DNA of 64,000 nucleotides from contig NZ_CP011125.1 of NCBI RefSeq assembly GCF_000737325.1, positions 10,243,945 to 10,307,944 on the forward strand, read 5' to 3'. The position numbers and the translations under genes were made by a program. The notes beneath the pieces are model-generated. The model worked only from the letters and a program-made list of their open reading frames with translations. It had not been told where the DNA came from and did no database searches. Origin of the DNA: Sandaracinus amylolyticus (GTDB taxonomy: Bacteria > Myxococcota_A > Polyangia > Polyangiales > Sandaracinaceae). Shown piece after piece: positions 1 to 64,000 of this stretch (position 1 is the first letter of the stretch; each line of letters begins with the position of its first letter).

Positions 1-2
1 TG

Positions 3-239
3 ATCGCGTCCGAGCCACCGGCGCTCGAAGCACGGTCGGTCGTCGCGTCAGCGCTCTCGCGGGCCGTCGAGCACCGCATGGACGACGCATCGAGCCGCGC
101 GGTCGTCGAGACGGCGTTGGGCGAAGGACGGAAGCTCGTCCTCTCGTTCGAAGCCCAGATCCACGCCGCCCTCGCGTGGCTATCGCTCTCGTCCGCGGAG
201 GAGATTCATGTGGTCACGAACGACGAACAGAGCGGGTGA
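3..239 (+). CDS. 3' end of an unknown gene (partial)
   Basis: The last 78 codons of a gene that begins left of the window. The frame is open from the left edge to TGA at 237-239 and its third codon positions are almost all G or C, as in the real genes here. The visible tail is soluble-looking, with a mixed helical pattern (VVASALSRAVEHRMDD) and a polar end. I recognise no domain. It is convergent with the RND permease, with 22 bp between the stops. The function is unknown; the coding call is fairly safe. Confidence 0.6.
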   Translation: MASEPPALEARSVVASALSRAVEHRMDDASSRAVVETALGEGRKLVLSFEAQIHAALAWLSLSSAEEIHVVTNDEQSG

Positions 240-261
240 GCGGTCGGCTGACGCGACTGTG

Positions 262-3200
262 TCACTCCGCCGGTGACGGGAGCAGCGCGCCGCCCATCTC
301 GGGCTCTTCTTCGCGTCGCTTCTCCTCGACACGCACACGGTGCTCGCGCGCGATCAGCACGTACACCGCGGGCACCACGAAGAGCGTGAAGATCGTCCCG
401 ATCGCCATCCCGCCGACCAGCACGAGGCCGATCGAATTGCGCGCCTCCGCGCCCGGGCCGGTCACGAGCGTCAGCGGGAAGTGTCCCGCGATCGTCGCCG
501 CCGTCGTCATCAGGATCGGGCGCAGGCGCGTCGCGGCCGCGTGCTTCACCGCTTCGATCTTCGAGAGCCCTTCGCGCTGCGCGTCGTTCGCGAACTCGAC
601 GATCAGGATCCCGTGCTTCGCGATCAGACCGACCAGCGTGACGAGCCCGACCTGCGAGTAGATGTTGAGCGTCGTCGTCCATCCCGACGTGAGCCCGAAC
701 TCGACGCCGGGCGGTCCCTCGAAGTGCAGGAACGTGAACACCAGCGCGCCGAAGAGCGCGAGCGGCACCGAGCCCGCGAGGATGACGAACGGATCGCGGA
801 ACGAGTCGAACTGCGCGGCGAGCACCAGGAAGATCACGAGCAGCGCGAGCCCGAGCACCGGCAGGAATTTCCCCGCTTCTTGCCGCAGCTGGCGTGACTC
901 GCCGGTGTAGTCGACGCGGTATCCCGGCGGCAGCGTCTCGGCCGCGGCCTCCTCGAGCACGCGCAGCGCCGCGTCGACCGAGCGCGCCGGCACGCCCGAG
1001 AGCTTCACCGAGTTGAGCTGCTGGAAGCGGTTCAGCGTGCGCGGCTCGACCGTCTCCTGCAGCGTCGCGATCGCGCCGAGCGGGATCAGCGTGCCGTTCG
1101 GCCCGGTCACGTGGATGTCCTGCAGCTGCCGCGGCACGAGGCGCGAGGTGCGCACGATCTGCGGGATCACGCGGTAGCTGCGGCCCGCCATGTTGAAGCG
1201 GTTCACGTAGTTGCCCGAGAGCATCCACGACAGATCGGAGCCGATCTGGCCCATGTTCACGCCCATCGCGGCGATCTGATCGCGATCGAGCACGATGTCG
1301 GCGCGCGCCTCGTCGAAGCGCACGTCGCTGATCGGCGGGAACGCGAACTCGCCGCTCTGCGCCGCGATCTCGGTGAGGCGCTCGGTGTAGCGGACGATCT
1401 CCTCGTGATCGGCGCTCGCGCTGACCACGAATTCGATCGGCAGCGTGCCCGGGCTCGGCAGCGCGGCGGGGAGGAAGAGCGGCGCGCGCACCCCGGCGAT
1501 CGCCGAGACGCGCGGCGTGAGCGCGCCCTGGATCGCGAAGATGTCGCGCTCGCGCTCCTGCCACGGCGCCGCGATCATCCCGCCGAACGCGGTGCCCGGC
1601 GTCGTGAGCTGGAAGCTCTGGTGGTAGTCGGGGTCCTGCTCGAAGACGTGCTGCAGCTCTCCGGCGTACGCCGAGACCTGCTCGAGGCTCGCGTTCGCGG
1701 GGACCTCGAGCGAGCTGAACACGACGCCCTGATCTTCCTCGGGCGCGAGCTCCGACGACGAGAGCATGAACATCGGGATCGTCGCGAGCGCGATCAGGAT
1801 CCACACGACGTACACGACGGGGCGCATCGCGAGCGTCGTGTCGAGCGCGTGCCCGTACCCGCGCTGCACCGCCGAGAACGCGCGCGCCACCGCGCGCGCG
1901 ATCCGCCCCTGCTTCTCGGGCACCAGGCGCGACGACATCACGGGCGAGAGCGTGAGCGCGACGATGCCCGAGATGAGCACCGCGCCCGCGAGCGTGAACG
2001 CGAACTCGCGGAAGAGCTCGCCGGTCATCCCGCCCTGGAACCCGACGGGCACGTACACCGCGAGCAGCGTGATCGTCATCGCGATGATCGGACCGACCAG
2101 CTCGCGCGCCCCGAGCAGCGCGGCCTGCACGCGCGTCTGGCCCTCGCGGATGTGCCGCTCGACGTTCTCGACGACGACGATCGCGTCGTCGACGACGAGC
2201 CCGACGGAGAGCACGATCGCGAGCAGCGTGAGCAGGTTCAGCGTGAAGCCGAGCACCTGCATCAGGAACACAGCGCCGATCAGCGAGAGCGGGATCGCGA
2301 CGACCGGCACGATCGAGCCGCGCAGCGATCCGAGGAACGCGGTGATCACGAGCACGACGATCAACACCGTCTCGAGGAGCGTGCGCGTGACCTCGCGGAT
2401 CGCGTCCTCGATGTACTCGGTCGAGTCGTACGCGACCGTCGCCTCCATCCCGACCGGGAGATCGGCCTGCAGCAGCGCGAGCTCGGCGCGCACCCGCTCG
2501 ATCACCTCGAGCGCGTTCGCGTTGGGGCGTACCCAGACGCCCATGAACACCGCGCGCTCGCCGGCGAAGCGCACGTCCTGGTCGTAGCTCTCGGAGCCGA
2601 GCTGCACGTCGGCGACGTCGGCGAGACGAATGAGCGTGTCGCCGTCGCGGCGCACTACGAGCCGGCGGAACTGATCGACGCTCTGGAGATCGGTGGTCGC
2701 GGTGAGATCGACGCGGACGAGCGCGCCGTCGGTGTTGCCGACCGCCGCGAGATAGTTCTCGTCCGCGAGGGCGCGCGACACGTCGGACGGCGACACGCCG
2801 AGCGACGCCATGCGCTGGGGATCGAGCCACGCGCGGAGCGCGAACGCGCGACCGCCGAGCAGATCGGCGCGCTGCACTCCGTCGATCGCGGACAGGCGCG
2901 GCTGCACCTCGCGCACGAGGTAGTCGGTGACCTGGTTCGGCTCGAGGATCGGCGAGCGGAAGCTCAGGTACATCGCCGCGATCTGCGCGTCCGACGGCTC
3001 GATCAGGATCGTCGGCAGCTCGGCCTCGGGCGGGAGCTCGTTGCGCACCTGGTTCACGCGCGCGCTGATGTCGGCGAGCGCATCGCTCGCCGGGAAATTC
3101 AGGCGCAAGCGCGCGCGGATCGTCGAGATGCCCTGGGTGCTCTCGGACTCGATGTACTCGATGCCGTCGGCCGCCGAGATCGCGCGCTCGATCGGCGTGG

Positions 3201-3393
3201 TGATGAACCCGCGCACGAGGTCTGCGCTCGCGCCGACGTAGACGGTCGAGATCGTCACCGTCGCGAGCTCGAGCCGCGGGTACTGGCGCACGCTGAGCGA
3301 TCGGATCGCCTGCACGCCCGCGACGAGGATCAGCAGGTTCACCACGATCGCGAGGACCGGGCGGCGCACGAAGACGTCGGTGAGACCCTTCAT
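262..3393 (-). CDS. RND efflux pump inner-membrane permease (AcrB/MexB family)
   Basis: Proton-driven exporter of the resistance-nodulation-division family that would take substrates from the periplasm or inner membrane and pass them to an outer-membrane channel. At 1043 residues it matches AcrB-type pumps (about 1040). The N-terminus has the classic first membrane helix after FVRRPVLAIVVNLLI. The proton-relay pair Asp402-Asp403 sits in VVDDAIVVVENV of helix 4, and the second half repeats the fold with VGLVTLVGLIAKHGILIVEFAN. The gene lies 9 bp downstream of a membrane fusion protein gene on the same strand, so the two form an operon. No outer-membrane channel gene is present nearby, so the pump probably borrows one. 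The substrate cannot be told from sequence. Confidence 0.95.
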   Translation of the reverse strand: MKGLTDVFVRRPVLAIVVNLLILVAGVQAIRSLSVRQYPRLELATVTISTVYVGASADLVRGFITTPIERAISAADGIEYIESESTQGISTIRARLRLNFPASDALADISARVNQVRNELPPEAELPTILIEPSDAQIAAMYLSFRSPILEPNQVTDYLVREVQPRLSAIDGVQRADLLGGRAFALRAWLDPQRMASLGVSPSDVSRALADENYLAAVGNTDGALVRVDLTATTDLQSVDQFRRLVVRRDGDTLIRLADVADVQLGSESYDQDVRFAGERAVFMGVWVRPNANALEVIERVRAELALLQADLPVGMEATVAYDSTEYIEDAIREVTRTLLETVLIVVLVITAFLGSLRGSIVPVVAIPLSLIGAVFLMQVLGFTLNLLTLLAIVLSVGLVVDDAIVVVENVERHIREGQTRVQAALLGARELVGPIIAMTITLLAVYVPVGFQGGMTGELFREFAFTLAGAVLISGIVALTLSPVMSSRLVPEKQGRIARAVARAFSAVQRGYGHALDTTLAMRPVVYVVWILIALATIPMFMLSSSELAPEEDQGVVFSSLEVPANASLEQVSAYAGELQHVFEQDPDYHQSFQLTTPGTAFGGMIAAPWQERERDIFAIQGALTPRVSAIAGVRAPLFLPAALPSPGTLPIEFVVSASADHEEIVRYTERLTEIAAQSGEFAFPPISDVRFDEARADIVLDRDQIAAMGVNMGQIGSDLSWMLSGNYVNRFNMAGRSYRVIPQIVRTSRLVPRQLQDIHVTGPNGTLIPLGAIATLQETVEPRTLNRFQQLNSVKLSGVPARSVDAALRVLEEAAAETLPPGYRVDYTGESRQLRQEAGKFLPVLGLALLVIFLVLAAQFDSFRDPFVILAGSVPLALFGALVFTFLHFEGPPGVEFGLTSGWTTTLNIYSQVGLVTLVGLIAKHGILIVEFANDAQREGLSKIEAVKHAAATRLRPILMTTAATIAGHFPLTLVTGPGAEARNSIGLVLVGGMAIGTIFTLFVVPAVYVLIAREHRVRVEEKRREEEPEMGGALLPSPAE

Positions 3394-3402
3394 CGCGATG
3401 CC

Positions 3403-4545
3403 TCAGCGGCTCACCGGGCGCGGCGCGAGCTCGGGCTGCGGCGCGGCGTCCTCGGTGATGATCACCGGCGCGTTGTTGCGCAGCTTGAACGCGCCCGCGC
3501 TGACGACCTGGCGCCCGGGCTCGACGCCCTGCGTGATCGCGACGAAGTCGCCGCGCTGCTCGCCGAGGCGCACGAACGTCTGCCGCGCGACGAGGATCGG
3601 CTGGCCGTCGGGCGTGCGGCGATCCGAGGGCTCGAGGAGGTAGACCGAGTCTCCGTAGGGCGCGTGCACGATCGCGGTCGAGGGCACCGCGACGACGCTC
3701 TCGCGCTGCGGGAGCACCACGTCGACGTCGACGAACATGCCGGCGCGCAGCTGCTCCTGACCGGTGCGCACGATCGCGCGCAGGCCGACGGTGCGCGTGG
3801 TCGGATCGACGGAGGGCTCGATCGCCGCGACCTCTCCGGCGAGCGTCTCGCGCTCTCCCGCGCCGCGCACCTCGGCGCGCATCCCGACCTGCAGCGCGGG
3901 CAAGAGCTCCTGCGGCAACGTGAAGTCGACGTACGTCGCGTCCTCGCCCGCGATCGTCGTGACCGTCGTGCCGGGCTGGAGGTACTGCCCGAGCCGCACC
4001 GCGCGGATGCCGACGCGTCCGTCGAACGGCGCGCGCACCGTCTTGCGCTCGATCGTCGCGCGCAGCGACTCCACCTGCGCGGCCGCGCTCGCCGCGTTCG
4101 CCTCCGCGTTGTCGCCCTCTTGCTCCGACGCGACGCCGCGCGCGACGAGCTGGTGCGCGCGGTCGGCGGTCACGCGCGCGAGGCGCTCGTTCGCGATCGC
4201 GGCGTCGAGGTTCGCGCGCTCGACGCTCACGTCGAGCTGCACGAGCAGGTCGCCCGCGCGCACCGCGTCACCGGAGTCGAACGCGATGCGCGCGACCACA
4301 CCCGGCAGCTCGTTCGCGATCGCGACGTCGCGATTCGACGCGACGGTGCCCACCGCGTGCGCGGTCTGTGGCCACACCTGCTCCTCGGCGACCGCCGCGC
4401 CGATCGCCTCGGGCGGCGGGCCCTGTCGCTCCATGTCCTGCGCGTGCGCGATGATCGTCGTGATCTGCGACCACTTGATCCCGGCGATCCCGCCGAGGGC
4501 GAGGATCACGAGCAGCACGACGAGAGCGGCGACCCCGCGGCGCAT
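3403..4545 (-). CDS. RND efflux membrane fusion protein (HlyD/AcrA family)
   Basis: Periplasmic adaptor linking the downstream permease to an outer-membrane channel. I chose the ATG at 4545 because it places a basic start and one membrane anchor (MRRGVAALVVLLVILALGG) at the very N-terminus, giving 380 residues; the frame is open 28 codons further upstream. The order of parts is typical: a first half-lipoyl segment (VVARIAFDSGDAVRAGDLLV), an alpha-helical hairpin around residues 95-140, the second half-lipoyl (VRAPFDGRVGIRAVRLGQYL), then beta-barrel and membrane-proximal domains. An uncleaved anchor rather than a lipobox is predicted. It is transcribed first in the pump operon. Confidence 0.93.
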   Translation of the reverse strand: MRRGVAALVVLLVILALGGIAGIKWSQITTIIAHAQDMERQGPPPEAIGAAVAEEQVWPQTAHAVGTVASNRDVAIANELPGVVARIAFDSGDAVRAGDLLVQLDVSVERANLDAAIANERLARVTADRAHQLVARGVASEQEGDNAEANAASAAAQVESLRATIERKTVRAPFDGRVGIRAVRLGQYLQPGTTVTTIAGEDATYVDFTLPQELLPALQVGMRAEVRGAGERETLAGEVAAIEPSVDPTTRTVGLRAIVRTGQEQLRAGMFVDVDVVLPQRESVVAVPSTAIVHAPYGDSVYLLEPSDRRTPDGQPILVARQTFVRLGEQRGDFVAITQGVEPGRQVVSAGAFKLRNNAPVIITEDAAPQPELAPRPVSR

Positions 4546-4627
4546 GGCGCGTGCTCTCGTGCAACCGAGAGGCCGCAGATCGTCCTTGGTGGATGCGACG
4601 ACATGCGCGCTACCATCGCGCGACTGC

Positions 4628-5098
4628 ATGCCGATGGAGTCGACGGTCTACGGACAGGACGAGCACTTGCTCTACGCGCGCATCGGCCCCGTGGTCGTCG
4701 CGCAGGTGCTGCCGGACCACACCGACGCGAGCTTCGAGATCTATCTCTCGGCGCTCGAGCGCGAGCTCGGCGCGCGGCGCGAGGACGAGCGCGTCGCCGT
4801 GCTGTTCTACGTGCCCGGCGGAGGCACGTGGGACGCGGGGCGCCGCAAGCGGGTGAACGACGTGCTCGCGCGCTACGTGGTGAAGCGCCGCCGCACGACG
4901 AGCGTGTGGGTGCTGTGCACTCCGTCGGCGGCGACGCGCGGGGTCGCGACCGCGCTGTTCTGGGTGGTCCCGCCGCCGTACGAATATCGCATCCGCGCGG
5001 ACCTCGGGGCGGGGCTCGAGGACGTGCGCGAGAAGCACCCCGACTTCTCGCCGAGCGCGTTCTCGAGCGAGCTCGCGCGCATCACGCGACGTCGATAG
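4628..5098 (+). CDS. Small protein of unknown function, SpoIIAA/STAS-like pattern
   Basis: About 156 residues with no signal peptide or membrane helix. It has an N-terminal strand (VVVAQVLP), a long amphipathic helix, a second strand (VAVLFYVPGG), a basic helix (GRRKRVNDVLARYV), a third strand (TSVWVLCTPS) and the signature TALFWVVPPPYEYR. A distant relative lies in this window at 59767-60162, sharing the RKR helix, the RG..TA..W..PPPY..R block and the overall layout. The alternation of strands and helices is like single-domain STAS/SpoIIAA-type proteins, but that is inference. It diverges from the pump operon and its stop abuts the stop of the amidase gene. A second in-frame ATG lies at 4634. 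Confidence 0.75.
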   Translation: MPMESTVYGQDEHLLYARIGPVVVAQVLPDHTDASFEIYLSALERELGARREDERVAVLFYVPGGGTWDAGRRKRVNDVLARYVVKRRRTTSVWVLCTPSAATRGVATALFWVVPPPYEYRIRADLGAGLEDVREKHPDFSPSAFSSELARITRRR

Positions 5099-6025
5099 TC
5101 AGCGCGAGAGCCGCACCTCGCGCACGACCAGCGCGCCTTCCTCGACGTACGCGAGCGTGCCCGCTCCGTCGTCGCCGATGCGCGAGAGCGAGGGCATGCG
5201 CTCGACGCGATCGTCGCTCAGCACGAGCGGCGCGATCGCGTAGCTCGGGTCCGCGAGATCGACGACGTAGAGATCGGAGCGCGTGATCTCGTGCCCGTCG
5301 TCCTCGGTGCGCTCGAGCACGAGCCAGCGTCCCGACGGATCCACGCGCGGATGGCCGCCCGGCCCCGCGTACACGATCGCGCCGTCGCGCACCCGATGGA
5401 TCAGCACGCCCTCGGTGAGGCCCCACATCACGACGTGACGGCGATCGCTCGTGAGCGTCGGCATCATCACGCGCTCTCCCTCGGGCCCGATCTCGCGCAC
5501 GCGACCGTCGATGCGCAGCCACGCGCGATCGTCCTCGTCGGTCCAGGCGTGCACGCCGCGCTCTCCGACGTGCACCGCGAGGCTGCGACCATCTTCGAGC
5601 GACACCGCCTCGGCCGGGACCGCGGTGCCCGACTGGCCCTCGGTGCGGAACGCGACCGCCGCGCCGTCGTCCTGCCACTGCGGCTCCCACCCGCAGCGAC
5701 CGACGCCGCAGAGCTCGCGGACCGTGCTCGTGCCGTCGAGCTCGAGCACGAAGAGCGCGGTGTGATCCGGCGACGCGAGCAGCGCGCGCGTCCCGTCCGG
5801 CGAGAGCACCGGCGTGACGAGATCCTGCACGAGCCACTCGCGACGCGGCCCGAGGGTCACGAACGACGCGACCGGGCGCGCACCGATTCTGGCACTCGGT
5901 GCCACATTTTCCTCGTCGACGATCCCGCGGAGATCGCTCTCGTGCGCGGTCGGCGCGGCCTCACGCGCGCATCCGACGATCGCGAACGTCGCGAGCAGCG
6001 CGACCGGAGCGCGACGGCGACGCAT
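5099..6025 (-). other. Possible separate lipoprotein gene starting inside the amidase frame
   Basis: From the ATG at 6025 the same frame reads as a complete lipoprotein of 308 residues: basic start [11 protein letters not shown], hydrophobic stretch, and lipobox FAIVGC followed by AREAAPTA. The remainder has propeller-like repeats such as [36 protein letters not shown] and [16 protein letters not shown], typical of PD40/TolB-like sheets. There is no stop codon between amidase and lipoprotein and no good Shine-Dalgarno upstream of the internal ATG. The Arg4 block serves both as the end of the amidase sorting tail and as the n-region of this signal peptide. Confidence 0.5.
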
Positions 6026-7126
6026 CGCGATCACGAGACCGGCGAGCACCATGGCGAGCCACGCGCTCGATCCGCTGCCGTGCCCCACGCTGCATCCGCC
6101 GTCGATCATCTCGCGGCCCGGCCCGGTGGCCCCGGCATCGCGCGCCGGGCCGGCATCGCCGCCCGTCGCCGCGTCGCGCGCTCCCGCATCGACCTCTTCG
6201 ATCACGCCCGCGTCCTCCTCGCCCACCGAGCCCGCGTCGGGCGGCGGCGGCGTCGACTCGGGGAGAAGACCGACCGAGCACCACGTCGTCATCCCGCTCA
6301 CCACCGCGCAGCGGCGCGACGCGGTCACGTGCCCGGCGTGCGAGGCCTCGACCGTGTACTCGCCGGGCGGCACGGTGAACGACCACGCGCCGTCGGCGGC
6401 CGAGGTCGCGCTCGCGCCGGTCTCGGTGACGCGAACGCCCGCGCCGCCGATGCGCACGGTGATGTCCTCGGTCCCCACCCCCTGGTCCTCGAAGACCACA
6501 CCGCGCAGCGTGCCGGTCGTCGGCATCGGCGAGACGCCGAGCCAGTTCAGGATCGCGGTGCGCAGGTGCTCGGCCATGCGCTGGCGCTGCGCGGGGTCGC
6601 TGAGGTAGCGCGCGTCGGTCGCGCAATTGTTGGTGAACGCGAGCTCGCCGAGCGCGGCGGGCATCGTCGTCTCGCGCACGACCGCGAAGTTGCCCTCTTT
6701 GAGGCCACGATCGCGCAGGCCCCACGCGGCGATCATCGCGGACTGCACGCCCTGGCCGAGCGCGCGGGTGCGCGCGTTGGAGCCGGGATAGACGAACGTC
6801 TCGGTGCCGGTCGCGGGGGTGCCGCCGTTCGAGTTGGAGTGGATGCTCACGAAGCCGGTCGCGCCGCGCGAATTCGCGAAGGTGGCGCGCGCCGAGAGCC
6901 CGACGGTCGTGTCGGCGTCGCGCGTCATCGCGATCCGGACTCCGTCGCGCTCGAGCAGGACCTGCAGGCGCTGCGAGACGTCGAGCACGACGTCCTCCTC
7001 CTCGATCGAGCAGCCGACCGCGCCTGGGTCCGAGCCGCCGTGGCCGGGATCGATGACGACCAGCGGCTGGGCCGCGGCGGGCGCGGCGATGGCGAGGAGC
7101 GAAGCGAGTGCGAGGAGGGCGCGCAT
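5099..7126 (-). CDS. N-acetylmuramoyl-L-alanine amidase joined in frame to a beta-propeller-like lipoprotein
   Basis: One open frame of 675 residues. Residues 1-19 are a Sec signal peptide. Residues 20-205 are an Amidase_3 domain, a zinc enzyme that cleaves the amide bond between MurNAc and the peptide stem: [16 protein letters not shown] (zinc His29), SIHSNSNG (zinc His) and [10 protein letters not shown] (catalytic Glu). A carboxypeptidase-regulatory-like beta domain follows ([13 protein letters not shown]...), then an Asp/Ala/Gly tether and a MYXO-CTERM-like tail (GGCSVGHG, a hydrophobic helix, RRRR). Instead of stopping there, the frame runs on into a lipoprotein signal and a PD40/WD40-like domain of about 290 residues. 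Start chosen at the ATG that begins the signal peptide. Whether this is one protein or two is open; see the internal start entry. Confidence 0.85.
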
Positions 7127-7313
7127 GTGCGCACTCCAGCACAGCAAGCCGCGTGCGCGCGCGTGTGCGGCGATCGGAGGCGCGAGGTGCGGACTCGAGG
7201 CAGCAGTCGCGCGCCGCGTCGTCACGGTCCTCCCCGGCCAGGCAGTGATCGATCTTCCTCGCGTTCTTGCTTCGCGCAGAAAGAGGCGCGTACCCTCGCG
7301 CGGCCGGGAACGA

Positions 7314-9341
7314 ATGGTGGAAAGAATCTTCCAGAGCAAGAACGCGCCCTGGGCGCTGCTGTTGGTGCTCGTTGGCGCCTTCGTCGGTTATCTCACCGCA
7401 TCGCAGGGCCCGGGACCGGTCTACGCCGGTGGTGCGGTGACGATCGTGGCGGCCGCCGCGCTCGGCGCGCTCTACGTCTGGGTGACCGGCTTCGCGGCAC
7501 CTTCGGGCAGCAGCACGCATTCGTTCAATGCGCTGCGCGAGGTCCTCGACGGTCGGAAGCCGCGTCGCCCCGCCGACCTCCCGGTCGCGGAGTACGACGC
7601 GTTCGACGCGATCGAGAAGATCGCCGAGAAGCTCAGCGACGAGCGCCGCGAAGAAGAGGCGCTCCGCGAGCAGAACGGCCGCGCGCAGAAGGAGATCGAC
7701 GGGCTCAAGTCGCGCCTCGCCGAGCTCGAGACGCTGCGTGGTCGCTCGAGCGAGCTCGAGTCGCGGGCGCGCGATGCCGAGGCCCAGCTCGCGCCGCTGC
7801 GCAGCCGCCTCTCGGAGCTCGAGCAGCGCGCGCGCGACGCCGAGGCGAAGTCGGAGCCGCTGCGCGGTCGGGTGAGCGAGCTCGAGCAGCGCGCGCGCGA
7901 CGCCGAGTCGCAGGCCACGCCGCTCCGCACCCGTGCCGGCGAGCTCGAGCAGCGCGTGCGCGATCTCGAGACCACGATCGCAGCGCAGCGCCGCGAGGTC
8001 GACGAAGCGGAGCGCGCGCGCCGCGCCGGCGAGGAAGAGGCGAAGGGCCTGCGTCGTCAGGTGCGCGACGCCGAGGAGAAGCTCTCGCAGTACCTCGATC
8101 TGCTCTCGAACGGGTTCGGCGAGCAGATGGCCGCGGTCGAGCAGACGACGCGCTCGATGCAGGAGATGACGCAGCAGCTGCACCAGATCGCGCAGCACGT
8201 CGAGGCGCTCGCGAGCAACGCGGAGGAGAGCTCGAGCTCGATCCTCGAGATGACCGCGACGAACGACGAGGTCGCGGAGAACACCGGCAACCTCGCCGCG
8301 AGCGTGCGCGAGACCGTCAGCTCGATCGAGGAGATGACCTACTCGATCAAGGAAGTCGCGCGGAACGTCGACGCGCTCTCGCTGACGGCCGAAGAGACGT
8401 CGTCGTCGATGAACGAGATGGACGTCTCGATCGACCAGGTGCAGTCGAACGCGAACGAGACCGCGCGTCTCTCCGAGCAGGTCGCGTCGGACGCGGAGAT
8501 CGGCGCCGAGGCGATCCTCAAGACGATCCAGGAGATCAACCGCATCAAGGAGACCTCGAGCGAGGCGGTGCAGGTCATCTCGAACCTCGGCACGCGCATC
8601 GAGGCGATCGGCGACATCCTCGACGTCATCGACGACGTCGCGGAGCAGACCAACCTGCTCGCGCTGAACGCCGCGATCATCGCGGCGCAGGCGGGCGAGC
8701 ACGGCAAGGGCTTCGCGGTCGTCGCCGACGAGATCAAGGATCTCGCTGAGCGCGCGGGCGCGAGCACGCGCGAGATCGCGGACCTGATCAAGACGATCCA
8801 GGCGGAGTCGAAGAAGGGCATCACCGCCGTCGAGCGCGGCGCGGCGACGGTCGATCGCGGCGTCGAGGTCAGCGCGAGCGCGGAGACCGCGCTCAAGAAG
8901 ATCCTCGAGAGCTCGCAGAAGAGCACCGCGATGGTGCGCGCGATCGCGCGCGCGACGGTCGAGCAGGCCAAGGGCAGCAAGCAGGTGACCGACGCGATCG
9001 GCCGCATCGCCGAGACGGTGCAGCAGATCGCGGCGGCGACCGCGGAGCAGGCGCGCGGCTCGGAGCTCATCATGAAGAGCGCCGAGAAGATGCGGCTCAT
9101 CACGCAGCACGTGGAGCGCTCGTCGCAGGAGCAGGCGCGCGGCGGACGTCAGATCAGCCAGGCGATCGAGAACATCTCGAGCATGGTGAACCAGCTCCAC
9201 CAGTCGCACCGCGCGCAGGCGCGCGGGAGCGAGCAGACGCTCACCGCGGCCAAGCGCATCAGCGAGCTGACGCGCGCGTACGAGGCGCAGCTGCGCGACC
9301 TGTCGCGCATCGCGGAGCGACTGCGCGCCGTGGGCAGCTGA
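7314..9341 (+). CDS. Membrane-anchored methyl-accepting chemotaxis protein without an obvious sensor domain
   Basis: Chemoreceptor-like signal transducer of 675 residues that would control a CheA kinase. Two close membrane helices lie at the start ([15 protein letters not shown] and [16 protein letters not shown]), with only about a dozen residues between them, so there is no periplasmic sensor domain. A long coiled coil follows, including four 21-residue repeats. The MCP signalling domain runs to the end, with the hairpin tip around residues 440-470 ([20 protein letters not shown], then [19 protein letters not shown]). No HAMP domain is recognisable. It diverges from the amidase gene and ends before a clear terminator. 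No cheA or cheW gene is in the window. Confidence 0.93.
7743..7994 (+). repeat. Four 63-bp in-frame repeats in the chemoreceptor gene
   Basis: Four consecutive 63-bp units begin at 7743, 7806, 7869 and 7932. Each encodes 21 residues with the pattern [12 protein letters not shown]...PLR. The first three are clearly alike and the fourth has drifted. The heptad-like spacing of Leu and Ala suggests they lengthen the coiled coil between the membrane and the signalling domain. Confidence 0.85.
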
Positions 9342-9369
9342 GCGCGACGAGAAGAACGAACGGAGAAGC

Positions 9370-9402
9370 GAGCCGGCCCGAGAGGGCCGGCTCGTTTCGT
9401 TT
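9370..9402 (+). terminator. Rho-independent terminator after the chemoreceptor gene
   Basis: A perfect 10-bp stem (GAGCCGGCCC at 9370-9379, GGGCCGGCTC at 9384-9393) with a GAGA tetraloop of the GNRA type is followed by the T-rich tract GTTTCGTTT. It lies 28 bp after the stop codon of the chemoreceptor. Confidence 0.85.
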
Positions 9403-9414
9403 GGGGAGCCCGCG

Positions 9415-9936
9415 ATGATCTCGAGATTGCACGAAGCGACGCCGGACCAAGTTGCGCAGCGGGTGCGCGAGCTCGGCGCAGGGCGGGTGTTCGGCACCGC
9501 GAGCTCGGCGCGTGCGCGCGTCGTACACGACCCCGCCGAGGCCTGGAGCTACGCGTTCTCGCGCGAAGATCTCGAGGATGGCGAGGATTGGGTCCAGCTG
9601 CGCGGTCACGCCCTCGCCGAGCGATGGAGCCTTTGCGCAGCCGACCTCGGACGTGAGCTCGTCACGAGCCACGATTTGATCGCACCGTTGTCATCTCGCG
9701 AGGTCGACACGATCGCCAGGCAGATCGCGAGCCGCCTCGCCCTCGGCCGTGAGTACCCGGAAGAGATCTTCACGGACCTCAAGCTCATCCTTGCGACGAG
9801 CAAGGCGCCCCGACCGAGCGCGTTCAGTCCGATGATCGACGGCATGTTCGCGGCGTATCAGCGCGGCGCCTATCCGTGCGGCTGGGCAGGTCGGTGGCCG
9901 GAAGGCGAGATCGTCTGGTTCGTCCCGCCCGCGTGA
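9415..9936 (+). CDS. Hypothetical protein
   Basis: 173 residues, soluble-looking, without a signal peptide, membrane helix or motif I can name. The codons are less strictly G/C-ending than in the neighbours (for example GTT, GAT, TTG and CTT are more frequent), which may mean a recently gained gene or a weakly expressed one. It sits just behind the chemoreceptor terminator and so needs its own promoter. The residues EYPEEIFTDLKLIL and CGWAGRWPEGEIVWF may help a profile search. Function unknown. Confidence 0.7.
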   Translation: MISRLHEATPDQVAQRVRELGAGRVFGTASSARARVVHDPAEAWSYAFSREDLEDGEDWVQLRGHALAERWSLCAADLGRELVTSHDLIAPLSSREVDTIARQIASRLALGREYPEEIFTDLKLILATSKAPRPSAFSPMIDGMFAAYQRGAYPCGWAGRWPEGEIVWFVPPA

Positions 9937-10004
9937 GCTTGGTCCATCCCGCGCGCTCGACATGTCACTTCCTGGATCGCGCGCCGAGCACCACACGCTG
10001 CGCG

Positions 10005-10502
10005 ATGTCGATCGCGATCCGTCGCCTCGGCGCGCACGACGCGCCCGCCTATCGCGCGCTGCGCGCGCTCGGTCTGCGCCAAGCACCCGACGCGTTCCGG
10101 GTCGCGCCCGAGGACGAGCAGCACGAGACCGATGCGAGCGTCGCGCAGCGCCTCGCGGGTCACGCCGTGTTCGGCGGAGAGCGAGACGCAACGCTCCTCG
10201 GCGTCGCCGGCGTGACCGGCTTCGACGGCGCGAAGCTGCGCCATCGCGCGCTGCTCTGGGGGATGTACGTGCACCCCGACGCGCGCGGGACCGGGCTCGC
10301 GGATGCGCTCGTCGCGCGCGCGATCGAGCACGCATCGTTGGACCACCAACGATTGATCCTGACGCTCGCCGCCGACAACGTTCGCGCGCTGCGGCTCTAC
10401 GAGCGCCACGGGTTCGTCGTGTACGGCCGCGAGCCCGACGCGATCCGGCGCAGCCCCGATGCGTACGTGGACGAGCTCCTGATGTCGCGCGCGCTCCGCT
10501 GA
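10005..10502 (+). CDS. GNAT-family N-acetyltransferase
   Basis: Acetyl-CoA-dependent acyltransferase of 165 residues. The GNAT core is visible: the strand LLWGMYVHPDARGTGLADAL includes the acetyl-CoA pyrophosphate loop (here ARGTGLA for the usual R/Q-x-x-G-x-G/A), and the final motif is NVRALRLYERHGFVVYGREP. The start at the ATG at 10005 is chosen because homology-like sequence begins at once (MSIAIRRLGAHDAPAYRALR). The substrate is unknown; members act on amino groups of small molecules, antibiotics or protein N-termini. It stands alone between a hypothetical gene and the membrane protein pair. Confidence 0.88.
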   Translation: MSIAIRRLGAHDAPAYRALRALGLRQAPDAFRVAPEDEQHETDASVAQRLAGHAVFGGERDATLLGVAGVTGFDGAKLRHRALLWGMYVHPDARGTGLADALVARAIEHASLDHQRLILTLAADNVRALRLYERHGFVVYGREPDAIRRSPDAYVDELLMSRALR

Positions 10503-10536
10503 CGCTCGGCACGGCGCGCGCATCGCGCGCGGAGAT

Positions 10537-11217
10537 ATGGCCGAGCTCTTGGCCCGCATCGCGACGTTTGCCGCGATGATCGGTGCCGTGCTCACCGCGT
10601 GGTGGGCGTGGCGCGCGCGCGATCGTTGGGGTCGCGTGTCGCGTCCTGCCGCGCTCGTCGGTGTGGGCCCGTATCGCCGCGCGCTCGTCCGCAGCCACGA
10701 GCCGCGACGCGTCCCGCTCGCGGTGCTGGTGGTGGCGGGCGTGGGCTGCGTGTGGGGCCTCCTCACGACGCTCGTGTTCGCGCCGAGCGGGCTCGTCTTC
10801 CTGCTCGCGCCCGCGCGTCACGATCCGGTGCGGCAGATCCTGCTGACGCTCTCCGGGCTCGGCGTCTTCGCGACCGCGATCGCCGCGTTCGCGCTCGGGC
10901 CTTCGCTGATGCGCGCGTCGCGCGCGTTGATCGAGCGCGATCACGACGCCGGAGAGCGTGCGCTCTCGGTCGCGACGTGGTCGTCGCTGCACCACGCGAT
11001 GGTGCTCGTCTCGTTCGTGCTCTTCGCGGTGCACGAGGACGACGCGCGCATCGCCGTGGTCGTCGCCGTGCCTTGCGCGATCGGCCTCGTCCACGCGTGG
11101 TCGCTCGGGCGTGCGTGCGCGATCGTGGCGCGCGTGCAGCGCGACGAGCGCGACGACGAAGATGCCTCGTCCGAGAGCGCGGCGAGCATCGTGATCGGAG
11201 ATCGATCGACCCTCTGA
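10537..11217 (+). CDS. Integral membrane protein, first of a tandem pair
   Basis: 226 residues with about five hydrophobic helices (near residues 4-25, 58-82, 103-122, 150-166 and 172-190). The cytoplasmic-looking tail is acidic (QRDERDDEDASSES). It resembles the next gene in length, helix order and local motifs: W..LTTLVFAP here against W..LTSLVFAP there, W..LHH against W..LHH, and GL.HA..L near the end. The His pair in the fourth helix is kept in both, which hints at a shared functional or metal/heme-binding role, but I recognise no family. Confidence 0.75.
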   Translation: MAELLARIATFAAMIGAVLTAWWAWRARDRWGRVSRPAALVGVGPYRRALVRSHEPRRVPLAVLVVAGVGCVWGLLTTLVFAPSGLVFLLAPARHDPVRQILLTLSGLGVFATAIAAFALGPSLMRASRALIERDHDAGERALSVATWSSLHHAMVLVSFVLFAVHEDDARIAVVVAVPCAIGLVHAWSLGRACAIVARVQRDERDDEDASSESAASIVIGDRSTL

Positions 11218-11250
11218 CGCGCGCGTGCAGCGCGCTCATGGAGAGCGAGC

Positions 11251-11874
11251 ATGGGACTCGTGCTGTACGCCCTTTTCGTGCTCGGCATCGCGATGGTCGC
11301 CGTCGTCGCGACCGCGTACTGGTCCGTCCGGTTCGCCGCGCGATGGGGCAGCGTGCCGGGCCCGGCGCTGCGCGTCGGACGCGGCGCGTACCGCGAGTCG
11401 CGAGTGTCGCGCGAGGTCCCGCGAGGCACTCCGTCGCCGATCACCTGGACCGCGGGGATCGGCATGGTGTGGTCGGTCCTCACGAGCCTCGTGTTCGCGC
11501 CGATGATGCTGTGCGTCGGCGCGATGACCGACGGCGTCGGGCTCATCGGCGTGGTCACGGGCGTCGGGCTCGTGGTCACCGGATCGAGCGGCTTCTTCCT
11601 CGGGCTCGCGCTCGCGTGCATCGCGTACTTCGTGCTGCGCCGCGATCGCGAGGTCGTCGATCTCGCGGAGGGCGCGGTCGTGTGGTCGGTGCTGCACCAC
11701 CTCTCGGGCCTGCTCTTCGTCGTGCTGCACGCGATCGTCACGCCGGGCCCGGGTCTGCTCATCCTCACCGCGCCGATCTGGGTCTTCGGCCTCGCCCACG
11801 CCTACGCGCTCCAGGACGCGGCGCAGCTGACGCTCGAGGGCCCGCCGCCGGACGACGAGATCATCGCGGCCTGA
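11251..11874 (+). CDS. Integral membrane protein, second of a tandem pair
   Basis: 207 residues, paralogue of the preceding gene and separated from it by 33 bp, so probably co-transcribed. Helices start at MGLVLYALFVLGIAMVAVV and continue through VWSVLTSLVFAPMMLCVG, GVVTGVGLVVTGSSGFFLGL, the conserved VWSVLHHLSGLLFVVLHA and a last helix ending GLAHAYAL. The soluble segment GRGAYRESRVSREVPRG corresponds to GVGPYRRALVRSHEPRR in the first copy. The two may form a heterodimer. Function unknown. Confidence 0.75.
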   Translation: MGLVLYALFVLGIAMVAVVATAYWSVRFAARWGSVPGPALRVGRGAYRESRVSREVPRGTPSPITWTAGIGMVWSVLTSLVFAPMMLCVGAMTDGVGLIGVVTGVGLVVTGSSGFFLGLALACIAYFVLRRDREVVDLAEGAVVWSVLHHLSGLLFVVLHAIVTPGPGLLILTAPIWVFGLAHAYALQDAAQLTLEGPPPDDEIIAA

Positions 11875-11922
11875 CGAGCGACGTGCTCGCACGAGATCCC
11901 CGAAACGGGGTACAGCTTCCGC

Positions 11923-12528
11923 GTGAAGAGCGGAGACATCCTGACGGCCCCGATCCTTCGGCTCGTCCCGGGCGAGAAGGAAGACGCCGACGAGATGATG
12001 GGGTTCGCCAACGAGGAGTACTGGCTACTGGCGCGTGTGATCGAGGCCGACGGCGACGCGCCGGCGGAAGACATCTACACGACCGAAGACGGGCGCACGA
12101 GGATCCACTGGATCCAGGATCCCAAGATCAGCCGAGGCTACATCGCGCTCGCCGGTGAGAACGTCGAGGAAGTCGCCGAGCTGATCCGCTCGGGCATGTC
12201 GATCCTCGGCCTCGAGGAGATCCGGCAGAGAGCCCTGAGCGCGACGTCGCGCGCCGATCGGATGCGCAGCATCTACGATCTCGCGCTCGCCGCGCCGATC
12301 GAGCACGACCCCGGGATCTTCGAGATCTTCGGCTCGTATCTCGAGGACGCCGATCCCGACGTGCGGGGGGCGGCGGTGCTGGCGATCTCGTACGTCGGAT
12401 GGCGAGAATTCCTCGAGCCGCTCCGCACGCGAGCGTCGGAGGACGCCGACGGCAGCGTTCGGGAAGACGCGACGATCCTGATCGGGAACCTGCAAAAGTA
12501 TCCGGCCCGAAGTGTCGTCGCGCGCTAG
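11923..12528 (+). CDS. HEAT-like repeat protein of unknown function
   Basis: 201 residues starting at GTG. The first half is an alpha/beta region (TAPILRLVPGEKEDADEMMG, ARVIEADGDAPAEDIYTTED) with no known name. The second half carries HEAT-like helices: FGSYLEDADPDVRGAAVLAI and LRTRASEDADGSVREDATIL, with the Asp-Pro-x-Val-Arg turn typical of such repeats in PBS-lyase/HEAT proteins. It is cytoplasmic and probably a protein-binding module. It is preceded by a short intergenic stretch and followed by a 164-bp gap. Confidence 0.75.
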   Translation: MKSGDILTAPILRLVPGEKEDADEMMGFANEEYWLLARVIEADGDAPAEDIYTTEDGRTRIHWIQDPKISRGYIALAGENVEEVAELIRSGMSILGLEEIRQRALSATSRADRMRSIYDLALAAPIEHDPGIFEIFGSYLEDADPDVRGAAVLAISYVGWREFLEPLRTRASEDADGSVREDATILIGNLQKYPARSVVAR

Positions 12529-12692
12529 CGCCTGACGCGCACCGCTCGGGATCGTCCAGTTTCCGAGCAGCACTTCTCCCGAGAATTCCGCGTTTTCCTG
12601 CCAAACCCGCACGCTCGCGCGATGCCCACACCGCATCTCGCGCCGTTCCGGCGCCCGGCGCGCCGGCACGTGGCTTGTAACCGCAGCGGGGC

Positions 12693-14243
12693 ATGATGCG
12701 CCGCGCTGCGTTCGTCTGCCTCACCGCGCTCTCGCTGCTGCTGCCAGCGTGCATGCAGAACGAGCCCGCCCCGCCGATGGGCATGCTCATGGACGAGCCG
12801 GGCGAGGTGGGCGTCGTCTCCGCGGACCTCACCGCGGCCGAGCGTCGCGTGCGCGCGGGTCAGATCCGCGACGCCGCGTTCGGCGCGGGCATGGAGCAGG
12901 GCTGGCTGCTCGCGGGCATCGCCGACGCCGAGACGCGCATGAGCCACTGCTGGCGCGAGCTCACGTGGGCCTGTCAGGGCCCGAACAGCAGCGACTGCGG
13001 CGGCGGCCCGGTCGTCGCGGGCGCGGGCGACGGCCCGTGCGCCGATCGTCAGGGCGGGCTCGGCATGTTCCAGTTCGACGCCGGCACGTTCGAGCAGACC
13101 CTCGCGCGCGAGGGCAATCGCATCCTCTCGATCGCCGGCAACACCCAGGCGGCGGTCGACTTCGTCGCGAACATGGTGGTCCGCTCGGCGTACGTGCCGG
13201 GCGTCGAGAACCGCGCGCAGGCGATCGCGTGGATGAACGGCGTGCGCATCGGCAACGATCGCTGGGACGCCTGGATCCGCACCGTCACCCACTACTACAA
13301 CGGCTGCGCGCCCAGCTACTCGTGCTTCTCGCAGCGCTACGCGCACTACCGGGACAACACGACCGGCGTCTACAACGAGATGGGCCCGGACTTCTGGGTC
13401 ACGACGCGCGACTGGGGCGCCGCGTACGTCTCGCAGAGCTTCCCGCTCGCGCGCGATCCGTTCCCGCTCGAGGCCGGCGCGACCCACGAGGGCTACCTCG
13501 AGATGCGCAACACCGGCGCGCAGACCTGGCGCCCGGGCGAGGTCTTCCTCGGCACCACCGAGCCGCGCGACGTCGCGAGCCCGATCGCGGCCGACACCTG
13601 GCCCGCGCCGAACCGCGCCGCGACGATCGATCGCGAGGTCCCGCCCGGCGGCACCGGTCGCTTCGTGTTCCGCGTGCGCGCGCCCGACGCGCCCGGTGAC
13701 TACCCGCAGTTCTTCAACCTCGTGCGCGAAGGCGTCGCGTGGTTCAGCGAGAGCGGCGGCCCCGTCGACGCGCAGATCCAGATCCGCGTGACCTCGACCG
13801 CGCCTCCGCCGTGCCCCGGCGGCATCGGCGACGCGTGGAGCTGCGAGGGCGACGATCGCGTGCGCTGCGAGCGCGGCATGGTGTTCCGCGAGCCGTGCGA
13901 GCTCGGCTGCAACGCCGGCACCTGCAACGCGCCCGCGACCGACGAGGACGGCGACGGCTACGGGTCCGACGACTGCGCGCCCGGCGACGCCGACGTGCAC
14001 CCCGGCGCCGACGAGATCTGCGACGACGGCATCGATCAGGACTGCGACGGCGAGGACGCGATCGACTGCGAGGGCCCGGGCGACGACGGCGGCCCGGGCG
14101 ACGACGGCGGTCCCGGCGACGGCCCGCGCATGATCTCCGGCGGGTGCAGCGTCGCGCACGGCGCATCGGGCTCGCAGCTCGCGCTCGCGTTCGCGGTCGT
14201 GGCGATCGGTCTCGTGATCCGTCGTCGCCGCGCCGGCTGGTGA
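12693..14243 (+). CDS. Secreted transglycosylase-like protein with MopE-type repeat and MYXO-CTERM-like tail
   Basis: 516 residues. The signal peptide ends in a lipobox-like LLLPAC. Residues about 50-220 look like a lysozyme/transglycosylase-type helical domain (LLAGIADAETRMSHCW, QGGLGMFQFDAGTF), though the catalytic Glu is not certain. An Ig-like domain with conserved Trp and Phe follows (YLEMRNTGAQTWRPGE to FVFRVRAPDAPGDYPQFF), resembling NBR1-FW-type domains. A Cys-rich knot is next, then a MopE-type Asp repeat (DEDGDGYGSDDCAPGDADVH...DQDCDG) that probably binds metal. The end is a Gly/Asp tether, GGCSVAHG, a helix and RRRRAGW, a cell-surface sorting signal of the MYXO-CTERM type. Probably a surface-anchored wall-active protein. 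Confidence 0.85.
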   Translation: MMRRAAFVCLTALSLLLPACMQNEPAPPMGMLMDEPGEVGVVSADLTAAERRVRAGQIRDAAFGAGMEQGWLLAGIADAETRMSHCWRELTWACQGPNSSDCGGGPVVAGAGDGPCADRQGGLGMFQFDAGTFEQTLAREGNRILSIAGNTQAAVDFVANMVVRSAYVPGVENRAQAIAWMNGVRIGNDRWDAWIRTVTHYYNGCAPSYSCFSQRYAHYRDNTTGVYNEMGPDFWVTTRDWGAAYVSQSFPLARDPFPLEAGATHEGYLEMRNTGAQTWRPGEVFLGTTEPRDVASPIAADTWPAPNRAATIDREVPPGGTGRFVFRVRAPDAPGDYPQFFNLVREGVAWFSESGGPVDAQIQIRVTSTAPPPCPGGIGDAWSCEGDDRVRCERGMVFREPCELGCNAGTCNAPATDEDGDGYGSDDCAPGDADVHPGADEICDDGIDQDCDGEDAIDCEGPGDDGGPGDDGGPGDGPRMISGGCSVAHGASGSQLALAFAVVAIGLVIRRRRAGW

Positions 14244-14284
14244 CGGGCGCGAGACGGTGAGGCTCGAGCTCGCGTCATCGCGCC

Positions 14285-14410
14285 TCACACTCCGCGCGTC
14301 GTGGACGCGATGGCCTGCACCTCGGCGCGACAGCCGAGCGCTGGCGACACGCGCGCGTCCAGCGCGAAGAGAAGATCGGTGCGAACGACGCGCTGCGTCG
14401 GGATCGGCAT
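14285..14410 (-). CDS. Candidate 41-residue small protein
   Basis: A short frame on the minus strand between two plus-strand genes. Its ATG at 14410 is preceded, 9 bases away, by a strong Shine-Dalgarno GGAGGA (complement of 14420-14425), better than most in this window. The product reads MPIPTQRVVRTDLLFALDAR and continues with one Cys to TGA at 14285. Most codons end in G or C. No known family; it could be a real small gene or a chance frame. Confidence 0.35.
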   Translation of the reverse strand: MPIPTQRVVRTDLLFALDARVSPALGCRAEVQAIASTTRGV

Positions 14411-14455
14411 CGCGGTTGCTCCTCCCGGGACCGTACAGAGAGGAGAGAACCAAGA

Positions 14456-14791
14456 ATGCGGAAGCACCTGATGATCGGGATCCTGTCTGGCCTCGCCCTC
14501 GGCGCGCTGAGCGCGTGCGAGTCGCCGCGCGAGAACGCGATCGACACGCAAGAGGAGGCGCTCGACGAGCGCATGGAGGCCCAGGAGCAGCAGCTCGAGC
14601 AGGAGCGCGAGCAGCGCGAGCAGCAGCTGGACACGCAGCAGCAGCAGCTCGACCGCGAGCTCGAGCAGCGCCAGGAGGCCCTCGAGCAGCAGCACGAGAT
14701 GGAAGAGCAGCGCCTCGAGCAGACCGAAGAGGGCGTCGAGGAGCGCGAGCGCAACGTGCAGGAGCTCGAGAACCGCCCGATGGCGGAGTGA
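14456..14791 (+). CDS. Small Glu/Gln-rich coiled-coil lipoprotein
   Basis: 111 residues. The signal peptide ends in lipobox LSAC with acceptor Cys21. The mature part is almost only Glu, Gln, Arg and Leu (QEEALDERMEAQEQQLEQER and onwards) in a continuous helix, compatible with one coiled coil about 12 nm long tethered to a membrane. It has the look of Lpp-like or spacer lipoproteins, but lacks the C-terminal Lys that attaches Lpp to peptidoglycan. AGGAG lies upstream of the ATG. Confidence 0.8.
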   Translation: MRKHLMIGILSGLALGALSACESPRENAIDTQEEALDERMEAQEQQLEQEREQREQQLDTQQQQLDRELEQRQEALEQQHEMEEQRLEQTEEGVEERERNVQELENRPMAE

Positions 14792-14861
14792 TCCGACGAG
14801 CAAGGCTTCGTTCACACGAGCAGTCGCCGCCCCCCCGACGCTCGTGACCCCACGGAGCCGC

Positions 14862-14895
14862 GGAGATCACGCCAGCCCCCCTGGGCGTGATCTCC
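14862..14895. terminator. Hairpin between convergent genes
   Basis: A perfect 12-bp inverted repeat (GGAGATCACGCC at 14862-14873, GGCGTGATCTCC at 14884-14895) with a C-rich 10-base loop. It lies between the ends of the lipoprotein gene and the HPF gene, a good place for a two-way terminator, but there is no T tract. Confidence 0.5.
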
Positions 14896-14966
14896 CTCGC
14901 ACGCCGCCTCGCCCACGTGCCGCGGAGGGATGGTACGTGGGCGGGGCGGGCCGCGCGGGCGCTCGC

Positions 14967-15296
14967 TCAGGCGCCGCGACGCATGCGATTGCGCTCGACC
15001 ACCTGGCGGCGAAGCGCGTCGACCGCATCGCGCAGCGCGACGTACGGATCTTCGTGCGAGTGATCCTCGCCGCTCTCGCGGCTCACGACGAGCTCGTCCC
15101 CGGGCACCGCGAGCCGCACCGTGATGCGGTGGATCGTGCCGTGACGATGGCGCTTGTCGGTGGGCTCGATCACGACGTGGCACGACGTCGCGCGCGGCTC
15201 GATTTGGGCCAAACCCTCGAGCTTCTCGCGCAGCAGAGACTCCATCGCCTCCGACGCGTCCATGTCGCGGAAGTGGATCTGCACAGGCATTCGCAT
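14967..15296 (-). CDS. hpf: Ribosome hibernation-promoting factor, short form
   Basis: 109 residues, the length of short HPF/YfiA proteins. These bind the 30S decoding centre in stationary phase and stop translation, pairing or shielding ribosomes. The beta-alpha-beta-beta-beta-alpha pattern is visible: MPVQIHFRDMDASEAMESLL, then a helix, CHVVIEPTD, HRITVRLAVPGDELVVS and the terminal helix DPYVALRDAVDALRRQV. The usual basic patch is present near the end (ERNRMRRGA). There is no long-HPF dimerisation tail. It is transcribed alone. Confidence 0.88.
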   Translation of the reverse strand: MRMPVQIHFRDMDASEAMESLLREKLEGLAQIEPRATSCHVVIEPTDKRHRHGTIHRITVRLAVPGDELVVSRESGEDHSHEDPYVALRDAVDALRRQVVERNRMRRGA

Positions 15297-15357
15297 GACC
15301 GGGAGGTATGCGCGCGCGGACGGGTCGCAACCGCGCCGCTCGGGCCGGTGATCCCGA

Positions 15358-16059
15358 TCAGGTCGCGCGGCGCTCTGCGGCGCGCGTCGCGCCCGTGACG
15401 TGCTCGTCGTCGTCGTGCTTCGCGTCGACGCGGACCTTGGGCACGTCCTGCGCCACGCGATGACGCACGAGGCGCTCGATCTCGTTCGTCAGCCCATCGA
15501 GCTCGCGCGCGCGTGCGTTCGCGGTGCTCTCGTACCCGGCGCGAACGAACGCGTGCACCGCGCCGATCCACAGCGGCACCGACACCAGCGCGAGCACCGG
15601 ATCGACGAGCGCGAGCAGCGGCGCGATCACCGCGGCACCGCCCGCGCCCGCGCCACCGACGATGCCGCCGAAGAGCCCGCCCGCGAGCGTTCCGAGGCGC
15701 TCGAGCACGCGCACCCGCGTGCGTCCTTCGCGCGAGGTCACGATCACCTCGACGATGCGCTGTCGCGCCGGTGGACCGAGCCGCCACGTGAGCGTGTGCC
15801 CGACCGACTGGCCGTCCCCGATCGCGCCGAACGCGGCGCGGAGCGTCTCGAGCACTTCCTCGTGCGCGCTCGCTGGCAGCGCGCCGTCGATCTCGCGCTC
15901 CTCGATCAACACCAGCGGCGCGCCGAGCAGACGCTCGCCGGTGGTCGTCGTCCGCAGCGGCGCGCGGAGGTGCGCGCGCTCGCGACGAAGCTCCGCGTTC
16001 TCGCGCTCGAGCTGCTCGATGCGCGCGCGCAGCGCGTCGTTCTCGTCGCGGTACGCCAC
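15358..16059 (-). CDS. Membrane-associated coiled-coil protein of unknown function
   Basis: Soluble coiled coil followed by a two-helix membrane part. I prefer the GTG at 16059 (233 residues), because the coiled coil YRDENDALRARIEQLERENA starts right after it; an ATG at 16092 adds 11 unlikely residues and almost reaches the divergent gene. A mixed domain follows (residues about 50-130), then glycine-rich hydrophobic helices (LAGGLFGGIVGGAGAGGAAV and LLALVDPVLALVSVPLWIGA) and a cytoplasmic helix ending in a polar tail. No family recognised. It diverges from the next gene with a very short spacer. Confidence 0.7.
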   Translation of the reverse strand: MAYRDENDALRARIEQLERENAELRRERAHLRAPLRTTTTGERLLGAPLVLIEEREIDGALPASAHEEVLETLRAAFGAIGDGQSVGHTLTWRLGPPARQRIVEVIVTSREGRTRVRVLERLGTLAGGLFGGIVGGAGAGGAAVIAPLLALVDPVLALVSVPLWIGAVHAFVRAGYESTANARARELDGLTNEIERLVRHRVAQDVPKVRVDAKHDDDEHVTGATRAAERRAT

Positions 16060-16103
16060 GCGCGATCGATGATGCCACGCGCACGCTACCATCGCCCGCT
16101 GCG

Positions 16104-16610
16104 ATGTCGGTCCCCTCGGCGGACGTTCCGCAAGCCGCGACGAAGCTCGGTCGCATCCGCGCGACGATCGAGGTGCTCGCGCGCGCGCCGTCGACCGGCG
16201 ACGACGTCGCGACGCACGCGGGCATGGCGCGGAGGCACGCGCACTACCAGCTCGCCGCCGCGCGCGCGCTCGGATGGGCGACGCGCGAGGGCGCGCGACG
16301 TCACGCGATCACCCGCGAAGGCCGCGCGCTGCTCGCCACCACGCCGGGCTCGGCGGCCGAGGTCCGACGCTTCGTGCGTGCGGTGCGCGCGAGCCCGCTC
16401 GTGCAGGCGCTCTCGCAGGGGATCGATCCGCGCGCGCCCGATCTCGAATTCGCGATCGCGGATCGCATCGAGCGCCTCACCGCGCCTCCGCTCGCGAAGG
16501 AGACCGCGCGCGAGCGTGCGCGGACGATCGCGGCGTGGGTCCGCCTCGCCGCGAGCCCCCAGGAAGCGCTCGCGTTCGCGGCCGGTGTCGCCGCGGAGGA
16601 CACCACGTAG
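16104..16610 (+). CDS. Winged-helix-like DNA-binding protein (hypothetical)
   Basis: 168 residues. The N-terminal half resembles a winged helix: IRATIEVLARAPSTGDDVAT (helix and turn), GMARRHAHYQLAAARALGW (recognition helix) and TREGARRHAITREGRALL (wing). The second half is all helical, including DRIERLTAPPLAKETARERA and AWVRLAASPQEALAF. Sequences like this occur at the ends of restriction or helicase-associated proteins as well as in stand-alone regulators. It lies just before tatB, separated by 75 bp, but nothing ties it to protein export. Confidence 0.6.
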   Translation: MSVPSADVPQAATKLGRIRATIEVLARAPSTGDDVATHAGMARRHAHYQLAAARALGWATREGARRHAITREGRALLATTPGSAAEVRRFVRAVRASPLVQALSQGIDPRAPDLEFAIADRIERLTAPPLAKETARERARTIAAWVRLAASPQEALAFAAGVAAEDTT

Positions 16611-16685
16611 GTCTGCGCATCTGGGCAGGGCGGGGCCGGAACGCTCCGCGGGAGAGCCGAATTCTGCTACACCGTGGCCTCCGCC

Positions 16686-17330
16686 ATGTTCGGAATCGGG
16701 TTCGGCGAGATGGTCGTGATCGCGGTGTTGATCCTCATCGCGGTCGGGCCCGACAAGCTCCCCACGATGGTCAAGACCGTGGCGAAGACGTACCGGCAGT
16801 TCCGGCGCGCCGCGAACGAGATCCGGGCGAGCACCGGCATCGACGATCTGCTGCGCGACGAGGAGCTGCGAGAGCTCGCGGAGCTGCGGAAGCAGAAGCT
16901 GCTCGCGATGAGCCAGAAGCCCGCGCCGAAGCCGGTCGCGCCCGCGGCCTCGGCGGCCGCAGCGTCCTCGGCCGCCGCGTCCTCGGCCGCCGCGTCCTCG
17001 GCCGCGCTGGCGTCGTCGGGCACCGCCCCCGCGAAGCCGATGGTCTCGGCGCACGCACCGCCGCCGCCCCTCGAGGACGAGGCGCCGGTCGCGCCGGTGC
17101 CGGTGGCGGCGCCGATGGGCGCGTCGTCGGCGGCCGCATCGAGCGGGGGCGCGCGCGGGCTCACGTACAAGCAGCGCACGATGGAGATGCCGCTCGACGG
17201 CGTCGACCTCTCGGAGATCCAGCACGCGCTCGCGGCGAAGCCGTTCCCCGAGACGCGAGACGCGAAGTCGGTCGACGAGAGCGCCGCGACGCTCGCTGCG
17301 ATCAAGGCGAAGGCGAGCGGAGAGGCGTGA
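16686..17330 (+). CDS. tatB: Twin-arginine translocase subunit TatB
   Basis: Part of the Tat pathway, which exports folded proteins with RR signal peptides. One N-terminal membrane helix (MFGIGFGEMVVIAVLILIAV) ends in the hinge GPDKLP, followed by the amphipathic helix MVKTVAKTYRQFRRAANEIR. I prefer the ATG at 16686 over the in-frame GTG at 16674. With 214 residues it is longer than TatA and typical of TatB. The middle is an Ala/Ser linker made of AASSAAASSAA units and Pro/Ala stretches. Its TGA overlaps the tatC ATG by one base (TGATG), so the two genes are translationally coupled. No separate tatA is in the window. Confidence 0.9.
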   Translation: MFGIGFGEMVVIAVLILIAVGPDKLPTMVKTVAKTYRQFRRAANEIRASTGIDDLLRDEELRELAELRKQKLLAMSQKPAPKPVAPAASAAAASSAAASSAAASSAALASSGTAPAKPMVSAHAPPPPLEDEAPVAPVPVAAPMGASSAAASSGGARGLTYKQRTMEMPLDGVDLSEIQHALAAKPFPETRDAKSVDESAATLAAIKAKASGEA

Positions 17331-18190
17331 TGGGCAAGCCCGCGAAGACGGCTGCGCTCGAGAAGAAGATCGGCGACGCGTCGGACCCCGAGGACGACGT
17401 CGAGATGACGTTCTTCGAGCACCTCGGCGAGCTGCGCAACCGCCTCGTCAAGGCGCTCTGGGGGCTGATCCCGGGCGTCGCCATCGCGTGGGCGTTCAAG
17501 GAGCGCATCCTCGATCTGCTCACGCGCCCGCTCGTGCAGGCGTGGCGTCAGCTCGGGCTGGGCGATCCCCAGCTGCACTTCGCGAACCCGATCGATCCGT
17601 TCGTCGCGTACATGAAGATCGCCTTCGTGTGCGGGCTGATCTTCGGGAGCCCGTGGCTCTTCTGGCAGCTCTGGCAGTTCATCGCGCCGGGCCTGTATCG
17701 AAGCGAGAAGCGCCTCGCGCTGCCCTTCGTGCTCGCGTCGACGATCTTCTTCGCGGGAGGATCGTTCTTCGGCTACCTCGTGGTGTTCCCCGCCGCGTTC
17801 GAGACGTTCCTCGGCTTCGCGGGGATGCTCCCGGACTCCGAGCTCCGCATCCAGCCCACGCTGATGATGTCGGAGTACCTCGACTTCTCGGTGCGGATGC
17901 TCCTCGCGTTCGGAATCACGTTCGAGGTCCCGGTGGTGATCACGTTCCTCTCGTTCGCGGGGATCGTGAACTGGAAGCAGCTGCTCGGGTTCGCGCGGTG
18001 GTGGATCGTGATCTCGGCGGTGATCGCGGCGCTGCTCACGCCGCCGGACGTCGGCTCGCAGCTGATGATGCTGGTGCCGTTGGTCCTGCTCTACTTCGTG
18101 TCCATCTTCCTCGCCTGGGTCTTCGGTCCGAAGCCGCCGCCCGCGGTGGTGGAAACGGCCGCGACCGGGGACGACGACGAGGTGGAGTGA
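17330..18190 (+). CDS. tatC: Twin-arginine translocase subunit TatC
   Basis: Receptor component of the Tat system with six membrane helices, 286 residues, the usual size. Hallmarks seen: FFEHLGELRNRLVKAL at the start, with the Glu that contacts RR signals; FGSPWLFWQLWQFIAPGLYR with the P-x-x-x-x-Q-x-W type motif; EKRLALPFVLASTIFF; FGITFEVPVVITFL; and the last helix before WVFGPKPPP. Its N-terminus has about 25 extra polar residues. It overlaps tatB at the start and a response-regulator gene at the end (GTGA), so three genes form one operon. Confidence 0.95.
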   Translation: MGKPAKTAALEKKIGDASDPEDDVEMTFFEHLGELRNRLVKALWGLIPGVAIAWAFKERILDLLTRPLVQAWRQLGLGDPQLHFANPIDPFVAYMKIAFVCGLIFGSPWLFWQLWQFIAPGLYRSEKRLALPFVLASTIFFAGGSFFGYLVVFPAAFETFLGFAGMLPDSELRIQPTLMMSEYLDFSVRMLLAFGITFEVPVVITFLSFAGIVNWKQLLGFARWWIVISAVIAALLTPPDVGSQLMMLVPLVLLYFVSIFLAWVFGPKPPPAVVETAATGDDDEVE

Positions 18191-18615
18191 ACCGAGTACC
18201 GCTGGCCGAGCGCTGTCCGATCCTCGTCGTCGACGACGACGCAGACGTGGTGACGCTCGCGCGGAAGGTGCTCGAGCACGCGGGCTGGCTCGTCGAAGCC
18301 ACGACCGATCCCCGGCACGCGCTGGAGATCGCGACGCGTGTGAAGCCGTGCCTCGTGCTCGTCGACCTGATGATGCCGCACATGGACGGCGAAGAGCTGC
18401 TCTGCGCGCTGCGCGCTGCGTTCAGGGGCGACGCGATGCCGAAGATCGCGCTGATCAGCGCAGCCTACTCGCGCGCCGAGGTCGCGAAGCGGCTCGAGGT
18501 CGACGCATCGCTGGCGAAGCCGTTCGACCTGGACGACCTGCGCGACGTCGCGGTGCGCTTCGCGAGCGCCCACCGCGACCGCCCGACCAGCCGCCCGCCG
18601 CCTCCGTCCCGCTGA
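18187..18615 (+). CDS. Single-domain response regulator (CheY-like receiver)
   Basis: 142 residues beginning at a GTG that overlaps the tatC stop (GTGA). The receiver fold is complete: acidic pocket Asp16-Asp18 in LVVDDDADV, phospho-acceptor Asp60 in CLVLVDLMMPHMDG, Ser in ALISAAYS, and Lys in SLAKPFDLDDL. There is no output domain; only a short Pro/Arg tail follows. It could act through protein-protein contact or as a phosphate sink. Its partner kinase is not in the window. Coupling to tatC is unusual and may only reflect shared transcription. Confidence 0.88.
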   Translation: MNRVPLAERCPILVVDDDADVVTLARKVLEHAGWLVEATTDPRHALEIATRVKPCLVLVDLMMPHMDGEELLCALRAAFRGDAMPKIALISAAYSRAEVAKRLEVDASLAKPFDLDDLRDVAVRFASAHRDRPTSRPPPPSR

Positions 18616-19045
18616 ATCAGGTGAGTGCGCGTGGTGGGGCTCGGATGCGCGTGATGCGCGCGCCCGAAGAGAATTTTCGAGGAGAGCAGGCGCGTTAGGA
18701 ACACCACGTCGCCGTGCGCGTGGTGAGGCTCGGATTTGCGCGTCGTGCCCGAGTCGGGTTTTCGGGCGGAGCAGTCGAAGCTCGGGTCGTCGCGCTGCCT
18801 GCCGACTCACCGCGTGCGATCGCCGCGAACGGATCGCTTCGTCCGAGCGCTCCGCGTGCGGTGAGTCGACAGGAAATCCCGATGACGTGGCCTTCCTAAC
18901 CCTCCTGCTCTCCTCAAAAATTCTCCGGCTCTCCTCAGCAGGCGCGCGGATCGTCGGACGGCGCGCGACGGCGATCGCACCGGACACCGCCGTTTTCTTG
19001 GTGTTCTCCGCGGCCTCCGCGAGAGTCCCGCGCACGGAGGACCTC
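18616..19045. other. 430-bp intergenic region with repeats only
   Basis: No gene is supported here. Besides the palindromic element it holds a degenerate direct repeat: 18625-18645 and 18714-18734 share GTGCGCGTGGTG.GGCTCGGAT with one mismatch, 89 bp apart, on either side of the left palindrome arm. The last 100 bases lead to the beta-barrel gene, with GGAGG at 19036-19040. Confidence 0.7.
18669..18925. repeat. 257-bp palindromic element with 42-bp terminal inverted repeats
   Basis: Left arm 18669-18710 and right arm 18884-18925 are 42 bases each and match as inverted repeats at 37 of 42 positions; the shared core is CCTGCTCTCCTC followed by AAAATTCTC. Nested inside is a second inverted pair, 18799-18813 and 18858-18872 (14 of 15). 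No convincing coding frame lies inside. The left arm has a related copy at 37336-37369. The structure resembles a miniature inverted-repeat element, but I see no target-site duplication that I can defend. It fills the gap between the response-regulator gene and the beta-barrel gene. Confidence 0.75.
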
Positions 19046-19720
19046 ATGGATCGCAACCACACACGCGTCCTGGCGGCCGCCGCGCTCTGCGTCGCCGCGC
19101 TCTCGTTCGCGCCCCGCACCGCGCACGCCTACGACGTCAACGGGCTCGCCGTCGGCGCCGACGTCTCGCTCGGCGGCCCGAGCGGATTCGCGCTCTCGGT
19201 CGGCCTCGGCCGCCTGGAGCTCGACTTCATCCTCGGGCTCTCGCTCAACCTGCCCGAGGGCGGCGTGCTCACGCCGAACTTCGGCGGCGCGGCGGGCGTG
19301 TTCTACACGCTCACCGACGCGACGCAGACGAACCTGCAGATCGGCGGGCGCATCGGCGTGCTCGTCGACAGCCAGAGCGTCGCGGGCGAGCTCGACACGA
19401 ACGCCGCGTTCACGATCGAAGCGGACCTGCGCGTCGAGCACCGCCTCGACGATCACTGCGTGATCAATTTCCAGGTCGGCATCGGCACCCAGATCTGGCC
19501 CGACGACTCCGACTTCGGCACGCCGCAGCCCGACTTCGTCATGGGCTTCGGCAACACCGGTCTCGTGGGCGGCGCCGGGTTCCGCTACTACTTCGACGCG
19601 CTCGGCACGACGCCGGCGTTCGCGCCCGCGCCCGCCGCGTCGGCGCCGCCGCCGCCCGCGGTGCAGTCGTCGGTCGAGCCTGCTGCGGCGCCGGCCGAAG
19701 ATCGCCCCGACTGGGAGTGA
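19046..19720 (+). CDS. Outer-membrane beta-barrel-like exported protein
   Basis: 224 residues. The signal peptide runs MDRNHTRVLAAAALCVAALS and is cleaved near AHA-YD. The mature part alternates hydrophobic and polar residues in strands with Gly turns: FALSVGLGRLELDFILGLSL, GGAAGVFYTLTDA, NLQIGGRIGVLVDS, FTIEADLRVEHRLDD and VGGAGFRYYFD, as in small outer-membrane barrels. The C-terminus is a Pro/Ala tether (APAPAASAPPPPAV) ending in a Trp-Glu rather than a terminal Phe, so insertion by the Bam machine is not certain. ATG with GGAGG six bases upstream. Followed by a terminator. Confidence 0.78.
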   Translation: MDRNHTRVLAAAALCVAALSFAPRTAHAYDVNGLAVGADVSLGGPSGFALSVGLGRLELDFILGLSLNLPEGGVLTPNFGGAAGVFYTLTDATQTNLQIGGRIGVLVDSQSVAGELDTNAAFTIEADLRVEHRLDDHCVINFQVGIGTQIWPDDSDFGTPQPDFVMGFGNTGLVGGAGFRYYFDALGTTPAFAPAPAASAPPPPAVQSSVEPAAAPAEDRPDWE

Positions 19721-19740
19721 TCGACCGCTGATCGCGCGAC

Positions 19741-19776
19741 GAAGCCGGCCTCGCTGACGAAGCGAGCGCCGGCTTC
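19741..19776 (+). terminator. Terminator hairpin after the beta-barrel gene
   Basis: GAAGCCGGC at 19741-19749 pairs with GCCGGCTTC at 19768-19776, and an inner CTCGCT/AGCGAG pair extends the stem around a GACGA loop. ATGTTTCTT follows, giving a short T-rich stretch. Confidence 0.75.
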
Positions 19777-19882
19777 ATGTTTCTTCACCGCGGTCCCCGG
19801 CGTCGCTCAAACATCGCACCGCATCTTCGTTCTCCGAAGGCGATGCCCGCATCGTGCGTGGCCGCCCACGGAGGACGCGACG

Positions 19883-20422
19883 ATGTTGGGATTCCTGGTC
19901 GGAACTGCGTGTCTGATCGGTCTGGTGAAGGTGGTCCGCGGTGGCGGCGCGTGCGGGCGCGGCTTCGGCCATCACCGTCATGGCTGGCACCACCACGATC
20001 ATCACGGCTGGGGTGGTGGTTGGCGCCGCGGCGGCTGGGGCGGCGGGTGGATGCGCGGGCTCTTCGAGCGGCTCGACACCTCGCCCGGTCAGGAGAAGGT
20101 GATCAAGCAGTCGGTCGAGGAGATCTTCGCTTCGACGCGCTCGCTGCGCACCGAGCTCGACGACACGCGCCGTGACATCGCGGCCGCGCTGCGCGCCGGC
20201 ATCGTCGACGAGGTGCAGATGGGCGAGCTCTTCGCGCGCCACGACGAGAAGCTGCGCGAGGTGCGCAAGGCGATGGTCGGCGCGCTCGCGCGCGTGAGCG
20301 ACGCGCTCGACGAGACGCAGCGCAAGCAGCTCGCGGATCTGATCGACCGTGGCCTCGCCGCGGGCGGCGGCTGGGGTCGTTTCGGCGGCGGGCCGTATCG
20401 CGGCCGCAGCGACTGGGCGTGA
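19883..20422 (+). CDS. His-rich CpxP/Spy-like periplasmic regulator candidate
   Basis: 179 residues. The N-terminal hydrophobic segment (MLGFLVGTACLIGLVKVV) acts as an anchor or signal. A remarkable His/Gly/Trp segment follows (HHRHGWHHHDHHGWGGGW), which could bind Zn, Cu or Ni. The rest is helical and charged, with an arrangement like LTxxQ-type Spy/CpxP or CnrX-like metal sensors: TSPGQEKVIKQSVEEIFAST, ELDDTRRDIAAALRAG, ALDETQRKQLADLIDRGLA. It is the first gene of a run leading to an OmpR-type two-component system, exactly where CpxP-type inhibitors usually sit. Periplasmic stress or metal sensing is a fair inference. Confidence 0.75.
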   Translation: MLGFLVGTACLIGLVKVVRGGGACGRGFGHHRHGWHHHDHHGWGGGWRRGGWGGGWMRGLFERLDTSPGQEKVIKQSVEEIFASTRSLRTELDDTRRDIAAALRAGIVDEVQMGELFARHDEKLREVRKAMVGALARVSDALDETQRKQLADLIDRGLAAGGGWGRFGGGPYRGRSDWA

Positions 20423-20457
20423 GCGAGAGACCTTCTTCGAGACGAGGAGAGATCACG

Positions 20458-20685
20458 ATGTTCTTCGGACGAAAGCTGCTGATCGGTCTGCTCGCGTTCG
20501 GCACCGTCGCTGGGTACGCGAGCGGCTTCGCGAGCTTCGCGCACTGCGCGCGCCGCGGGCACGAGGCGCGTCGCGACGCGTTCGAGGCGCACGTCGCCGA
20601 CGTGTGCACGCGCGCCGCGCATCGCGTGTACGAAGGTGAGCGCCACGAGGCGCGCCACGACGCACGCTGGGCGCACAGCGAGTAA
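20458..20685 (+). CDS. Small single-helix membrane protein
   Basis: 75 residues from the ATG at 20458, preceded by GAGGAGAG. One hydrophobic segment near the start (LLIGLLAFGTVAGYASGF) is followed by a His/Arg/Glu-rich tail with two Cys and several His (CARRGHEARRDAF, VCTRAAHRVYEGERHEARHD). It sits between the His-rich protein gene and the two-component system in the same direction. A helper of the same metal or envelope stress response seems plausible; no family is known to me. Confidence 0.65.
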   Translation: MFFGRKLLIGLLAFGTVAGYASGFASFAHCARRGHEARRDAFEAHVADVCTRAAHRVYEGERHEARHDARWAHSE

Positions 20686-20718
20686 GATCGAGCGCGTGAC
20701 CGAGGCGGGCCTCCACCG

Positions 20719-21417
20719 ATGATCCGGGTGCTCCTGATCGACGACGATCGACGGCTCTTCGAGCTGCTCGAGACGTATCTCGCGCAGAACGGCGTGACGC
20801 TCGCGTATGCGCCCGACGGGCCCAAGGGGCTCGCTGCGCTCGGTGGAGGTCAGAGCGGCGCGTACGACGCCGTGCTGCTCGACGTGATGATGCCGCAGAT
20901 GGACGGGCTCGAGGTGCTGCGCCGCATCCGGGTCGAGAAGGGCGCGCTCCCGGTGATCATGCTGACGGCGCGCGGTGACGAGACCGATCGTGTGGTCGGC
21001 CTCGAGCTCGGCGCGGACGACTACGTGCCGAAGCCGTTCTCGCCGCGCGAGCTGCTCGCGCGCCTGCGCGCCGTGATGCGTCGTGGTCGCCCCGAGACGA
21101 GCGATCAGCGCATCTCGGCCGCGGGCATCAGCGCGGATCTCGGCACGCGCGAGGTGAGCGTCGACGGGCGCGTCGTCGAGCTCACCGGGCTCGAGTTCGA
21201 CATCCTCGTCGCGCTGCTCAAGCGCGCGGGGCGCGTCATTCCCCGCAACGCGCTGCTCGCGGAGGCGGGGCGCGACGACGTCGTGGTCGGCGAGCGCACG
21301 GTCGACGTGCACATCTCGCGGCTGCGCAAGAAGCTCGGCGACGATCCGCCGCAGCGCATCAAGACGGTGCGCGGCGTCGGCTACGTGCTCTCGCGCGAAG
21401 GCGTCAACGGTGCGTGA
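20719..21417 (+). CDS. OmpR/CpxR-type response regulator
   Basis: 232 residues. Receiver domain with acidic Asp8-Asp10, phospho-acceptor Asp55 in AVLLDVMMPQMDG, Thr in IMLTARGDE and Lys in ADDYVPKPFSPREL. The C-terminal winged helix is of the OmpR/PhoB type: GLEFDILVALLKRAGRVI, then TVDVHISRLRKKLGDDP and VRGVGYVLS. It would bind direct repeats in promoters when phosphorylated. Its stop overlaps the start of the kinase gene, and the CpxP-like gene upstream suggests a CpxAR-like envelope or metal stress circuit. Confidence 0.95.
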   Translation: MIRVLLIDDDRRLFELLETYLAQNGVTLAYAPDGPKGLAALGGGQSGAYDAVLLDVMMPQMDGLEVLRRIRVEKGALPVIMLTARGDETDRVVGLELGADDYVPKPFSPRELLARLRAVMRRGRPETSDQRISAAGISADLGTREVSVDGRVVELTGLEFDILVALLKRAGRVIPRNALLAEAGRDDVVVGERTVDVHISRLRKKLGDDPPQRIKTVRGVGYVLSREGVNGA

Positions 21418-22738
21418 AGAGCGCTGCAGGCCCACGCCGCCGCCCTTCGGTCGCGGGCTGACGTACTGGGTCCGCGCGAAGCTGCATCGCCGCATCTTCG
21501 CGTGGTTCGGCGCGTCGATCGTGATGACCGGCGCGAGCGTGTGGCTCGTGCTCTCCCTCGCGTCCGCGCCCTATCGCGGCTGGCACGAGGACTGGGAGCG
21601 GCTGCGCCACTTCGTGGGGCACCAGTACGCGGTGGTCTGGGACGATCCCGCGGCGCGCGACGAGCTCGCGCGCACCACGTCGGATCAGCTCGACGTGCAG
21701 GTCGTGCTCGAGGACGCGCGCGGGCACGAGCTGTCGCGCTTCGGCGCGCGCGAGTGTCGTCATCCGCGCTTCGAGGCGCCGGTGATCCGCGGTGGGCGCG
21801 AGGTCGGCCGCGTCGAGGTGTGCGCGGAGCGCGCGGCGCCGCGGCCCGGATGGTTGCTCATCCTCGGCGTCGTCGTCGCGTGCGGCACGCTCTGGGCGGC
21901 GTCGGGCGTGATCGCGCGGAGGTTGGTGCGCCCGCTCTCGCACGTGGTGCAGGTCGCGCGCGACGTGGGCACGGGCAAGCTCGGATCGCGCGTGCGCATC
22001 GGGCACCACCGCACCGGCGAGCTCGGCGTGCTCGCCGACGCGATCGACGACATGGCGGCGCGCATCGAGAAGCAGCTGCGCGATCAGCGCGAGCTCCTCG
22101 CGGCGGTGAGCCACGAGATCCGCACGCCGCTCGGGCACATCCGGATCCTGCTCGAGACCGCGCGCGACGGAGCGGAGCGCGGCGAGCCGCTCGGGACGAA
22201 GACGTGCGACGAGCTCGAGCGCGAGGTGCTCGAGATCGACGATCTGGTGGGCGAGCTGCTCGCGAGCTCACGATTGAGCTTCGACGCGATCGAGCGACGC
22301 CCGCTCGAGGCGCTCGATCTCGGTGCGCGCGCGCTGGAGCGCGCCGGGCTCTCGATCGATCTGCTGGAGAGCGACGAGGAGAGCGTGCCGTTCGACGGCG
22401 ATGCGACGCTGCTCGGGCGCGCGCTCGCGAACCTGCTCGAGAACGCGAAGCGACACGCGGGCGGCATCGTGCGCCTGGTGATCGAGCGCGACGTGCAGGG
22501 CGGCTTGGTGTTCGCGGTCGACGACGACGGGCCGGGGTTCGCGGGCGACGAGATCGAGAAGGTGTTCGATCCGTTCTATCGCGGCGAGCGACGCGCGGGC
22601 GCGAGCGCGGGATCGCTCGGGCTCGGGCTCTCGCTGGTGCGGCGCATCGCGCAGGCACACGGCGGTCGCGCGTGGGCCGAGAACCGTCGGGGCGGCGGGG
22701 CGCGCGTCGCGTTCCGGGTCGCGCCGCGACAAACCTGA
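21410..22738 (+). CDS. Sensor histidine kinase partner (CpxA/EnvZ-like layout)
   Basis: 442 residues from a GTG that overlaps the regulator gene by 8 bp. Layout: first helix (IFAWFGASIVMTGASVWLVL), a small periplasmic domain of roughly 100 residues, second helix (GWLLILGVVVACGTLWAASG), HAMP domain (RRLVRPLSHVVQVARDVGTG), H-box with phospho-accepting His235 (AAVSHEIRTPLGHIRILLET), and HATPase with N-box NLLENAKRHAGG, G1 DDDGPGFAGDEI and G2 GSLGLGLSLV. The two Cys and several His around DARGHELSRFGARECRHPRF in the periplasmic part could bind metal. Confidence 0.94.
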   Translation: MREERCRPTPPPFGRGLTYWVRAKLHRRIFAWFGASIVMTGASVWLVLSLASAPYRGWHEDWERLRHFVGHQYAVVWDDPAARDELARTTSDQLDVQVVLEDARGHELSRFGARECRHPRFEAPVIRGGREVGRVEVCAERAAPRPGWLLILGVVVACGTLWAASGVIARRLVRPLSHVVQVARDVGTGKLGSRVRIGHHRTGELGVLADAIDDMAARIEKQLRDQRELLAAVSHEIRTPLGHIRILLETARDGAERGEPLGTKTCDELEREVLEIDDLVGELLASSRLSFDAIERRPLEALDLGARALERAGLSIDLLESDEESVPFDGDATLLGRALANLLENAKRHAGGIVRLVIERDVQGGLVFAVDDDGPGFAGDEIEKVFDPFYRGERRAGASAGSLGLGLSLVRRIAQAHGGRAWAENRRGGGARVAFRVAPRQT

Positions 22739-22774
22739 CATCATGCTGACAGAGGTCCGCTCCACGATGCTCGC

Positions 22775-23149
22775 ATGAGCAAGTCGAAGAGTGTGATCAC
22801 CTGGTTCGAGATCCCCTGCGCCGACCTCGATCGTGCTGCGCGCTTCTACGAGGCGATGACCGGCACGAAGCTGCGCCGCATGGAGTTCGTCGGCGTTCCG
22901 CACGCGATGCTCGCGTCGTCGGAGGACGTGGACGTCGGCGGCGCGCTGGTCGCCGATCCGAACAACGCGCCGTCGGGCAAAGGCACGGTCGTGTACCTCG
23001 ACGCGCGCGGCGAGCTCGACGCGTGGCTCGAGCGCGCGCAGCGCGCGGGCGGGACGATCGCGCTCCCGAAGACGTCGATCGGCGAGATCGGCGAGATCGC
23101 GTTCGTGATCGACACCGAGGGCAACCGCGTCGGGCTGCACACGCGCTGA
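22775..23149 (+). CDS. VOC-superfamily (glyoxalase-like) protein
   Basis: 124 residues with the paired beta-alpha-beta-beta-beta modules of the vicinal oxygen chelate fold: ITWFEIPCADLDRAARFYEA at the start and IGEIAFVIDTEGNRVGLHT at the end. Such proteins are metal-dependent isomerases, dioxygenases or thiol transferases, but many are simple binders. The usual metal-binding His at the first strand is replaced here (TWFEIP), while the final Glu site is an Asn-Arg-Val, so catalytic metal binding is doubtful. It begins 36 bp after the kinase gene. Confidence 0.85.
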   Translation: MSKSKSVITWFEIPCADLDRAARFYEAMTGTKLRRMEFVGVPHAMLASSEDVDVGGALVADPNNAPSGKGTVVYLDARGELDAWLERAQRAGGTIALPKTSIGEIGEIAFVIDTEGNRVGLHTR

Positions 23150-23153
23150 TCGG

Positions 23154-23690
23154 TCACCGGCGGAGGTCGTGCACGAACCGCGCGACCTCCGCCGGTGAGC
23201 GCAGTCGATGCAGCGTGAGATGCGTGGGGGCGGTCTCGAAGAGCGCGTCGTAGCGCGCGCGGATGTCGTCGAAGCGCGTCCACGCCCAGAGCACGACGTT
23301 CTCCTCGGGCTCGCGGCTCGCGAGCGCGCGCCACGACTCGCGGTTTCCGTTCCACAGCTCTTCGCGCGTGATCACGCGGCGGAGGCTGCGCGCGACGAGC
23401 CGGCGCATGACGAGCCCGCGCGGCAGGTCGAGCCACACGACCGTGTCGGCGCGCCGCTGCACGACATCGCCGAGCTTCGAGACGTACTGACCGCACACGA
23501 CCCACGCGTCCGACGCGTCGAGCCGAGCCTCGACCCGCGCGCGGAATTCGGGCGTCGGAAGCGGGCGCCAATCGGCCTGGTGGTGGATCGCGTCGAGCTC
23601 GACGTGGGGGAGCGCGAGGCACGACGCGACCGTGCGCGCGAGCGTCGTCTTGCCCGCGCCGGACGAGCCGACGATCCACACCCGGCGCAT
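23154..23690 (-). CDS. P-loop nucleotide kinase-like protein (adenylate kinase-related)
   Basis: 178 residues with a Walker A motif at the very start (WIVGSSGAGKTTLARTVA), a lid-like region, and a Walker B-like strand TVVWLDLPRGLVMRRLV. The segment VELDAIHHQADWRPLPTPEF and WNGNRESW are typical of the small adenylate kinase-related proteins once named FlaR-like. The natural substrate is not known. It is the last gene of a minus-strand group starting with the methyltransferase, and is convergent with the VOC gene with only 4 bp between their ends. Confidence 0.85.
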   Translation of the reverse strand: MRRVWIVGSSGAGKTTLARTVASCLALPHVELDAIHHQADWRPLPTPEFRARVEARLDASDAWVVCGQYVSKLGDVVQRRADTVVWLDLPRGLVMRRLVARSLRRVITREELWNGNRESWRALASREPEENVVLWAWTRFDDIRARYDALFETAPTHLTLHRLRSPAEVARFVHDLRR

Positions 23691-23703
23691 CGACGCGATC
23701 GTG

Positions 23704-24714
23704 TCACGTCGGCGGCGTGACGCGCAGCGTGTCGTCGACGTGCACGCGCGGGGTCGGCTTCGTCGTCTCGTCGGCGGGCGCGGTCCAGCGCACCCGTTGC
23801 TGAGGCTCGTAGCCCAGCTCGCGCTTCGCGCGCGCGCCGTCGAGCACGCCGCTCCACCGGAAGCGCCGGCGGTTGAGCGACCACTCGAACTCGGTGCCGC
23901 GCACCCGCGCGCGCGCCGTGTAGAGCGGACCGATCAGCGACGCGCCGATCGGGATCGCGATCCGCTTCGCGTACGCGATCGCCGCGCTCAGCGGGAGCAC
24001 GTCCGCGCCGGGCACGTTGAACACGCCCTGGGCGCGCGATCCGAGCGCGAGCTCGGTGGCGCGCGTCGCGTCCTCGATCGAGATCACGTCGAGCATCGGA
24101 TCGTGCCCGATGGGCCGATAACAAACGCGCGACGAGAGGTAGTCGAAGAGCTGGCTGCCGCACTCGGGCGCGAAGGTCTCGGCGAGGCGCAGCACCGCGA
24201 TCGAGAGCGGTGAGAGCCCCATGCGCACGCACACCGTGAGGTCCGCCTCGACGCGATCACGCACCCGCTGCGGCATCTCGGGGCCCATCTCGATCGGATG
24301 ATCTTCGCCGATCAGCGCGGGCAGCTGCGCATCGACGCGATAGATCTCCGCGGACCCGACGTACACGAAGCGACGGATCGTCGGGTGGCGCTCGGCGAGC
24401 TGAAGCATCTCGCGCGTCGCGTCGACGTTCAGCGCGTGCACGCGACGGCCCTCGGCGCGCACGCTGCGGTGATGCGCGGAGTGCACGACGGCGTCGATCG
24501 CGAGATCGCGCGCGGGACCGAAGAGCAGCTCGCGCACGTCGCGCGAGCGCGTGAGGTCGAGCGGCAAGTAGTGCAGCCGTCGATCCTGCACGCCGGGCCA
24601 CGTCCGCTCCGCGGCGACGGCGAGCACCGTGGTGCCGTCGCGCCGCGCGAGGAGGCGCTCCACCAGCGCGCGACCGAAGAGCGTCGTCGCGCCCGTCACC
24701 AGCACGCCGGTCAT
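23704..24714 (-). CDS. NAD-dependent epimerase/dehydratase (extended SDR)
   Basis: 336 residues from the ATG at 24714. Rossmann motif GVLVTGATTLFGRALVERLL, a variant of GxxGxxG (TGATTLFG), binds NAD(P). VVHSAHHRS and the Ser of FVYVGSAEIYR mark the active site, but the catalytic Tyr-x-x-x-Lys is not obvious (YRVDAQL follows), so activity may be altered. The C-terminal half has NVPGADVLPLSAAIAYAKR and a substrate domain. The gene overlaps the acyltransferase gene by 4 bp (ATGA). Pairing with an acyltransferase suggests lipid or isoprenoid modification. Confidence 0.85.
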   Translation of the reverse strand: MTGVLVTGATTLFGRALVERLLARRDGTTVLAVAAERTWPGVQDRRLHYLPLDLTRSRDVRELLFGPARDLAIDAVVHSAHHRSVRAEGRRVHALNVDATREMLQLAERHPTIRRFVYVGSAEIYRVDAQLPALIGEDHPIEMGPEMPQRVRDRVEADLTVCVRMGLSPLSIAVLRLAETFAPECGSQLFDYLSSRVCYRPIGHDPMLDVISIEDATRATELALGSRAQGVFNVPGADVLPLSAAIAYAKRIAIPIGASLIGPLYTARARVRGTEFEWSLNRRRFRWSGVLDGARAKRELGYEPQQRVRWTAPADETTKPTPRVHVDDTLRVTPPT

Positions 24715-25556
24715 CGGAAGATCCCCTTTCGCTCGCGCAGTCCCTCGTCGACGAGCGCCTGCACCGCGGCCTGCACCTCGCGCGCGAGCGTTCGTGCCGC
24801 GGCGGGATCGTCGGCCTGTCGCGCCGAGAAGCGCCCGCGCGGATCGATCGGCGCGCCGTAGCGGATGCGGTAGCGCACCGGCAGCGGGATCGGCGTCGCG
24901 GGGATGGGCAGGTAGGGCGCGCCCCACGCGTGGAACGACTCGATGCGCGCGAGCTCGGGCCACTGCTCCTCGGACCCGATGATGCCGACCGGCACGATCG
25001 GCGCACCGTGTTGGATCGCGAGCTCGGCGTGGCCGACGCGGAACGGGCGCAGCTGGTAGCGCTCCGCGAAGGGCTTCGCGATCCCGGGCACGCCCTCGGG
25101 GAAGATGCCGAGGAGCTCTCCGTCGTCGAGCAGGCGGTCGACCGTCCCGCGCGTGCCGCCGACCACGCCGCTGCGGCTGAACGCGGTGCCGACGAACGGC
25201 AGTCGCGGCACGAACGTGTCGGCGACCATGCGCGCGACGCGCGGCGGGCTCGTCTGCCGCAGCACGTCGGCCCACAGCATCATTCCGTCGAGCGGCAAGA
25301 GGCCCGCGTGGTTCGCGGCGAGGATCGCAGGGCCCGTGCTCGGGACGTGCTCGGCGCCGCGCGAGTCCACGCGGAACCACACGTCGTAGAGGAAGCGTGT
25401 GGTCGCGGCCGAGAGCTTCACCGAGTCCGGGTGCATGCCCAGCCGGTCCCAGCCGTGCCCTGCATCGCGCAGCTGCAGCCCGGCGAGGCGCTCTCGCTGC
25501 GCGGCGGGCAAGAGCGCGCGCGTCACTGCGCGCGAGACGTGGCCGGCGAGGCTCAT
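24711..25556 (-). CDS. Lysophospholipid/1-acylglycerol-phosphate acyltransferase-like protein (PlsC family)
   Basis: 281 residues. Motif I is NHAGLLPLDGMML, the NH.G..P.D variant found in a subfamily of PlsC-like acyltransferases; motif III is LLGIFPEGVPG and motif IV is IVPVGIIGSEEQWP. A short basic N-terminus (SRAVTRALLPAAQRE) but no clear membrane helix is present, so it is probably peripheral. It transfers acyl groups from acyl-CoA or ACP to a lysolipid. It overlaps the SDR gene by 4 bp, so the two are coupled. Confidence 0.88.
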   Translation of the reverse strand: MSLAGHVSRAVTRALLPAAQRERLAGLQLRDAGHGWDRLGMHPDSVKLSAATTRFLYDVWFRVDSRGAEHVPSTGPAILAANHAGLLPLDGMMLWADVLRQTSPPRVARMVADTFVPRLPFVGTAFSRSGVVGGTRGTVDRLLDDGELLGIFPEGVPGIAKPFAERYQLRPFRVGHAELAIQHGAPIVPVGIIGSEEQWPELARIESFHAWGAPYLPIPATPIPLPVRYRIRYGAPIDPRGRFSARQADDPAAARTLAREVQAAVQALVDEGLRERKGIFR

Positions 25557-25598
25557 GTCCCTCGCACGTGCGCACCGACGTGTGATCGCGCAATCCGG

Positions 25599-26213
25599 TC
25601 ACGCTCGCGGGGCGCGACGCATCATCCACGCCCGCAGATCCCCGAGCGCCGGGATCGTGACCTCCTCTGCGATCTCGAACCCGTGCCGCTGGTAGAGCAG
25701 CACGCTCTCGCGGCGATCGGTCTCGAGGTACGCCAGCATCCGCGCCTGGTCGGCGCGCGCACAGAACGCTCGCAGCAGCGCGCTTCCGACGCCGCGTCCC
25801 TGCACCGCGGGCTCGACCCCGAGCACCCAGAGGTAGAAGTGCGGCTCCCGCGGATGGAACGGATGCACCTCGTGGTCGTATCGCGCGTAGCGCCATGCGC
25901 CGCGCACGCCGGTCCCGAGCGCGCCTCCCGCCATCCACGGATACACGCTCGCGCGCAGCGGCCATGCACCCGGCGCGAACGAGAGCTGCGCGCCGACGAT
26001 GCGCTCGCCCTCGCGCACGACCTCGATCGTCCCCGCGCGGCGCGCCGCCTCGACGAGCCCGCGGTTGAGCCACGCGACGCGCGAGAGGCGTGTATCGCGA
26101 TCGCAGAACGAGAGGCACGCCCTCGCGACCGGGTTCTCGGAGAACGCACGTCCGAGCATCTCGCCCGCCGCGCGTCCTTCGTGATCACGCATCGCCTCGA
26201 TGCGCCAGCTCAT
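25599..26213 (-). CDS. GNAT-family N-acetyltransferase
   Basis: 204 residues from the ATG at 26213. The acetyl-CoA-binding strand and loop are HFYLWVLGVEPAVQGRGVGSALL, with Q-G-R-G-V-G matching motif A, and the end motif is RESVLLYQRHGFEIAEE. The first half (ALDEMLGRAFSENPVARACL-type segment around residues 15-40) is typical of larger GNATs that act on antibiotics or small metabolites. Its start overlaps the end of the PD-(D/E)XK-like gene by 4 bp, which makes the three genes downstream of the methyltransferase a likely operon. Confidence 0.85.
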   Translation of the reverse strand: MSWRIEAMRDHEGRAAGEMLGRAFSENPVARACLSFCDRDTRLSRVAWLNRGLVEAARRAGTIEVVREGERIVGAQLSFAPGAWPLRASVYPWMAGGALGTGVRGAWRYARYDHEVHPFHPREPHFYLWVLGVEPAVQGRGVGSALLRAFCARADQARMLAYLETDRRESVLLYQRHGFEIAEEVTIPALGDLRAWMMRRAPRA

Positions 26214-26683
26214 GCCTTCTTCCCGATCGTGAACGGCGACTTTCCGCGCACCACAAGGTCCCACCACTTGAAGGTCATCGCGAGCGCCGCATCGAGCTCG
26301 CGCGTCTGATCGCTCGGCGCGAGCGAGTCTCCGTCGGGCTCGCAGTACGCCGCGAGCGGCGAGGCGCGCAGCATGTGCAGGATCCCACCGCTCCAGCCCT
26401 TGCCCGCGTAGACGAGGCACACCGGCATGTCGAGCTGCTCCATGTCGGCGAGCGCGTAGGGGATCTTCTCGTCCGCAGTGCCCGCCGTGTCCTGGTACTT
26501 GCACTCGAGGCCCATCGCGACGCGCGTCTGCTCCTCGAGGATCAAGATGTCGAGCCGCCGGTTCTTCCCGATGATCGTCTTGCCGAGATAGACCTCGCGA
26601 TAGACCGTGATCCCGCGGTGCCCGAAGTTGTGCACCACGTACGACGCGATCAGGTTCGCGTACTGCGTCCCGGTGAGCGGCAT
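26210..26683 (-). CDS. PD-(D/E)XK nuclease-like protein next to a DNA methyltransferase
   Basis: 157 residues from the ATG at 26683 (a GTG lies six codons upstream). The nuclease-like core is RRLDILILEEQTRVAMGLECKYQ: an Asp followed at the right distance by Glu-x-Lys, the PD-(D/E)XK pattern, with flanking strands. The preceding EVYLGKTIIGK and following AGTADEKIPYALADMEQLD are like those of small restriction or repair endonucleases. It lies 45 bp downstream of a DNA methyltransferase gene on the same strand, so a restriction-modification pair is likely, but the cleavage role is inference. Confidence 0.75.
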   Translation of the reverse strand: MPLTGTQYANLIASYVVHNFGHRGITVYREVYLGKTIIGKNRRLDILILEEQTRVAMGLECKYQDTAGTADEKIPYALADMEQLDMPVCLVYAGKGWSGGILHMLRASPLAAYCEPDGDSLAPSDQTRELDAALAMTFKWWDLVVRGKSPFTIGKKA

Positions 26684-26728
26684 GCGTGCCGCGCTTACCA
26701 CCCAAAGCTCGAGACGTCACCGCGAGCG

Positions 26729-27481
26729 TCAGAACGCCAGGAGCGTGCGCGGGAAAGGCGGCGCCCCGAGCCGCGTCGCGCCCGTCGTCCCCAGCCGCTC
26801 CTCGGCGATCGCGAGCGCCTTCTCGCTGATGTCGTTGCCCCAGAACGATCGCCCGACCTCGATCGCCGCGAGCCCCGCGGAGCCGGTGCCCATGAATGGG
26901 TCGATGACGATCTCACCCGGCGCGGTGCTCTGCTCGATCAGCACGCGGTTCACGCGCACCGGCTTCTCGGTGGGATAGCCCCGGTGGATGCGCTTCTCCA
27001 CGATCACGTCGGAGATCCCGAGGTCGTTGAGCCGGCGCTTCCCCTTCTCGAAGAAGAGGATCATCTCGTACGTCGACCGGTAGTGGTAGCCCATGCCCAT
27101 CGTCACCTTCGACCAGATGAGCGGCTTCCAGAACTTGAACCCGACCTTCTCGCCGACCGGCTTGGCGTGGAACGCGGTCTCCTGATCGCAGAAGAGATAG
27201 AAGTGCGTGTTCTTCCGCATCACGCGGTGCACCTCGCGGAAGAGCTCCTCGAAGCGCGCGTTCGGGAAGACCGTGAACCAGTCGTTGCTCGACGACTTGC
27301 TGTGCTTGAGCCGCGTCGTCGTGCCCACCGCGCGGTGCTTCTCGAGCGACTCGTACGGCGGGTCGGTCACGACGAGATCGACCGACGCGTCCGGCAGGCC
27401 ACGCAGCCACGCGACGGCATCGAGCCGGCTGAGCCAATACGAAGCGGTCGGAACGGCGGCCTCGGGCACGGGGTCAGGCAT
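26729..27481 (-). CDS. DNA adenine or N4-cytosine methyltransferase (beta-type order)
   Basis: 250 residues from the ATG at 27481 (GTG two codons upstream). Catalytic motif IV is VDLVVTDPPYESL, close to the N-terminus, and the AdoMet-binding motif I is IDPFMGTGSAGLAAIEVGR near the C-terminus, so the order is that of beta-class N6-adenine/N4-cytosine enzymes. The middle, including FWKPLIWSKVTMGMGYHY and FFEKGKRRLNDLGISDV, would hold target recognition. It is small for a solitary methylase and sits directly upstream of a PD-(D/E)XK-like gene. The recognition site cannot be read from sequence. Confidence 0.92.
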   Translation of the reverse strand: MPDPVPEAAVPTASYWLSRLDAVAWLRGLPDASVDLVVTDPPYESLEKHRAVGTTTRLKHSKSSSNDWFTVFPNARFEELFREVHRVMRKNTHFYLFCDQETAFHAKPVGEKVGFKFWKPLIWSKVTMGMGYHYRSTYEMILFFEKGKRRLNDLGISDVIVEKRIHRGYPTEKPVRVNRVLIEQSTAPGEIVIDPFMGTGSAGLAAIEVGRSFWGNDISEKALAIAEERLGTTGATRLGAPPFPRTLLAF

Positions 27482-27562
27482 TAGCACGGGGGCCTCGTCG
27501 CGCCCTCGGGTCTCGGACTGACGTGTTGCCGGCGGCCCCGGCCGTCCTCAGGATCGCAGGGC

Positions 27563-27973
27563 GTGACCTCCGATCATCCGATCGTGCTCTTCGACGGAGT
27601 CTGCAACCTCTGCCACGGCGCGGTGCAGTTCATCGTCGATCGCGACCCGCGCGGCACCTTCCAGTTCGCGTCGCTGCAGTCGGAGCGCGCCGCCGCGATG
27701 CTGCGCGAGCACGGTCGCACGCCCCCCGAGGGCGATCCCGAGAGCGTCGTGCTGCTCGAGGACGGGCGCCTCTACGAGCACTCGACCGCGGCGCTGCGCA
27801 TCGCGCGTCGTCTGGGCGGGCTCTGGCCGGTGCTCTACGCGTTCGTGATCGTCCCGCGCTTCGTGCGCGACGCGGTGTATCGATTCATCGCGCGCCATCG
27901 ATACCGATGGTTCGGCCGCACCGAGCAGTGCCGCGTCCCCACGCCCGAGCTCCGCGCGCGCTTTCTCTCCTAG
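27563..27973 (+). CDS. DCC-family thiol-disulfide oxidoreductase-like protein (DUF393)
   Basis: 136 residues from a GTG. The hallmark LFDGVCNLCHGAVQFIVDRD contains the D-x-x-C-x-x-C motif that names the DCC family, and RGTFQFASLQSERA and LEDGRLYEHSTAALRIARRL match the rest of the domain. One hydrophobic segment (WPVLYAFVIVPRF) may associate with the membrane. The role is thought to be redox or disulfide related, without a defined substrate. Its TAG stop is part of the palindrome CTAG, which also supplies the stop of the convergent lipoprotein gene. Confidence 0.9.
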   Translation: MTSDHPIVLFDGVCNLCHGAVQFIVDRDPRGTFQFASLQSERAAAMLREHGRTPPEGDPESVVLLEDGRLYEHSTAALRIARRLGGLWPVLYAFVIVPRFVRDAVYRFIARHRYRWFGRTEQCRVPTPELRARFLS

Positions 27974-29895
27974 GTCCCGCAGGCGCGCACGATCGCGATC
28001 GACTCGCGACAGAGATCCGAGCTCACGCAGTCCTGCTCGCAGGTGCCGGTCAGCGTGAAGCAGTCGGGCGAGATCACGCACTCGAGATCGGCGCCTCCGC
28101 CCGTGCACTCGGCGCTCCCATCGCGCGCGTGCGCCGGGCACGTCGACACGGTCGTGCAGTCGGTCGGCGGGCGGCACTCGAGCGAGCCCGAGTCGCGCAC
28201 CCAGCGCGCCGAGCCGGTCGCGCACACGCGATCGACGTAACACGCGCCGGTGCGGCCGCGCGCGGGATCGGGGCTCACGTCGCCGGCGCGGACGCGCAGC
28301 TCGTCGAGCGTGCCGCGGAAGGGCTGGTGCACGCCGGGCGCGCCCGCCGCGATCCGCAGCGCGCCGCGGCCGCGCGCCGGCATCTCGCACGCCGGGGTGT
28401 CGTCGCATCCGATGCGCACGCCCTCGCGCGCGAGGCAGAGGCGCGGCGTCCGGTGATCGACGAGCACCTCGATCTCCTGCGGGCGCACGTCGAAGTCGAC
28501 GATCGGATGCGCCTCGTCGATCACCTCGAGCGCGGGCGTCGACGGATCGCCGCCGCACGCGCCCGCGGTGACGCGGAGCCGCCTGCCCTGGATCATCACG
28601 CCGAGATCTCCGTCGGCCTGCCAGAGCAGCGCGTGCGGGAGCGATCCTCCGTAGCTCTGCTCCGCGCTCCACCACAGCTCGACGGTCGCTGCGCCGCCGT
28701 CCTCGGGGAGCGCAGCGCTGCGCTCGAGCCAGCGCGCACCCTCGAACACGATCGCGCTCCCACACGCCGCGCGCGGCGAGAGGTGCACCGCCGCGGTGAG
28801 ATCACCGCCCCACGCGAGCTGCGCGTCGAGGCGCGTGCCCGGACGATCGAAGAACGCGCGCGCGATCGCCGGCTCGTTGCGCCACCACGCGATCGGGCAC
28901 GGCGTCACGTCGTCGGTGAACCCCGACGAGAGCAGGCGCGCCTCCGAGCCCTCGCCCGCGACGAGCTCGATCATCCGCCGCACGCGTACGACGCGCGCGA
29001 CGTCGGTCCGCATGTCGCCGAGCGCCGTGCCGGTCGCGAGCAGGTAGTCGTCGTACCGATCGACGTGATCGCAGCGCGTCGTCTCGCGCCCGGTCGCGTC
29101 GCACGCATCGTCGTCGCCGGGCGTGGCGCCGTGCACGTACGCGCGCCGCGCGATCACCGCGCCGCTCGCGTCGAGCGCCTCGAGCGCGAAGATCGCCGCG
29201 CCGCCTGCGACGTCCAGCTCGGGCACCAGCGCGGTGTGCGAGACGCTCTCGTCGAGCGCGAGCTCCTGGTACGCGCGGACCCAGCTGCCCGCCGGCGCGC
29301 CGCGAAGATCGATCTCGAGCGCGTGACGATCACCCCACACGATCGCGCCGACGCGCGTGTCGACGTCGGTCAGCCCGCTGCTCTCGATGCACCAACCGTC
29401 GAGCCCGGGCCGGACCGTTCCGTCGCCGGGATCGCTGCAGCGCGACGTGCCGCCGTCGGCGCCGGCGTCCACGCCCGCGTCGATCGGCGTCTCGTCGCCT
29501 CCGTCGGGCGGCACGCTCGCGCCCGCGACGCACACGTTGCGTCCGTCGCGCGCGTCGCACTGCGCGCCGCGCGCGCAGTCGTCGTCGTCCACGCACGTCG
29601 CGCGGCATCGCTCCTCGCCGCACACCAGCGGCTGCGGGCACTCCGAGTCGTCCTCGCATGCGTCCTGCGGCAGCGTGCAGACCCCTGCGCCGTCGACGAG
29701 CACGCACTCGCTCGCGAGGGGACAGTCGCGCTGCTCGACGCACTCCGAGCGGCACCGCCCGAGCACGCACGCGAACGGCTCGGGGCACTGCGAGGTGCGC
29801 TCGCATCGCGATCCGAACTCCAGGTCTCCCGGGCAGCCGACCAGCGTGACGAACAGCGTACAGACGAGGACCGCGAGCCACGGACGGAGCGACAT
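27970..29895 (-). CDS. Large Cys-rich lipoprotein with LamG-like domain
   Basis: 641 residues from the ATG at 29895. The signal peptide ends in lipobox TLVGC (Cys21). Residues about 25-130 hold repeated Cys knots of the form C....DCP....C..G.C (dickkopf-like), then a D/A/G tether. A long beta-rich part follows, and residues about 400-560 look like a concanavalin/LamG-type domain (GGAATVELWWSAEQ, LGVMIQGRRLRVTAG, FRGTLDELRVRAGDV). A second Cys-rich region ends the chain. Probably surface-exposed and perhaps carbohydrate-binding; no enzyme motif seen. Confidence 0.85.
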   Translation of the reverse strand: MSLRPWLAVLVCTLFVTLVGCPGDLEFGSRCERTSQCPEPFACVLGRCRSECVEQRDCPLASECVLVDGAGVCTLPQDACEDDSECPQPLVCGEERCRATCVDDDDCARGAQCDARDGRNVCVAGASVPPDGGDETPIDAGVDAGADGGTSRCSDPGDGTVRPGLDGWCIESSGLTDVDTRVGAIVWGDRHALEIDLRGAPAGSWVRAYQELALDESVSHTALVPELDVAGGAAIFALEALDASGAVIARRAYVHGATPGDDDACDATGRETTRCDHVDRYDDYLLATGTALGDMRTDVARVVRVRRMIELVAGEGSEARLLSSGFTDDVTPCPIAWWRNEPAIARAFFDRPGTRLDAQLAWGGDLTAAVHLSPRAACGSAIVFEGARWLERSAALPEDGGAATVELWWSAEQSYGGSLPHALLWQADGDLGVMIQGRRLRVTAGACGGDPSTPALEVIDEAHPIVDFDVRPQEIEVLVDHRTPRLCLAREGVRIGCDDTPACEMPARGRGALRIAAGAPGVHQPFRGTLDELRVRAGDVSPDPARGRTGACYVDRVCATGSARWVRDSGSLECRPPTDCTTVSTCPAHARDGSAECTGGGADLECVISPDCFTLTGTCEQDCVSSDLCRESIAIVRACGT

Positions 29896-29954
29896 CGCTG
29901 GCAAGGGTGAGGGCAGGGCGCGCCCCGGCAAGCGGACGCGTGCTCGTCGCGGAG

Positions 29955-31550
29955 ATGCGGCCGCTCGTCTACCCTGGTGTGGTGCGCGCGCCTCCGCTCT
30001 CCGCGTGGCTCTCCACGTCGCTCGGGCTGGCGCTCGCGCCGCTGCTCATCGGCCTGCCGCTGCTCGCGTCGGGCGTGGGCGAGCTGCTCGCGTGGGGTCA
30101 CGACCTGCCGCTCGGTGCGGCGCTCTCGTCGCAGCGCCGCGCTCGCGCGGGCGCGGTCGCGATCGTCGTGCTCGCGCCCGCGGTGCTCTTCGGGCTCGTG
30201 CTCGGTGCCGTGATCGTCGATCCGATCGAGCACCTCGTCGGCGACGACGATCGCGCGGCGGCGGTCGTCGCGCTGCTCGCGCCGATGATCTCCGCGCTGC
30301 TCTTCGCGCCGTTCGTGCTCGCGCCGTCGCTCGTGCTCCGCACCGTCGGGCCCTCGCTGGCAGTGCGCGCGATCGAGCTCGCCGCGCACGTCGGGGTCGG
30401 GCGCACGCTGGTGCTCGGCGCGATGCTGGGCGCGCTCGGCGCGCTGCCGTTCGCGCTCGCGATCGTCGGCGCGTTCGTCGACGAGGCCGTCGCGGTGCTC
30501 GCGGTGCCCGTGGGGGTCGTCATCGACGTCGCCCTCGCGCCGTGGGCCCTCCGCGCCATCGCGCGCACCGCGGATCGGGCGCTCGCGTCGATCGACGACG
30601 CCGCGCGCTCCGCGGCCACGCTCTCCCGGCTCGGCCGGTTCGCGATCGCGCCGCTCGCGCTGCTCGTCGCGACGATCGTGCTCGCGCTGAGCACGCCGCT
30701 CCCGCTCCGCGAGGATGGGCCGATCGTCGGCGGCACGCCGACCGAGCGCGCGCCGTGGATCGTGCCCGGGACCCGCGTGCACATCGCGTACGACTGGCGC
30801 TGGGTCGACGTCACGCGCGAGGACGGCGCGAGCGAGCACTACTACGTCGGGCCCTTCCTCTCGATCGATCGTGCCTCGGCGCGCCATGCGACGCGCGATG
30901 GGCGCGAGGTGATCGTCGTGCGGCTCGGCAACGACTATCACGAGTCGTGCGAGCTGGTGATCGACCCCTCGGGACGCCGCGTCGACGACGGGCTGCGCGA
31001 TCGCATCGAGCGGCGGCTCCCCGCGGGGATCGTCGCGCTCTTGGTGCTCGCGTGCTCGCTCGGCGTGGTGTTCGCGGCGCGCAACGGGCGCGCGCAGGCG
31101 CGGGTGCGAGAGGTGCTCGCGGTGCTGAGCCCGGAGCGCGAGGGCGAGCTCGTGCGCGGCGTGCTGCGGACGCGCGGCTCGCCCGTGCTCGTCGGTGCTC
31201 GCGGTGTGCACGCCGCGGGAGGCGCGTGGATCGAGGCGGACGGCGGCGCGCTGCGCATCGCGCTGCCCGACGAGCCGGTCGCGGCGGTCGCGATCGATCC
31301 GACGCTGCCGCCCGCGCTGCTCGAGGGCACGCCGGTGCTGGTGCGATCCCACGGCGCCCGCCTCGGCGGCGTCACGCTGCGCGACGCGCACACGCCGTGG
31401 CCCGCGGGCGCGCTCGCGGTGTGGGGCGATCCCCAGCGCGCCGCGACCGCGCACGTGCGCGCGCTGTTCCCGTCGCTCACCCGGCTGGGCCTCGCGATCG
31501 GCGTGCTCCTCGTGATCACGTCGCTCGCGATCGCGATCGAGATCGTTTGA
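29955..31550 (+). CDS. Large multi-pass membrane protein of unknown function
   Basis: 531 residues from the ATG at 29955 (the frame is open 16 codons upstream). Several helices fill the first half (SAWLSTSLGLALAPLLIGLP, VAIVVLAPAVLFGLVLGAVI, LLAPMISALLFAPFVLAPSL, LGALGALPFALAIVGAFVDE), followed by an exposed domain with WIVPGTRVHIAYDWRWVDV, a further helix (IVALLVLACSLGVVFAARN) and a soluble segment of about 130 residues, and a last helix (LAIGVLLVITSLAIAIEIV). I recognise no family. It diverges from the Cys-rich lipoprotein. Confidence 0.75.
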   Translation: MRPLVYPGVVRAPPLSAWLSTSLGLALAPLLIGLPLLASGVGELLAWGHDLPLGAALSSQRRARAGAVAIVVLAPAVLFGLVLGAVIVDPIEHLVGDDDRAAAVVALLAPMISALLFAPFVLAPSLVLRTVGPSLAVRAIELAAHVGVGRTLVLGAMLGALGALPFALAIVGAFVDEAVAVLAVPVGVVIDVALAPWALRAIARTADRALASIDDAARSAATLSRLGRFAIAPLALLVATIVLALSTPLPLREDGPIVGGTPTERAPWIVPGTRVHIAYDWRWVDVTREDGASEHYYVGPFLSIDRASARHATRDGREVIVVRLGNDYHESCELVIDPSGRRVDDGLRDRIERRLPAGIVALLVLACSLGVVFAARNGRAQARVREVLAVLSPEREGELVRGVLRTRGSPVLVGARGVHAAGGAWIEADGGALRIALPDEPVAAVAIDPTLPPALLEGTPVLVRSHGARLGGVTLRDAHTPWPAGALAVWGDPQRAATAHVRALFPSLTRLGLAIGVLLVITSLAIAIEIV

Positions 31551-31562
31551 GCTCCAACGATC

Positions 31563-33299
31563 TCAGATCGCTTCGCGCCGCAGCCGATCGCAGAGCTGCG
31601 CTTCGTAGAGCGACCCCGGCAGCAGCGTGCCCTCGTCGCGCTCGAAGTGCCCCGCGGGCCCGTCGAACGGCCCGTCGCCGGTCACCGTGCCGACGGTGCC
31701 GATCGCGTAGTTCTGCCCGAGCGGAGGGCGCTGCACGACGGCGCGCCGCCCGCCGACGTCGTAGCGCCACAGCACCGAGTGCACCGACGACCAGCCGTGC
31801 AGCGTGCCGTAGTCGCCGCGGTTGTAGAGCCCGACGACGATCTGCGTCGCGGGCGCGGTCTCCACGATCGAGTCGAAGAGCAGCCCCTGCGACCAGCGGC
31901 GATGCCCCTCGCTCGACGCGCGCGCGCCGCTCGAGCGACCACGAAGGAACACCACGCCCGAGACCTCGGCGATCCCGTTCGAGACGAAGTGGTGGCGACC
32001 GCCCTGCGCTTCGACGTCTTCGAAGAGCACCTGCTGCGCGCCGCGCTCCACCGCGAAGTTGTACATGCGCGAGCCGGTCACGATCGCGACCGGCTCGATC
32101 GCGCGCACGTCGCGCACCGTCACCCGCGTCGACGCGGTCACGCGCACGCCCGCGAAGCCGAAGTGCAGCGCGGTCACGTCGCGCACCCACGCGTCCTCCG
32201 CGCCCACCACGCCGATCGCGCTCCACGCGTGATCTTCGTCCTCGCCGCCCGCGGTCTGGATGTCGATGCGCAGCGACTCGACCCCGACCTCGCGCGCGAC
32301 GTCGGGCCCTTCGATCACCGACAGCGTCGAGACGCCGTGCGCGCGATCGAGCGTGTCGAACACCGGCACGTCGAGCGTCACGTCGCGCCCGTCGATCGCG
32401 TGCACGTAGCGCAGGTGCACGAGATCGATCTCGCCCGCGGTCCACGCGCTGGATCCACCGCCGCCGCCGAGCGCGCCGATCCACGCCGACGTCGACGGAC
32501 GGCGCAGCAGCACCGGATCGCCGACCGCGAGGCCCGACGCGTCCTCCACCTCGATCGTGCGAGCGCCGACCAGCACGCGCTCGGTCGTGACGTCCACGGT
32601 GCTCCCGCTGCGCAGCCGCGACCACGCGTTCGACGCGCCGCTGCCGACGACGATGACCGTGCGCTGGTGCGGCGTGTCGCCCGTCGCGCGGAGGATCGTG
32701 TCGCTCGCCGCATCGCTGCCGTCGCCCGCGCCGCGCAGCACGATGCCGCTCTCCTCGATGCGCAGCGTGCCCGCGATCTCGTAGGTGCCCGCCTCGAGCA
32801 CCACCGCGCCGCGCTCCGCGAGCGGTCGCACCGCGACCTCGTCGATCGCGGCCTGGATGCGCGCGGTGTCGTCGCCGTCGCCTGGCGCGACGCGCTCGAC
32901 CTCGGGCACCTCGGGCAGCGCGACGCCGCCGTATCGATAACCGGCGTAGCCGAAGTCCGGCACGCGATTGCCCTGCGCATCGCTCGCGTACTCGAGCCGC
33001 CCGTCGTCGCCGTAGAAGACGCGCGACGACTGCCACGTGCCGCTGCGATCGGCGGGCGGGAGCGCGTCGCAGAAGGCGGGCAGCGTCGGGCCCGGCGTGG
33101 TGCCGCCGTCCTCGTCGCGCGTCGCGCCGTCGGGCGGGCTCGGCGACGCGTCGGGCTCGCTGCTCGACGCGTCGGCGCGCGTGCTCGCATCGCGTGGGGC
33201 GCTCGCGTCGAGCTCGGTCGTCGCTCCGTCGTCGCCGCAGGCGAGCAAGGTCACGACGATCGCGAGCCAACCCAGGACGGTGCGGATTCGGAGGGCCAC
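31563..33299 (-). CDS. Lipoprotein with right-handed beta-helix (pectate-lyase-like fold)
   Basis: 578 residues from the GTG at 33299. Lipobox VTLLAC with Cys21, followed by a tether rich in Asp, Ala, Ser and Pro (PRDASTRADASSSEPDASPS). From about residue 130 the typical start of pectate-lyase-3-like helices appears: DDTARIQAAIDEVAVRP, GAVVLEAGTYEIAGTLRIEE and GIVLRGAGDGS. Further rungs run to about residue 510 (VRDVTALHFGFAGVRVTAST, GSRMYNFAVERGAQQVLFED). A polysaccharide-degrading or -binding role at the cell surface is likely; the catalytic residues are not clear. Confidence 0.85.
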   Translation of the reverse strand: MALRIRTVLGWLAIVVTLLACGDDGATTELDASAPRDASTRADASSSEPDASPSPPDGATRDEDGGTTPGPTLPAFCDALPPADRSGTWQSSRVFYGDDGRLEYASDAQGNRVPDFGYAGYRYGGVALPEVPEVERVAPGDGDDTARIQAAIDEVAVRPLAERGAVVLEAGTYEIAGTLRIEESGIVLRGAGDGSDAASDTILRATGDTPHQRTVIVVGSGASNAWSRLRSGSTVDVTTERVLVGARTIEVEDASGLAVGDPVLLRRPSTSAWIGALGGGGGSSAWTAGEIDLVHLRYVHAIDGRDVTLDVPVFDTLDRAHGVSTLSVIEGPDVAREVGVESLRIDIQTAGGEDEDHAWSAIGVVGAEDAWVRDVTALHFGFAGVRVTASTRVTVRDVRAIEPVAIVTGSRMYNFAVERGAQQVLFEDVEAQGGRHHFVSNGIAEVSGVVFLRGRSSGARASSEGHRRWSQGLLFDSIVETAPATQIVVGLYNRGDYGTLHGWSSVHSVLWRYDVGGRRAVVQRPPLGQNYAIGTVGTVTGDGPFDGPAGHFERDEGTLLPGSLYEAQLCDRLRREAI

Positions 33300-33337
33300 G
33301 TCGGACAGTGGGCCCTCCGTCCGCGCTCGGGTCAATT

Positions 33338-34810
33338 TCACTCGGCGGCGGGCAGGACCTCGAGGCGCGCCTCGGCGCGCGCGGTGCGCACGCCGTCGTC
33401 GACGACGATCTCCACCGTCGTCGTGCCCGGGCCGGGCATCCACACCTCGAGGTCGCGCCCGATCGCGCCCATCGCGCTGTCGCCGAAGCGCACCGCGCGC
33501 ACCACCGGGAGCGCCGCGCCTTCGACGTCGATCGTGAAGCGCGCGGGCTCGCCGCTGCGCACGACCTCGGGCGCGCTCGCCCGCACGACCAGATCGCCGC
33601 TCGGTCGCACCGGCTCCGCCGTCACGCCGCCGCACCCGAAGCGCGCCACGCCGCTCGACGCGCCGACGATGAGCCCGTCGTCGACGAAGCGCAGCGCCAT
33701 CGCGACCGGCGGTCCGAACCCCGACCCGTCCTCGCGTCGGTCGAAGGGCATCGCGAGCTCCGCGGCGATCGCGCCGCTCGCCGCGTCGCGCACCACGATC
33801 GCGCCCTCCGTGTCGACGTGCGCGATCCACGCGCCGGTCGGCGAGAGCGCGACCGCCGACTCGATGCTCGGCAGGTACGACACCGGGTTCGCGATCGCCA
33901 TCCCGACCTCGATCGGCTCGCCGATCGGCTGGAGCGTCGTGGTGTCGAACCGCCGCAGCACGCCGTCGCGTCCGGTCACCGCGAGCACGCGCTCGTCGTC
34001 CGAGATCGCCGCGTCGAGCACGTCGAACGCGAGATCCAACGCGAGCGGAGGACGCGCGTCGCTCACCGCGACCACCGTGCTCACCCCGCCGCGCGCGAGG
34101 TCCACGCGCGCGATCACGTTCGCGGGCGTGCGCACGTCGTCGATCCACGCCGGTCCTCGCGGTCGCAGACCGATCACGAGCGCCGCCGTGCCGCCCGCGA
34201 GCGCGCGCAGCTCGGTGCGCCGCGGCCAGAGCTCGCTGCACCCGAGCGGCAGCGTCACGTCGTCGATCGCGCCGCTCGCGAGGTCGACGCCGCGCAGCCG
34301 CGCGTGGGTCGCGTCGCCCGACTGATCGCAGTCGAGCACCAGCGCGCGCGCCCCGTCGTCGCTCAGCCGCGCGATGGTCTCGCCCCACCAGCCCTCGCGC
34401 GTGTCGGCACCGCTCGCGATCGTGCGCACCGTCGCGCCCGTCGCGAGCTCGCGCACGATCACCTCGCGCGTCTCCGGATCGACGATGACCGATCGCGCCC
34501 ACGCGGCATCGATCGGCGGTGAGCTCGTCGTCGCGATCTGCGCGCCGTCGCGCATCCGCACCACGTCGCCGCCGAAGCCACTGCCGCGCATCAGCAGCGC
34601 GTCACCCGGCGCGACCTCGAGCGAGACGGGATGGAAGCTGCCGTGGAGCCCGGGATCCTCGCTCACCCACGCCACGTCGAGCGAGCTCGGCGCGCACGCG
34701 AGATCGAGCGAGACGGCGGGCGCGGGGAGGGGCGCGGGATCGGCGGTCCCGCTCGAGTAACAGCCGGTCAGCGAGAGCAGCAGCGAAGTGAAGAGCAGGG
34801 GCCTGTGCAT
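33338..34810 (-). CDS. Beta-propeller (WD40-like) lipoprotein
   Basis: 490 residues. The signal peptide MHRPLLFTSLLLSLTGC ends in lipobox LTGC, and the coding ATG follows the strong site AGGAGGT. The mature protein has repeating propeller-like blades, such as TIARLSDDGARALVLDCD, DAAISDDERVLAVTGRDG, ESAVALSPTGAWIAHVDTEG and ALRFVDDGLIVGASSGVARF, of about 40-60 residues. The last 90 residues form an Ig-like or PKD-like beta domain (FTIDVEGAALPVVRAVRFG, GTTTVEIVVDDGVRTARAEA). It diverges from the amylase gene; perhaps a surface binding protein. Confidence 0.82.
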   Translation of the reverse strand: MHRPLLFTSLLLSLTGCYSSGTADPAPLPAPAVSLDLACAPSSLDVAWVSEDPGLHGSFHPVSLEVAPGDALLMRGSGFGGDVVRMRDGAQIATTSSPPIDAAWARSVIVDPETREVIVRELATGATVRTIASGADTREGWWGETIARLSDDGARALVLDCDQSGDATHARLRGVDLASGAIDDVTLPLGCSELWPRRTELRALAGGTAALVIGLRPRGPAWIDDVRTPANVIARVDLARGGVSTVVAVSDARPPLALDLAFDVLDAAISDDERVLAVTGRDGVLRRFDTTTLQPIGEPIEVGMAIANPVSYLPSIESAVALSPTGAWIAHVDTEGAIVVRDAASGAIAAELAMPFDRREDGSGFGPPVAMALRFVDDGLIVGASSGVARFGCGGVTAEPVRPSGDLVVRASAPEVVRSGEPARFTIDVEGAALPVVRAVRFGDSAMGAIGRDLEVWMPGPGTTTVEIVVDDGVRTARAEARLEVLPAAE

Positions 34811-34973
34811 CGAGTCGGACCTCCTTCGTCGCTGGTCAGACTGCCGATTGCCGTCCCATAGCGCTCATACCGATTCCTCATCGGAGCCATAGTCGGAAGC
34901 TATGTACGCCAGTGCGACACCCATCGATGCGTGACGTCTTGATCTCGCGTGAGAACGACGGGAGGATTCGCGC

Positions 34974-37334
34974 ATGCCGCGCCGCAGTTCCACCGCTGTA
35001 TCCGCTTTACTTCTGCTGCTCGCGACCGCGTGCGCCTCGGATCCCGGCACCCTCGCCGTGGACGCCGGCCCAGGCTATCGGCGCGACGGATCGCCGGGGC
35101 CCTCGTTCCGCCCGCCCTGCGGCGGTGACGGCGGGACGAGCGGTGACGCGTCGTGCGGCGACGGCGAAGTGCCGATGCCCGAGGAGGACGCCGGACCGCC
35201 GCCTCCGCCTTGCAACGAGATCACGTTCACGCTGCGGCGCCCGGGCGCGAGCAGCGTCTGGGTGAGCGGCAGCTTCCTCGCCGACGCGAGCAGCGTCTGG
35301 CCGGGCACGCCCGAAGCGGGCGCGCTCGAGATGGTCGACGACGGCAGTGGCAACTGGAGCGTGACCCACCTCGTCGAGCCGGTCGGTCGTCATCTCTACA
35401 AGTTCATCGTCGACGGCACGACCTGGATCGCCGATCCCGGGAACGACCAGCGCGAGTGGGACACGATCACGGGCGGCGGGTGCCAGCCCGACGGCGCCGG
35501 CTGCAACAGCGTCCTCTCGGTGTGCGACGTGGTGCCGACCGGTCCCGTCGAGGGTCGCGTCGGTGATCTCGAGTACCGCGTCGAGCGGGAGAGCGACGGA
35601 TACGACGTCACGATCCGCTACGTCGGCAGCGGCACGCTCGATCTCGCAGGGAGCACCACGCGCCTCAACGGCGAGGACGTCGATCTGAGCTCGGTCTACG
35701 ACGCGTCGACGCGCACGTTCACGATCTCGCGCACCGGCCTCGCGCCCAACAAGTACAGCTACCTGCTGCGCCTGCGCACGACGGGCGGGGCGAACCTCAC
35801 GCCGCTCTTCCTGCCGATCTGGATCGGTGACGACTACCGCTATGGCGGCTTCTCGTGGACCGACGGCATCGTCTACCAGATCTTCACCGACCGCTTCGCG
35901 AACGGCGATCCGAGCAACGACATCGACAACGGCGAGGGCACGCTCGCGCAGGTCACCGATCGTCGCAGCCAGTGGCAGGGCGGAGACTTCGCGGGGATCA
36001 CCCAGCAGATCCGCGACGGCTACTTCGAGGAGATGGGCATCAACGCGCTGTGGATCAGCTCGCCGATCCTCAACTCGCACGGCTCGCAGCCGGCCGTCGA
36101 TCCCGGGGATACGCGCCGGTTCTCGAGCTACCACTCGTACCACCCGATCGCGACGGGCCACACGCACCTCGACGACTACGGCTATCCGAACCCGATCGAG
36201 CCCGCGTTCGGCACGCCCGAAGAGCTGCACGAGCTCGTCAACGAAGCGCACGCGCGAGGCATCCGCGTGATCCCCGACTTCGTGGCGAACCACGTGCAGA
36301 TCGAGGCGAACATCTACGACCGGCACCCCGAGTGGTTCTTCGACTACGAGATGTGCCACGACAACTGGGACCGCCTTCGCGTCGAGTGCTGGTTCACCTC
36401 GCTGATGCCCGACGTCGACTACGGCGGGAACCCCGCGGCCGTCGACGCGGTGGTCGCGCACGCGATCTGGATGATCCAGGAGTTCGACTTCGACGGCTTC
36501 CGCGCCGACGCCCTGAAGCACATGGACGACGTGTTCACGCGCGAGCTGCGCGCCGCGATCGTCGAGCAGGTCGAGACGACGGTGCACGATCACGCGCGCC
36601 CGTTCGAGCCCGCGTCGTTCTACATGGTCGGCGAGTCGCTCGGCGGATGGGCGCGTTACCACGTCCGCGAGGACATGGTGCAGGGCCAGGTCGACGAGGG
36701 GTATTACAACCGCGCGAAGGCATCGCTGCTGACGTTCAGCGACAGCCTCTCGAGCCTCGCGGGCTTCGCGATCGGCAACGACACCGCGTATCGCTCGCCG
36801 CAGAGCACGATGGGCGGGGTCGGCGGCTACCCCGGCGCGGTCATGGGCAACTTCTTCGGGAACCACGACCAGTGGCGCGCGCTGACCGAAGCGGGCGGCG
36901 CGACGGCCCAGGGATATGCGCGGCTGCGGCTCGCGCAGACGTTCCTCTTCACGTCGCCGTACAACGTCCCGATGCTCTACCAGGGCGACGACATCGGCAC
37001 GCTCGGCGGGCAGGATCCCGACAACCGCGCGTTCATGCGCTTCACCGGCCTGAGCACGGAGGAGCAGCGCTCGCTGCTGAACGCGCAGCGCGCGGGCCGC
37101 GCGCGCGCCGAGCACGAGGCGCTGCGTCGTGGTCGCCGCGAGAGCGTGCTCGTCGAGACGGACTTCTGGGCGTACCGGGTGAGCCACCCGGGCGCCGAGG
37201 ACGTGTACGTCGTGCTCAACCGCGGCGGCGGGCGCTCGTGGTCCCCGCCGGTGAGCGGCTACGTCGACGCGCTCGGCAACTGCACCGGCGGCAACGTGCC
37301 GGCGCTGTCGAGCTGCATCTACGTGCCCGACTGA
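34974..37334 (+). CDS. Exported alpha-amylase-type glycoside hydrolase, family GH13
   Basis: 786 residues. Lipobox LLATAC (near residue 21) tethers it to a membrane; an Asp/Gly/Pro-rich spacer follows. A starch-binding or E-set domain ([19 protein letters not shown] to NDQREWDTI) and another beta domain precede the catalytic barrel from about residue 300. GH13 signatures: [12 protein letters not shown] (region I), [11 protein letters not shown] with nucleophile Asp512, FYMVGESLG with acid/base Glu554, and GNFFGNHDQ with Asp632. It would cleave alpha-1,4-linked glucans outside the cytoplasm. The ATG has GGGAGGA upstream and an AT-richer promoter region of about 160 bp shared with the divergent lipoprotein. 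Confidence 0.93.
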
Positions 37335-37335
37335 G

Positions 37336-37522
37336 CGAGGAGACCAGGACCGATCGGAACACCACGTCGAAGAGCGTTCCGTTCCTCTCTGCTCGAGCGC
37401 ACCGCGCTGGAGACGAATGGAGAACGGACACATCTCGCGCCCCGAGCCGACACTCGCGCCGAGCCCCGTGTCCTCCTGCGCTCCTCAAAATCTCTGCCTC
37501 TTCCGACTCCTGCTCTCCTGAG
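37336..37522. repeat. Second copy of the palindromic element family
   Basis: Directly behind the amylase stop, 37336-37369 (34 bases) aligns without gaps to 18678-18711, the left arm of the element at 18669, including an identical GGAACACCACGTCG (37356-37369). At 37471-37494 TCCTCCTGCGCTCCTCAAAA recalls the right arm, and 37507-37522 reads CTCCTGCTCTCCTGAG, the exact reverse complement of 40921-40936. The order of parts is the same as in the first copy, but the middle differs. It fills most of the 216-bp gap to the next gene. Confidence 0.6.
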
Positions 37523-37550
37523 AGGCATCCCGATTGCTCGGCCTCTCCTC

Positions 37551-37862
37551 ATGGCGCGAAGGACGACCACGAGGCGCTGTTGGCCCGGATACGAGCCGGT
37601 GCCCGGCAAGCGCGCCGGCGAGAAGGGCAGCTGCCGCAAGAAGACCGCCTCGAAGCGCACCTCGAGCGAGCAGCGCTTCGTCGACGCGCGCGAGGAGCAG
37701 CTCGACCGATGGCAGGAGCGCCATCCCCGATCGCGTCGCAGCGCGGCGCAGCACCTCGCCGCGCCCGGCACCAAGCGCCGCGCGAAGAGCGCGGCACGCC
37801 GCACGACGAAGCCGCGCACGAAGCGCTCGGGCAGCACGCGCACCCGGCGCGCCCCGACGTGA
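37551..37862 (+). CDS. Small, very basic Lys/Arg-rich protein
   Basis: 103 residues, about one third Lys or Arg, with Ser, Thr and Ala, in the manner of histone H1-like or nucleoid-associated tails (TKRRAKSAARRTTKPRTKRS). The N-terminal part CWPGYEPVPGKRAGEKGSC is a short conserved-looking motif with two Cys. There is no Shine-Dalgarno; the ATG directly follows the CT-rich end of a repeat element (CTCTCCTC). DNA or RNA binding is probable. It is convergent with the next gene, 2 bp apart. Confidence 0.65.
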   Translation: MARRTTTRRCWPGYEPVPGKRAGEKGSCRKKTASKRTSSEQRFVDAREEQLDRWQERHPRSRRSAAQHLAAPGTKRRAKSAARRTTKPRTKRSGSTRTRRAPT

Positions 37863-37864
37863 GC

Positions 37865-38269
37865 TCAGCCGTACGGGAAGCCCAGCGCGTCGCGCGCGAG
37901 CTGCGCGACCCGCGACCGTGAGGCGCGCGTCTCGGCGCACGAGTACACGCCGCGATCACGATCGCTCACGAGCCGCACCGAGAGCCCGAGCTCGTCGCCC
38001 TTGCGCCGCTCGAGCGCGACGTAGAGCGTGCCGTCGCCGGTCAAGAAGCTCACCGCCGCGCGCTCGCCGCGGAGCAGCTCGTCGATGCGCTTCCCGAGCT
38101 CCGCGATCTCGCGCTCACCGAGCGAGCCGCGCACGACCACACGCGTGCCGTCGGCGAGCAGCGCGAACAGCGCGCGCCATGTCGACGTGCCGTCGTCGTG
38201 GAGCTCGAGATCCTCCGCGCCGACCGCCAGCAGGTAGTGCGCGCAGCGCAGCTCGATCGCGCCGATCAT
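37865..38269 (-). CDS. Hypothetical protein, small alpha/beta domain
   Basis: 134 residues from the ATG at 38269. A predicted alpha/beta fold, cytoplasmic, with LRCAHYLLAVGAEDLELHDD, RVVVRGSLGEREIAELGKRI, AVSFLTGDGTLYVALERRKG and SRSRVAQLARDALGFPYG. No known motif. It overlaps the upstream DUF218 gene by 4 bp (ATGA), so the pair is translated together, but the context does not show a function. Confidence 0.65.
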   Translation of the reverse strand: MIGAIELRCAHYLLAVGAEDLELHDDGTSTWRALFALLADGTRVVVRGSLGEREIAELGKRIDELLRGERAAVSFLTGDGTLYVALERRKGDELGLSVRLVSDRDRGVYSCAETRASRSRVAQLARDALGFPYG

Positions 38270-39108
38270 CGTGCCTGGTCTCCCTCGTCGATCCATCCAC
38301 GCATCGCGTACAGCGTCCAAGCCGCGCGCTCCGTGATCCATTCCTCGAACGCGCGCACACGATCGTCGGGGTCACGCGGCGGGAGCGAGAAGTCGCGCTC
38401 CGGCGCGGGCACCGCGATCACCTCGAGGCCCATCGCGCGGAACGTCGCGGCCGCGCGGCGCTCGTGCATGGCGTCGGTGACGACGATCACCCGGCGCAGC
38501 GGGCGCGCGGCGGCGAGCTCGTCCACGCGCAGCGCTTCGTCGCGCGTGCTCGCGACCGGACCGACGCGCACGACCTCGACGCTCGTGCCTTCCGCGATCT
38601 CCAGCGCGTCGCCGGTGTCGTCGGCGTGACCGGCGCCGAGATCGGTGCGCACCAGCAGCGGTGCGTGCCCGTCGCGCGCGAGGGCGAGCCCGGCGACCAA
38701 GCGCGACAGGCCGTTGCTGCTGAGACGCCCTTCGCTCGTCACGTCGGACGAGAGCACGACGATCGCGTCGGCGGCGCGGGGTGCGTCGCGGAGCAACCAC
38801 GCGTCGTACTGCGCGTCGAAGAGCGGTGTGAACGCGACGAGCACGTAGAGCACGCCCAGCGCGGCGAACGCGATCCACGGCAGCGCGCGTGCGCGTGTCG
38901 CCGCGATCGCGCCGCTGACGATCGCGAACGCGAAGACCAGCCACGCGTCCTCGAGGTCGAGCAGGCGCCGCAGACCGAGCAGCGTCACGAGCCCGAGCCG
39001 ATCCGCGACGACGAACGCGAGCGCGCCCGCGCTCGCGGCGGGCAACGCGCGCTGCACGATCACGACGCGGAGCGAAGGCTCGGGCGGCGCGGACACGCGC
39101 GCGGGCAT
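38266..39108 (-). CDS. ElyC/SanA/YdcF-type (DUF218) membrane protein
   Basis: 280 residues from the ATG at 39108 (an ATG eight codons upstream is possible). Three hydrophobic segments occupy the N-terminal third (PAASAGALAFVVADRLGLVT, LVFAFAIVSGAIA, IAFAALGVLYVLVAF). The C-terminal domain carries DUF218 features: ADAIVVLSSDVTSEGRLSSN, RVIVVTDAMHERRAAATFRA with conserved TD..H..RA, and LEVIAVPAPERDF. Relatives act in envelope permeability or peptidoglycan lipid-carrier metabolism. Two-gene operon with the small downstream gene. Confidence 0.82.
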   Translation of the reverse strand: MPARVSAPPEPSLRVVIVQRALPAASAGALAFVVADRLGLVTLLGLRRLLDLEDAWLVFAFAIVSGAIAATRARALPWIAFAALGVLYVLVAFTPLFDAQYDAWLLRDAPRAADAIVVLSSDVTSEGRLSSNGLSRLVAGLALARDGHAPLLVRTDLGAGHADDTGDALEIAEGTSVEVVRVGPVASTRDEALRVDELAAARPLRRVIVVTDAMHERRAAATFRAMGLEVIAVPAPERDFSLPPRDPDDRVRAFEEWITERAAWTLYAMRGWIDEGDQAR

Positions 39109-39170
39109 GACACGGCGCGGCACGCGGCGCATCTACACTCGCGACGCGCCCAGCCCGTGCTCGCGCTCGA

Positions 39171-39983
39171 CTACTCCTCGCGCCGATGGATCGCCGCAGT
39201 CCACGCGGCGACGTCGACGGGATGCATGCGTCCCGTCGGCGGCAGCCGTCCGTCGCGTCGACCTGCTTCGATGTCGACGAGGTACTGCTCGCGCGAGAGC
39301 AGCGTCCCGAGGCACAAGCGCTCGCGCGTGACGATCTGCCTCTCCACCCGCAATCGCTCGAGCAGCTCGTCCATGACGTCGTCCGGGACGTTTCGCGCCA
39401 GATCGGGGTAGATGAAGCCGAACAGCACCAGGTGCGAGAGCAGGACGCGCCAGAAGCGTCCGTAGCGCCACACGAGCCGCTTCCAGTCGAGGTCCTTCGC
39501 GCGCGCCGCGAGCAGGTGCGCCACGTCCGCGCCGTCGTAGCGCTCGCGCTCCTGCACGAACGACTTCGACCAGATCGTCTCCTCGACCGGGCAGAACGAC
39601 ACCGGCTCGCCGAGCAGCGTTCCGGGCGACGCGTGCTCGAACCAGAGGTCGTCCACCGGCGTCGCGCCGTTGCCGGAGTTGTAGATGAGATCGACGAACT
39701 TCCCGTGCTCGTGCGCCTTCGCGAGCCAGTGCGGGAACGCGACCTCGGTCTCGAGCCCGCTCGCCTCGAGCGTGCTCAGCGCACGCTCGAGATCGCGCTC
39801 GTGGATGAAGAGATCGAGATCCTTGGTGTCGCGACAGAGCCCCGTGTGGTGCTGCAGGACTGCCGCGCCTGCGACGAGGAAGGGCACGTGCGCGCGGTTC
39901 AGCGTGCGGATCACCTTCGCGTAGAAGGCGAGCTCGGGATCCTCGGGCGGACGCTCGGGCGATGCTCGGGACGCGAGGCGCAT
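39171..39983 (-). CDS. Nucleotidyltransferase-superfamily protein
   Basis: 270 residues. The core is FLVAGAAVLQHHTGLCRDTKDLDLFI: a Gly-rich turn and, after it, an Asp-x-Asp pair that would bind magnesium and nucleotide. Then RALSTLEASGLETEVAFPHW, GKFVDLIYNSGNG with the third acidic strand, and an all-helical second half (MDELLERLRVERQIVTRERL). This layout is that of the many minimal nucleotidyltransferases, including antidote or antibiotic-modifying types. It diverges from the metallophosphoesterase gene. The substrate is unknown. Confidence 0.82.
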   Translation of the reverse strand: MRLASRASPERPPEDPELAFYAKVIRTLNRAHVPFLVAGAAVLQHHTGLCRDTKDLDLFIHERDLERALSTLEASGLETEVAFPHWLAKAHEHGKFVDLIYNSGNGATPVDDLWFEHASPGTLLGEPVSFCPVEETIWSKSFVQERERYDGADVAHLLAARAKDLDWKRLVWRYGRFWRVLLSHLVLFGFIYPDLARNVPDDVMDELLERLRVERQIVTRERLCLGTLLSREQYLVDIEAGRRDGRLPPTGRMHPVDVAAWTAAIHRREE

Positions 39984-40086
39984 CGTGGTTCACCTCCCTG
40001 TCACGTCCAGACAGCAATCGATGCGCCAGGACGCGCTGCTCGCGGCGCATGCATTGCACCCCTCGAGGCGCACGGAGCTCTTCGAG

Positions 40087-40854
40087 ATGACACAACGCCC
40101 CATTCGCGTCGCCGCGGTCGGCGACCTGCACTGTCGCAAGACGTCTGCGGGCACGATCGCGCCGCTCCTCTCGCGCGTGAACGAGCACGCCGACATGCTG
40201 CTGCTCTGCGGCGATCTCACGGACTACGGCACGCCGGAAGAAGCACACGTGCTCGCGAAGGAGCTCGCGGTCGCGCGCGTGCCGATGGCCGGAGTGCTCG
40301 GCAACCACGACTACGAAGGCGGCGCGCAGCAGGAGATCACGAAGATCCTCACCGACGCCGGCGTGCAGATCCTCGACGGCGACGCGATCGAGATCCACGG
40401 CATCGGCATCGCGGGCGTGAAGGGCTTCGTCGGAGGCTTCGGCCGCGGCACGCTCGGCCCGTGGGGCGAGCGCATGATCAAGGCGTTCGTGCAGGAAGCG
40501 ATCGACGAGGCGCTCAAGCTCGAGGCGGCGCTGCAGCGCCTGCGCACCGAGCGCCGCATCGCGATCATGCACTACGCGCCGGTGCGCGGGACCGTCGAGG
40601 GCGAGCCTCCGGAGATCTTCGCGTACTGCGGCTGCGGCCGGCTCGAAGAGCCGCTGCATCGATATCCGGTCGACGTCGTGTTCCACGGCCACGCGCACCA
40701 CGGCTCTCCGACCGCGCGCACGGAGAACGGCATCCCGGTGCACAACGTCGCGCTCCCGCTGATGCGCCGCCTCCACGCCGAGCACCCCGGCTTCCACGTC
40801 GTCGAGCTCGAGCCGCTCCACGAGCCGATCGAAGAGATGCCCCTCGTGCGCTGA
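40087..40854 (+). CDS. Calcineurin-like metallophosphoesterase
   Basis: 255 residues from the ATG at 40087 (longer starts at 40021 and 39985 are possible). All metal-binding motifs of the family are seen: AVGDLHC (D-x-H), LLCGDLTDYG (GDxxD), VLGNHDYEG (GNHD), MHYAPVRG (His) and VVFHGHAHHG (GHxH). It would hydrolyse phosphate mono- or diesters in the cytoplasm. The insert EIHGIGIAGVKGFVGGFGR before the helical lobe is characteristic of bacterial stand-alone members. No partner is obvious. Confidence 0.88.
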   Translation: MTQRPIRVAAVGDLHCRKTSAGTIAPLLSRVNEHADMLLLCGDLTDYGTPEEAHVLAKELAVARVPMAGVLGNHDYEGGAQQEITKILTDAGVQILDGDAIEIHGIGIAGVKGFVGGFGRGTLGPWGERMIKAFVQEAIDEALKLEAALQRLRTERRIAIMHYAPVRGTVEGEPPEIFAYCGCGRLEEPLHRYPVDVVFHGHAHHGSPTARTENGIPVHNVALPLMRRLHAEHPGFHVVELEPLHEPIEEMPLVR

Positions 40855-40894
40855 GCCTCCCGCCTCGCGCGAGCACGGCTCCTGGCGAGAGCTT

Positions 40895-40940
40895 CGCTGA
40901 GGAGAGGAGGAGAATTGCCGCTCAGGAGAGCAGGAGGAGC
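40895..40940. repeat. Purine-rich stretch related to the palindromic element arms
   Basis: Contains GAGGAGAATTGCCGCTCAGG, which recalls the arm sequence at 18669 (GAGAATTTTCGAGGAGAGCA), and CTCAGGAGAGCAGGAG at 40921-40936, the exact reverse complement of 37507-37522. The GA-rich run goes on to about 40965. Confidence 0.45.
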
Positions 40941-41312
40941 AGGAGGGGAGAGCGAGAGAGGAGACGTCTGAGGTCGCACTTCGGACGTCGAGCGTAGGAA
41001 GTTCGGAGCGTCGGAGCCTCGGAGCCCGAGCTTCCAGAGGCGCGCAGTGCGCGATCGCCTTCGCTTCCGCCAAATCGCGCGGCTCGACCGCGCGCTGGGC
41101 GTGCGCTCGAGGCATCAATCGCGTGCGCAACGCGCTGTGAGTCGAGATCGACTCCACCACAGCGCGCGCATCGCGCACTGCTCCGCATCAGGCTCCAGTC
41201 GCGCGGCCTCGCCGCGCGCTGCTACTCGCGAGCGTCAGAGCCGCGCGAACAGCGCGGATCGGTCGCGAGCTCTCCCCAGCCTAAGCTCTCGAGACGGCAG
41301 ACGCAGCGTACC

Positions 41313-41502
41313 GGGCGAGGGTGAGGGGGTCCGGCGCTCTCGTGAGCGCGGGCCGTACGACGCCGACCACAGACTGATCAGGTCGAGCGCGGCAGAGCGC
41401 AACGCGCGCGCCGCGATCGACCCTCCGCCTCCCCCGACGCTCGCGCCGCCGCTGACGAGCAGCCGCGATCACCCCGAGCGCCGGACCCCCTCACCCTCGC
41501 CC
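41313..41502. repeat. 190-bp element with perfect 27-bp inverted repeats
   Basis: Bases 41313-41339 and 41476-41502 are perfect inverted repeats of 27 bases: GGGCGAGGGTGAGGGGGTCC plus GGCGCTC on the left, its exact complement on the right. They enclose 136 bases. The right arm ends 35 bp before the start of the acetate kinase-PduL gene. Perfect identity means either recent insertion or selection for the paired form. Confidence 0.8.
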
Positions 41503-41537
41503 CTCGTCGACGCCGATCCGTCTATGATCCCCGATCG

Positions 41538-43340
41538 ATGCGAGTCCTCGTCGTCAACGTCGGATCGACCTCCGTCAAATACAACCTCTACGAGATGGAC
41601 ACCGAGGCGCGCCTCGCCGCCGGGCGCGTCGAGCGCGTCGGCACCGCGGACGCGACGCACATCCACGAGGGCGGCAGCGATCGCATCGACGGACGCGACG
41701 TCACCGGCGCGCTCCGAGCGATCCTCGCGCACCTCACGCGCGAAGGCGGCCCGCTGCCCGATCCCACGGCGCTCGCCGCGGTCGGTCATCGCGTCGTGCA
41801 CGGCGGCGAGCAGCTCGTCACGCCCACGCCGGTCGACGAGCGCGCCGAGCGCATCATCGAGGAGTGCGCCGCCTACGCGCCGCTGCACAACCCGGTGAAC
41901 CTCGCGGGGATCCGCGCCGCGCGCGCCGTGTTCTCGCAGGTCCCGCACGTCGCGGTGTTCGACACCGCGTTCCACGCGCAGCTCCCACCGCACGCCTACA
42001 GCTACGCGATCCCGCACGAGCTCTATCTCGAGAAGGGCATCCGTCGTTACGGCTTCCACGGCCCGAGCCACCAGTACATGGCGCTCTCCGCGGCCGAGCA
42101 CCTCGGGACGCACCTCTCGCGCCTCAAGCTCATCACCTGTCATCTCGGCGGCGGCGCGAGCGTGAGCGCGATCGAGCACGGCGTGTCCGTCGAGACCTCG
42201 ATGGGCATGACGCCCCTCGAAGGCCTGGTGATGGGCACGCGCGCCGGCGATCTCGACCCCGCGATCCCGATGCTCCTCGCGAAGCAGGGCATGGCCGCGG
42301 GCGACATCGACGAGCTGCTCAATCGTCGCTCCGGTCTCGCGGGGCTCTCGGGCATCGGCGCCGACTTCCGCGACATCCAGCAGGCCGCGGAGGGCGGCGA
42401 TCCTCGCGCGCGCCTCGCGATCGAAGTGTTCGTGCATCGCCTCCGCAAGTACGTCGGCGCGTACGCCGCGACGCTCGGCGGCGCCGACGCGATCGTGTTC
42501 ACCGGCGGCATCGGCGAGAACTCCGCGCTCGTGCGCAGCAAGGTCTGCGAGGGCCTGATCTTCATGGGCGTCGCCCTCGACGAGCGCGCGAACGAGACGA
42601 AGCGCGCCGCCGATCACGGCGGCATCGTCGAGATTTCCGCGCACCGCGCGCCGACCAAGGTGCTCGTCGTGCGCACCGACGAAGAGCGCATGATCGCGCG
42701 CGAGGTGATGCGCTGCGTGGTCGGCCCCACCGCGACCATCCGCAGCGTGCGCGCCCGTCCGATCCCGGTCGGCGTGAGCGTGCGCCACGTGCACCTCTCG
42801 CGCGCCGACTGCGACGCGCTCTTCGGTCCCGGCTACGAGCTCACGAAGAAGCGCGACGTCACACAGCCCGGCCAGTACGTCACCCGCGAGACCGTCGATC
42901 TCGTGGGCCCCAAGGGCGAGATCCGCCGCGTCGCGATCATCAACCCGCTGCGCAAGCAGACGCAGGTCGAGGTCGCGCGCACCGACGCCATCACGCTCGG
43001 CGTGAGCCCGCCGCTGCGCGAGTCGGGCAAGCTCGAGGGCACGCCGGGCCTCACGCTGCGCGGCCCCGCGGGCTCGGTGGAGATCCCGAGCGGCGTCATC
43101 CTCGCGCATCGCCACGTGCACATGTCGCCCGACGAGGCGCGCGACTTCGGCGTGAACGATCGCGACGTGATCAAGGTGCGCGTCGACGGAGATCGCGAGA
43201 TGACGATGGGCGACGTGATCGTGCGGGTGCACCCCGAGTTCACGCTCGACATGCACGTCGACACCGACGAGGCGAACGCCGCGGGCCTCACCAGCGACAG
43301 CGTCGTCGCGTTCGAAGGCGTGCAGGAGCCGCGCGAGTAG
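41538..43340 (+). CDS. ackA-pduL: Acetate/propionate kinase fused to PduL-type phosphotransacylase
   Basis: 600 residues in two complete enzymes. Residues 1 to about 395 are acetate kinase: VVNVGSTSVKYNLYEM, GHRVVHGGEQLV, FDTAFHAQLPPHAYSY, GFHGPSHQYMALSAA, TCHLGGGASVSAIEHG and VFTGGIGENSALVR. Residues about 410-600 are PduL: VSVRHVHLSRADCDALFG, VDLVGPKGEIRRVAIINPLR and VILAHRHVHMSPDEARDFGV, with the two HVH zinc-binding motifs. PduL makes acyl-phosphate from acyl-CoA and phosphate, and the kinase turns it into ATP plus acetate or propionate, so both steps of substrate-level ATP formation are on one chain. It is 5 bp upstream of a GH13 gene, so probably one operon. There is no microcompartment-targeting peptide or shell gene nearby. 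Confidence 0.93.
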   Translation: MRVLVVNVGSTSVKYNLYEMDTEARLAAGRVERVGTADATHIHEGGSDRIDGRDVTGALRAILAHLTREGGPLPDPTALAAVGHRVVHGGEQLVTPTPVDERAERIIEECAAYAPLHNPVNLAGIRAARAVFSQVPHVAVFDTAFHAQLPPHAYSYAIPHELYLEKGIRRYGFHGPSHQYMALSAAEHLGTHLSRLKLITCHLGGGASVSAIEHGVSVETSMGMTPLEGLVMGTRAGDLDPAIPMLLAKQGMAAGDIDELLNRRSGLAGLSGIGADFRDIQQAAEGGDPRARLAIEVFVHRLRKYVGAYAATLGGADAIVFTGGIGENSALVRSKVCEGLIFMGVALDERANETKRAADHGGIVEISAHRAPTKVLVVRTDEERMIAREVMRCVVGPTATIRSVRARPIPVGVSVRHVHLSRADCDALFGPGYELTKKRDVTQPGQYVTRETVDLVGPKGEIRRVAIINPLRKQTQVEVARTDAITLGVSPPLRESGKLEGTPGLTLRGPAGSVEIPSGVILAHRHVHMSPDEARDFGVNDRDVIKVRVDGDREMTMGDVIVRVHPEFTLDMHVDTDEANAAGLTSDSVVAFEGVQEPRE

Positions 43341-43345
43341 GTCGG

Positions 43346-45016
43346 ATGATCCGCCGATCTGCCGTCGCGCTGCTCGCGCTCTGCGCCGCTGCGTGTGATC
43401 CCGATCCCGCTCCGCCCGTCGCGACCCACGTCGACGACTGGCGCGATCGCGTCATCTACCAGATCCTCGTCGACCGCTTCGAAAACGGCGATCCGAGCAA
43501 CGACGACGCCGACGGCATCGCGCCGGTGCCCGGCGATCTCTCGCGCGTGCAGGGCGGCGACTGGCGCGGCGTCGAGGACCGCCTCGACTACGTCGCGCGA
43601 CTCGGCATGAGCGCGATCTGGATCTCGCCGATCGTCGCGAACGTGCCGCGCATCGAGAGCGAGGACGGATACCACGGCTACTGGGCGAGCGACTTCACCG
43701 CGCACAACCCGCGCTTCGGCACGCTCGAGGAGCTCCAGTCGCTCGTCGCCGCCGCGCACGCGCGCGACATCGTCGTGATCGTCGACATCGTCACGAACCA
43801 CGCGGGCCGCGTCTTCGCGTACGACCTCGACCGCGACGGAGCGCTCGATCCCGACGAGGACCTGCCGCCGTATCGACGCGAGGGATACGACGCCCCGATC
43901 CTCTGGCACGACGGGCCGCTGCGCGTCTTCGCCGCGGACGGCGCGATCGTCGAGCTCGGCCGCGAGCACTTCCACCGCCGCGGCATCGGCAACCTCGGCG
44001 ACTACGAAGAGCGCCGCTACGGCGACTTCCCCACCGGCCTGCGCGACCTCGACACCGCGCGTGACGACGTCGTCGAGGCGATGATCGAGACGTACGCGCA
44101 CTGGATCCTCACGACCGACGTCGACGGCTTCCGCATCGACGCGGTCCCGCACGTCGAGCTCCCGTTCTGGCAGGCGTTCTGCGACGGACTGCGGCGTCGC
44201 CTCGCCGCGCACGGAAAAGAGCGGTTCTTCCTGCTCGGCGAGATCTACGAGGGCGACCCGCGCGAGATCGCGCGTCACACCGCGGAAGGCGCGCTCGACG
44301 CGGGCTTCGACTTCCCCGCGAAGATGACGCTGATCGACGGAGTGATCCTCGGCGGCGCGCCGCCCTCCACTGCGCGCGCCGCGCTCGAGACGAACCGCGC
44401 GCTGTTCCGCGACGTGCCGCAGCCGCTCGGCATCGGTCTCTCGCCGTGGCAGGCGCGCGTCACGATCGCCGACAACCACGACCTACCGCGCGTCCGCGCC
44501 GAGGTCCCCGACGCGTTCGCCGTGGACCAAGCGCTCGTCGCGATGTTCGTGCTCGATTCGATCCCCGGCATCTACTACGGCACCGAGCAGGAATTCACCG
44601 GACGCTCGCACCACGAGGCGCGCGAGGTGATGTGGGAGTCGGAGTTCCGCGAGGATCTCCCGAGCTTCGCGCTGATCCAGCGCCTCGCCACGCTGCGCCG
44701 GAACTCGATCGCGCTGCGTCGCGGCACGCTCGTCCTGCGCCACGCGAGCGACGTCGGCGGCATCGAGCTCGAGTCGCCCACGCCCGACGCGGGCATGCTC
44801 GCGTGGGAGCGCACGCACGACGACGAGCGCGTGCTCGTCGGGCTCAACACCCATCCGCTGCAGACGTCGCGCGCCCGCGTCGCGACGAGCTTTTCGCCCG
44901 GCACGGTGCTCGAAGATCGCCTCGGCGGTGCGCTCACGTTCGAGGTCGCGCCCGACGGAACGATCGAGCTCGCGATCCCGCCCCGCGAGTCGGTGGTGCT
45001 GTTCCCGATTCCGTGA
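43346..45016 (+). CDS. GH13 alpha-amylase-type lipoprotein
   Basis: 556 residues. The signal peptide MIRRSAVALLALCAAAC ends in a lipobox-like site, with Asp right after the acceptor Cys. GH13 motifs: VVIVDIVTNHAG (region I), GFRIDAVPHVE with nucleophile Asp265, LLGEIYEGD with acid/base Glu299, and IADNHDLPR with Asp379. It starts the barrel with DRVIYQILVDRFENGDPSND, very like the first amylase ([19 protein letters not shown]), but has no starch-binding domain. A final beta domain closes the chain. Translated directly after the acetate kinase fusion. Confidence 0.93.
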   Translation: MIRRSAVALLALCAAACDPDPAPPVATHVDDWRDRVIYQILVDRFENGDPSNDDADGIAPVPGDLSRVQGGDWRGVEDRLDYVARLGMSAIWISPIVANVPRIESEDGYHGYWASDFTAHNPRFGTLEELQSLVAAAHARDIVVIVDIVTNHAGRVFAYDLDRDGALDPDEDLPPYRREGYDAPILWHDGPLRVFAADGAIVELGREHFHRRGIGNLGDYEERRYGDFPTGLRDLDTARDDVVEAMIETYAHWILTTDVDGFRIDAVPHVELPFWQAFCDGLRRRLAAHGKERFFLLGEIYEGDPREIARHTAEGALDAGFDFPAKMTLIDGVILGGAPPSTARAALETNRALFRDVPQPLGIGLSPWQARVTIADNHDLPRVRAEVPDAFAVDQALVAMFVLDSIPGIYYGTEQEFTGRSHHEAREVMWESEFREDLPSFALIQRLATLRRNSIALRRGTLVLRHASDVGGIELESPTPDAGMLAWERTHDDERVLVGLNTHPLQTSRARVATSFSPGTVLEDRLGGALTFEVAPDGTIELAIPPRESVVLFPIP

Positions 45017-45063
45017 GAGTGCCAATCTGATTGGCACTCTCCGGTGTCGCGACTGGCACTCTC
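45015..45063. promoter_or_regulatory. Three copies of TGGCACTCTC, two as a hairpin
   Basis: Right after the amylase stop, GAGAGTGCCAAT (45015-45026) and ATTGGCACTCTC (45030-45041) form a perfect 12-bp stem with a CTG loop, and a third direct copy of TGGCACTCTC stands at 45054-45063. The first two could be a terminator without T tract; three copies in 49 bases look more like regulator sites for the kinase operon that starts at 45257. Confidence 0.45.
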
Positions 45064-45256
45064 GTCGTCGACACCACGCGTCGCTCCGAGCCCCCATCGC
45101 ACATCGGCGATCCAATCGGGCTGCAAACCGACCCGCCGTCTCCGAGCGTGATGTGCACGTTTCGTACGGGGAAACTCGGTGATCGAACTTGGAAACACTG
45201 CGTTCGGACGTTGACACGGCAACGTCGACGATCCGAGACTCGTGACTCGGGGAGGA

Positions 45257-47266
45257 ATGACGAGCCCTGGAGCCAGTTCGAACCGCGCCTCGGGCACCCT
45301 CAGTGGGGAAGAGACGCGAGCCTACACGCTGCAGGCGATCCCTCCTCAGCCGTTCGGCAAGTACACGCTGATCGGCAAGCTCGGGCACGGCGGCATGGCG
45401 GAGGTCCTTCTCGCCGTCATGGCGGGCAAGGGCGGCTTCCGGAAGCTCGTGGTGCTCAAGCGGCTGCACCAGCAGCTCGAGGCCGAGCCCGGCTTCATCG
45501 ACATGTTCCTCGACGAGGCGCGCCTCGCGGCGCAGCTCGATCACCCGCACTGCGTGCAGACGCTCGAGGTGGGCGAGGCCTCCGGCCATCACTTCCTCGC
45601 GATGGAGTACCTCGACGGCCAGGGCCTCGAGCGCCTCCTCCGATCGAGCGCGCAGATGGGCACGATGCTGCCGGTGCCGCTCGCGGCGCGCATGATCGCC
45701 GACGCGCTCGACGGGCTCGGCTACGCGCACGACCTCACGAGCTACGAAGGCCGCGCGCTCGGCGTCGTGCACCGCGACGTCAGCCCGCAGAACATCTACG
45801 TCACGTACAACGGCGTGGTGAAGCTGCTCGACTTCGGCATCGCGAAGGCCGAGTCGAACGTCGTCGAGACGCGCACCGGCGTGGTGAAGGGCAAGTACGC
45901 GTACATCGCGCCCGAGCAGGCCCTCACGAACAACGTCGATCAGCGCGCGGACCTCTGGAGCATGGGTGTCGTGCTCTGGGAGGCGCTGACGTCGCGACGT
46001 CTCTTCAAGAGCGTCAACGAGCTCGCGACGCTGCAGGAGACGCTGCAGGGCGAGATCCGACTGCCCAGCATCCACAATCCGGCGGTGCCGCCGGAGCTCG
46101 ACGCGATCGTGATGCGCGCGCTGCAGCGCGACGTGTCGGCGCGCTACCAGAGCGCGAAGGAGTTCCGCACCGACCTCGAGCGCTGGCTCGCGTCGCAGCC
46201 GAACGCGCCGACGCGCGCGACGATCGCGCAGCTGATGCAGACGCGCTTCGAGGAAGTGCAGAAGGCGCACAAGGAGAAGCTCGCGGCGTGCCTCGCGTCG
46301 CTCGAGGTCGGGGCGAGCTCGATCCAGCGCCTCGTCGATCCGAGCTCGCCGGGGACGGCGATGCCCGACGCCGGAATCTCGGGTCAGTTCGCGCACATGA
46401 CGCCCTCGACGGCGTCGCGCGTGGTGTCGACCGGATCGAGCGTGACGCCGACGCCGTCGCCCTACGGCGCGTCGGGTCAGTACACGCCGTCGGGTCAGTA
46501 CACGCCGTCGGGTCAGTACACGCCGTCGGGTCAGTACACGCCGTCGGGTCAGTACACGCCGTCGGCGCCTTCGCAGCACGGCACGTTCGCGCAGCCCGGC
46601 GCGGTCACGCACCCGGGGACGGCGGAGCCGCGCGAGCAGAAGCGCCGCGCGCTCGGATGGCAGCTCGTGGTCGTCGCCGCGGTGGCGTTGCTCGCGGTCG
46701 CGGTGGCCATCGTGATCCCGCGCGGAGCCGACGAGGCCGCGCCCACCGCGTCGACCGGTGCGGTCGCGGTGCCGCCGGTCGCGACGCCGACACAGCCGAC
46801 CCCGCCGGCGCCCGATCCGATCGTGCCCGTCACGGCCGACCCGATCGCGGTCGCTCCCGACGCGCCGCCCGCCGACCCGCCGCCGGCGGATCCGGAGGTC
46901 GCCGCCGACGAGCCCACGCGCGCCGCGACCGGCAGCCGCGGTGGATCGCGTCGCCCCCGCGGCGGGCGCGGCACCGAGACCGCGACGACCACGACGACGA
47001 GCACCGGCACGACCGGCGCGACCCCGACGACGACCCCGACGCCCGCGGCGACCGGCGAGGACGGTTTTCTGTCGCTCGTGACCTCGCCGTGGACGACGGT
47101 GTCGCTCAACGGTCGCGACCTCGGGACCACGCCGCTGGTGCGCGTGCGACTCCCGGCGGGACGTCACGTGCTGCGCCTCGTGAACGACGAAGCCGGGATC
47201 ACCGAGACCTACGAGGTCGACATCCGGGCGGGTGAGACCACGACGCGGAGGTTGGGCCTGCGATGA
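45257..47266 (+). CDS. Transmembrane Ser/Thr protein kinase with PEGA tail
   Basis: 669 residues from the ATG at 45257, which has GGGGAGGA just upstream. Cytoplasmic kinase domain, residues about 36-310: Gly loop LGHGGMAEVLL (42-52), Lys68 in VLKRL, HRDVSPQN with His172, LLDFGIAKAE, YIAPEQ and DLWSMGVVLWEALTS. A linker with five SGQYTP repeats follows (406-435), then one membrane helix (WQLVVVAAVALLAVAVAIVI, near 467-489), a Pro/Thr/Ala-rich extracytoplasmic stretch, and a C-terminal PEGA domain (SPWTTVSLNGRDLGTTPLV to RRLGL). It overlaps the next gene by 4 bp and heads a four-gene operon. Confidence 0.95.
   Translation: MTSPGASSNRASGTLSGEETRAYTLQAIPPQPFGKYTLIGKLGHGGMAEVLLAVMAGKGGFRKLVVLKRLHQQLEAEPGFIDMFLDEARLAAQLDHPHCVQTLEVGEASGHHFLAMEYLDGQGLERLLRSSAQMGTMLPVPLAARMIADALDGLGYAHDLTSYEGRALGVVHRDVSPQNIYVTYNGVVKLLDFGIAKAESNVVETRTGVVKGKYAYIAPEQALTNNVDQRADLWSMGVVLWEALTSRRLFKSVNELATLQETLQGEIRLPSIHNPAVPPELDAIVMRALQRDVSARYQSAKEFRTDLERWLASQPNAPTRATIAQLMQTRFEEVQKAHKEKLAACLASLEVGASSIQRLVDPSSPGTAMPDAGISGQFAHMTPSTASRVVSTGSSVTPTPSPYGASGQYTPSGQYTPSGQYTPSGQYTPSGQYTPSAPSQHGTFAQPGAVTHPGTAEPREQKRRALGWQLVVVAAVALLAVAVAIVIPRGADEAAPTASTGAVAVPPVATPTQPTPPAPDPIVPVTADPIAVAPDAPPADPPPADPEVAADEPTRAATGSRGGSRRPRGGRGTETATTTTTSTGTTGATPTTTPTPAATGEDGFLSLVTSPWTTVSLNGRDLGTTPLVRVRLPAGRHVLRLVNDEAGITETYEVDIRAGETTTRRLGLR
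46472..46561 (+). repeat. Five perfect 18-bp repeats in the kinase gene
   Basis: Five identical copies of TCGGGTCAGTACACGCCG, each encoding SGQYTP, lie in tandem. They fall in the linker between kinase and membrane helix. Perfect DNA identity implies recent expansion or gene conversion. Thr and Tyr in each unit are possible phosphorylation sites. Confidence 0.95.
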
Positions 47267-48525
47267 ACGCGAGATCGCTGGTGGTGTTCGCCACGCTCTT
47301 GCTCGCGCTCCTCGGATGCGCCCCCGAACGAACGCTTCCGACCGACGACACCGCGACGGTGCGCATCGGCATGATCGCCCCGCTCTCGGGCGAGCTCGGC
47401 GCCGACGGGCCCGACTGGCGCGACTCCGCGCGCCTCGCGGTGCGCGAAGTGAACTCCGCGGGCGGCGTGCTCCCGGGACGACGCGTCGAGCTGATCATCG
47501 CGGACGGCGAGAGCCGCTCCGACATCGGGGTCGCGGTCGCGCAGGACATGATCGACGACGGCGTGGTCGCGATCATCGGCGACTCCGCGTCGAGCGCGAC
47601 GATCGCGGTCTACGAGGTGACGCGTCCCGCGGGCGTGCTCCTCGCGAGCGGCCTCTCGACGTCTCCTCTGCTCACCGAGATCAACGGCGCGCTCGAGCCC
47701 GCGCAGCGCTTCTTCCTGCGCACCGTGCCGCCCGACGATCGCCAGGCCCCGGCGCTCGCCGAGGCGATGTACTCCCAGGGCTGCCGCAACGTGAGCGTGC
47801 TCTTCGCGGACAACGACTACGGTCGCCCGTTCTACGAGCGGACGTCGATGCGCTTCACCGCGCTCGGCGGCATGGTCACGCCCGCGGCCGGCGTCCCGTA
47901 CACGGAGGAGCTCAGCTCGTACCGCGACGAGGTGATGGCGATCGCGTCGGCGCAGCCGCCGCCCGACTGCGTCGCGCTGATCGGCTATCCCGCGTCGGCC
48001 GGCATCATCATGCGTGACTGGGACTCGCTCTCGACGAAGCCCGAGGTCACGTGGTTCGGCACCGACGGCGTGCGCCAGCCGGGCTTCGCGACCGAGGTCG
48101 GCAACACCGCGCTGATCGACGACTTCTACGGCACGGCGCCGGTCACCGACCCCGAGACGCCGGCGTACAACCGGTTCCACGATCAGTTCTTCGCGACGTT
48201 CGGCAACGATCCCGTCGCGTTCTCCTCGACCGTCTACGACGCGGCCGCGCTCGTGCTGCTCGCGATCGCGAAGGCGGGCACCGCCGACGATCCGAACGCG
48301 ATCCGCGACGCGGTGTTCCAGCTCAACGATGCCTCGGGCGTGGTCGTGCAGGCGGGACGCCTCGCGGAGGGCCTGCGCCTGATCCGCGAGGGGCGCCCGA
48401 TCAACTACGAAGGCGCGGCCGGGCCCTCCGACATCGATGCGTTCGGAGACGCCGAGCTCGCGTACGAGCTGTGGCGCTTCGAGGCGGACGGGGAGACCTT
48501 CGAGCGCGTGCGGATCCTCGAATGA
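47263..48525 (+). CDS. Periplasmic ligand-binding lipoprotein (branched-chain amino-acid-binding family)
   Basis: 420 residues. Lipobox LLGC (Cys19). Fold type I binding protein of the LivJ/LIVBP family: VRIGMIAPLSGELGADGPDW, VNSAGGVLPGRRVELIIADG, GVVAIIGDSASSATIAVYE, NVSVLFADNDYGRPFYERTS and YDAAALVLLAIAKAGT. Normally such proteins feed an ABC importer, but no permease or ATPase gene is near; the gene instead overlaps the Ser/Thr kinase gene by 4 bp (ATGA). It may be the ligand sensor for that kinase's outer domain. The ligand is unknown. Confidence 0.9.
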   Translation: MNARSLVVFATLLLALLGCAPERTLPTDDTATVRIGMIAPLSGELGADGPDWRDSARLAVREVNSAGGVLPGRRVELIIADGESRSDIGVAVAQDMIDDGVVAIIGDSASSATIAVYEVTRPAGVLLASGLSTSPLLTEINGALEPAQRFFLRTVPPDDRQAPALAEAMYSQGCRNVSVLFADNDYGRPFYERTSMRFTALGGMVTPAAGVPYTEELSSYRDEVMAIASAQPPPDCVALIGYPASAGIIMRDWDSLSTKPEVTWFGTDGVRQPGFATEVGNTALIDDFYGTAPVTDPETPAYNRFHDQFFATFGNDPVAFSSTVYDAAALVLLAIAKAGTADDPNAIRDAVFQLNDASGVVVQAGRLAEGLRLIREGRPINYEGAAGPSDIDAFGDAELAYELWRFEADGETFERVRILE

Positions 48526-49022
48526 GCGGTAAGACGGCGGCTTCTCCGATGACACGACGATCTCTCCTCCTCGCGTCGCTCCTGCTCGGTGCGTGCGCGC
48601 CCTCGCCGGTGACGGTCGACGTGAATTTCCCGACGACCGAGGCGTTCATGCGCAGCGAGCAGGCGCGCGTCCTCGTGTTCCCGCTCGAGAGCACGACCGA
48701 GCAGCTCGGCGCGTGCCCGCAGCTGCTCGACGAGCTGCCGACGCAGTCGTTCTCGATCGAGCCGGTCTACGACTCCGACCTGAGGAGCGTGTGCGCGATC
48801 CGCGGCGGCATGTCGCTGCCGGAATTCGGCGAGGGCCCGCACGCGTACGTCGTCGAGATCTTCAGCGCGGGCAACCGCCGCATCCTTCAGGGCTGCAGCA
48901 TCGGCGAGATCTACGTCGACGGGCCCGACGTGCAGGTGCAGCTGCATCCCACGATGGACTTCGACGCGGCGACCGCCGCACCGGGCACGCCCGAGTCGTA
49001 CTGCGCGGCGGGAGGAACGTGA
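48522..49022 (+). CDS. Small lipoprotein of the kinase operon
   Basis: 166 residues. Signal peptide MTRRSLLLASLLLGAC (internal Met of the frame; the ATG at 48522 lies nine codons earlier and overlaps the previous stop as ATGA). Lipobox LLGAC. The mature part is a mixed beta protein with four or more Cys (LGACPQLLDELPTQSF, LRSVCAIRGG, ILQGCSIGEIYVDGPDV, SYCAAGG) that may form disulfides. No family recognised. It overlaps the genes on both sides and so belongs to the kinase operon. Confidence 0.75.
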   Translation: MSGKTAASPMTRRSLLLASLLLGACAPSPVTVDVNFPTTEAFMRSEQARVLVFPLESTTEQLGACPQLLDELPTQSFSIEPVYDSDLRSVCAIRGGMSLPEFGEGPHAYVVEIFSAGNRRILQGCSIGEIYVDGPDVQVQLHPTMDFDAATAAPGTPESYCAAGGT

Positions 49023-49909
49023 TGCGCGCGAGCCAGCGAACGTTCGTCGCCGTCGCGCTGCTGATCGGCGTGGTGATCTCGGCGAGCAGCGCCGACGCGC
49101 AGCGCCGGCGTCGTGGGAGCGAGCCGGTCGATCCCCTCACCGCGGCCGAGCAGGCGTACACCGAGGTCGACTTCGAGCAGACGCTCGAGCACGCGGGCGC
49201 CGCGCTCCAGGCGGGCGGTCACACGCCCGATCGACTGGTGCGCATCTACATGCTGCTCGGCGTGAGCGCGGCCGCGCTCGGTGATGCCGAGGGCGCGCGC
49301 GACTTCTTCCAGCGCATGCTCGCCGTCGATCCCGAGGCGCAGCTCGACGACACGGTGCCGCCGCGTCTTCGCGCGCCGTACCTCGAGGCGCGCGGCATCG
49401 TGAGCGCGCGTCCCGAGCAGCTCGGCGTCGAGGTCGGCATCGCGCGCGCGCAGAGCGCGATCCGCGTGGCGCTGATCGATCCGTTCCAGATGGCGCGCAC
49501 GGTGCGCGTGCACGCGCGCATCGAAGGCCAGGTGCAGTACACCGACGTCGAGGCCGAGGCCGAGGCCGAGGTGCTCGCGCCGCTCGACGGCGCCGCGAAC
49601 GCGGATCGCATCGAGTACTGGGTCGAGGTGCTCGATCCGTACGGCAACCAGGTCGTGCTGGTGGGCAGCGAGTTCGAGCCGCGCACGGTCGGTCGTGTCG
49701 CCGCGGTCGCGGTGCCGGGCGGCGGCGGTGGTGGCGCGGGCGGCGGAGGCGCGCAGGAAGGCGGGGGAGGCTCGATCCTCGAGGACCCCCTCTTCTGGAT
49801 CATCAGCGCGGGCGTGGTGTTGGTCGCGGGCGGCGTGGTCGCGGGCGTGCTGATCGATCAGTCGAGCCACGTGCCGGTGCAGACGGGCGTGTCCTTCGGC
49901 ATTCCCTGA
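49022..49909 (+). CDS. Exported TPR-like protein with C-terminal membrane helix
   Basis: 295 residues. Signal peptide MRASQRTFVAVALLIGVVIS, cleaved near ADA-QR. Residues about 35-115 look like two or three TPR-type helical hairpins (AEQAYTEVDFEQTLEHAGAA, YMLLGVSAAALGDAEGARDF). A beta domain follows (YTDVEAEAEAEVLAPLDGA, VEVLDPYGNQVVLVGSEFEP), then a Gly-rich linker and a helix (FWIISAGVVLVAGGVVAGVL). It is the last gene of the kinase operon, with its ATG on the stop of the lipoprotein gene. Membrane-tied periplasmic adaptor is a reasonable guess. Confidence 0.75.
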   Translation: MRASQRTFVAVALLIGVVISASSADAQRRRRGSEPVDPLTAAEQAYTEVDFEQTLEHAGAALQAGGHTPDRLVRIYMLLGVSAAALGDAEGARDFFQRMLAVDPEAQLDDTVPPRLRAPYLEARGIVSARPEQLGVEVGIARAQSAIRVALIDPFQMARTVRVHARIEGQVQYTDVEAEAEAEVLAPLDGAANADRIEYWVEVLDPYGNQVVLVGSEFEPRTVGRVAAVAVPGGGGGGAGGGGAQEGGGGSILEDPLFWIISAGVVLVAGGVVAGVLIDQSSHVPVQTGVSFGIP

Positions 49910-49990
49910 GCGCTGCCGGACGACAGGGCACGCGCGCCGGTGGACCCTTCCGGACCACCCGACTATGCTCCGCGCCTCGGTTTTTCCAGC

Positions 49991-52936
49991 ATGAGCGAGC
50001 GCGACGAGGAAGCGGGCAGCAGCTCGACGGGCGATGGCCCGAAGGGCCGCAAGTCGAGCCAGAAGACCGGCGCCGAGCCCGCGAAGCCCGCGTCGAGCGG
50101 CGGCGCGTCGCATCGCGTGCGCGGCGGCGCGATCTTCGGCGTGGGCATCATCGCGACGTTCGCGCTGATGGCGTTCCACGAGCAGGTGTCGCACGGCGCG
50201 CTCGTCGGGATGATCACGACGCTCGTCGCGACGCTCGGGCTGCTCGATCTGCTCGGGCTCTTCGCCCCTCGCAGCGAGCCAGGCGCGATCGCGTGGCGCG
50301 ACACCGCGCTCTGGGCGCGCGCGGGCGAGCCGATCTTCCTCGCGCCGGTGATCACGGTGCCGCTCGCGATCGCCATCGCGGTGCTCGGCGCGATGGTCGG
50401 CGGCGTCGACGCGCTCCCGATCGTGATCGTCGCCGCGCTGGTGCCGCTCGCGCTCTCGGCGCTGCGTCGCCCGGCGATGCTCGTCTTCGTGCTCGGCGCC
50501 GCGATCGTGCTGCCGTTCCTCGGCGCGTACGGGCTCTGGGATCCCTGGGAGACGCACTACGGCGAGGTCGCCCGCGAGATCCTCGCGCGCGACGACTGGA
50601 TCAGCCTGTGGTGGGCCCAGGAGGACTGGTTCTGGTCGAAGCCGATCTTCATCTTCTGGATCGAGGCGCTCTCGATGAGCGCGCTCGGGGTCGACTTCCA
50701 GCCCGACGCGAACCCCGCGCACCCCGAGTGGGCGCTGCGCCTCCCGCACTTCCTGCTGACGATGGGCGCGCTGCTCGCGATCTACGCGGTCGTGGCGCGC
50801 GGGTTCGGTCGTCGCGCCGGTGTCGTCGCCGCGTTCGTGCTCGCGACGATGCCGTACTTCTTCTTCCTCGCGCACCAGGCGATCACCGACATGCCCTTCG
50901 TCAGCACGATGACGATGGCGATGGGCATGCTGGGCCTCGCGATCGCGACGCCCGCCGATCGCGAGGTCACGCGCTATCGCCTCGGATCGCTCGAGGTCTC
51001 GGGACAGCACGCGCTGATCGGCGCGCTCGCGATGACGTGCATCCCGCAGATCATGCTGCTGATCACGCGCAACGTGACGCTCGTGACGGGCGGCTTCGCG
51101 TGGCACCGCGATCGCTTCATGTTCGGCTCCGCGGGCAACGCGGGGAACCCCGGCAACGCCGAGGCGCGCGAGGTCGCGCCCGCGTTCGACGGCATCCTCG
51201 CGCAGCCGTTCGTGCAGGGCCTGCTGTGGCTCGCGGGCTTCGCCGCGGTCGTGTGGCTCCTGCGGAACGAGCGCCGCGCGCGCTCGCTCCTGATGGTCGC
51301 GTTCTACTTCTTCTGCGCGCTCTCGTTCATGGCGAAGGGCATCCCCGGCTTCGCGCTGCCGGGCATGGTCGCGCTCTTCTGGCTCATCGCGACGCGGCGC
51401 TGGGATCTGCTGCTCGAAGGGCAGCTGCGCGTCGCGGCCGGCATCCTCGTGGTCGCGACGGTGGGCCTTCCCTGGTACGTCGCGATGTACATCCGGCACG
51501 GGCAGGGCTTCACCGATCGCCTGCTGGTGCACGATCACATCAACCGCCTCACGTCGGGCGTGCACGGCGACACCGGGAGCGCGGAGTACTTCCTCGAGCA
51601 GCTCGGCTACGGCTTGTTCCCGTGGGTCGCGCTCGCGCCGCTCGCGATCGCTGGATGGGTCGTGATCGCGGGTCGCACGCGCGAGAGCGAGCGAGCCCCC
51701 GCGACGGTGTCGGCGTCGACGCAGCGGGTCGCGGACGAGCTCGAGATGCCGCTGCAGCCGCCGGCTCCGACGACCGCACCGAAGGTCGCGACGGGTCTCC
51801 TCGTCGACGCGCAGCTGCAGCGCGAGCTGCTCGCGTTCATCGGGCTCTGGGGCACGGGCGCGTTCGTGCTCTTCAGCGGGATGACCACGAAGTTCCACCA
51901 CTACATCTTCCCGGCGGTACCCGCGGCGGGCGCGCTCGTCGGCATCGCGGTGGACGCGCTCTTCGGGCCGCGCAGCGATCTCGAGCGCTTCGACGCGAAG
52001 AAGATCGCGGGCACGGTGCTCGCGGCGGTCGCATCGCTGCCGATCGTGATCGGTGTCGCCGGGATGTGGGGCGACGTTCGCGGCGTGGTGCCCGAGGACG
52101 TGCCCGCGAACCGGATGCGCGACTGGGTGCTGCGTCATCCGTGGTTCGGCGAGCACACGATCCCGCTCGTGCTGCTCGGTGTCGCGCTCGCGGCGGCGGC
52201 GTGGTGGCTGCTGCGTGACGAGCCCCGTGATCGGATCGCGGAGGACGGCGAGACGCCGCGCTGGGCGCCCTCTGCGGCGACCGCCGGGCTCTTCGCGGCG
52301 CCGGCGATCCTCGCGATGGTGGGTCGCGATCTGTCGTGGGTCACGTCTGCGCGCCCGCACGGCTACGAGCGGCTCATCCACCTGTTCGTCTACAACTACC
52401 AGCGCGCGTGGCCGGAGCACTTCGACTACCGGCCGATCCTCACCGGCTTCGCGATCACCGCGGGCGTGGTGATCGGCGTCGCGGCGCTGCCGATCGTGCG
52501 TCAGGTCGCGCTGCGCGCGTTCCTCGGGGTCGCGTTCTTCTTCGCGGTGTGGTGCCTCGACGTGTACCTGATCGACCTCTCGCCGCACTGGGGCCAGCGC
52601 GAGCTCGTTCGTGCGTACTACGAGCAGCGACGCAGCGCCGACGAGCCGCTGATCGCGTGGCAGATGAACTGGAAGGGCGAGAACTTCTACACCGGCAACG
52701 CGGTGTACGCGTTCGTCGACCTCGACAACCGCCGGCTGAACGAGTGGGTGCGCGCGCATCCCGGACAGCGCGTGTACTTCGTCCTCGAGCACCAGCGGCT
52801 CGCGAACCTGCGCAGCGTGCTGCGCGGCGCGACGATCGAGGAAGTCACCGACGAGCGGCTGGACAACAAGTTCGTGCTGGTGAGCGCGGACCTGCCGGGC
52901 GCGGCGGGCCCGGTGCGCGATCGAGCGCGCGACTGA
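49991..52936 (+). CDS. ArnT/PMT-like membrane glycosyltransferase (GT-C fold)
   Basis: 981 residues from the ATG at 49991 (a GTG 17 codons upstream is possible). An N-terminal Ser/Lys-rich cytoplasmic tail is followed by many membrane helices. Catalytic loop features of GT39/GT83-type enzymes: LGAYGLWDPWETHYGEVARE with the acidic residues after helix 1, WSKPIFIFWIEALSM, and FFFLAHQAITDMPFVSTMT. Near the end a soluble periplasmic domain (HWGQRELVRAYYEQRRSADE and following) lies behind the last helix. It transfers a sugar from a polyprenyl phosphate to a lipid or protein in the periplasm; the acceptor is not predictable. It may be regulated separately from the kinase operon. Confidence 0.85.
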   Translation: MSERDEEAGSSSTGDGPKGRKSSQKTGAEPAKPASSGGASHRVRGGAIFGVGIIATFALMAFHEQVSHGALVGMITTLVATLGLLDLLGLFAPRSEPGAIAWRDTALWARAGEPIFLAPVITVPLAIAIAVLGAMVGGVDALPIVIVAALVPLALSALRRPAMLVFVLGAAIVLPFLGAYGLWDPWETHYGEVAREILARDDWISLWWAQEDWFWSKPIFIFWIEALSMSALGVDFQPDANPAHPEWALRLPHFLLTMGALLAIYAVVARGFGRRAGVVAAFVLATMPYFFFLAHQAITDMPFVSTMTMAMGMLGLAIATPADREVTRYRLGSLEVSGQHALIGALAMTCIPQIMLLITRNVTLVTGGFAWHRDRFMFGSAGNAGNPGNAEAREVAPAFDGILAQPFVQGLLWLAGFAAVVWLLRNERRARSLLMVAFYFFCALSFMAKGIPGFALPGMVALFWLIATRRWDLLLEGQLRVAAGILVVATVGLPWYVAMYIRHGQGFTDRLLVHDHINRLTSGVHGDTGSAEYFLEQLGYGLFPWVALAPLAIAGWVVIAGRTRESERAPATVSASTQRVADELEMPLQPPAPTTAPKVATGLLVDAQLQRELLAFIGLWGTGAFVLFSGMTTKFHHYIFPAVPAAGALVGIAVDALFGPRSDLERFDAKKIAGTVLAAVASLPIVIGVAGMWGDVRGVVPEDVPANRMRDWVLRHPWFGEHTIPLVLLGVALAAAAWWLLRDEPRDRIAEDGETPRWAPSAATAGLFAAPAILAMVGRDLSWVTSARPHGYERLIHLFVYNYQRAWPEHFDYRPILTGFAITAGVVIGVAALPIVRQVALRAFLGVAFFFAVWCLDVYLIDLSPHWGQRELVRAYYEQRRSADEPLIAWQMNWKGENFYTGNAVYAFVDLDNRRLNEWVRAHPGQRVYFVLEHQRLANLRSVLRGATIEEVTDERLDNKFVLVSADLPGAAGPVRDRARD

Positions 52937-52956
52937 GACGGGCTGACGAGTGATTC

Positions 52957-52971
52957 GCCGGCGCCGCCGGC
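52957..52971. terminator. Short GC hairpin after the glycosyltransferase gene
   Basis: GCCGGC at 52957-52962 and 52966-52971 with a GCC loop, 20 bp after the stop. Only a 6-bp stem and no T tract, so a terminator role is weakly supported. Confidence 0.25.
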
Positions 52972-52984
52972 TTACGCTCTCGGC

Positions 52985-54049
52985 ATGTCGATCACATTCT
53001 CGGTCAGCCGCGTCGAGCCCGCGGGCTCGCGTTTGCCGAGCTTCGATGCGCGCGGCGCGATCGAGCTGCTCCTCCGCGCACCGGTCGAGGCTTGGTGGAC
53101 CCCTTCGTGGCCCGTCGTGCGCATGCTCGAGCGGCGTACGGTCTACGCCGACGGCCAGCGGCGCGACGAGCACGTCGCGCTCCATCCGTTCGTCGCGGCG
53201 GCGCACGCTGCGTTCGACGAGCATCGGCCGCTCGAGCTCTCGCCCGATGCCGTGTGGCTCTGCATCGCGCAGGGCTTCGCGACGCACGTGCAGACCCACG
53301 CGCGCGAGCTCCGCGCCGAGCTGGTCGCCCGCGAAGGGCGCGAGACGATCATCGTGCGGCGCGACGACTTCGTGCTCGGCTCGCCGCGGAACCCCTGGCC
53401 CGACGTGTTCGCCGCGATGTCGGCGCAGGTCGCGGCGCGCACCGGCGAGCTCCACGCCCTCGTGGTGAGCGACTTCTCCACCACGGATCCCGTGTCGCGC
53501 GCGGCGAGCGAGATCACGCTCCTCGCCGCGATGCAGCCGTTCTTCGGCTATCAGGTGCACACGCGGTGCGGCATCCCCGCGATCACGCTGACCGGTACGC
53601 CCGACGACTGGCGCGCGATCGAGCGTCGCGCGGCCGCGCTCTCACGCTTCGATCTGTCGTGGTGGACGGACGCGCTCGCGCCCGTGCTCGCGCATTTCAC
53701 GCGCGCATCGCAGGGCGACGTCGACGTCGCGTTCTGGCAGTCGTTCTACAAGCTGAGCGACGGGTCGGGCGGTCCGCGCATCACCGGGTGGGTCAACGTG
53801 CTGCTCCCGTACCTCGTGGGTCGCGACGGAAGACCGGAGCGCAACGCTGCGCTTCGTGCGTGGCGTGACGGCCACGGTCCCACGACCGAGCGACTGCCGT
53901 CGGGGATCTGCTGCGTGCCGTTCCTCTGGAAGTACATGGGCAGCGAGTACCGCATGGAGTTCGTCGGTGGCCACGCCGCGGTCGGCCAGCATCCCCACAC
54001 CGGCTGCGTCCGGCCCGAGCTCGGATGGGCCGTGCGTCGCGCGCCGTGA
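52985..54049 (+). CDS. DUF4419-family protein, first tandem copy
   Basis: 354 residues. Recognised by the conserved line LELSPDAVWLCIAQGFATHV, then REGRETIIVRRDDFVLG, the motif VVSDFSTTDPVSRAAS, CGIPAITLTGTPDDWRAIE and GWVNVLLPYLVGRDG. The family is found in bacteria and also in fungi and amoebae, without a defined function. No signal peptide or membrane helix. The next gene is a close paralogue, 21 bp downstream, with long identical stretches, so recent duplication. This copy lacks about 37 residues in the region before the final motif. Confidence 0.9.
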   Translation: MSITFSVSRVEPAGSRLPSFDARGAIELLLRAPVEAWWTPSWPVVRMLERRTVYADGQRRDEHVALHPFVAAAHAAFDEHRPLELSPDAVWLCIAQGFATHVQTHARELRAELVAREGRETIIVRRDDFVLGSPRNPWPDVFAAMSAQVAARTGELHALVVSDFSTTDPVSRAASEITLLAAMQPFFGYQVHTRCGIPAITLTGTPDDWRAIERRAAALSRFDLSWWTDALAPVLAHFTRASQGDVDVAFWQSFYKLSDGSGGPRITGWVNVLLPYLVGRDGRPERNAALRAWRDGHGPTTERLPSGICCVPFLWKYMGSEYRMEFVGGHAAVGQHPHTGCVRPELGWAVRRAP

Positions 54050-54070
54050 TCGTCGCGTAGCATCGCCGGC

Positions 54071-55246
54071 ATGGGCACGACGTTCGCGGTGAGCCGGGTG
54101 GAGCGCGCGGGATCGCCACTTCCGACGATCGACGCGCGCGATGCGATCGAGTCGCTCTCGCGATCGCGCGTCGAGGCGTGGTCGCGTCCATCGTGGGCGG
54201 TCGCGCGCGCGTTCGAGTCGCGACCCGAGCTCGTCGATGGCGCGTGGGTCGAGCGCCACGTCGCGATCCACCCGTTCGTCGCGGCGGTGCACGCGGCGTT
54301 CGACCAGCACCGGCCGCTCGAGCTGTCGCCGGACGCGGTGTGGCTCTGCATCGCGCAGGGCTTCGCGACGCACGTGCAGACGAACGCGGACCGACTCCGC
54401 GCGCAGCTCGTGTCGCACGAAGGGCGAGAGACGATCGTGGTGCGGCGCGACGACTTCGTGCTCGGCTCGCCCGACAACCCGTGGCCCGAGGTGTTCACCG
54501 CGCTCTCGACGCAGGTCGCGGAGCGCACGGGGGATCTCCACGCGCTCGTGGTGAGCGACTTCTCGACCACCGACGCGACGTCGCGCGCGGCGAGCGAGAT
54601 CGCGCTGCTCGCGGCCGCGCAGCCGTACTTCGGCTACCAGATGCACTCGCTTTGCGGCATCCCGGAGATCACGCTCACCGGGACGACCGACGACTGGCGG
54701 GCGATCGAGCGACGCGCCGCCGCGCTCTCGCGCTTCGATCTCTCGTGGTGGACGGACGCGCTCGCGCCCGTGCTCGCGCAATTCACCCGCGCATCGCAGG
54801 GCGATGTCGACGTCGCGTTCTGGGAGTCGCTCTACAAGCTGAAGAACGCGTCGGGCGGCCCGTACGTGACCGGATGGATCAACGTGCTGCTCCCGTACGT
54901 GGGCGGGCGTGACGAGGCGCGCCGCGGGCGGTTCAGCAAGGCCGAGCTGGCGGGCGCGAGCAAGGCCGAGCGGGCGCGCGTGATCGCGGAGCTCCTCGCG
55001 CGCGACGCGACGATCCGCAATTCCGCGGTCGAGTCCTGGCAGCAGGGCCTGTCCTCGCCGCTCGGCGGAGGCCCGACCACCGACGCGTTGCCCTCCGGGC
55101 TCTCGTGCGTGCCCTTCCTCTGGAAGTTCCTCGCGACCGAGCACCGCATGGAATTCCTCGGCGGCTTCGTGGGCGTCGGGCAAGACCCCGCGACGATGCG
55201 GGTGCGACCCGAGCTCGGCTGGGCGGTGCGACCGGCGCCGCGCTGA
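54071..55246 (+). CDS. DUF4419-family protein, second tandem copy
   Basis: 391 residues, closely similar to the preceding gene over nearly the entire length, for example LELSPDAVWLCIAQGFATHV, RRAAALSRFDLSWWTDALAP and FTRASQGDVDVAFW are identical. It has an extra segment RRGRFSKAELAGASKAERAR and onwards near residue 280 that the first copy has lost or never had. No signal peptide. Both could act as a pair on the same target, perhaps as nucleic-acid or nucleotide-related enzymes, but this is unknown. Confidence 0.9.
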   Translation: MGTTFAVSRVERAGSPLPTIDARDAIESLSRSRVEAWSRPSWAVARAFESRPELVDGAWVERHVAIHPFVAAVHAAFDQHRPLELSPDAVWLCIAQGFATHVQTNADRLRAQLVSHEGRETIVVRRDDFVLGSPDNPWPEVFTALSTQVAERTGDLHALVVSDFSTTDATSRAASEIALLAAAQPYFGYQMHSLCGIPEITLTGTTDDWRAIERRAAALSRFDLSWWTDALAPVLAQFTRASQGDVDVAFWESLYKLKNASGGPYVTGWINVLLPYVGGRDEARRGRFSKAELAGASKAERARVIAELLARDATIRNSAVESWQQGLSSPLGGGPTTDALPSGLSCVPFLWKFLATEHRMEFLGGFVGVGQDPATMRVRPELGWAVRPAPR

Positions 55247-55249
55247 CGG

Positions 55250-55498
55250 TCACGCCGCGGCCGCGAGATGGATCTCGCGCCCCTGCGCCGCCGACGACGC
55301 GAGCGCGAGACCGACCAACGTCAGCCGGCAGCGCACCGCGTCTGCGAGCCCGCGCACCTCGAGCCCGCGCAGCGCGGCGCGCGTCTCCTCGACGCCGAGG
55401 TCCAGACGACGCGCGATGCGCTCCACGTTCGCCGGCCGATTCGCACGCGCGAGCTCGAAGAGGACCACCAGCACCGAGACCATCGTGTTCTTGTCCAT
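55250..55498 (-). CDS. Small winged-helix DNA-binding protein
   Basis: 82 residues from the ATG at 55498. Helix-turn-helix pattern: MVSVLVVLFELARANRPANV, ERIARRLDLGVEETRAALRG (recognition part) and LEVRGLADAVRCRLTLVGLA (wing). It resembles the DNA-binding half of MarR/ArsR-like regulators, without a ligand domain. It lies beside several CTGAAC/GTTCAG sites and convergent with the DUF4419 gene. Probably a repressor of its own region. Confidence 0.7.
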   Translation of the reverse strand: MDKNTMVSVLVVLFELARANRPANVERIARRLDLGVEETRAALRGLEVRGLADAVRCRLTLVGLALASSAAQGREIHLAAAA

Positions 55499-55520
55499 GC
55501 GTCGGACCCTACCCGCGCAC

Positions 55521-55632
55521 CTGAACACGAGTCCAGTTTTGTGCGTTCAGTGCTCGCGGCTACTGAACATCGCGTCGAAGCTCTTGAATTCAGGCATGAA
55601 TTCGCCTCGCTCACGGCGCGTGTGTGTTCAGT
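55521..55632. promoter_or_regulatory. Cluster of CTGAAC/GTTCAG operator-like sites
   Basis: Four half sites in 112 bp: CTGAACA at 55521-55527, GTTCAGT at 55545-55551, ACTGAACA at 55562-55569 and TGTTCAGT at 55625-55632. The middle two make a perfect inverted repeat GTTCAGT-N10-ACTGAAC (55545-55568). They lie upstream of the small winged-helix gene, and the last one overlaps the stop of the DUF1992 gene. A likely target for that regulator. Confidence 0.5.
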
Positions 55633-55993
55633 GGTCGTCTTCGTCGGGGAGATTTCCGCGCTCGGGCGCGAGCAGGATCGCTCGACCGGTGCGCTCCAGG
55701 AGGACGTTCCGCTCGATTTCCGCGTCGCGCAGCGCACGCCGCAGCTCCGAGCGCTCGTCGTCGCTCGTCGCGTTCGCGAGCGCGCCGCGCAGCTGCTCGA
55801 CCTCGATCATGCGATCGACCTCCGGCGGCGCGCCGCCGACGCTCGCCGCGACGCGCGCGTCCATCCGCGCCTCCGCGGGCAGCCCCGAGAGATCGTCGTC
55901 CTGCATCGGACGACCACGACCGCGCAGTCGATCGAAGACCCCGCGCGCTCTCGCCTCGCGGATGCGCGCTTCGATCAGATCGACCCACCGCAT
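55628..55993 (-). CDS. DUF1992 (DnaJC28-like) domain protein
   Basis: 121 residues from the ATG at 55993. The domain core is MRWVDLIEARIREARARGVF followed by DRLRGRGRPMQDDD, corresponding to the family pattern of an amphipathic helix plus F-D-x-L-x-G-x-G-x-P. A predicted coiled coil (ELRRALRDAEIERNVLLERT) and an acidic tail follow. The J-domain of the eukaryotic relative is absent. Role unknown. It diverges from rsgA with 85 bp between. Confidence 0.85.
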   Translation of the reverse strand: MRWVDLIEARIREARARGVFDRLRGRGRPMQDDDLSGLPAEARMDARVAASVGGAPPEVDRMIEVEQLRGALANATSDDERSELRRALRDAEIERNVLLERTGRAILLAPERGNLPDEDDH

Positions 55994-56078
55994 GCGCAGA
56001 GCATGAGGCGCGCGGCGCGTCTCGTCAGCACGCGCCCACGTGGCCACGCGGCTTCGCGTCTCGTAGCCTGCGCGACGA

Positions 56079-57002
56079 ATGAGCGATCGGATCACGGGGC
56101 GGGTGCTGCGCGCGACGGCGGGGTTCTTCCGCGTGCGCACCGCCGAGGGCGACGTCGAGTGCCGCATGCGCGGTCGCCTCAAGAAGGAGCGCGCGGACAC
56201 CGATCTCGCGGTGATCGGCGATCTCGTCGCGATCGAGAAGAGCGGCGACACCGGGGTCATCGTCGAGGTCGAGCCGCGCGGGACGAAGTTCTCGCGGCTG
56301 CATCCGACCTCGCGCGGGCGTGCGATCGAGGACGTGCTCGTCGCGAACCTCGATCAGGTGCTGCTCGTGTTCTCGGCGAGCCTTCCGCGCATGAACCCGC
56401 GGCTCGTCGATCGGTTCCTCGTCGTCGCCGAGCACAACGACGTCGCCGCGGTGATCGTCGCGACGAAGATGGACGAGCCCGAGGCGCACGACGCGCGCGA
56501 GCGCTTCGGTGTCTACGAGCGCATCGGCTATCCGGTGCTCTACACGAGCGCGAAGGAAGGCGTCGGCGTCGACTCGGTGCGCGCGCGTCTCGCGGGGCGC
56601 ATCTCCGCGCTCACCGGACCTTCCGGCGCGGGCAAGAGCAGCATGCTCAACGCGGTGCAGCCCGGGCTCGCGCTCGCGGTCGGCGAGATCGGCGACATGG
56701 TCCGCAAGGGTCGTCACACCACGCGCGTCGCCGAGCTGCATCCGCTCGAGGGCGCCGAGGACGGCTTCGTCGCGGACACGCCGGGCATCCGAGAGCTCGC
56801 GTCGTTCGCCATCCCGCCGCGCGAGCTCGCGCGCTGCTTCGTCGATCTGCGCCCGTTCCTCGGCGACTGCGCGTTCGGCGACTGCGTGCACGATCGCGAG
56901 CCCGAGTGCGCGGTGCGCGCCGCCGTCGAGCGCGGCGAGATCGCGCCCGAGCGATACGACAGCTACCTGCGCCAGCTCCGGGGCGAAGATCTGCGCGCCT
57001 GA
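56079..57002 (+). CDS. rsgA: Ribosome small subunit-dependent GTPase RsgA
   Basis: 307 residues. RsgA assists the late maturation of the 30S subunit. An OB-fold at the start (GRVLRATAGFFRVRTAEGD), then the circularly permuted GTPase: G4 VIVATKMDEPE (Thr-Lys-x-Asp in place of Asn-Lys-x-Asp), G5 LYTSAKEGVG, G1 ALTGPSGAGKSSMLNAV, G2 at GRHTTR and G3 ADTPGIRELA. The zinc-binding domain at the end has CFVDLRPFLGDCAFGDCVHD with further Cys. The full set of elements is present and the length is typical. Confidence 0.94.
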   Translation: MSDRITGRVLRATAGFFRVRTAEGDVECRMRGRLKKERADTDLAVIGDLVAIEKSGDTGVIVEVEPRGTKFSRLHPTSRGRAIEDVLVANLDQVLLVFSASLPRMNPRLVDRFLVVAEHNDVAAVIVATKMDEPEAHDARERFGVYERIGYPVLYTSAKEGVGVDSVRARLAGRISALTGPSGAGKSSMLNAVQPGLALAVGEIGDMVRKGRHTTRVAELHPLEGAEDGFVADTPGIRELASFAIPPRELARCFVDLRPFLGDCAFGDCVHDREPECAVRAAVERGEIAPERYDSYLRQLRGEDLRA

Positions 57003-57038
57003 CGTCGACGAGATACGCTGGTCCGCTGGAGGTGGGCC

Positions 57039-58244
57039 TTGCTCGGACGTCCCTGGACCGGCGCGATGATCACGACGACGCTCTCGCTGGCGCTCGTCTC
57101 GGGCTGCGACTGCTCGGGCGATACCGGTGGCGGTCCATGCGCGACCACGCCCGAGTGCGACGACGGCGAGGTGTGCGTCGAGGGGCGGTGCGCGCCTCGC
57201 GACGACGGCGGCGCGAGCGACGCGGCGATCACCGGCGACGCGATGCGGCCGACCGGCAACGACGCCGGGCCGTGCCGCGCGATCAACGCCGAGTCCACGG
57301 TGGAGTCGATCCCGGTCGACATCATCATCGTGATCGACAACTCGGGCTCCATGGACGACGAGGCGGCCGAGGTGCGCCGCAACATCAATCGCTTCGCCGA
57401 GATCATCGCGGCGAGCGGGCTCGACTATCGCGTCGTGCTCATCAGCCGCGAGGACGGCGACACCGGCGTGTGCGTCCCCGAGCCGCTCGGCTCCGGCGAG
57501 CCCGACTGCGCGAGCGGGCCCGAGGGACGCTTGCTCGCGATCCACGAGTCCGTCGGCTCGCACGACGCGCCCGACCTCGTGCTCGAGCACTACCCCGAGT
57601 ACCGCGACTTCCTGCGCGCCGAGGCCGCGAAGGTGTTCCTGTGGATCACCGACGACGAAGCGGACGAGTACACGGCCGACGAGTTCCGCGCCGCGCTCGC
57701 CGACCTCGAGCCTGCGGGGATGTTCGAGCGGACGATCCACGACGCGATCGTCGGGTTCTACGGCGACGCGCCCGCGGACTGGTCGGACGAGGACACCGGC
57801 ACCTGCGACACGCTCGCGAACGTCGGCACGACCTACCTGCGCCTCGCGGCCTGTCTCACCGACGGCGATGCGCCGATCGCCGGCTGCATCAGCGGCAGCC
57901 GTGGGCGCGTCTGCGAGACCGACTGGACGGTGATCTTCGAGGACATCGCGCGCGGCGTCGTCGCGGGCGTGCCGGTCGTGTGCGAGTTCGAAGTGCCCGA
58001 TCCGCCCGAGGGCCTCACGCTCGATCTCGACGCGATCGGCGTGACCTATCGCTCGGGCGACGCCGTGCGCGCCGAGCTGACCCGCGTGGACGGAGCGGGT
58101 GCGTGCACTGCGAGCGGCTGGTACTTCGACGATCCCGTCGCGCCCACCACGATGTCGCTCTGCCCCGACGTGTGCCGCACGGTGCAGGCCGATCCCGACG
58201 CGCGGCTCGACATCGCGCTGGGCTGCGATCCGCGCCTCGACTGA
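57039..58244 (+). CDS. Lipoprotein with von Willebrand factor A domain
   Basis: 401 residues from a TTG at 57039 with GGAGGT six bases before it; an ATG at 57066 would shorten the n-region. Lipobox VSGC. A small Cys knot (CATTPECDDGEVCVEGRC) and an Asp/Ala/Gly tether lead to a vWA domain: IIIVIDNSGSMDDEAAEVR with the D-x-S-x-S metal site, DYRVVLISREDGD and KVFLWITDDEADEYTADEF. A beta-rich C-terminal part has several Cys (ACLTDGDAPIAGCISGSRG, LCPDVCRTVQ). Likely a surface protein binding proteins or substrate through the metal-dependent site. Confidence 0.85.
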   Translation: MLGRPWTGAMITTTLSLALVSGCDCSGDTGGGPCATTPECDDGEVCVEGRCAPRDDGGASDAAITGDAMRPTGNDAGPCRAINAESTVESIPVDIIIVIDNSGSMDDEAAEVRRNINRFAEIIAASGLDYRVVLISREDGDTGVCVPEPLGSGEPDCASGPEGRLLAIHESVGSHDAPDLVLEHYPEYRDFLRAEAAKVFLWITDDEADEYTADEFRAALADLEPAGMFERTIHDAIVGFYGDAPADWSDEDTGTCDTLANVGTTYLRLAACLTDGDAPIAGCISGSRGRVCETDWTVIFEDIARGVVAGVPVVCEFEVPDPPEGLTLDLDAIGVTYRSGDAVRAELTRVDGAGACTASGWYFDDPVAPTTMSLCPDVCRTVQADPDARLDIALGCDPRLD

Positions 58245-58260
58245 GCGAGTGTCCAAGTCG

Positions 58261-58523
58261 CTCGCCGGCGCAGAGCCCTCCGTACGCGTGCGGCGCACGC
58301 TGCCGTGCGGGCGCTGCGCCAGCGAGCACTCCAGCTGGACTGATCGGCTCGCCCGCGCAGAGCCCTCCCGTACGCGTGCAGCGCACGCTGCCGTGCGGGC
58401 GCTGCGCCAGCGAGCACTCCAGCTGGACTGATCGGCTCGCCGGCGCAGAGCCCTCCCGTACGCGTGCGGCGCACGCTGCCGTGCGGGCCCTGCGCCAGCG
58501 AGCACTCCAGCTGGACTGATCGG
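58261..58523. repeat. Three tandem repeats of 87-88 bp
   Basis: Units at 58261-58347 (87 bp), 58348-58435 (88 bp) and 58436-58523 (88 bp). They differ by only a few bases; unit 1 lacks one C in CCCTCC. Each contains CGTACG and the palindrome TCCAGCTGGA. They begin 17 bp after the vWA gene stop and end 27 bp before the chosen start of the next gene. Because 88 is not a multiple of three, no frame persists through all copies, which speaks against a coding role. Confidence 0.9.
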
Positions 58524-58549
58524 CACGCGGCGTGCGGAGCAGGGTCCGC

Positions 58550-59752
58550 ATGCACTTCGGAATCGCAGGAGAATCGCCGAGATCGCGCGTCGAGAGCGCG
58601 CGCTCCGCGATCGAGACCTGGTCGGCGACCGCGCGATGGAGGCACGGCGCTGCGGCGTGGTGGTCGCAGCGCGCGTCGCTCGCGAGCTCGCTCGTGGCGC
58701 TCGCGCTCGGCTGCGGAACGACGCCGAGCACCGAGCTCGACGCCACCGTCCCAGCTGCGCAGGACGCGGCGCGCGACGACGACGCGGGCGCGTCCGATCC
58801 GATCGACGCGAGCGCGCCTCCGACGTGTCCGTGCTTCGACGGCGAAGGCACGTACTGCGAAGCATCGATCGCCGCGCGCGCGGCCGCGGAGGGCTGCGTC
58901 GTCGGCGACGTGGGCGCCGAAGGAGCGCGTGTCTTCGCGTGCGACGCGTCGGGATGGCGCGCCGGCGAGGCGTGCGCGAACGGATGCGAGATCGGCGAGA
59001 GCGGCGCGAGCGCAGCGTGCGCGCTGCCGGAGTGCGAGTGCTTCGTGCGGAGCGCGTGGTGCGGCGCGAGCGCCGCGCGTCACGGCCTCACGCTCGACCC
59101 GCCGTGCCGCGTCCCGCTCGCGGCCGATCACGACGACGACGTGCTCGGGTGCGACGGCACGACGTGGATCGTGCAGAGCGAGTGCGAGGAGGGCTGCCAC
59201 GAAGCGCCCACCGGCACCGCCGACGCGTGCAACGAGGATCGCGGAACGCCCGCGGATCCCGGCTGGCCCGACTGCCCGCACCGCGCGCTGCTGCACTACG
59301 GCATCCACCCCGAGGCCTCGGATCGCCTGCGCTGCGCCGGCATCACCGCGGACCGCATCACCCAGACGATCGGCAACGCGGCCGCCTCCGCGGGCTTCCA
59401 CGCGTCCGACGGAACCGCCGACGGAATGCCGTACACCGCCGCGATCGATCTGCGCACGCGCGACATGAGCGAGAGCGAGATCCGCGTGCTGCTCGATCGC
59501 CTCGGCACCCACGGCTTCGCGGCGTGGTACCGCAAGCCGGGCAGCGACGGATGGCCCTCGAGCCAGGCGCCGCACATCCACGCGGTGTTCGCGGGCGTGC
59601 CGATGAAGTCGGAGCTGCGCAGCCAGGTGCGCGACTTCCTGCTCGGCCGGAACGGCCTCTCGTCGCACGATCCGTATCGGTTCTGGACCCCGAGCCCCGC
59701 GATCCTCGAGACCGTGCGGCTCCTCTACTCGCGCAACTACACGCCGCCGTAG
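58550..59752 (+). CDS. Cys-rich lipoprotein with possible M15-like C-terminal domain
   Basis: 400 residues from the ATG at 58550 (a GTG six codons upstream is possible). The N-terminus is long and basic before the hydrophobic part and lipobox LALGC, so the true start may lie further in. A D/A/G tether and three Cys-rich modules (CPCFDGEGTYCEASIAARAA, CECFVRSAWCGASAARHG, CEEGCHEAPTGTADAC) follow. The last 150 residues have GMPYTAAIDLRTRDMSESEI and APHIHAVFAG, reminiscent of the Asp and HxH zinc ligands of peptidase M15 domains. Only a weak hint; function unproved. Confidence 0.65.
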   Translation: MHFGIAGESPRSRVESARSAIETWSATARWRHGAAAWWSQRASLASSLVALALGCGTTPSTELDATVPAAQDAARDDDAGASDPIDASAPPTCPCFDGEGTYCEASIAARAAAEGCVVGDVGAEGARVFACDASGWRAGEACANGCEIGESGASAACALPECECFVRSAWCGASAARHGLTLDPPCRVPLAADHDDDVLGCDGTTWIVQSECEEGCHEAPTGTADACNEDRGTPADPGWPDCPHRALLHYGIHPEASDRLRCAGITADRITQTIGNAAASAGFHASDGTADGMPYTAAIDLRTRDMSESEIRVLLDRLGTHGFAAWYRKPGSDGWPSSQAPHIHAVFAGVPMKSELRSQVRDFLLGRNGLSSHDPYRFWTPSPAILETVRLLYSRNYTPP

Positions 59753-59766
59753 TACCGTCGCCGGAC

Positions 59767-60162
59767 GTGGCATCCATCCGCTTCGACGACTCGCAGTTCC
59801 CGCTCGTCGTGACGGAGTGGCCCGACGGCGAGATCACCGACGCCGAGCTCGAGCAGTGGATCGCGAAGTGCACCGCTGGCTGGCCACGGGGCCGTCAGAT
59901 CACGCTGCACCTCGGGATGCGCGCGACCGGGCTCACGTCGCTGCAGCGAAAGCGCATGAGCGAGTTCGCGAAGACGAACGAGCGCATGCTCGCGAAGGTG
60001 ATCGTCGCGACCGCGATCGTCGCGGACTCGCCGGTCGTGCGCGGGATCATCACCGCGATCAACTGGCTCGCGCCTCCGCCCTACGCGCAGCGCGTGTTCG
60101 CGCGTCGCGGCGAGGCGGAGACGTGGCTGCGCGAGCAGCTCGCGGCCGATCGCGCCGCGTGA
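59767..60162 (+). CDS. Small STAS/SpoIIAA-like protein, relative of the gene at 4628
   Basis: 131 residues from a GTG at 59767, 14 bp behind the previous stop. Strands and helices alternate: FPLVVTEWPDGEITDAELEQ, RQITLHLGMRATGLTSLQRK, RMLAKVIVATAIVADSPVVR, and the signature ITAINWLAPPPYAQRVF, ending in an amphipathic helix. The motif RG..TA..W..PPPY..R is shared with 4628-5098. No transmembrane segment. Two divergent relatives in one region suggest a larger lineage-specific family. Confidence 0.72.
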   Translation: MASIRFDDSQFPLVVTEWPDGEITDAELEQWIAKCTAGWPRGRQITLHLGMRATGLTSLQRKRMSEFAKTNERMLAKVIVATAIVADSPVVRGIITAINWLAPPPYAQRVFARRGEAETWLREQLAADRAA

Positions 60163-60245
60163 GACGCGTTTTCGGGTCGCGGCTCGCGGCGTCTCGAGCA
60201 CGAGCAAGCGGGGTGGGGGCCCGCGCGTCGTGTTTGGGGTGGCGG

Positions 60246-60271
60246 CCCCGATCCGGCTTCGCCGGTCGGGG
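60246..60271. terminator. Strong hairpin between convergent genes
   Basis: CCCCGA-T-CCGGC, loop TTC, GCCGG-TCGGGG: an 11-bp stem with one bulged T. The C-TTCG-G closing part is a very stable tetraloop. It lies between the stop of the STAS-like gene and that of the next minus-strand gene, so it can serve both. Confidence 0.6.
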
Positions 60272-60284
60272 GAGGGGCGCAAGC

Positions 60285-61532
60285 TCAGCGCTCTTCGACG
60301 TGGACGAGCGAGCTCCACGTCTCGAGCGCCCACTCGCGATCGTCGTCCTTCGTGATCACGACCGTGCCGAACGCGGCGTGCGCGCCGAGCGCGGCGTGCG
60401 CGTGGAGCTGCACGAGCCGCTGCCCGTCCTCTTCGCCGTCCGCGAAGCGCGCGACCGCGCGCAGCGGACCGCGATCGAAGCCCATCAGGTCGCCCTCGCC
60501 CTCGATCTCCGGGAGCGCAGCGAGCGTCTTGTCGCTGCTCGTCGTGCCCTCGACCTCGAGCGAGTTGAACCACACCGATCGCGACGCGTCCCACGCGACC
60601 CAGGTGCCGCGCTCTTCCCAGCGCTCCGCGAGCTCGCCGGGCACGCGCATCGACCAGCCGCCCGAGAGCGTCACGCGCACCGGGTTGCGGCGGTAGCCGA
60701 TCGCCGCCGCGGGAGGCAGCGCGCTCGCGCGCAGGTGCACGCGCGTCGCGCGCAGCGAGTCCTCGCCGAGGCGCTCGAGCAGCTCGCTCTGCTCGCGCCA
60801 CGGCCACTCGAGGTCGGGCGCGAGCGTCTGCCCACGATCGAGCCAGCCGAGGACGCGCTCGAAGAGCGCGCGCTCGGCGTCGAGGATCGGAGGGCGCCAC
60901 CGCACGTCGATCCACATCGCCGCGATCGCCGCGTCGCGCAGCGTCTTCGCGGTCTCGCCGTGCTCCCACCACGGGAAGACGTCGATGCCGTCGCCGGGCG
61001 TGCGCGCGACGCGCTCGATCCACGCGACGTCGCGCGGTCCCATCGGCGTGGCGAGCACGCCCGGGTGCTCGAAGATCGTGCCCTCCGGCAGCGAGAGCTG
61101 CACGCCGCGGACGCCGCGCGCGTGAAGCGAGAGGATCTCCATCGCGGTGGTCGCGAGCCAGATCTTCGTCGCGTCCTCGAGCGCGCGGCGATCGCGCGAC
61201 TCGAAGTAGCCGCTCTCGTCCTCGACGTGATCCCACGCGATGCCGAGCGCGTCGCTCGCCGCGTGGAGCAGCTCCGCGACGTGCGCGTGGTAGCCGGGCC
61301 CCGCGGTGCCGGTGGTCGCCTCGACCACGATCCGGCCGCGCCCGACATCGATCACGCGCAGCGGCTCGGCCGCGGGATGGATCGCGAGCGCGAGCAGAGG
61401 TCGTCCGTCTTCGTCCTCGGCGCGGCTCGCGAGCGGCACGAACGCGCCTCCACGCGAGGTCGCGAAGGCCTCGATCGCATCGAGCGCGCCGCTCTCACGA
61501 CACGCTCCACGCAGCAGGATCGCGGTGCCCAT
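60285..61532 (-). CDS. Protein of unknown function, 415 residues
   Basis: A soluble protein without signal peptide, membrane helix or named motif. Features: a possible N-terminal alpha/beta domain (MGTAILLRGACRESGALDAI, LLALAIHPAAEPLRVIDVGR), then TGTAGPGYHAHVAELLHAAS, the segment GIDVFPWWEHGETAKTLRDA, a helical part and a beta C-terminus (VRVTLSGGWSMRVPGELAER, RSVWFNSLEVEGTTSSDKTL). The pattern with several Trp and His around residues 85-200 could be conserved. It diverges from the fur gene. Confidence 0.75.
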   Translation of the reverse strand: MGTAILLRGACRESGALDAIEAFATSRGGAFVPLASRAEDEDGRPLLALAIHPAAEPLRVIDVGRGRIVVEATTGTAGPGYHAHVAELLHAASDALGIAWDHVEDESGYFESRDRRALEDATKIWLATTAMEILSLHARGVRGVQLSLPEGTIFEHPGVLATPMGPRDVAWIERVARTPGDGIDVFPWWEHGETAKTLRDAAIAAMWIDVRWRPPILDAERALFERVLGWLDRGQTLAPDLEWPWREQSELLERLGEDSLRATRVHLRASALPPAAAIGYRRNPVRVTLSGGWSMRVPGELAERWEERGTWVAWDASRSVWFNSLEVEGTTSSDKTLAALPEIEGEGDLMGFDRGPLRAVARFADGEEDGQRLVQLHAHAALGAHAAFGTVVITKDDDREWALETWSSLVHVEER

Positions 61533-61630
61533 GGCGGCGCGAGCCTGACGCGCGCGCGTGCGCCGGTCGAGCCCGCCGCGCCACGCATTCCGTGGTAGGG
61601 TGCCCCGATCGTACGCACTGCGTTGGAACG

Positions 61631-62086
61631 ATGACTTCGAACACCACGATCTCGCGAATCGAGCGACGCTGCATCGAGAAGGGGCTTCGGATGACCGAGC
61701 AGCGCCGCATCATCGCGCGCGTGCTCTCGGAGTCCGACGATCACCCGGACGTCGAGACCGTCTACGCGCGCGCGAGCGCGGTGGACAAGCGCATCGGGCT
61801 CGCGACGGTGTACCGCACGCTGCGCCTGTTCGAGGAAGCGAGCATCCTCGAGCGCCACGACTTCGGTGACGGCCGCGCGCGCTACGAAGAGGCGCCCGAG
61901 GAGCACCACGATCACCTGATCGACGTGCAGAGCGGGCGCGTCATCGAGTTCACGAGCCCGGAGATCGAGGCGCTCCAGAAGAAGGTCGCCGAGCAGCTCG
62001 GGTTCCGCCTGATCGATCATCGCCTCGAGCTCTACGGCGTGCCGATCGGCAGCGAGACCGAGGTCGATCCGCGCAAGAAGAGCTGA
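61631..62086 (+). CDS. fur: Fur-family metal-dependent transcriptional repressor
   Basis: 151 residues from the ATG at 61631. Winged helix: IERRCIEKGLRMTEQRRIIA and VETVYARASAVDKRIGLATV, with recognition helix TVYRTLRLFEEASILERHDF. Metal-binding part: EEHHDHLIDVQSGRVIEF, where the usual Cys-x-x-Cys of structural zinc is replaced by Asp-x-x-Ser, as in some alphaproteobacterial Fur and Mur proteins. It controls iron or manganese uptake genes, probably including its own promoter, which lies in the 98 bp to the divergent gene. The stop touches that of the TPR gene. Confidence 0.92.
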   Translation: MTSNTTISRIERRCIEKGLRMTEQRRIIARVLSESDDHPDVETVYARASAVDKRIGLATVYRTLRLFEEASILERHDFGDGRARYEEAPEEHHDHLIDVQSGRVIEFTSPEIEALQKKVAEQLGFRLIDHRLELYGVPIGSETEVDPRKKS

Positions 62087-63022
62087 TCACTCGAGCTCGC
62101 TCGCGCGCTGCCACATCCGCTTCGCGTCCTCGGCGCGGCCCGCGAGATCGTGGGCATCGCCGAGCAGCTGCGGGAACGTCGGATCGCTCGGGAACCGCGC
62201 CATCGCGGCCTCGCACAGCGCGACCAGCTCGTCGGAGAACGAGGGAGCGCGCAGCGGGCCGCGCTCGAGGTCGAACCCGAGCGTCCCATCGGGGCGCACG
62301 CGCGCGGTGGAGAACGACACGTTCACGTGCATCGCGCGCGAGAGCACGCGCGCCTCGACGCGCAGCGGTCGCGGATCCTCGGGCGCGAGCTCGCGCGCGA
62401 TGCGCGCGGCTTCGATCGCGCGCCACGTGCGGCCGTGCGGCGTGATGTCGAGCTCGCCGCGCGGGGGCAACGCGGCGAGGCAATCGGCGAGATCGAGCGC
62501 GGCGCCGGGATCGCGCGGTCGCAGCGCCGTGATGCGGCGGAGCAGCGTCTCGCTCGCGTCCATGCGGCCGAGGTGCCGCTCGAGGATCGCGCTGCAGCGC
62601 AGCGCGGGCACGAAGTCGCGATCGATCGCGAGCGCGGCCCCGAACGCGGCGCGCGCGTCGTCCTGCCGGCGGCTCTGGAAGAGCGCGATGCCGCGGTTCG
62701 TGTGCGCCTCGGGATGGCGCGCGTGGAGCGCGAGGCTCGCGTCGTAGTGAGCGATCGCGTCGTCGGGCCGGCCGAGCGCGAGGAGCGCGTTGCCGGCGTC
62801 GTAGTGATCGACGTACGAGGGCTCGAGCGCGATCACGCGGCGGAACGCGGTGAGCGCATCGCCGTGACGTCCGAGCGCCACGAGCCACACGCCGCGTCGA
62901 CGCAGTCGATCGACGCGCTCGCCGCCGGTCTCGATCAGCGCGTCGAGGGCCGCGAGCGCGCCCTCGCGATCACCGGTGTCCCATCGTGCGTCGATCGCAT
63001 CGAGCTCGGGGTCGATCACCAT
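62087..63022 (-). CDS. Tetratricopeptide-repeat protein
   Basis: 311 residues from the ATG at 63022. About six TPR units: GDREGALAALDALIETGGER, GRHGDALTAFRRVIALEPSY, GRPDDAIAHYDASLALHARH, SRRQDDARAAFGAALAIDRD, GRMDASETLLRRITALRPRD, and at the end GRAEDAKRMWQRASELE. Between them a beta segment VNVSFSTARVRPDGTLGFDL interrupts the series. No signal peptide, so a cytoplasmic scaffold. Convergent with fur, stops adjacent. Confidence 0.9.
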   Translation of the reverse strand: MVIDPELDAIDARWDTGDREGALAALDALIETGGERVDRLRRRGVWLVALGRHGDALTAFRRVIALEPSYVDHYDAGNALLALGRPDDAIAHYDASLALHARHPEAHTNRGIALFQSRRQDDARAAFGAALAIDRDFVPALRCSAILERHLGRMDASETLLRRITALRPRDPGAALDLADCLAALPPRGELDITPHGRTWRAIEAARIARELAPEDPRPLRVEARVLSRAMHVNVSFSTARVRPDGTLGFDLERGPLRAPSFSDELVALCEAAMARFPSDPTFPQLLGDAHDLAGRAEDAKRMWQRASELE

Positions 63023-63074
63023 CGTCTCCGCAGATTTCGCTTGCAAACGTGGGCTCCCGCGAATAGTAAGCTGT

Positions 63075-63776
63075 ATGGCTAACAAACGCTCGGGCGCGCG
63101 TCCGACGCTCTACTACCACCCGCTCGCGTCCTTCTGTCACAAGGTGCTGGTCGCGTTGTACGAGAGCGAGATCGACTTCGAGCCCCGCCTCGTCGACTTC
63201 GCCGATCCCGCGTCGAGCGCGGAGCTCTTCGAGCTCTGGCCGGTGGGCAAGATCCCGCTGCTGCGCGACGGCGATCACCTCGTGCCCGAGACCACGATCA
63301 TCGTCGAGCACCTCGCGCTGCATCACGCGGGCGCGCGTGCGTTGATCCCGAGCGATCCCGCGCTCGCGCTCGAGGCGCGGCTCTGGGATCGCTTCTTCGA
63401 TCTCTACGTGGGGGTGCCGATGCAGCGGATCGTGCTCGAGCGGCTCCGCCCGACCGACCGGCGCGATCCGCTGGGCGTCGACGAGGCGAGGGCCGCGCTG
63501 CGCACCGCGTACTCGATGCTCGAGCAGCGCATGGCCACGCGCACCTGGGCCGCGGGCGACTCGTTCGGGCTCGCGGACTGCGCCGCGGCGCCCGTGCTCT
63601 TCTACGCGGAGATCGCCGAGCCGTTCTCGAGCACGCACCCGAGGGTGGCCGCGTACCTCGAGCGTCTCCTGAAGCGCCCGTCGTTCGCGCGCGTGCTGCG
63701 CGAGGCGAAGCCGTACCTCGGGCTCTATCCACTGCGCGACCAGATGCCGGCGCGCCTGCTCGCGGCATGCGAATGA
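63075..63776 (+). CDS. Glutathione S-transferase-family protein
   Basis: 233 residues. N-terminal thioredoxin-like part: LYYHPLASFCHKVLVALYES with Ser/Cys at the active-site position, WPVGKIPLLRDGDHLVPET with the cis-Pro, and ETTIIVEHL that contacts glutathione. The C-terminal all-helical domain follows (YSMLEQRMATRTWAAGDSFG, then LADCAAAPVLFYAEI). It is cytoplasmic and would conjugate or reduce electrophiles. It overlaps the next gene by 4 bp (ATGA), which suggests control by, or joint transcription with, the ArsR protein. Confidence 0.9.
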   Translation: MANKRSGARPTLYYHPLASFCHKVLVALYESEIDFEPRLVDFADPASSAELFELWPVGKIPLLRDGDHLVPETTIIVEHLALHHAGARALIPSDPALALEARLWDRFFDLYVGVPMQRIVLERLRPTDRRDPLGVDEARAALRTAYSMLEQRMATRTWAAGDSFGLADCAAAPVLFYAEIAEPFSSTHPRVAAYLERLLKRPSFARVLREAKPYLGLYPLRDQMPARLLAACE

Positions 63777-64000
63777 GCGCGGCGGTCGTCTCGCTCGAGC
63801 GCACGTTCCACGCGCTCGGTGATCCCACGCGGCTCGGCATGGTGGAGCGGCTGAGCCGCGGGCCGGCGTCGGTCACCGAGCTCGCGGCGCCGCTCACGAT
63901 GGCGCTGCCCTCGGTGCTGAAGCACCTCAAGGTGCTCGAGGAGGGCGGCGTCGTTCGCTCGGAGAAGGCCGGCCGCGTGCGCACGTATCGACTGCAGCCC
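63773..64000 (+). CDS. ArsR-family transcriptional regulator (partial)
   Basis: 76 codons up to the right edge, beginning at an ATG that overlaps the GST stop. The winged helix is nearly complete: LERTFHALGDPTRLGMVERL, GPASVTELAAPLTMALPSVL with the recognition helix PSVLKHLKVLEEGGVV, and wing SEKAGRVRTYRLQP. The metal-binding C-x-C motif of classic ArsR is not present, as in the subgroup that often precedes SRPBCC-domain genes. Confidence 0.88.
   Translation, partial: MSAAVVSLERTFHALGDPTRLGMVERLSRGPASVTELAAPLTMALPSVLKHLKVLEEGGVVRSEKAGRVRTYRLQP

Follow-up and report, generated by a model that had tools for sequence, protein, structure and literature searches.

A PEGA-domain Ser/Thr kinase and a LIVBP-type lipoprotein in a conserved four-gene cassette of Sandaracinus amylolyticus: a candidate envelope sensing unit

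What does a binding protein of the amino-acid type do when it is encoded beside a transmembrane kinase and without a transporter? The question is raised by four genes in the 64,000-nucleotide stretch of the Sandaracinus amylolyticus chromosome analysed here (the window; positions are counted from its first nucleotide), which the initial annotation read as a periplasmic sensing complex that signals by phosphorylation. We find the genomic case for a unit in which binding protein and kinase would sense together to be good, and judge it reasonably probable that the four products form a four-part envelope receptor, in which an amino acid or close analogue sensed by the LIVBP-type lipoprotein would be reported through phosphorylation by the kinase. 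The features of the locus are as follows.

45017..45039, no strand: perfect palindrome between an alpha-amylase-type gene and the kinase gene, candidate operator or terminator (sequence)
45257..47266, + strand: gene 1, Ser/Thr protein kinase, 669 aa, with kinase domain, one transmembrane (TM) helix, low-complexity linker and C-terminal extracytoplasmic PEGA domain (ORF, Pfam, alignment)
45362..46150, + strand: kinase domain, aa 36-298 (Pfam, alignment)
46664..46723, + strand: membrane-spanning helix of gene 1, about aa 470-489 (sequence, alignment, hydropathy windows of orthologues)
46730..47065, + strand: Pro/Ala/Thr-rich linker, 112 aa (sequence comparison)
47096..47254, + strand: PEGA domain, aa 614-666 (Pfam, alignment)
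47263..48525, + strand: gene 2 (P0002), Peripla_BP_6 / LIVBP-type lipoprotein, 420 aa, lipobox Cys19 (ORF, Pfam, LivJ alignment)
48522..49022, + strand: gene 3 (LIPO3), second lipoprotein, 166 aa, Cys25, predicted beta-rich, no Pfam family (ORF, Pfam, model)
49022..49909, + strand: gene 4 (TPR4), exported protein with TPR-like and FN3-like parts, glycine-rich linker and C-terminal transmembrane helix (ORF, sequence, model)

The overlap of the four genes at start and stop codons that had been noted initially is borne out by the reading frames, which share four bases at the first two junctions (ATGA at both 1/2 and 2/3) and one base at the third (TGATG at 3/4); a GTG at 45242, upstream of the annotated start, is an alternative start of the kinase gene. 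A pattern search matched no sigma-70-type promoter and no intrinsic terminator, so it is from the gene overlaps that we infer co-transcription of the four genes as one operon. The palindrome at 45017-45039 has no second exact copy anywhere in the 10.3 Mb of the genome; one further place matches it with three mismatches. Farther upstream on the + strand, 41538-43340 encodes a single 600-aa protein in which an acetate kinase (PF00871, 432 bits) is joined to a phosphotransacylase of the PduL type (PF06130, 248 bits), so that one polypeptide carries the two steps of the acetyl-phosphate pathway.

PEGA-domain Ser/Thr kinases are common in myxobacteria, and to our knowledge few stimuli are known for kinases of this kind in the group. 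Gene 1 encodes such a transmembrane kinase with an extracytoplasmic PEGA domain, as first described: the Pkinase model scores 120 bits and the PEGA model 23.7 bits (cut-off 20.8), the membrane helix can be read from the sequence, and the catalytic motifs (K68, E87, H172-R173-D174, D192-F193-G194) are intact and invariant in all seven aligned cassette kinases, among which the linker varies from 92 to 167 aa. Neither a TPR nor a rubredoxin Pfam match was found in the protein. The stretch that connects the kinase domain to the membrane helix contains an 18-base tandem repeat of 5.3 perfect copies (46470-46565) that encodes GQYTPS repeats, none of which were seen in six aligned orthologues. The genome encodes at least 153 kinases, about 15 per Mb, and the cassette profile separates this kinase (897 bits) from the next-best of the same genome (431 bits); at this density, the recurrence of one orthologous kinase as a neighbour is no coincidence. 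Kinase models of PADLOC also match the protein, the best being PD-T4-6 at 235 bits, and would make it an anti-phage defence kinase; most of these matches span the generic kinase domain, for which reason we rejected the assignment, and no PADLOC model matches LIVBP, LIPO3 or TPR4, which leaves a role in defence scarcely credible.

That gene 2 encodes an LIVBP-type binding lipoprotein is confirmed by its Peripla_BP_6 score (148.7 bits against a cut-off of 31.7) and its lipobox cysteine; the copy in the congener G315 shares 90% identity with P0002. Peripla_BP_6 is mostly a transport family, and the protein might accordingly be the orphan subunit of an ABC importer encoded elsewhere, the more so as proteins with the LIV-type permease domain BPD_transp_2 (PF02653) are present elsewhere in five of nine cassette genomes (G141, G188, G150, G181, G190), so that absence of this family is not general in the group. 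In S. amylolyticus, however, the lack of a permease with the binding protein, at first remarked only for the operon, extends to the complete genome (a single contig of 10,327,335 bases), where PF02653 gave no match among 28 candidates scored in a search that was positive in 12 of 14 control genomes; there were likewise none in the draft genomes G184, G162 and G157. Linkage of the binding protein with a permease in related genomes, which the initial annotation had named as counter-evidence, was not seen either. In a scan with the LIVBP alignment, from which the best 80 of 229 relatives were taken, a permease lies near 57 of the 67 more distant LIVBP loci and near none of the 13 closest (identity at least 38%), nor did any PF02653 permease appear among 64 sequences scanned at cassette loci. 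For this genome the importer explanation is already contradicted, save for the case of a partner permease from some other family, and we consider it very improbable. Two distant LIVBP lipoproteins of the class (L061, L064) lie near TonB-dependent receptor genes, with no LIV permease in the locus.

The partners that do accompany the binding protein are the other members of the cassette. Among the same best 80 of 229, LIPO3 and TPR4 adjoin 12 of the top 13 LIVBP loci, and at 10 of the 13 a PEGA-bearing kinase lies upstream; the other three are one locus with only 1.2 kb of contig upstream (L090), one with no kinase in 4.7 kb upstream (L096) and one consisting of the binding protein alone (L100). 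None of the other 67 has LIPO3, TPR4 or the cassette kinase. Searching instead with a LIPO3 profile, we found 60 places across the order, spread over 42 of 183 genomes and 23 of 83 genera, and of 329 genomes drawn from the phylum 10 had LIPO3, all in this same order. The LIVBP-found and LIPO3-found sets are not independent, because 12 of the 13 close loci are common to both (on the same contigs of G188, G150, G162, G184, G157, G181, G311, G312, G204, G221, G192 and G314).

All 60 LIPO3 places were examined, and five scoring below 35 bits (L244-L248) were dropped. Within 4.5 kb of the remaining 55 loci we found LIVBP at 49, the PEGA kinase at 37, TPR4 at 40 and all four genes at 34, so that the second observation held out against the sensing proposal, absence of co-occurrence in relatives, is not what the genomes contain. 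Ten of the 55 had been used to build the profiles; at the 45 outside model building (L199-L243) the counts are LIVBP 40, PEGA kinase 30, TPR4 31 and all four 27, and several of the partner misses fall at contig ends (L206, L208, L217, L221, L224). In the distant family most loci have TPR4 in the reverse orientation, and LIPO3 or LIVBP is inverted in others; since order and strand vary while the genes stay together, the linkage has outlived rearrangement. As a control for kinase-rich genomes, 30 LIVBP loci of the class were examined with 1.5-kb flanks, and a kinase was present at five of the eight with identity of at least 41% and at none of the 22 others. Distances between the four families correlate (rho 0.38-0.86) without control for species relatedness, and for that reason only the tree result for paralogue types, given below, is used. 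A second LIVBP paralogue of the same genome, 52% identical to P0002 (L046:8688-16611), lies near two kinases, one of them a TPR kinase, and its neighbours also include a STIG1-type protein and an unnamed protein with nine TM segments; this arrangement is kept in one congener (G315) and absent from another (G316), and we discounted it as an independent case of kinase linkage.

The linkage is broken in places. In G316, of the same genus, kinase, LIPO3 and TPR4 stand together without LIVBP between them, and the sole match to P0002 is elsewhere. In G184, G312, G181 and G313 the orthologue of the kinase, PEGA domain included, is kept, but on another contig. Seven LIVBP-LIPO3 pairs, all divergently oriented, lack a PEGA kinase in the surrounding 4.5 kb (L225, L226, L230, L232, L233, L234, L239). 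For three of these pairs (L234, L226, L239) the scanned neighbours are genes for fatty-acid synthesis, GGDEF and amine-oxidase-type genes and one unnamed gene, not transporters. Three further loci (L231, L057, L199) have LIVBP and LIPO3 with no PEGA kinase found within 4.5 kb, and at two (L235, L236) LIPO3 is alone within that distance. With types assigned from gene order (13 loci of type A, seven of type B, the others untyped), the nearest neighbour of each of the 20 typed loci is of its own type, in the LIVBP tree and the LIPO3 tree alike; the kinase-less pairs form a group of their own in both trees and are co-diverging as pairs.

This co-divergence of pairs lacking a nearby PEGA kinase, together with the four genomes in which the kinase is unlinked, is what one would expect if LIVBP, LIPO3 and TPR4 made up a separate envelope complex, for binding, scaffolding or maintenance, with the kinase mainly co-regulated or sensing otherwise through its PEGA domain. 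Set against this are the persistence of the PEGA kinase near LIPO3 at two thirds of the loci (37 of 55) across rearrangements and the retention of the same kinase orthologue even where it is unlinked, and we regard a separate complex as unlikely.

The pocket of the binding lipoprotein offers evidence on the class of ligand. In an alignment with E. coli LivJ and LivK, the residues of P0002 at ligand-contact positions of LivJ are S110, T133, D158, Y186 and D268. All 10 relatives compared carry the same residues as LivJ at S79, T102, D121 and Y150; the position of E226, which we take to be an alpha-amino-acid contact, is a conservative Asp in all 10, and that of F276 is Phe. The side-chain end of the pocket is not conserved, LivJ Y18, L77, C78 and A100 being mostly changed. 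In the docking results of PMC6983066, S79 and T102 of LivJ are polar contacts of isoleucine. The kept contact residues make an alpha-amino acid or an analogue of one the likely ligand, with the side chain left open by the divergence at the other end of the pocket, although the conserved residues could also be an inheritance from a transport ancestor.

LpoA, which consists of TPR and LIVBP-like domains, suggests a further explanation, in which the lipoprotein no longer senses a ligand and instead activates a protein, in the way that LpoA activates PBP1A, with the kinase monitoring the state of the cell wall or envelope. An LIVBP fold with a TPR partner does recall LpoA, and the LppC model (PF04348) gives a weak match to gene 2; its 10.8 bits, however, fall under the cut-off of 28.8, and invariant contact residues for an alpha-amino acid would be unexpected in a disused pocket, so that we think this explanation quite improbable.

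The last two proteins of the cassette belong to unnamed families. LIPO3 has the lipobox cysteine (Cys25, by sequence) of a second lipoprotein and four more cysteines (C65, C91, C125, C161) invariant in 10 of 10 sequences, and matches no Pfam or NCBIfam family above cut-off. Its predicted structure is rich in beta strands (mean pLDDT 86); a Foldseek search of the PDB yielded no firm match (best E 0.031), and a second structural comparison reached at best Z 8.0 (2yjl_A, rmsd 3.6, 100 aligned), within the chance range for such models. TPR4 was annotated as an exported TPR-like protein with a membrane helix: the signal peptide and C-terminal helix (about 49787-49864) are predicted by sequence, Pfam TPR models score below their cut-offs (TPR_2 19.6 against 27), and the model (mean pLDDT 77) has a TPR-like part at 37-130, an FN3-like beta-sandwich at 133-226 and a helix at 256-281. 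Structural matches reach Z 10.7 for the TPR part (rmsd 4.5, 90 aligned) and Z 8.7 for the FN3-like part (rmsd 2.6, 83 aligned), both in a range common for such folds, and Foldseek gave one match under 0.001.

In the receptor that we favour, the LIVBP-type lipoprotein would capture its periplasmic ligand, an alpha-amino acid or a close analogue, and closure of the lipoprotein would be read by the PEGA domain at the tip of the kinase's long flexible linker, either directly or via LIPO3 and the membrane-anchored TPR4. This readout would alter, in one direction or the other, how the cytoplasmic kinase associates or how active it is, and the kinase would then phosphorylate target proteins. With its 92-167 residues, the linker could allow PEGA to cross the periplasm. 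In E. coli, a residue other than Asp after the lipidated cysteine permits sorting to the outer membrane, a rule not established for Polyangiales, and in the cassette lipoproteins this residue is never Asp where readable. A more elaborate version, which we put forward only tentatively, is a trans-envelope receptor kinase whose linker would take PEGA to lipid-anchored, possibly outer-membrane LIVBP and LIPO3, with TPR4 as an inner-membrane clamp; LIVBP and LIPO3 would then be a portable sensor, serving the kinase at most loci and other outputs in the kinase-less pairs. If the favoured receptor is correct, a kinase whose partner is a binding protein that is soluble and can be expressed provides a direct route to a stimulus, and two unnamed protein families become candidate signalling partners.

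Coupling of solute-binding proteins (SBPs) to Ser/Thr kinases has precedents in Actinobacteria, where GlnH-GlnX-PknG and kinases linked or fused to SBPs are described in PMC6069109, with a follow-up on GlnH/GlnX in PMC9769921; among the receptors stimulated by SBPs, a survey of SBP repertoires includes Ser/Thr kinases (PMC9602780). GlnH-GlnX-PknG resembles the cassette in that a solute-binding lipoprotein outside the membrane is encoded with a Ser/Thr kinase and is proposed to report amino acids to it (PMC6069109, PMC9769921); in both systems the SBP lipoprotein gene lies beside the kinase gene with no transporter. The two differ in that GlnH was named after homology to a glutamine-transport SBP whereas the SBP here is LIVBP-type, in that GlnX with its four TM segments carries the signal across while here the kinase itself spans the membrane and the operon encodes no polytopic protein, in that PknG is a soluble protein containing rubredoxin and TPR parts where our kinase has a TM helix and PEGA, and in the two further exported proteins and the Gram-negative envelope of the present case. 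MSMEG_1200, SGR_4432 and SCO1468, named in the discussion of PMC6069109, couple SBP and Ser/Thr kinase by fusion or linkage; compared by description only, the cassette differs from the fusions in having separate lipoprotein and kinase genes together with LIPO3 and TPR4. The SBP-kinase fusion equivalog NF052427 (StpK7/MSMEG_1200) scores 138.7 bits where more than 900 are needed, over residues 31-357 only. No kinase in the same frame as Peripla_BP_6 was found in 30 places with 1.5-kb flanks, of 54 listed, in six other genomes, which does not contradict the discussion in PMC6069109, as the fusions named there lie in other genomes.

The LIV/HAAT importer proteins LivJ and LivK share with gene 2 the fold family (Peripla_BP_6 with lipobox) and the alpha-amino-acid contact residues, but the PF02653 permease is in neither the operon nor the genome. 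Other myxobacterial PEGA-domain Ser/Thr kinases share the order of kinase, TM helix, linker and PEGA, while the orthologue group of the cassette is tied to LIVBP, LIPO3 and TPR4. We found no description of the four-gene set in the literature searched via PMC, most subscription journals being outside its scope. Since SBP-driven Ser/Thr kinases are already known in Actinobacteria, the cassette is a Gram-negative, four-part version of a known idea, and what we rate as new is this arrangement with its two unnamed partner families.
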